Below, in pieces: positions 1 through 7,770 of a DNA stretch of 7,770 nucleotides; positions within the stretch are counted from its first letter, which is position 1; every line of letters starts with the position of its first letter. The stretch comes from an uncultured bacterium (GTDB lineage Bacteria; Armatimonadota; UBA5829; DSUL01). The translations under genes and the position numbers were made by a program. The notes below the pieces were generated by a model. The model saw nothing but the letters and a program-made list of their open reading frames with translations, was not told where the DNA came from and did no database searches. The stretch covers positions 1 through 7,770 of the forward strand of contig CALCJH010000308.1 of NCBI GenBank assembly GCA_937967775.1. The letters are read 5' to 3'.

Positions 1-330
1 TTTTACCAGATCCTGCTGCTCGGGGTCGTCCACCTTCAACTCCACGAAAGCGACCTTTCCCGCGAACTGCGGCGCCACTTTCGAGGCGATTTTCGACATC
101 TCCTGACACTGAGCGCACCAGTCCGAATGAGCCAGCACCCAAACCGGCCTGCCCTCAGGGATTGCCAGGGCTGAACTCTTCTGTGCAGCCTGAGAGGGCG
201 CGTGGAGTTCATGGTCAGCAGGCAGACCCGGGCAGCAGCTGCTGGAAGCCTGCTGAGGCCCGATGTTCTTCACGGCGGACAGGGCGGCCATCGCCGCGAT
301 GACACCAAGAATCAGAAGTTTCTGTCTCAT
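1..330 (-). CDS. Membrane-anchored thioredoxin-like protein (partial, C-terminus off the window)
   Basis: 110 codons are visible and the frame is still open at base 1. Residues 5-20 are a hydrophobic stretch (LLILGVIAAMAALSAV), either a signal peptide or a single membrane anchor, so the rest probably faces outward. Residues 61-100 look like the start of a thioredoxin fold: a beta strand (PVWVLAH), then the redox motif D-W-C-A-Q-C with Cys72 and Cys75, then a helix and the strand VAFVELKVDD. The ATG overlaps the arsR stop as ATGA, which implies translational coupling and membership of the permease-arsR operon. The likely role is a dithiol/disulfide helper in metal or arsenical handling; this is inferred from context. 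An adjacent cysteine pair (Cys32-Cys33, in SSSCCPG) between the anchor and the domain is unusual and could bind a thiophilic metal. No lipobox is seen. The family call is fairly safe, the role is not. Confidence 0.8.
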   Translation of the reverse strand, partial: MRQKLLILGVIAAMAALSAVKNIGPQQASSSCCPGLPADHELHAPSQAAQKSSALAIPEGRPVWVLAHSDWCAQCQEMSKIASKVAPQFAGKVAFVELKVDDPEQQDLVK

Positions 331-725
331 GAGGTCGCTTTTGTCCTCCTCATTTCTTCAACCCGGGAAGCAGAGGAAAGATTCGGCACCGCATCGGCGG
401 GCCACTCAACGGTCTTCGGGAACTCGTGGCCCGTCGCCGACAGGATCCGTTCCAACGTTTTATGAGCTTGCTCCAGCAACGCGGAGTTTCGCAGGGAGTA
501 AAACATCATCTGTCCCTCCCGGCGATGCCTCACGACACCGGCGTGCCGCAAAGTGGCCAGGTGATGCGACACCGTGGACTGAGGAAGCCCCAGCCGGGGC
601 ATGATGGCGCACACGCACAACTCTCCATCTTCGGCAAGAAGTCTGAGTATGCGCAACCTTGTCGTGTCTCCCAGAGCACGGAACAGCTCTGCCAGTTGCT
701 CCGGGGTTTCCATCAACTTATCCAT
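327..725 (-). CDS. arsR: ArsR/SmtB-family metalloregulatory repressor
   Basis: This 132-residue winged-helix repressor has the usual ArsR architecture: an N-terminal helix (ETPEQLAELFRALGDTTRLRILRLL), the alpha-3 metal site ELCVC with Cys37 and Cys39, a recognition helix (residues about 48-62, LPQSTVSHHLATLRHAG), and a wing (VVRHRREGQMMFYSL). The family binds operator DNA without metal and lets go when As(III)/Sb(III) or a similar soft metal binds. Escherichia coli ArsR has a third cysteine three residues after the second; here that position is Met42, so a two-thiol site is predicted. The residues after about 100 form an extra polar tail. The gene lies 57 bases downstream of the permease and overlaps the thioredoxin gene by 4 bases. 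There is no convincing Shine-Dalgarno before the ATG at 725, but a TATCAT box lies 8 bases upstream. A second in-frame ATG exists at 713. Confidence 0.93.
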   Translation of the reverse strand: MDKLMETPEQLAELFRALGDTTRLRILRLLAEDGELCVCAIMPRLGLPQSTVSHHLATLRHAGVVRHRREGQMMFYSLRNSALLEQAHKTLERILSATGHEFPKTVEWPADAVPNLSSASRVEEMRRTKATS

Positions 726-733
726 TTACTTTG

Positions 734-739
734 ATGATA
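734..739 (-). promoter_or_regulatory. Candidate -10 box giving a near-leaderless arsR transcript
   Basis: On the minus strand the hexamer TATCAT (5 of 6 match to TATAAT) is followed by 8 bases and then the arsR ATG. A transcript starting about 7 bases past the box would begin within a couple of bases of the start codon. No good -35 hexamer is found 16-18 bases upstream. This would give arsR its own internal promoter in addition to read-through from the permease. Confidence 0.35.
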
Positions 740-740
740 C

Positions 741-755
741 CACACGGACCGCGTG
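741..755. promoter_or_regulatory. Imperfect dyad between permease and arsR
   Basis: CACACGG - A - CCGCGTG forms 7-base arms with one mismatch around a single central base. It lies immediately upstream of the candidate arsR -10 box, where a repressor could block polymerase. It does not share the ATATCTG half-site seen before the permease, so it may be a site for another protein, or chance in GC-rich DNA. Confidence 0.25.
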
Positions 756-782
756 ATCGTTCCGGCAACTCTTCGATCGCTT

Positions 783-2081
783 TCAGGCCACGGCCCCGTA
801 AATCATGCCGGCGGCGGTTGCCATCACCACCACCAGCCCCACGAAAACGATCGTCTTGCGGGTGCCCAGGATGGATCTGATGACCAGCATGTTCGGCAGG
901 GACAGGGCCGGCCCGGCAAGGAGCAGCGCCAGCGCCGGACCTTTGCCCATACCGCTTCCTAGAAGCCCCTGCAGGATCGGCACTTCGGTCAGGGTGGCGA
1001 AATACATAAATGCGCCCACCACGGCTGCGAAGAGATTGGCCTGCAGACTGTTGCCGCCAACCGCCCTGGAGACCCATTCGGACGGAATGAGTCCCTCGTG
1101 TCCGGGCCTGCCCAGCAGGAGGCCGGCAACCAGCACCCCCATCAGGAGCAGCGGAAGGATCTGCTTTGCGAAGCTCCAGCTGGATTCGAACCAGCTGCCG
1201 GCCTCGTCCGTCCTGACGCTGGTGATGACACTGAGCCCGATGACGCCCACCGTGAACGGCGCCAGAGGCTCGTGCGGGACCAGCAGCGCCGTGACCGTGA
1301 CGGCCACAGCTGCAAGCGCCAGCTTCCAGGCCTCCACATTCATCCACAAAACCATCACCACTGCGAGCGCGGCGGCCGCAGCAGCAGTGATGGCCCATTT
1401 GGCGCTGTAAATGGCCGCCCAGGCGCCTGTCTGTACGGCGGGCTTTCCCCAGTTGGCGAACACCAGAATGGCCACCAGCAGGGCGAAGAAGACCGCGTTC
1501 TGCCACAGGGGTCGGACGGGATCGTCCTCCGGAAGCGCCATTGCGGCCTCGGCCCGGGTTTCTTCTTCCCTGCGAAAGATCAGATGCATCAACAGGCCAA
1601 TCACCACGCTGAAAGCCACTGCCCCCACCGCTCTGGCGATGCCCAGCTCCAGCCCCAGAACCCGGGCGGTCAGGATGATGGCCAGCACATTGATGGCCGG
1701 CCCGGAGTAAAGGAAGGCGGTCGCCGGACCCAGTCCCGCGCCCATACGGTAGATGCCCGCGAAGAGGGGCAGCACCGTGCAGGAGCAGACGGCCAGCAGC
1801 GTGCCGGAAACGGATGCCACCCCGTATGCGAGTAGGCGATTCGCCTTCGGCCCCAGATAGCGGATGACCGAAGCCTGACTGACGAATACCGCAATCGCTC
1901 CCGCAATGAAGAACGCGGGAATGAGGCAAAGCAGCACATGCTCGCGCGCGTACCATTTTGCCAGGTGCATCGCTTCCAGCACCGCTGTGTCGAACCGGGC
2001 GGTGCCGGCGGGCAGGAAGAAGAAGACAAGAAAGACGGTCGTGATGATGGCAAGCGGACGATATTCGATTTTCCAGTCCAT
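783..2081 (-). CDS. DUF318/ArsP-family permease (metalloid or organoarsenical efflux)
   Basis: This 432-residue polytopic membrane protein has about ten hydrophobic segments in two halves, separated by a charged cytosolic-looking loop (FRREEETRAEAAMALPEDD, near residues 169-188). The first half carries the family signature, the Cys99-Ser-Cys101 motif in AVCSCTVLPLFAGIYR followed by FLYSGPAINVLAIILT. The second half has a related repeat (TLTEVPILQGLLGSGMGKG, then LLAGPALSLPNMLVI). Proteins of this family (COG0701, Pfam ArsP_1) include ArsP, an exporter of trivalent organoarsenicals, and other metal-resistance permeases. The linked arsR and thioredoxin genes support efflux of a thiophilic metalloid, but substrate cannot be read from sequence. 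The ATG at 2081 is chosen because GGGAG lies 6 bases upstream. An in-frame ATG at 2126 falls inside the candidate operator and lacks a ribosome binding site. It is the first gene of the cluster. Confidence 0.85.
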   Translation of the reverse strand: MDWKIEYRPLAIITTVFLVFFFLPAGTARFDTAVLEAMHLAKWYAREHVLLCLIPAFFIAGAIAVFVSQASVIRYLGPKANRLLAYGVASVSGTLLAVCSCTVLPLFAGIYRMGAGLGPATAFLYSGPAINVLAIILTARVLGLELGIARAVGAVAFSVVIGLLMHLIFRREEETRAEAAMALPEDDPVRPLWQNAVFFALLVAILVFANWGKPAVQTGAWAAIYSAKWAITAAAAAALAVVMVLWMNVEAWKLALAAVAVTVTALLVPHEPLAPFTVGVIGLSVITSVRTDEAGSWFESSWSFAKQILPLLLMGVLVAGLLLGRPGHEGLIPSEWVSRAVGGNSLQANLFAAVVGAFMYFATLTEVPILQGLLGSGMGKGPALALLLAGPALSLPNMLVIRSILGTRKTIVFVGLVVVMATAAGMIYGAVA

Positions 2082-2110
2082 ACGTCTCTCCCTGGAGCTC
2101 TGGTGCGGAG

Positions 2111-2136
2111 CCAGATATCTGTTCATCCAGATATCT
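2111..2136. promoter_or_regulatory. Candidate ArsR operator: paired ATATCTG half-sites
   Basis: Two identical 10-mers CCAGATATCT lie at 2111-2120 and 2127-2136. Read as a dyad, ATATCTG (2115-2121) and CAGATAT (2128-2134) are perfect 7-base inverted arms around a 6-base spacer. The core AGATATCT is itself palindromic, so the site has both direct and inverted symmetry. It ends 30 bases upstream of the permease ATG. AT-rich dyads with ATAT half-sites near the start of the controlled operon are typical of ArsR/SmtB operators. No clear -35/-10 pair was found around it. Confidence 0.55.
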
Positions 2137-2179
2137 AGATGCTTTGATTATGGACTGAGATTCATTTTCCCGCTACTGA

Positions 2180-2195
2180 TGATCTCTGGAGATCA
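2180..2195. promoter_or_regulatory. Perfect 7-2-7 dyad upstream of the permease operon
   Basis: TGATCTC - TG - GAGATCA is a perfect inverted repeat lying about 45 bases upstream of the ATATCTG dyad, in the gap between the two minus-strand operons. Its size suits a dimeric regulator, but it does not match the proposed ArsR half-site and there is no T-tract to suggest termination. Function unknown. Confidence 0.3.
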
Positions 2196-2249
2196 AGGCC
2201 TCGAGGCGCCCTGTTCGGGCCGCATGGGAAAGGGAGGCCTTCCTTGCGA

Positions 2250-2285
2250 GAAAACCAGGGGCCGGCGCGTCTGCGCCGGCCCCTG
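2250..2285 (-). terminator. Intrinsic terminator ending the V4R-like gene cluster
   Basis: A perfect 13-base-pair stem (2273-2285 pairing with 2256-2268) closes a 4-base loop, and almost all of its pairs are G-C. On the minus strand the stem is followed by GTTTTC, a short U-tract. It begins 29 bases past the stop codon of the 218-residue protein and points the right way for that gene. It separates the middle gene cluster from the arsenic-type cluster transcribed in the same direction. Confidence 0.85.
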
Positions 2286-2314
2286 CGGACCGCGTCATCT
2301 TTGCCAGGCCAGGA

Positions 2315-2971
2315 CTAGGCGCGGGTCACCACGAACTCGCCGTATTCGTCCCCGCACTCGATCCCCTTCGTCTGGACGCACTTGAAAGTCCGCAGACCGG
2401 TCTGTCCGGTGGGATCATAAGGACCACCATAGGCCAGATCCATGAACGCGGCGCACACGCCCCGGACCATGAAAGCCGCCGGGCGCGACCGCTCTCCGTA
2501 TCGCACCACGTCTGCTTCGTAGTAGTCGTAGGCGTGCACCACCATCCGTTCGTTCGGGATGAGCTCAACCACTTCGCTCTTGGCCCAGCCCCACGCTGTG
2601 AAGACCGCGAAGGCTCCGTGGAGGACGTCCTCCGGCACACGCGTCACCATTGGGGCCACAATGGCGTTCCACTCATCGGAAGTAATGATGCCGTGACCGG
2701 TATGATAGCCGCACTCCTGGGCGGCGTTCACCAGCAGCCACTCGGCCGCTTCCACCAGATCCGGGCCCACCTTCCGTGTCAGCCGTTCCGAGAAGGAAGT
2801 CCAGAACCGTGCAGGCATCTGGTTCACGAAGACGTTGAAGGCCGGGATCAGCCCCTCGTCGTTGTTGATCACTTCCAGCTTCGAGAGAGCATCGATGATC
2901 TTCTTGCGGTCCACCGTGGTATACAGCGCGCTCACATACGGTGCCGTCTCGACTGCCCTGTTTACAGCCAT
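2315..2971 (-). CDS. V4R-like protein B (218 aa), function unknown
   Basis: The C-terminal part (about residues 135-216) resembles a V4R domain: a beta strand (EVVELIPNERMVVHAYDYYEA), a helix (AAFMVRGVCAAFMDLAYGG), and the closing C-x-QTKGIECGDEYGEFVV, which matches the V4R ending where a cysteine pair brackets a G-D. V4R domains occur in BchJ, in aromatic-sensing regulators and in other hydrophobic-ligand binders. The N-terminal half is mostly helical and holds a C-x2-H-x2-H cluster (Cys87, His90, His93), followed by GIITSDEWNAIVAPM. Further cysteines are Cys173, Cys198 and Cys206; metal binding is plausible but inferred. No signal peptide or membrane segment is seen. The ATG at 2971 is preceded by a perfect AGGAGG. 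A longer frame to 3103 only overlaps the upstream gene. It is last in the cluster, 16 bases after the 179-residue gene, and probably its partner. I do not recognise a named family. Confidence 0.85.
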   Translation of the reverse strand: MAVNRAVETAPYVSALYTTVDRKKIIDALSKLEVINNDEGLIPAFNVFVNQMPARFWTSFSERLTRKVGPDLVEAAEWLLVNAAQECGYHTGHGIITSDEWNAIVAPMVTRVPEDVLHGAFAVFTAWGWAKSEVVELIPNERMVVHAYDYYEADVVRYGERSRPAAFMVRGVCAAFMDLAYGGPYDPTGQTGLRTFKCVQTKGIECGDEYGEFVVTRA

Positions 2972-2987
2972 TGGTCGCCTCCTGTGC

Positions 2988-3527
2988 CTAGCTTGCCGAG
3001 ACCTCGAACTTCGAGGTATCAGCTCCTGCCACGATACTGCGGGTCTCCCGCACCTCGTAGGTCCTGGGCGCCCTGTCGAAAATGGCCGAGAACGCCCCCG
3101 CAACGAACCCGCCGGTCACGAAGTTCACGGGCTCCTCACGCTGCCCCCACTTCTTCACCCAGCCCTGGTCAATGTGCGATGCCAGAAGTTCCACCTCACC
3201 CGTCTCTGGTCCCGCACAGCGGATCTTCATCAGACCCAGCCCCATGGCCGCGTAGTACTCCTCGGCCACCAACACCCGCTCCGGGATGCCGGTAACCTGG
3301 TGTTCCGCGTAGTAGTCTCGCAGGATGTCGCAGAACGTGTCCTCTGCTACCTCGGCCATGAGCTTCTTGCCGTCCAGCATTCCGCAATCGTCGGCAAGCT
3401 GGGTGTAGAGCGTGGCAAAGTGGTGGCAGTGCAGGACGTACTGCTCGCCGTTTATGCTCTGGCGCGAAGAGCGAGGGTCATAATTGCGCTTCAGCACCAG
3501 GCCGTCACTCAATCTCATCGTCGTCAT
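2988..3527 (-). CDS. V4R-like protein A (179 aa), function unknown
   Basis: Residues about 110-177 fit the V4R pattern: a strand (EVELLASHIDQGW), a helix (NFVTGGFVAGAFSAIFDRAP), then EVRETR followed by SIVAGADTSKFEV. Ordinary V4R domains have cysteines where Ser164 and Ser172 lie here, so the usual terminal cysteine pair is lost. The N-terminal half is helical and contains a Cys-His-His motif (Cys34, His35, His36) in YVLHCHHFATLYTQLADDC, plus Cys48, Cys66 and Cys104. The product looks cytosolic. The start at 3527 follows GGGAG by 8 bases. The gene is 18 bases downstream of the 63-residue gene and 16 bases upstream of the 218-residue V4R-like gene, so the three are surely co-transcribed. A heteromer of the two V4R-like proteins is a reasonable inference. 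A hydrophobic or tetrapyrrole-like ligand would fit known V4R roles but nothing here proves it. Confidence 0.85.
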   Translation of the reverse strand: MTTMRLSDGLVLKRNYDPRSSRQSINGEQYVLHCHHFATLYTQLADDCGMLDGKKLMAEVAEDTFCDILRDYYAEHQVTGIPERVLVAEEYYAAMGLGLMKIRCAGPETGEVELLASHIDQGWVKKWGQREEPVNFVTGGFVAGAFSAIFDRAPRTYEVRETRSIVAGADTSKFEVSAS

Positions 3528-3545
3528 CGGACGTTCTCCCGTTCC

Positions 3546-3737
3546 TCAAGCTATGCCGGCGTCTTTGCCGGTGATCTCCTTAAATGCAGCCTTGAACTTG
3601 GCCAGGACCTCGGGTGTGTCCGCCTCCGAGGACGCCTTTACAGTGGATATCCCCGTCGCCATGGCCAGGCGCATCTGTGCGGACAATCCTCCCTCTTCCT
3701 TTGCCAGTTCGAAGAACTTGACCAGTTTTGCACCCAT
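3546..3737 (-). CDS. Small 63-residue helical protein, function unknown
   Basis: A short soluble protein with no Cys or His and high predicted helix content: KLVKFFELAKEEGGLSAQMR, then LAMATGISTVKAS, then a C-terminal helix TPEVLAKFKAAFKEITG. It has no membrane segment or signal. Its compositional sense and its place between the 92- and 179-residue genes, with only 18 bases to the next gene, argue that it is real and not a random frame. I start it at the ATG at 3737. A TTG 12 bases further upstream is in frame, but the purine-rich GAGAGGAG abuts it with no spacing, while from that purine run to the ATG is 12 bases, longer than usual. It may be an accessory subunit or adaptor of the adjacent V4R-like pair. 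I do not recognise the family. Confidence 0.7.
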   Translation of the reverse strand: MGAKLVKFFELAKEEGGLSAQMRLAMATGISTVKASSEADTPEVLAKFKAAFKEITGKDAGIA

Positions 3738-3783
3738 GGTCTTCTTCAACTCCTCTCGTCCGTGAAGGATCGTTTCTCACCGG

Positions 3784-3813
3784 CCCGGCGGGGCGGCAGG
3801 CATCCCCGCCAGG
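3784..3813 (-). promoter_or_regulatory. GC-rich hairpin inside the gene cluster
   Basis: On the minus strand 10-base arms (3804-3813 pairing with 3784-3793, one G-T wobble) close a 10-base loop in the only sizeable gap of the cluster, between the 92- and 63-residue genes. There is no T-tract after it, so it is unlikely to be a full terminator. An mRNA stability or processing element that sets different levels of enzyme and V4R-like subunits is possible. Confidence 0.35.
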
Positions 3814-3822
3814 GCCCGATAC

Positions 3823-4101
3823 TCACGAGAAATGCCTTTCCAGCCTTTCGATCACCTCCTGTCTGTCCTGCCGGGGAAGCACCACCTGGCAGGAGCGTTC
3901 GCCTTCCACTCCCCTCAACTGCGCCCCGCCCGGGCCGACAACCCGGAAGAAGGGGCGGGGGAAATCCGGATAGTAGTCCAGACGTCCAAGCTCCCCGAGC
4001 CGCCGGATCTCCTCCCGCGACCAGACGCTGTCGAAGAAATAGCGATAGACGCTGGACCCATCGAAACAGTCCTCCACCCTGACCGCCCTGAGGAGTTTCA
4101 C
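3823..4101 (-). CDS. Conserved-looking 92-residue protein coupled to the desulfurase-like gene
   Basis: The GTG start overlaps the stop of the upstream PLP-enzyme gene as GTGA, a 4-base overlap typical of translational coupling and of proteins that work together. The 92-residue product is soluble and mixed alpha/beta: an opening strand (KLLRAVRVEDCF), a helix (SREEIRRLGELG), the distinctive aromatic segment LDYYPDFPRPFFRVVG, a strand (QLRGVEGERSCQVVLP) and a closing helix (DRQEVIERLERHFS). Cys12 and Cys71 are its only cysteines and could be persulfide acceptors, which is an inference from the neighbour. I do not recognise a named family. A longer same-frame reading back to 4482 is just antisense-free overlap with the PLP-enzyme gene in another frame and is not used. 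Low-complexity or random-frame origin is unlikely given the clear segmental pattern and the start overlap. Confidence 0.75.
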   Translation of the reverse strand: MKLLRAVRVEDCFDGSSVYRYFFDSVWSREEIRRLGELGRLDYYPDFPRPFFRVVGPGGAQLRGVEGERSCQVVLPRQDRQEVIERLERHFS

Positions 4102-5264
4102 GCCGCGGCCTCTCCCTGCTCCGCGCGCGCGGCCGCCATTGCCCGGACGGCTGAAACGGCGGCTTCCACGTCGCTTTCCGTATTCGCCCCGGAGACGCTG
4201 AACCGGATGGTTCCATGCGGCGCGCTCCCGATCCAACGGTGGATCTCCGGCGCGCAGTGAAGCCCGGCCCGGCAGCGGATGCCAAAACACTCCTCCAGCA
4301 CGAGCGCCGCCTCGTCCGGCGGCCATCCCGCGATGGTAAAGGAGACCACACCGGTTCCCGCATCCTCCGGACATCCGGCATCGAACACGTGGACGCCCCG
4401 GATCTGCGAGAGGCTCCGGCGCAACAGGCTTCCCAGATCGCGCCGCCGCTGGCCCTCCAGCCGTCCGTCCGAGGCGGCCCATCTGAGGGCCGCGGCGAGC
4501 CCGGCCAGGCCGGGGGAGTTCGGCGTACCCGCCTCCAGGCGCATCGGCATTTCATCCGGCTGCAAAGGCAGATCGCTCCGGACGCCCGTTCCGCCGCTCA
4601 GGACAGGCGGCAGGTCCATTTCGGGTGAGACATAGAGCCCGCCTGTACCCTCCGGCCCGCACAGGCCTTTGTGCCCTGTGAACGCCACCATCTGCGCGCC
4701 GATCTCCAGCGGCCGCACGGGAAGAACACCCAGGGTCTGGGAAGCGTCCAGCAGAGTCAGGGCTCCGGCCCCGCGCGCCAGTCTGAACAGCGTGGCGGCG
4801 TCATTCACCCTGCCGGTCACGTTAGAGGCGTGATTCACCACGACAAGATCCGCACCGCCAGCGAGCGCCTTGGCGAACTGTTCCAGGTCCACCTGACCAT
4901 CGCCGGTCAGCCCAACCACACTCAGGCGGATGGCGCCCTGCCGTTCCAGATGCCGCAGAGGCCGAAGCACGCTGTTGTGCTCCGTGGCGGTGGCAACCAC
5001 GCTGCGCACACCCGTCTGCACGCAACCCAGGATGGCGATGTTCAGCGCGAGCGTAGCGCCGGAGGTCAGCACGATTTGGCCGGGCCACGGAACACCCATC
5101 AGCCCGGCCAGCAGCGACCGGCACTCATCCCGCGGATCCGTGTCGTGCCCGGAGCCGCGACCGGGTTCCGCGGGCATCGCCTTCACTGCCCTGCGGACCG
5201 CCTCGGCCACGCCGGGGGCCTTCGGCCAGCTGCTTGCCGCGTTGTTGAGGTAGATGGATGTCAT
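4098..5264 (-). CDS. Class V aminotransferase-fold enzyme, cysteine desulfurase/selenocysteine lyase-like
   Basis: This 388-residue PLP enzyme of fold type I carries all expected landmarks: N-terminal IYLNNAASSWPKAPGV, His96 in ATEHNS stacking on PLP, Asp173 in LLDASQTLG, the Schiff-base Lys199 in FTGHKGLCGPEG, the RLEAGTPNSPGLAGL substrate loop, and a candidate catalytic Cys337 in RAGLHCAP. Cysteine desulfurases take sulfur from cysteine as a protein persulfide and leave alanine; relatives act on selenocysteine. The short N-terminus and the PGRGSGH region resemble the TIGR01977 subgroup, whose exact role is not settled. It is probably cytosolic. The ATG at 5264 follows GGAAGG by 4 bases; the TTG at 5279 is less likely. 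The gene heads a five-gene cluster and shares a 4-base overlap with the next gene. No scaffold (SufU, IscU) or SelD gene is in the window, so a dedicated sulfur or selenium role is suggested, not shown. Confidence 0.88.
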   Translation of the reverse strand: MTSIYLNNAASSWPKAPGVAEAVRRAVKAMPAEPGRGSGHDTDPRDECRSLLAGLMGVPWPGQIVLTSGATLALNIAILGCVQTGVRSVVATATEHNSVLRPLRHLERQGAIRLSVVGLTGDGQVDLEQFAKALAGGADLVVVNHASNVTGRVNDAATLFRLARGAGALTLLDASQTLGVLPVRPLEIGAQMVAFTGHKGLCGPEGTGGLYVSPEMDLPPVLSGGTGVRSDLPLQPDEMPMRLEAGTPNSPGLAGLAAALRWAASDGRLEGQRRRDLGSLLRRSLSQIRGVHVFDAGCPEDAGTGVVSFTIAGWPPDEAALVLEECFGIRCRAGLHCAPEIHRWIGSAPHGTIRFSVSGANTESDVEAAVSAVRAMAAARAEQGEAAA

Positions 5265-5471
5265 CGTGCCTTCCCGCAAACCAGTATCGGGAAGGCATTA
5301 CCCGTGCTTGAGACTCGAACCAGAAAAAAACAATATCTGCAAGAAGGCGAGAATATTACCTCTTCATCGCGCGGAAAAACCGCAGTGCACATCAGGATTC
5401 GTTGGCCACAGGGTCTGGTCGGCGCTGCGTCCGACCCGGCCACGGTCCGGTTGCTGGAATCGAAGCGGCGG
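5265..5471. other. Intergenic region with probable promoter of the middle cluster
   Basis: This gap between queG and the desulfurase-like gene includes a locally AT-rich stretch at 5322-5358. On the minus strand TAATAT (5353-5358) could be a -10 box, giving a leader of about 80 bases; no clear -35 is seen. A run of seven T follows at 5324-5330 without a stable GC stem before it. A 6-base-pair inverted repeat (5417-5422 with 5431-5436) lies just past queG but has no T-tract, so queG termination is uncertain. One ATATCTG heptamer, the half-site of the candidate ArsR operator, is present at 5333-5339 but has no partner. Confidence 0.4.
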
Positions 5472-6599
5472 TCAGCCCTGCGCCGCGCGGATCTCTGCCA
5501 GAACGTCCGGATCGGGTTCGCGTGTGAGGCGTTTCTGCAGGATCTCCAGGCCCTTCGGGTCGCCGATGCGTCCCAGCGCCCAGGCGGCGTGGGCGCGCAC
5601 TACCGAACTTGGGTCGTGAAGAGCCTTCAGCAATGCGGGCACGGCGGATGAATCACCGATGTTTCCCAGGGCGACACAGGCGTTGCGGCGGAGGCGGTTT
5701 CGCCCGATCCATCCGGGAGAACCCCTCTTCAGAGAGGTCTCAAACTCGGCCTGTGTCATCTCCAGCAACCAGATGAGATCCGGAAAAGCCGGCACGGGGC
5801 CGGGCTCGAAATCTGAGGGATCTCCCGGAACGGCCGCCGCGTTGTGGGGACAGACTTCCTGACAGATGTCGCAGCCGTAGATCATCGTGCCCATCAGGGG
5901 GCGCAGCTGGCGCGGGATGATACCGCTCATCTGAGTGAGGTGCGATATGCAGCGGTTCAGATCTATCTCGAACGGCGAGACAATGGCTCCCGTGGGGCAG
6001 GCCGCCAGGCAGAGCTCGCAACTGCCACAACGGTGGTCCGGAGAAGGCTCATCAAAGGGCAACTCCACGTCGGTGACGATCTCCCCGAGGACCACCCAGC
6101 TCCCGGCCTCTCCCGTGAACACGCAGGCGTTTTTCCCGGCCCAGGCCAGCCCGCTCGCCAGCGCGGCGGCGCGGTCCATCAGCGGCCCCGTATCGCACAA
6201 GACGCGCGTGGAGCAACCGGGAGCCAGTTCCTTCAGACGGGCCTCCACCACCGAGAGCTTCTCTTGCATCACAAGATGATAGTCCCTCCCGCGGGCGAAT
6301 CGGGCAGTCACTCCGCACAGGCTCTCTGGCGGGGGTGCAGGTGGGTCCGAGGGCCGCAAATACGACAACGCGCAGCAGATGACGGACTTCGCTCCGGGCA
6401 GCAGTGTGTCCGGACGGCAGAAGCGCTCCTCACTGCCTTCCGTTAGCCCGTAGTGGCCGGCGAACCCTTTCGCCACGCGTTCGCGCAGACGGCGGGCAGC
6501 CTCCTCCAGCGGGCGCGCGGGCCCTACGGCCAAACCGGTGAGTCCGGCCCGGCTGGCGCATATCCTGAGCTCCGCAACAATCCGCACGGCATCCATCAT
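5472..6599 (-). CDS. queG: Epoxyqueuosine reductase QueG
   Basis: This 375-residue cytosolic enzyme carries out the last step of queuosine synthesis, reducing epoxyqueuosine in the wobble position of GUN-anticodon tRNAs with cobalamin and two 4Fe-4S clusters. Visible landmarks are the conserved Asp136 in CDTGPLMDRAAA with LAWAGKN after it, the ferredoxin-like motif C-G-S-C-x2-C-x3-C-P (Cys191, 194, 197, 201), Cys217, and the second motif YGCDICQEVCPHN (Cys243, 246, 250). The C-terminus (about 300-370) has two HEAT-like units, NACVALGNIGDSSAVPALLKAL and AHAAWALGRIGDPKGLEIL, as usual in the family. Length matches the family. Two adjacent ATG codons (6599 and 6596) are candidates. Neither has a Shine-Dalgarno, but a TACAAT box lies 6 bases before the first, which suggests a leaderless message. 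It is divergent from the dehydrogenase gene. No other queuosine gene is in the window. Confidence 0.95.
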   Translation of the reverse strand: MMDAVRIVAELRICASRAGLTGLAVGPARPLEEAARRLRERVAKGFAGHYGLTEGSEERFCRPDTLLPGAKSVICCALSYLRPSDPPAPPPESLCGVTARFARGRDYHLVMQEKLSVVEARLKELAPGCSTRVLCDTGPLMDRAAALASGLAWAGKNACVFTGEAGSWVVLGEIVTDVELPFDEPSPDHRCGSCELCLAACPTGAIVSPFEIDLNRCISHLTQMSGIIPRQLRPLMGTMIYGCDICQEVCPHNAAAVPGDPSDFEPGPVPAFPDLIWLLEMTQAEFETSLKRGSPGWIGRNRLRRNACVALGNIGDSSAVPALLKALHDPSSVVRAHAAWALGRIGDPKGLEILQKRLTREPDPDVLAEIRAAQG

Positions 6600-6605
6600 T
6601 TGAGC

Positions 6606-6611
6606 ATTGTA
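6606..6611 (-). promoter_or_regulatory. Candidate -10 box for leaderless queG transcript
   Basis: TACAAT on the minus strand lies 6 bases upstream of the first of two tandem ATG codons of queG. Transcription starting 7 bases past the box would begin at the A of that ATG. No -35 hexamer of quality and no Shine-Dalgarno are present, which is the usual layout of leaderless bacterial promoters. Confidence 0.5.
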
Positions 6612-6710
6612 ACCCGGCCGGGGAGGAGCAGTGCGCAGGCGCGCAGAAACGGCCGATGGACGAGATAGCCGGTGGACTCCGGGGCTACCTCCGGAGAGCG
6701 TTTCTTGTGC

Positions 6711-6716
6711 CATAAT
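6711..6716 (+). promoter_or_regulatory. Candidate extended -10 box for the dehydrogenase gene
   Basis: CATAAT preceded by TGC fits an extended -10 (TGn + 5 of 6 matches). It lies 28 bases before the GTG at 6745, leaving room for a short leader with GAGGAG at 6728-6733. No good -35 is seen. A 6-base inverted repeat (CTCCGG at 6677-6682 with CCGGAG at 6691-6696) lies just upstream. Confidence 0.4.
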
Positions 6717-6744
6717 CCCGACCCTGTGAGGAGCCCTGCCAAGA

Positions 6745-7746
6745 GTGCCTGAGAAAGTCGCCATCCTGATATCCAACGAACTCCGGCGCGACATCTTCGA
6801 TGACGCTAGCTGGGAGAGCCTGCTGCGCGTTGCTGAGCCCGTCCTGCCCGTCGCCCCCGGACCGGTGACGGCAGAGATGGCGAGGGATCTTCTGCGCGGA
6901 GCCCGCGCCTGCATCACTGGATGGGGAAGCCCTGCCCTCACGGCAAACGTTCTGGCGGAAGCGGACACGCTGGGCCTCATGGCGCACGCCGCGGGAAGCG
7001 TGAAGGCGTTCGTGAGCGACGCGCTCTGGGAGAAGGACATCCGCGTGACCAGCGCGGCGCCGGCGCTGGCCATTGATGTGGCCTGGACCACCGTCGCCCT
7101 GATGGTCCTGGCGAGGAAAAACGTCTTCCTGTTGCGGGAGCATATCCGCCAAGGCGGCTGGAAGCCGATGCCGGGCTGGCCGTCCGGCGAGCTGTACGGC
7201 GCGGTGGTCGGACTGGTGGGCGCAAGCAACGTCGGCCGCCACGTGATCCGCCTGCTGGACGGCTCGGGAGCCAGGATCCTGCTCTACGACCCGTATGTGT
7301 CCGCCGAGGAAGCTGCCCGCCTGGAGGTGAAGAAGCGGGAATCGCTGGAGGATCTCATCCGGGAGTCCGACATTGTGAGTCTGCATGCTCCAAAGCTGCC
7401 GGAGACTTACCACATGCTAAACGCCGGAAACCTTGCCTTGATGAAGGATCATAGCATCCTCATCAATACGGCGCGCGGTGCACTGATTGACGAGGCGGCG
7501 CTGATCGAACTGTTGCGGACCCGTCCCATCTTCGCCTGTCTGGACGTCACGGACCCGGAGCCTCCCGCGCCGGACAGCCCGCTTCGGACGATGCCGAACG
7601 TTCTGCTGACGCCGCACCTGGCGGGGTGTGTGGGGAGCGGTCTGAAGCGGCTGGGCGCGGCAGCCGCGGACGAGGTCCGCCGTTTTCTGGCCGGCGAGCC
7701 GCTCATAAACGAGGTGACCCGCGAGATGCTTCCGCGTCTGGCCTAG
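6745..7746 (+). CDS. D-isomer-specific 2-hydroxyacid dehydrogenase
   Basis: A 333-residue NAD(P)-dependent oxidoreductase of the formate/glycerate dehydrogenase superfamily, which interconverts 2-hydroxyacids and 2-ketoacids. The N-terminal catalytic half is followed by an inserted Rossmann domain from about residue 150 (ELYGAVVGLVGASNVGRHVIRLL). Catalytic residues line up: Arg244 in LINTARGALIDE, Glu272 in LDVTDPEPP and His291 in LTPHLAG. The nucleotide loop reads G159-A-S-N-V-G164, so the middle glycine of the usual GxGxxG is Ser. An acidic residue (Asp182) after the second strand (ILLYDPY) favours NAD over NADP. The GTG at 6745 is the first start with the full fold. The GAGGAG before it is 11 bases away, a long spacing. 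Substrate is unknown; phosphoglycerate, glyoxylate or hydroxypyruvate are all possible. It is divergent from queG with no sign of functional linkage. Confidence 0.93.
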   Translation: MPEKVAILISNELRRDIFDDASWESLLRVAEPVLPVAPGPVTAEMARDLLRGARACITGWGSPALTANVLAEADTLGLMAHAAGSVKAFVSDALWEKDIRVTSAAPALAIDVAWTTVALMVLARKNVFLLREHIRQGGWKPMPGWPSGELYGAVVGLVGASNVGRHVIRLLDGSGARILLYDPYVSAEEAARLEVKKRESLEDLIRESDIVSLHAPKLPETYHMLNAGNLALMKDHSILINTARGALIDEAALIELLRTRPIFACLDVTDPEPPAPDSPLRTMPNVLLTPHLAGCVGSGLKRLGAAAADEVRRFLAGEPLINEVTREMLPRLA

Positions 7747-7770
7747 CGGCTTAGGGGCGTTATTCCGCGT

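Follow-up and report, generated by a model that had tools for sequence, protein, structure and literature searches.

Five genes, encoding a PLP cysteine desulfurase-like protein (DES), two small proteins (P92 and P63) and two V4R-like proteins (VA and VB), form a linked cassette that recurs, whole or in part, at 65 loci and is quite possibly a stand-alone sensor complex, loaded with sulfur by its own desulfurase and feeding varied signalling proteins. V4R domains are input domains inside regulators, and V4R sensing itself is already known; what would be new is a free-standing, sulfur-linked form of it. The window, i.e. the whole stretch of DNA analysed (7,770 nt), is an entire contig of a 2.43-Mb assembly that is 69% complete. 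Its features are as follows.

4098..5264, minus strand: DES, PLP cysteine desulfurase-like protein, 388 aa from ATG
3823..4101, minus strand: P92, 92 aa, GTG start, family-less
3546..3737, minus strand: P63, 63 aa, family-less
2988..3527, minus strand: VA, V4R-like, 179 aa, invariant HCHH motif (33-36)
2315..2971, minus strand: VB, V4R-like, 218 aa, ECGYHTG motif (86-92)
2256..2285, minus strand: intrinsic terminator downstream of VB, 13-pair stem (12 G-C) followed by GTTTT
2081..5471, no strand: segment absent from the syntenic site of a same-genus genome, which has 464 bp there (blastn)

Gene layout and protein families

The genes are ordered DES, P92, P63, VA, VB on the minus strand, with an additional in-frame TTG for DES at 5279. 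A first-pass annotation, made from the letters alone, had described tight packing on one strand with a strong terminator at the end. The packing was borne out by the five frames, the 4-base overlap of DES with P92 and the gaps of 18 bases (P63-VA) and 16 bases (VA-VB); the P92-P63 gap, at 85 bases, is an exception to the tight packing. The terminator was confirmed, its G-C-rich stem and GTTTT lying in a region where a 76-nt RNA has a folding energy of −43.6 kcal/mol (z = −3.44).

DES matches Pfam PF00266 (Aminotran_5) with 210 bits. The nearest NCBIfam family is TIGR01977 (322 bits, under the cut-off of 377) and the second nearest is SclA (230 bits, under the cut-off of 525). H198/K199 are kept in 42 of 42 aligned rows and C337 in 40, the other two rows having gaps; judged by this alignment, the PLP lysine and the active-site cysteine of cysteine desulfurases are intact, and activity is predicted. 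Enzymes of the TIGR01977 (EF2568) and SclA types align with DES over the full length and share its catalytic residues; DES differs from them in scoring below both cut-offs, in its gene company and in its position as a separate lineage. In the desulfurase tree (L025 desulfurase match omitted, ORFs longer than 430 aa trimmed to the last 400 residues), one branch (94/93) splits 41 cassette enzymes from 13 other desulfurase-like enzymes of the cassette genomes, which indicates that cassette DES is a lineage of its own, apart from non-cassette desulfurases.

This placement bears on a selenium pathway, in which DES would be a selenocysteine lyase-type enzyme supplying a labile-selenium cofactor; the first-pass annotation had named selenium as a possible feed. 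The two nearest families agree with such a role, and EF2568 reportedly has a link to selenium-dependent molybdenum hydroxylases. However, selD was over the cut-off in only 19 of 49 cassette genomes, many of the assemblies being incomplete, and the cassette enzymes are separate in the tree from a selD-neighbouring enzyme (L104). We regard the selenium pathway as very improbable, and the proposed selenium feed found no support in the selD count.

A known defence system found no support either, since PADLOC gave only generic desulfurase matches to DES (SspA, 143.6 bits; DndA, 134.7 bits). The SspA/DndA systems of DNA phosphorothioation resemble the cassette in having a dedicated desulfurase within a patchily distributed unit; they differ from it in that P92, P63, VA and VB match no PADLOC model.

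VA scored 12.8 bits against Pfam V4R (PF02830; cut-off 31), and VB gave no match to it. Profile comparison with V4R proteins gave 96.8% (E = 2.3e-10) for VA, and a fold search showed its predicted structure to share the fold of the V4R domain with which MopR/PoxR/DmpR sense phenol; together, the two comparisons strongly back V4R kinship of VA. VB matched VA in profile comparison (89.0%, E = 2.4e-6) and V4R proteins directly only weakly (13.7%), so that VB is a distant relative of VA, with V4R kinship through VA only. Two different V4R-like proteins had been proposed: VA stands on fold and profile, VB stands only via VA, and both are under the Pfam cut-off. The AlphaFold prediction for VB (pLDDT 42.6) gave no usable model, and PDB sequence searches by profile (E up to 10) yielded nothing of use, with 3 matches for VB and 0 for VA. 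Protein searches (E 1e-3) found 220 relatives of VA and 1,560 of VB, with no Pfam domain among the 120 listed for each. VB is unusually conserved, at ~70% identity or more among the best 120 of its 1,560 relatives; C87 is present in 63 of 64 rows (one gap) and H90 in 62 of 64.

In sensors of the MopR/PoxR/DmpR type a His/Trp dyad anchors the phenol hydroxyl. By sequence alignment, VA conserves H118 (59/62) and W123 (62/62), which may or may not sit at the positions of this dyad. In the V4R alignment, E161 of VA (61/62 rows) aligns with the zinc-site Glu of MopR/PoxR/DmpR; at the last two zinc-site Cys positions (two of the three Cys were mapped) VA has S164 (52/62; Cys in 3) and S172 (52/62; Cys in 1). 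The zinc site is thus not retained as cysteines in VA at these two positions; for DmpR, the zinc-site description in PMC7264223 gives three Cys (Cys151, Cys177, Cys185) and one Glu. The architecture differs as well. MopR, PoxR and DmpR have XylR_N and V4R fused to an AAA+ activator with a DNA-binding domain, whereas VA (179 aa) and VB (218 aa) are each a small protein on its own; they carry no further Pfam domain, show no signalling-domain fusion and are accompanied by a desulfurase and two unknown proteins. The V4R proteins of TRAPP Bet3 type, and archaeal TRAPPC3, had a lower fold score to VA than MopR; unlike these, VA and VB belong to a bacterial operon beside a desulfurase and signalling genes.

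The two small proteins, unrecognised at first reading, were below every family cut-off here too. For P92 the Pfam/NCBIfam search gave no family above cut-off; 541 relatives were found (E 1e-3), the best 120 of which showed no Pfam domain. Its invariant residues are Cys12 (45 of 45 aligned rows), Phe47, Pro50 and Gly64. P63 had nothing above the Pfam/NCBIfam cut-offs, with a weak match to the NCBIfam GSU3128 family (14.9 bits vs a cut-off of 110); its conserved features are MRLAM and Asp40, the latter in all 53 aligned rows.

Linkage across genomes and an empty site

To define the locus set, genome contigs were scanned with a VB profile; the scan relied on two exact peptide patterns, so only close relatives were detected, and ORFs were taken by a simple longest-ORF rule instead of a gene finder. 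The 65 loci span 19 named phyla, three candidate divisions (Riflebacteria, KSB1 and Aminicenantes) and two other bacteria; one locus is archaeal. VA adjoins VB in 63 loci, and the remaining two (L056, L060) begin inside VB. DES accompanies the V4R pair in 40 of the 65 loci, P92 is present in 45 (6 of these without DES) and P63 in 50, as detected by tblastn; some of the 15 loci scored as missing P63 have merely too divergent a copy, as clustering finds P63 in L010, L042 and L047. All five genes were detected in 31 loci. When P92 was searched genome-wide (27 genomes, L041 left out), 16 of the 18 genomes without P92 at the locus were found to be missing it altogether; L032 and L064 carry it elsewhere.

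The window's order, with DES-P92 ahead of P63-VA-VB, is seen in 21 loci; in 19 others DES-P92 comes behind, so the cassette halves are rearranged yet kept together. Distance matrices are correlated for all ten gene pairs (r from 0.42 to 0.80; 0 of 500 permutations), which shared descent alone can partly explain. Linkage on this scale, in two orders, refutes a chance neighbourhood of unrelated genes, to which we give practically no weight. The first-pass annotation had joined the desulfurase pair to the V4R pair; this linkage held in the 40 loci, and the desulfurases concerned group apart from others. Its remark that no described pathway matched is also upheld: none in the profile libraries and the literature searched fits a desulfurase with two V4R-like proteins, and a full-text search of open-licence literature found no V4R proteins paired with a desulfurase.

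The cassette is rare among kin, occurring in 1 of 61 relatives and in 3 of 291 genomes of the phylum, the window's own included. A same-genus genome (L127) keeps QueG, 2-hydroxyacid dehydrogenase and an ArsP-type permease at 90, 89 and 93% protein identity, but the 3,391 bp that hold the cassette in the window are replaced there by 464 bp. By blastn, window positions 4-2080 correspond to 6018-8096 of L127 and 5472-7770 to 8561-10860, flank DNA identity on the two sides being 86.5% and 78.7%. An empty site between kept flanks means that the five genes come or go together, independently of the genes around them; taken with the conserved linkage in the 65 loci, it places the unit beyond chance. 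The synteny also argues for correct binning of the contig. Nor does a wider metal-resistance island (ArsR, permease, thioredoxin-like) hold up, since these genes also occur in the sister species, which lacks the cassette.

Base composition did not point to a foreign origin, GC content being 56.8-69.3% in the cassette genes and 58.4-66.1% in the flanking ones. No scar or mobile-element end was found, positions 2081-5471 and the sister's 464 bp sharing no word of 12 bases or more; gain and loss of the cassette would fit equally.

Signalling neighbours and the proposed sensor

Signalling genes, scored with nine query proteins drawn from cassette neighbours, were found as the first upstream gene (n = 56) in 23 of 41 same-strand and 0 of 15 opposite-strand cases, and as the first downstream gene in 8 of 31 and 0 of 25, respectively. 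Among genes at least four positions away they made up 21 of 257 (11 of 115 on the same strand). Leaving out the eight queries that are first neighbours themselves, the count was 23/64 vs 0/40 (p = 3e-6). The two nearest same-strand genes include a signalling gene at 35 of the 65 loci and none at 30.

Pfam searches covered 41 of 41 same-strand upstream, 29 of 31 downstream and 37 of 40 opposite-strand genes, taking the best 25 of 69, 70 and 86 families, respectively. MCPsignal and the receiver domain occurred in 6 upstream genes each, and in 5 and 2 downstream genes; for the opposite-strand genes both were absent among the 25 of 86 families listed, where CheW and SpoIIE appeared once each. The adjacent outputs include hybrid kinases (L027, L028), a PAS kinase (L066), a Cache-SpoIIE phosphatase (L019), a PAS cyclase (L041), chemoreceptors (e.g. 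L004), response regulators and roadblock proteins; the groups that recur beside the cassette in at least five loci are chemoreceptor-like, response-regulator, CheW-like and roadblock. The excess is equal with DES (22/40) and without it (13/25), and larger where DES is last (13/19) than where it is first (9/21).

These neighbours moved the reading from a cofactor pathway to a sensor. PMC2253512 describes V4R domains as probable binders of hydrophobic ligands that would pass the signal to effectors either in cis or in trans. A receptor working in trans would match a free V4R pair found repeatedly next to so many different outputs. VA and VB would form a complex that binds a ligand or a metal-sulfur centre, with HCHH of VA and Cys87/His90 of VB as the putative ligand site. 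DES and P92 would load this complex with sulfur from cysteine, Cys12 of P92 possibly receiving the sulfur from DES. P63 may, at a guess from its size and position, connect the complex to whichever signalling protein is available, and the complex would act on chemoreceptors, kinases, cyclases, phosphatases or response regulators.

Against the sensor reading count the window itself and its nearest relatives (L002, L003, L005-L007, L009 and L010), where neither of the two nearest genes on the same strand is a signalling gene, as well as some first neighbours unrelated to signalling (OPT transporter, SMC-like, histidyl-tRNA synthetase-like). The 30 loci with no such neighbour, the lack of a VA or VB fusion to a signalling domain, the weak direct match and failed model of VB, and the many loci without DES weigh on the same side. 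The window's organism has one chemoreceptor, encoded elsewhere in the genome, and its signalling partner would be encoded elsewhere. The absence of a signalling neighbour here, the retained catalytic Lys and Cys of DES and the single invariant Cys of P92 could all agree with a metabolic unit, where DES, P92, VA and VB make or modify a sulfur compound and nearby signalling genes regulate or respond to that metabolism. We consider it unlikely: apart from the signalling groups, which do reach five loci or more, the neighbours include no recurring family of other enzymes, transporters or ligases at that level, and 14 genomes have VA and VB without a DES-type enzyme anywhere. The same neighbours might also be read in the opposite direction, with Cache or PAS domains doing the sensing within the kinases and chemoreceptors themselves, and the V4R complex acting downstream as effector or scaffold. 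Bet3-type V4R proteins, which have an effector/scaffold role in TRAPP, offer a parallel for this arrangement, which nevertheless seems to us quite unlikely.

A free two-V4R unit, accompanied by a dedicated desulfurase and two unnamed families and placed beside diverse outputs in ~20 phyla, would serve all of these as a common input device, and no ligand study of it was found in the literature. VA (HCHH), VB (ECGYHTG) and P92 (Cys12) are the proteins for direct biochemistry.

Loci without the desulfurase

DES is missing at 25 of the 65 loci, so that some cassettes must do without sulfur loading; the link to sulfur is common in the cassette but dispensable. The sulfur-dependent cofactor or ligand pathway of the first-pass annotation therefore survives in part: the desulfurase is linked in 40 loci, but it is not obligatory and the signalling context favours a sensor. 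The tetrapyrrole-type ligand suggested there found no support.

Names of sulfate reducers or sulfur oxidisers occur in 7 of the 14 genomes lacking a DES-type enzyme vs 2 of 41 DES-bearing rows, the window included (p = 0.0005, labels set by hand from organism names and the comparison made after the fact). A single clade of the VB tree takes in at least five of these seven genomes (L011, L016, L024, L050, L052). With such labels and mostly one clade, a tie between missing DES and sulfide-rich life is only a hint. A more specific proposal, unlikely as a whole, would be a new class of signal input: an exchangeable soluble two-V4R receptor, at whose ligand site the cassette's desulfurase builds a metal-sulfur or persulfide centre. 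Through it, the chemoreceptors, kinases, cyclases and phosphatases of many phyla would read the sulfur or redox state, and sulfide-dwelling cells would dispense with DES. The natural variants with and without the desulfurase allow comparison. On the VB tree, labelled by locus, the presence of DES changes seven times, at least five of the changes being forced; as the DES-P92 pair is found elsewhere in the genome in L018, L025 and L064, seven is the upper reading.

Flanks of the cassette

In the window, the cassette is bordered by a gene group on one side and QueG on the other:

1-2126, - strand: adjoining group of a thioredoxin-like protein (WCAQC), an ArsR/SmtB regulator and an ArsP_1 permease
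5472-6602, - strand: epoxyqueuosine reductase QueG, with HEAT repeats at the C-terminal end

The thioredoxin-like/ArsR/SmtB/ArsP_1 group is syntenic with the same-genus sister genome and lies outside the cassette; QueG is 90% identical to its sister-genome counterpart.

Desulfurase genes away from the V4R genes

The genomes of loci L018, L025 and L064 carry a second pair of desulfurase-like (DES) and P92 genes, distant from the V4R genes; therefore, the pair can travel alone. On contig C3 of the L017 genome, selD is ∼1 kb from a TIGR01977-like desulfurase, which groups outside the cassette enzymes.

Neighbours of the V4R-like genes

Features at two of the loci:

L040, 7395-8825: iron-only hydrogenase-like protein with Fe-S domains
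L066, 3361-4482: VA-VB pair overlapping a PAS histidine kinase gene at its 5' end

The L040 protein, which could be a sensory hydrogenase, is encoded between a response regulator gene and the P63-VA-VB genes. The VA-VB pair (the two V4R-like proteins) is most divergent in L066 (VB identity 38%).
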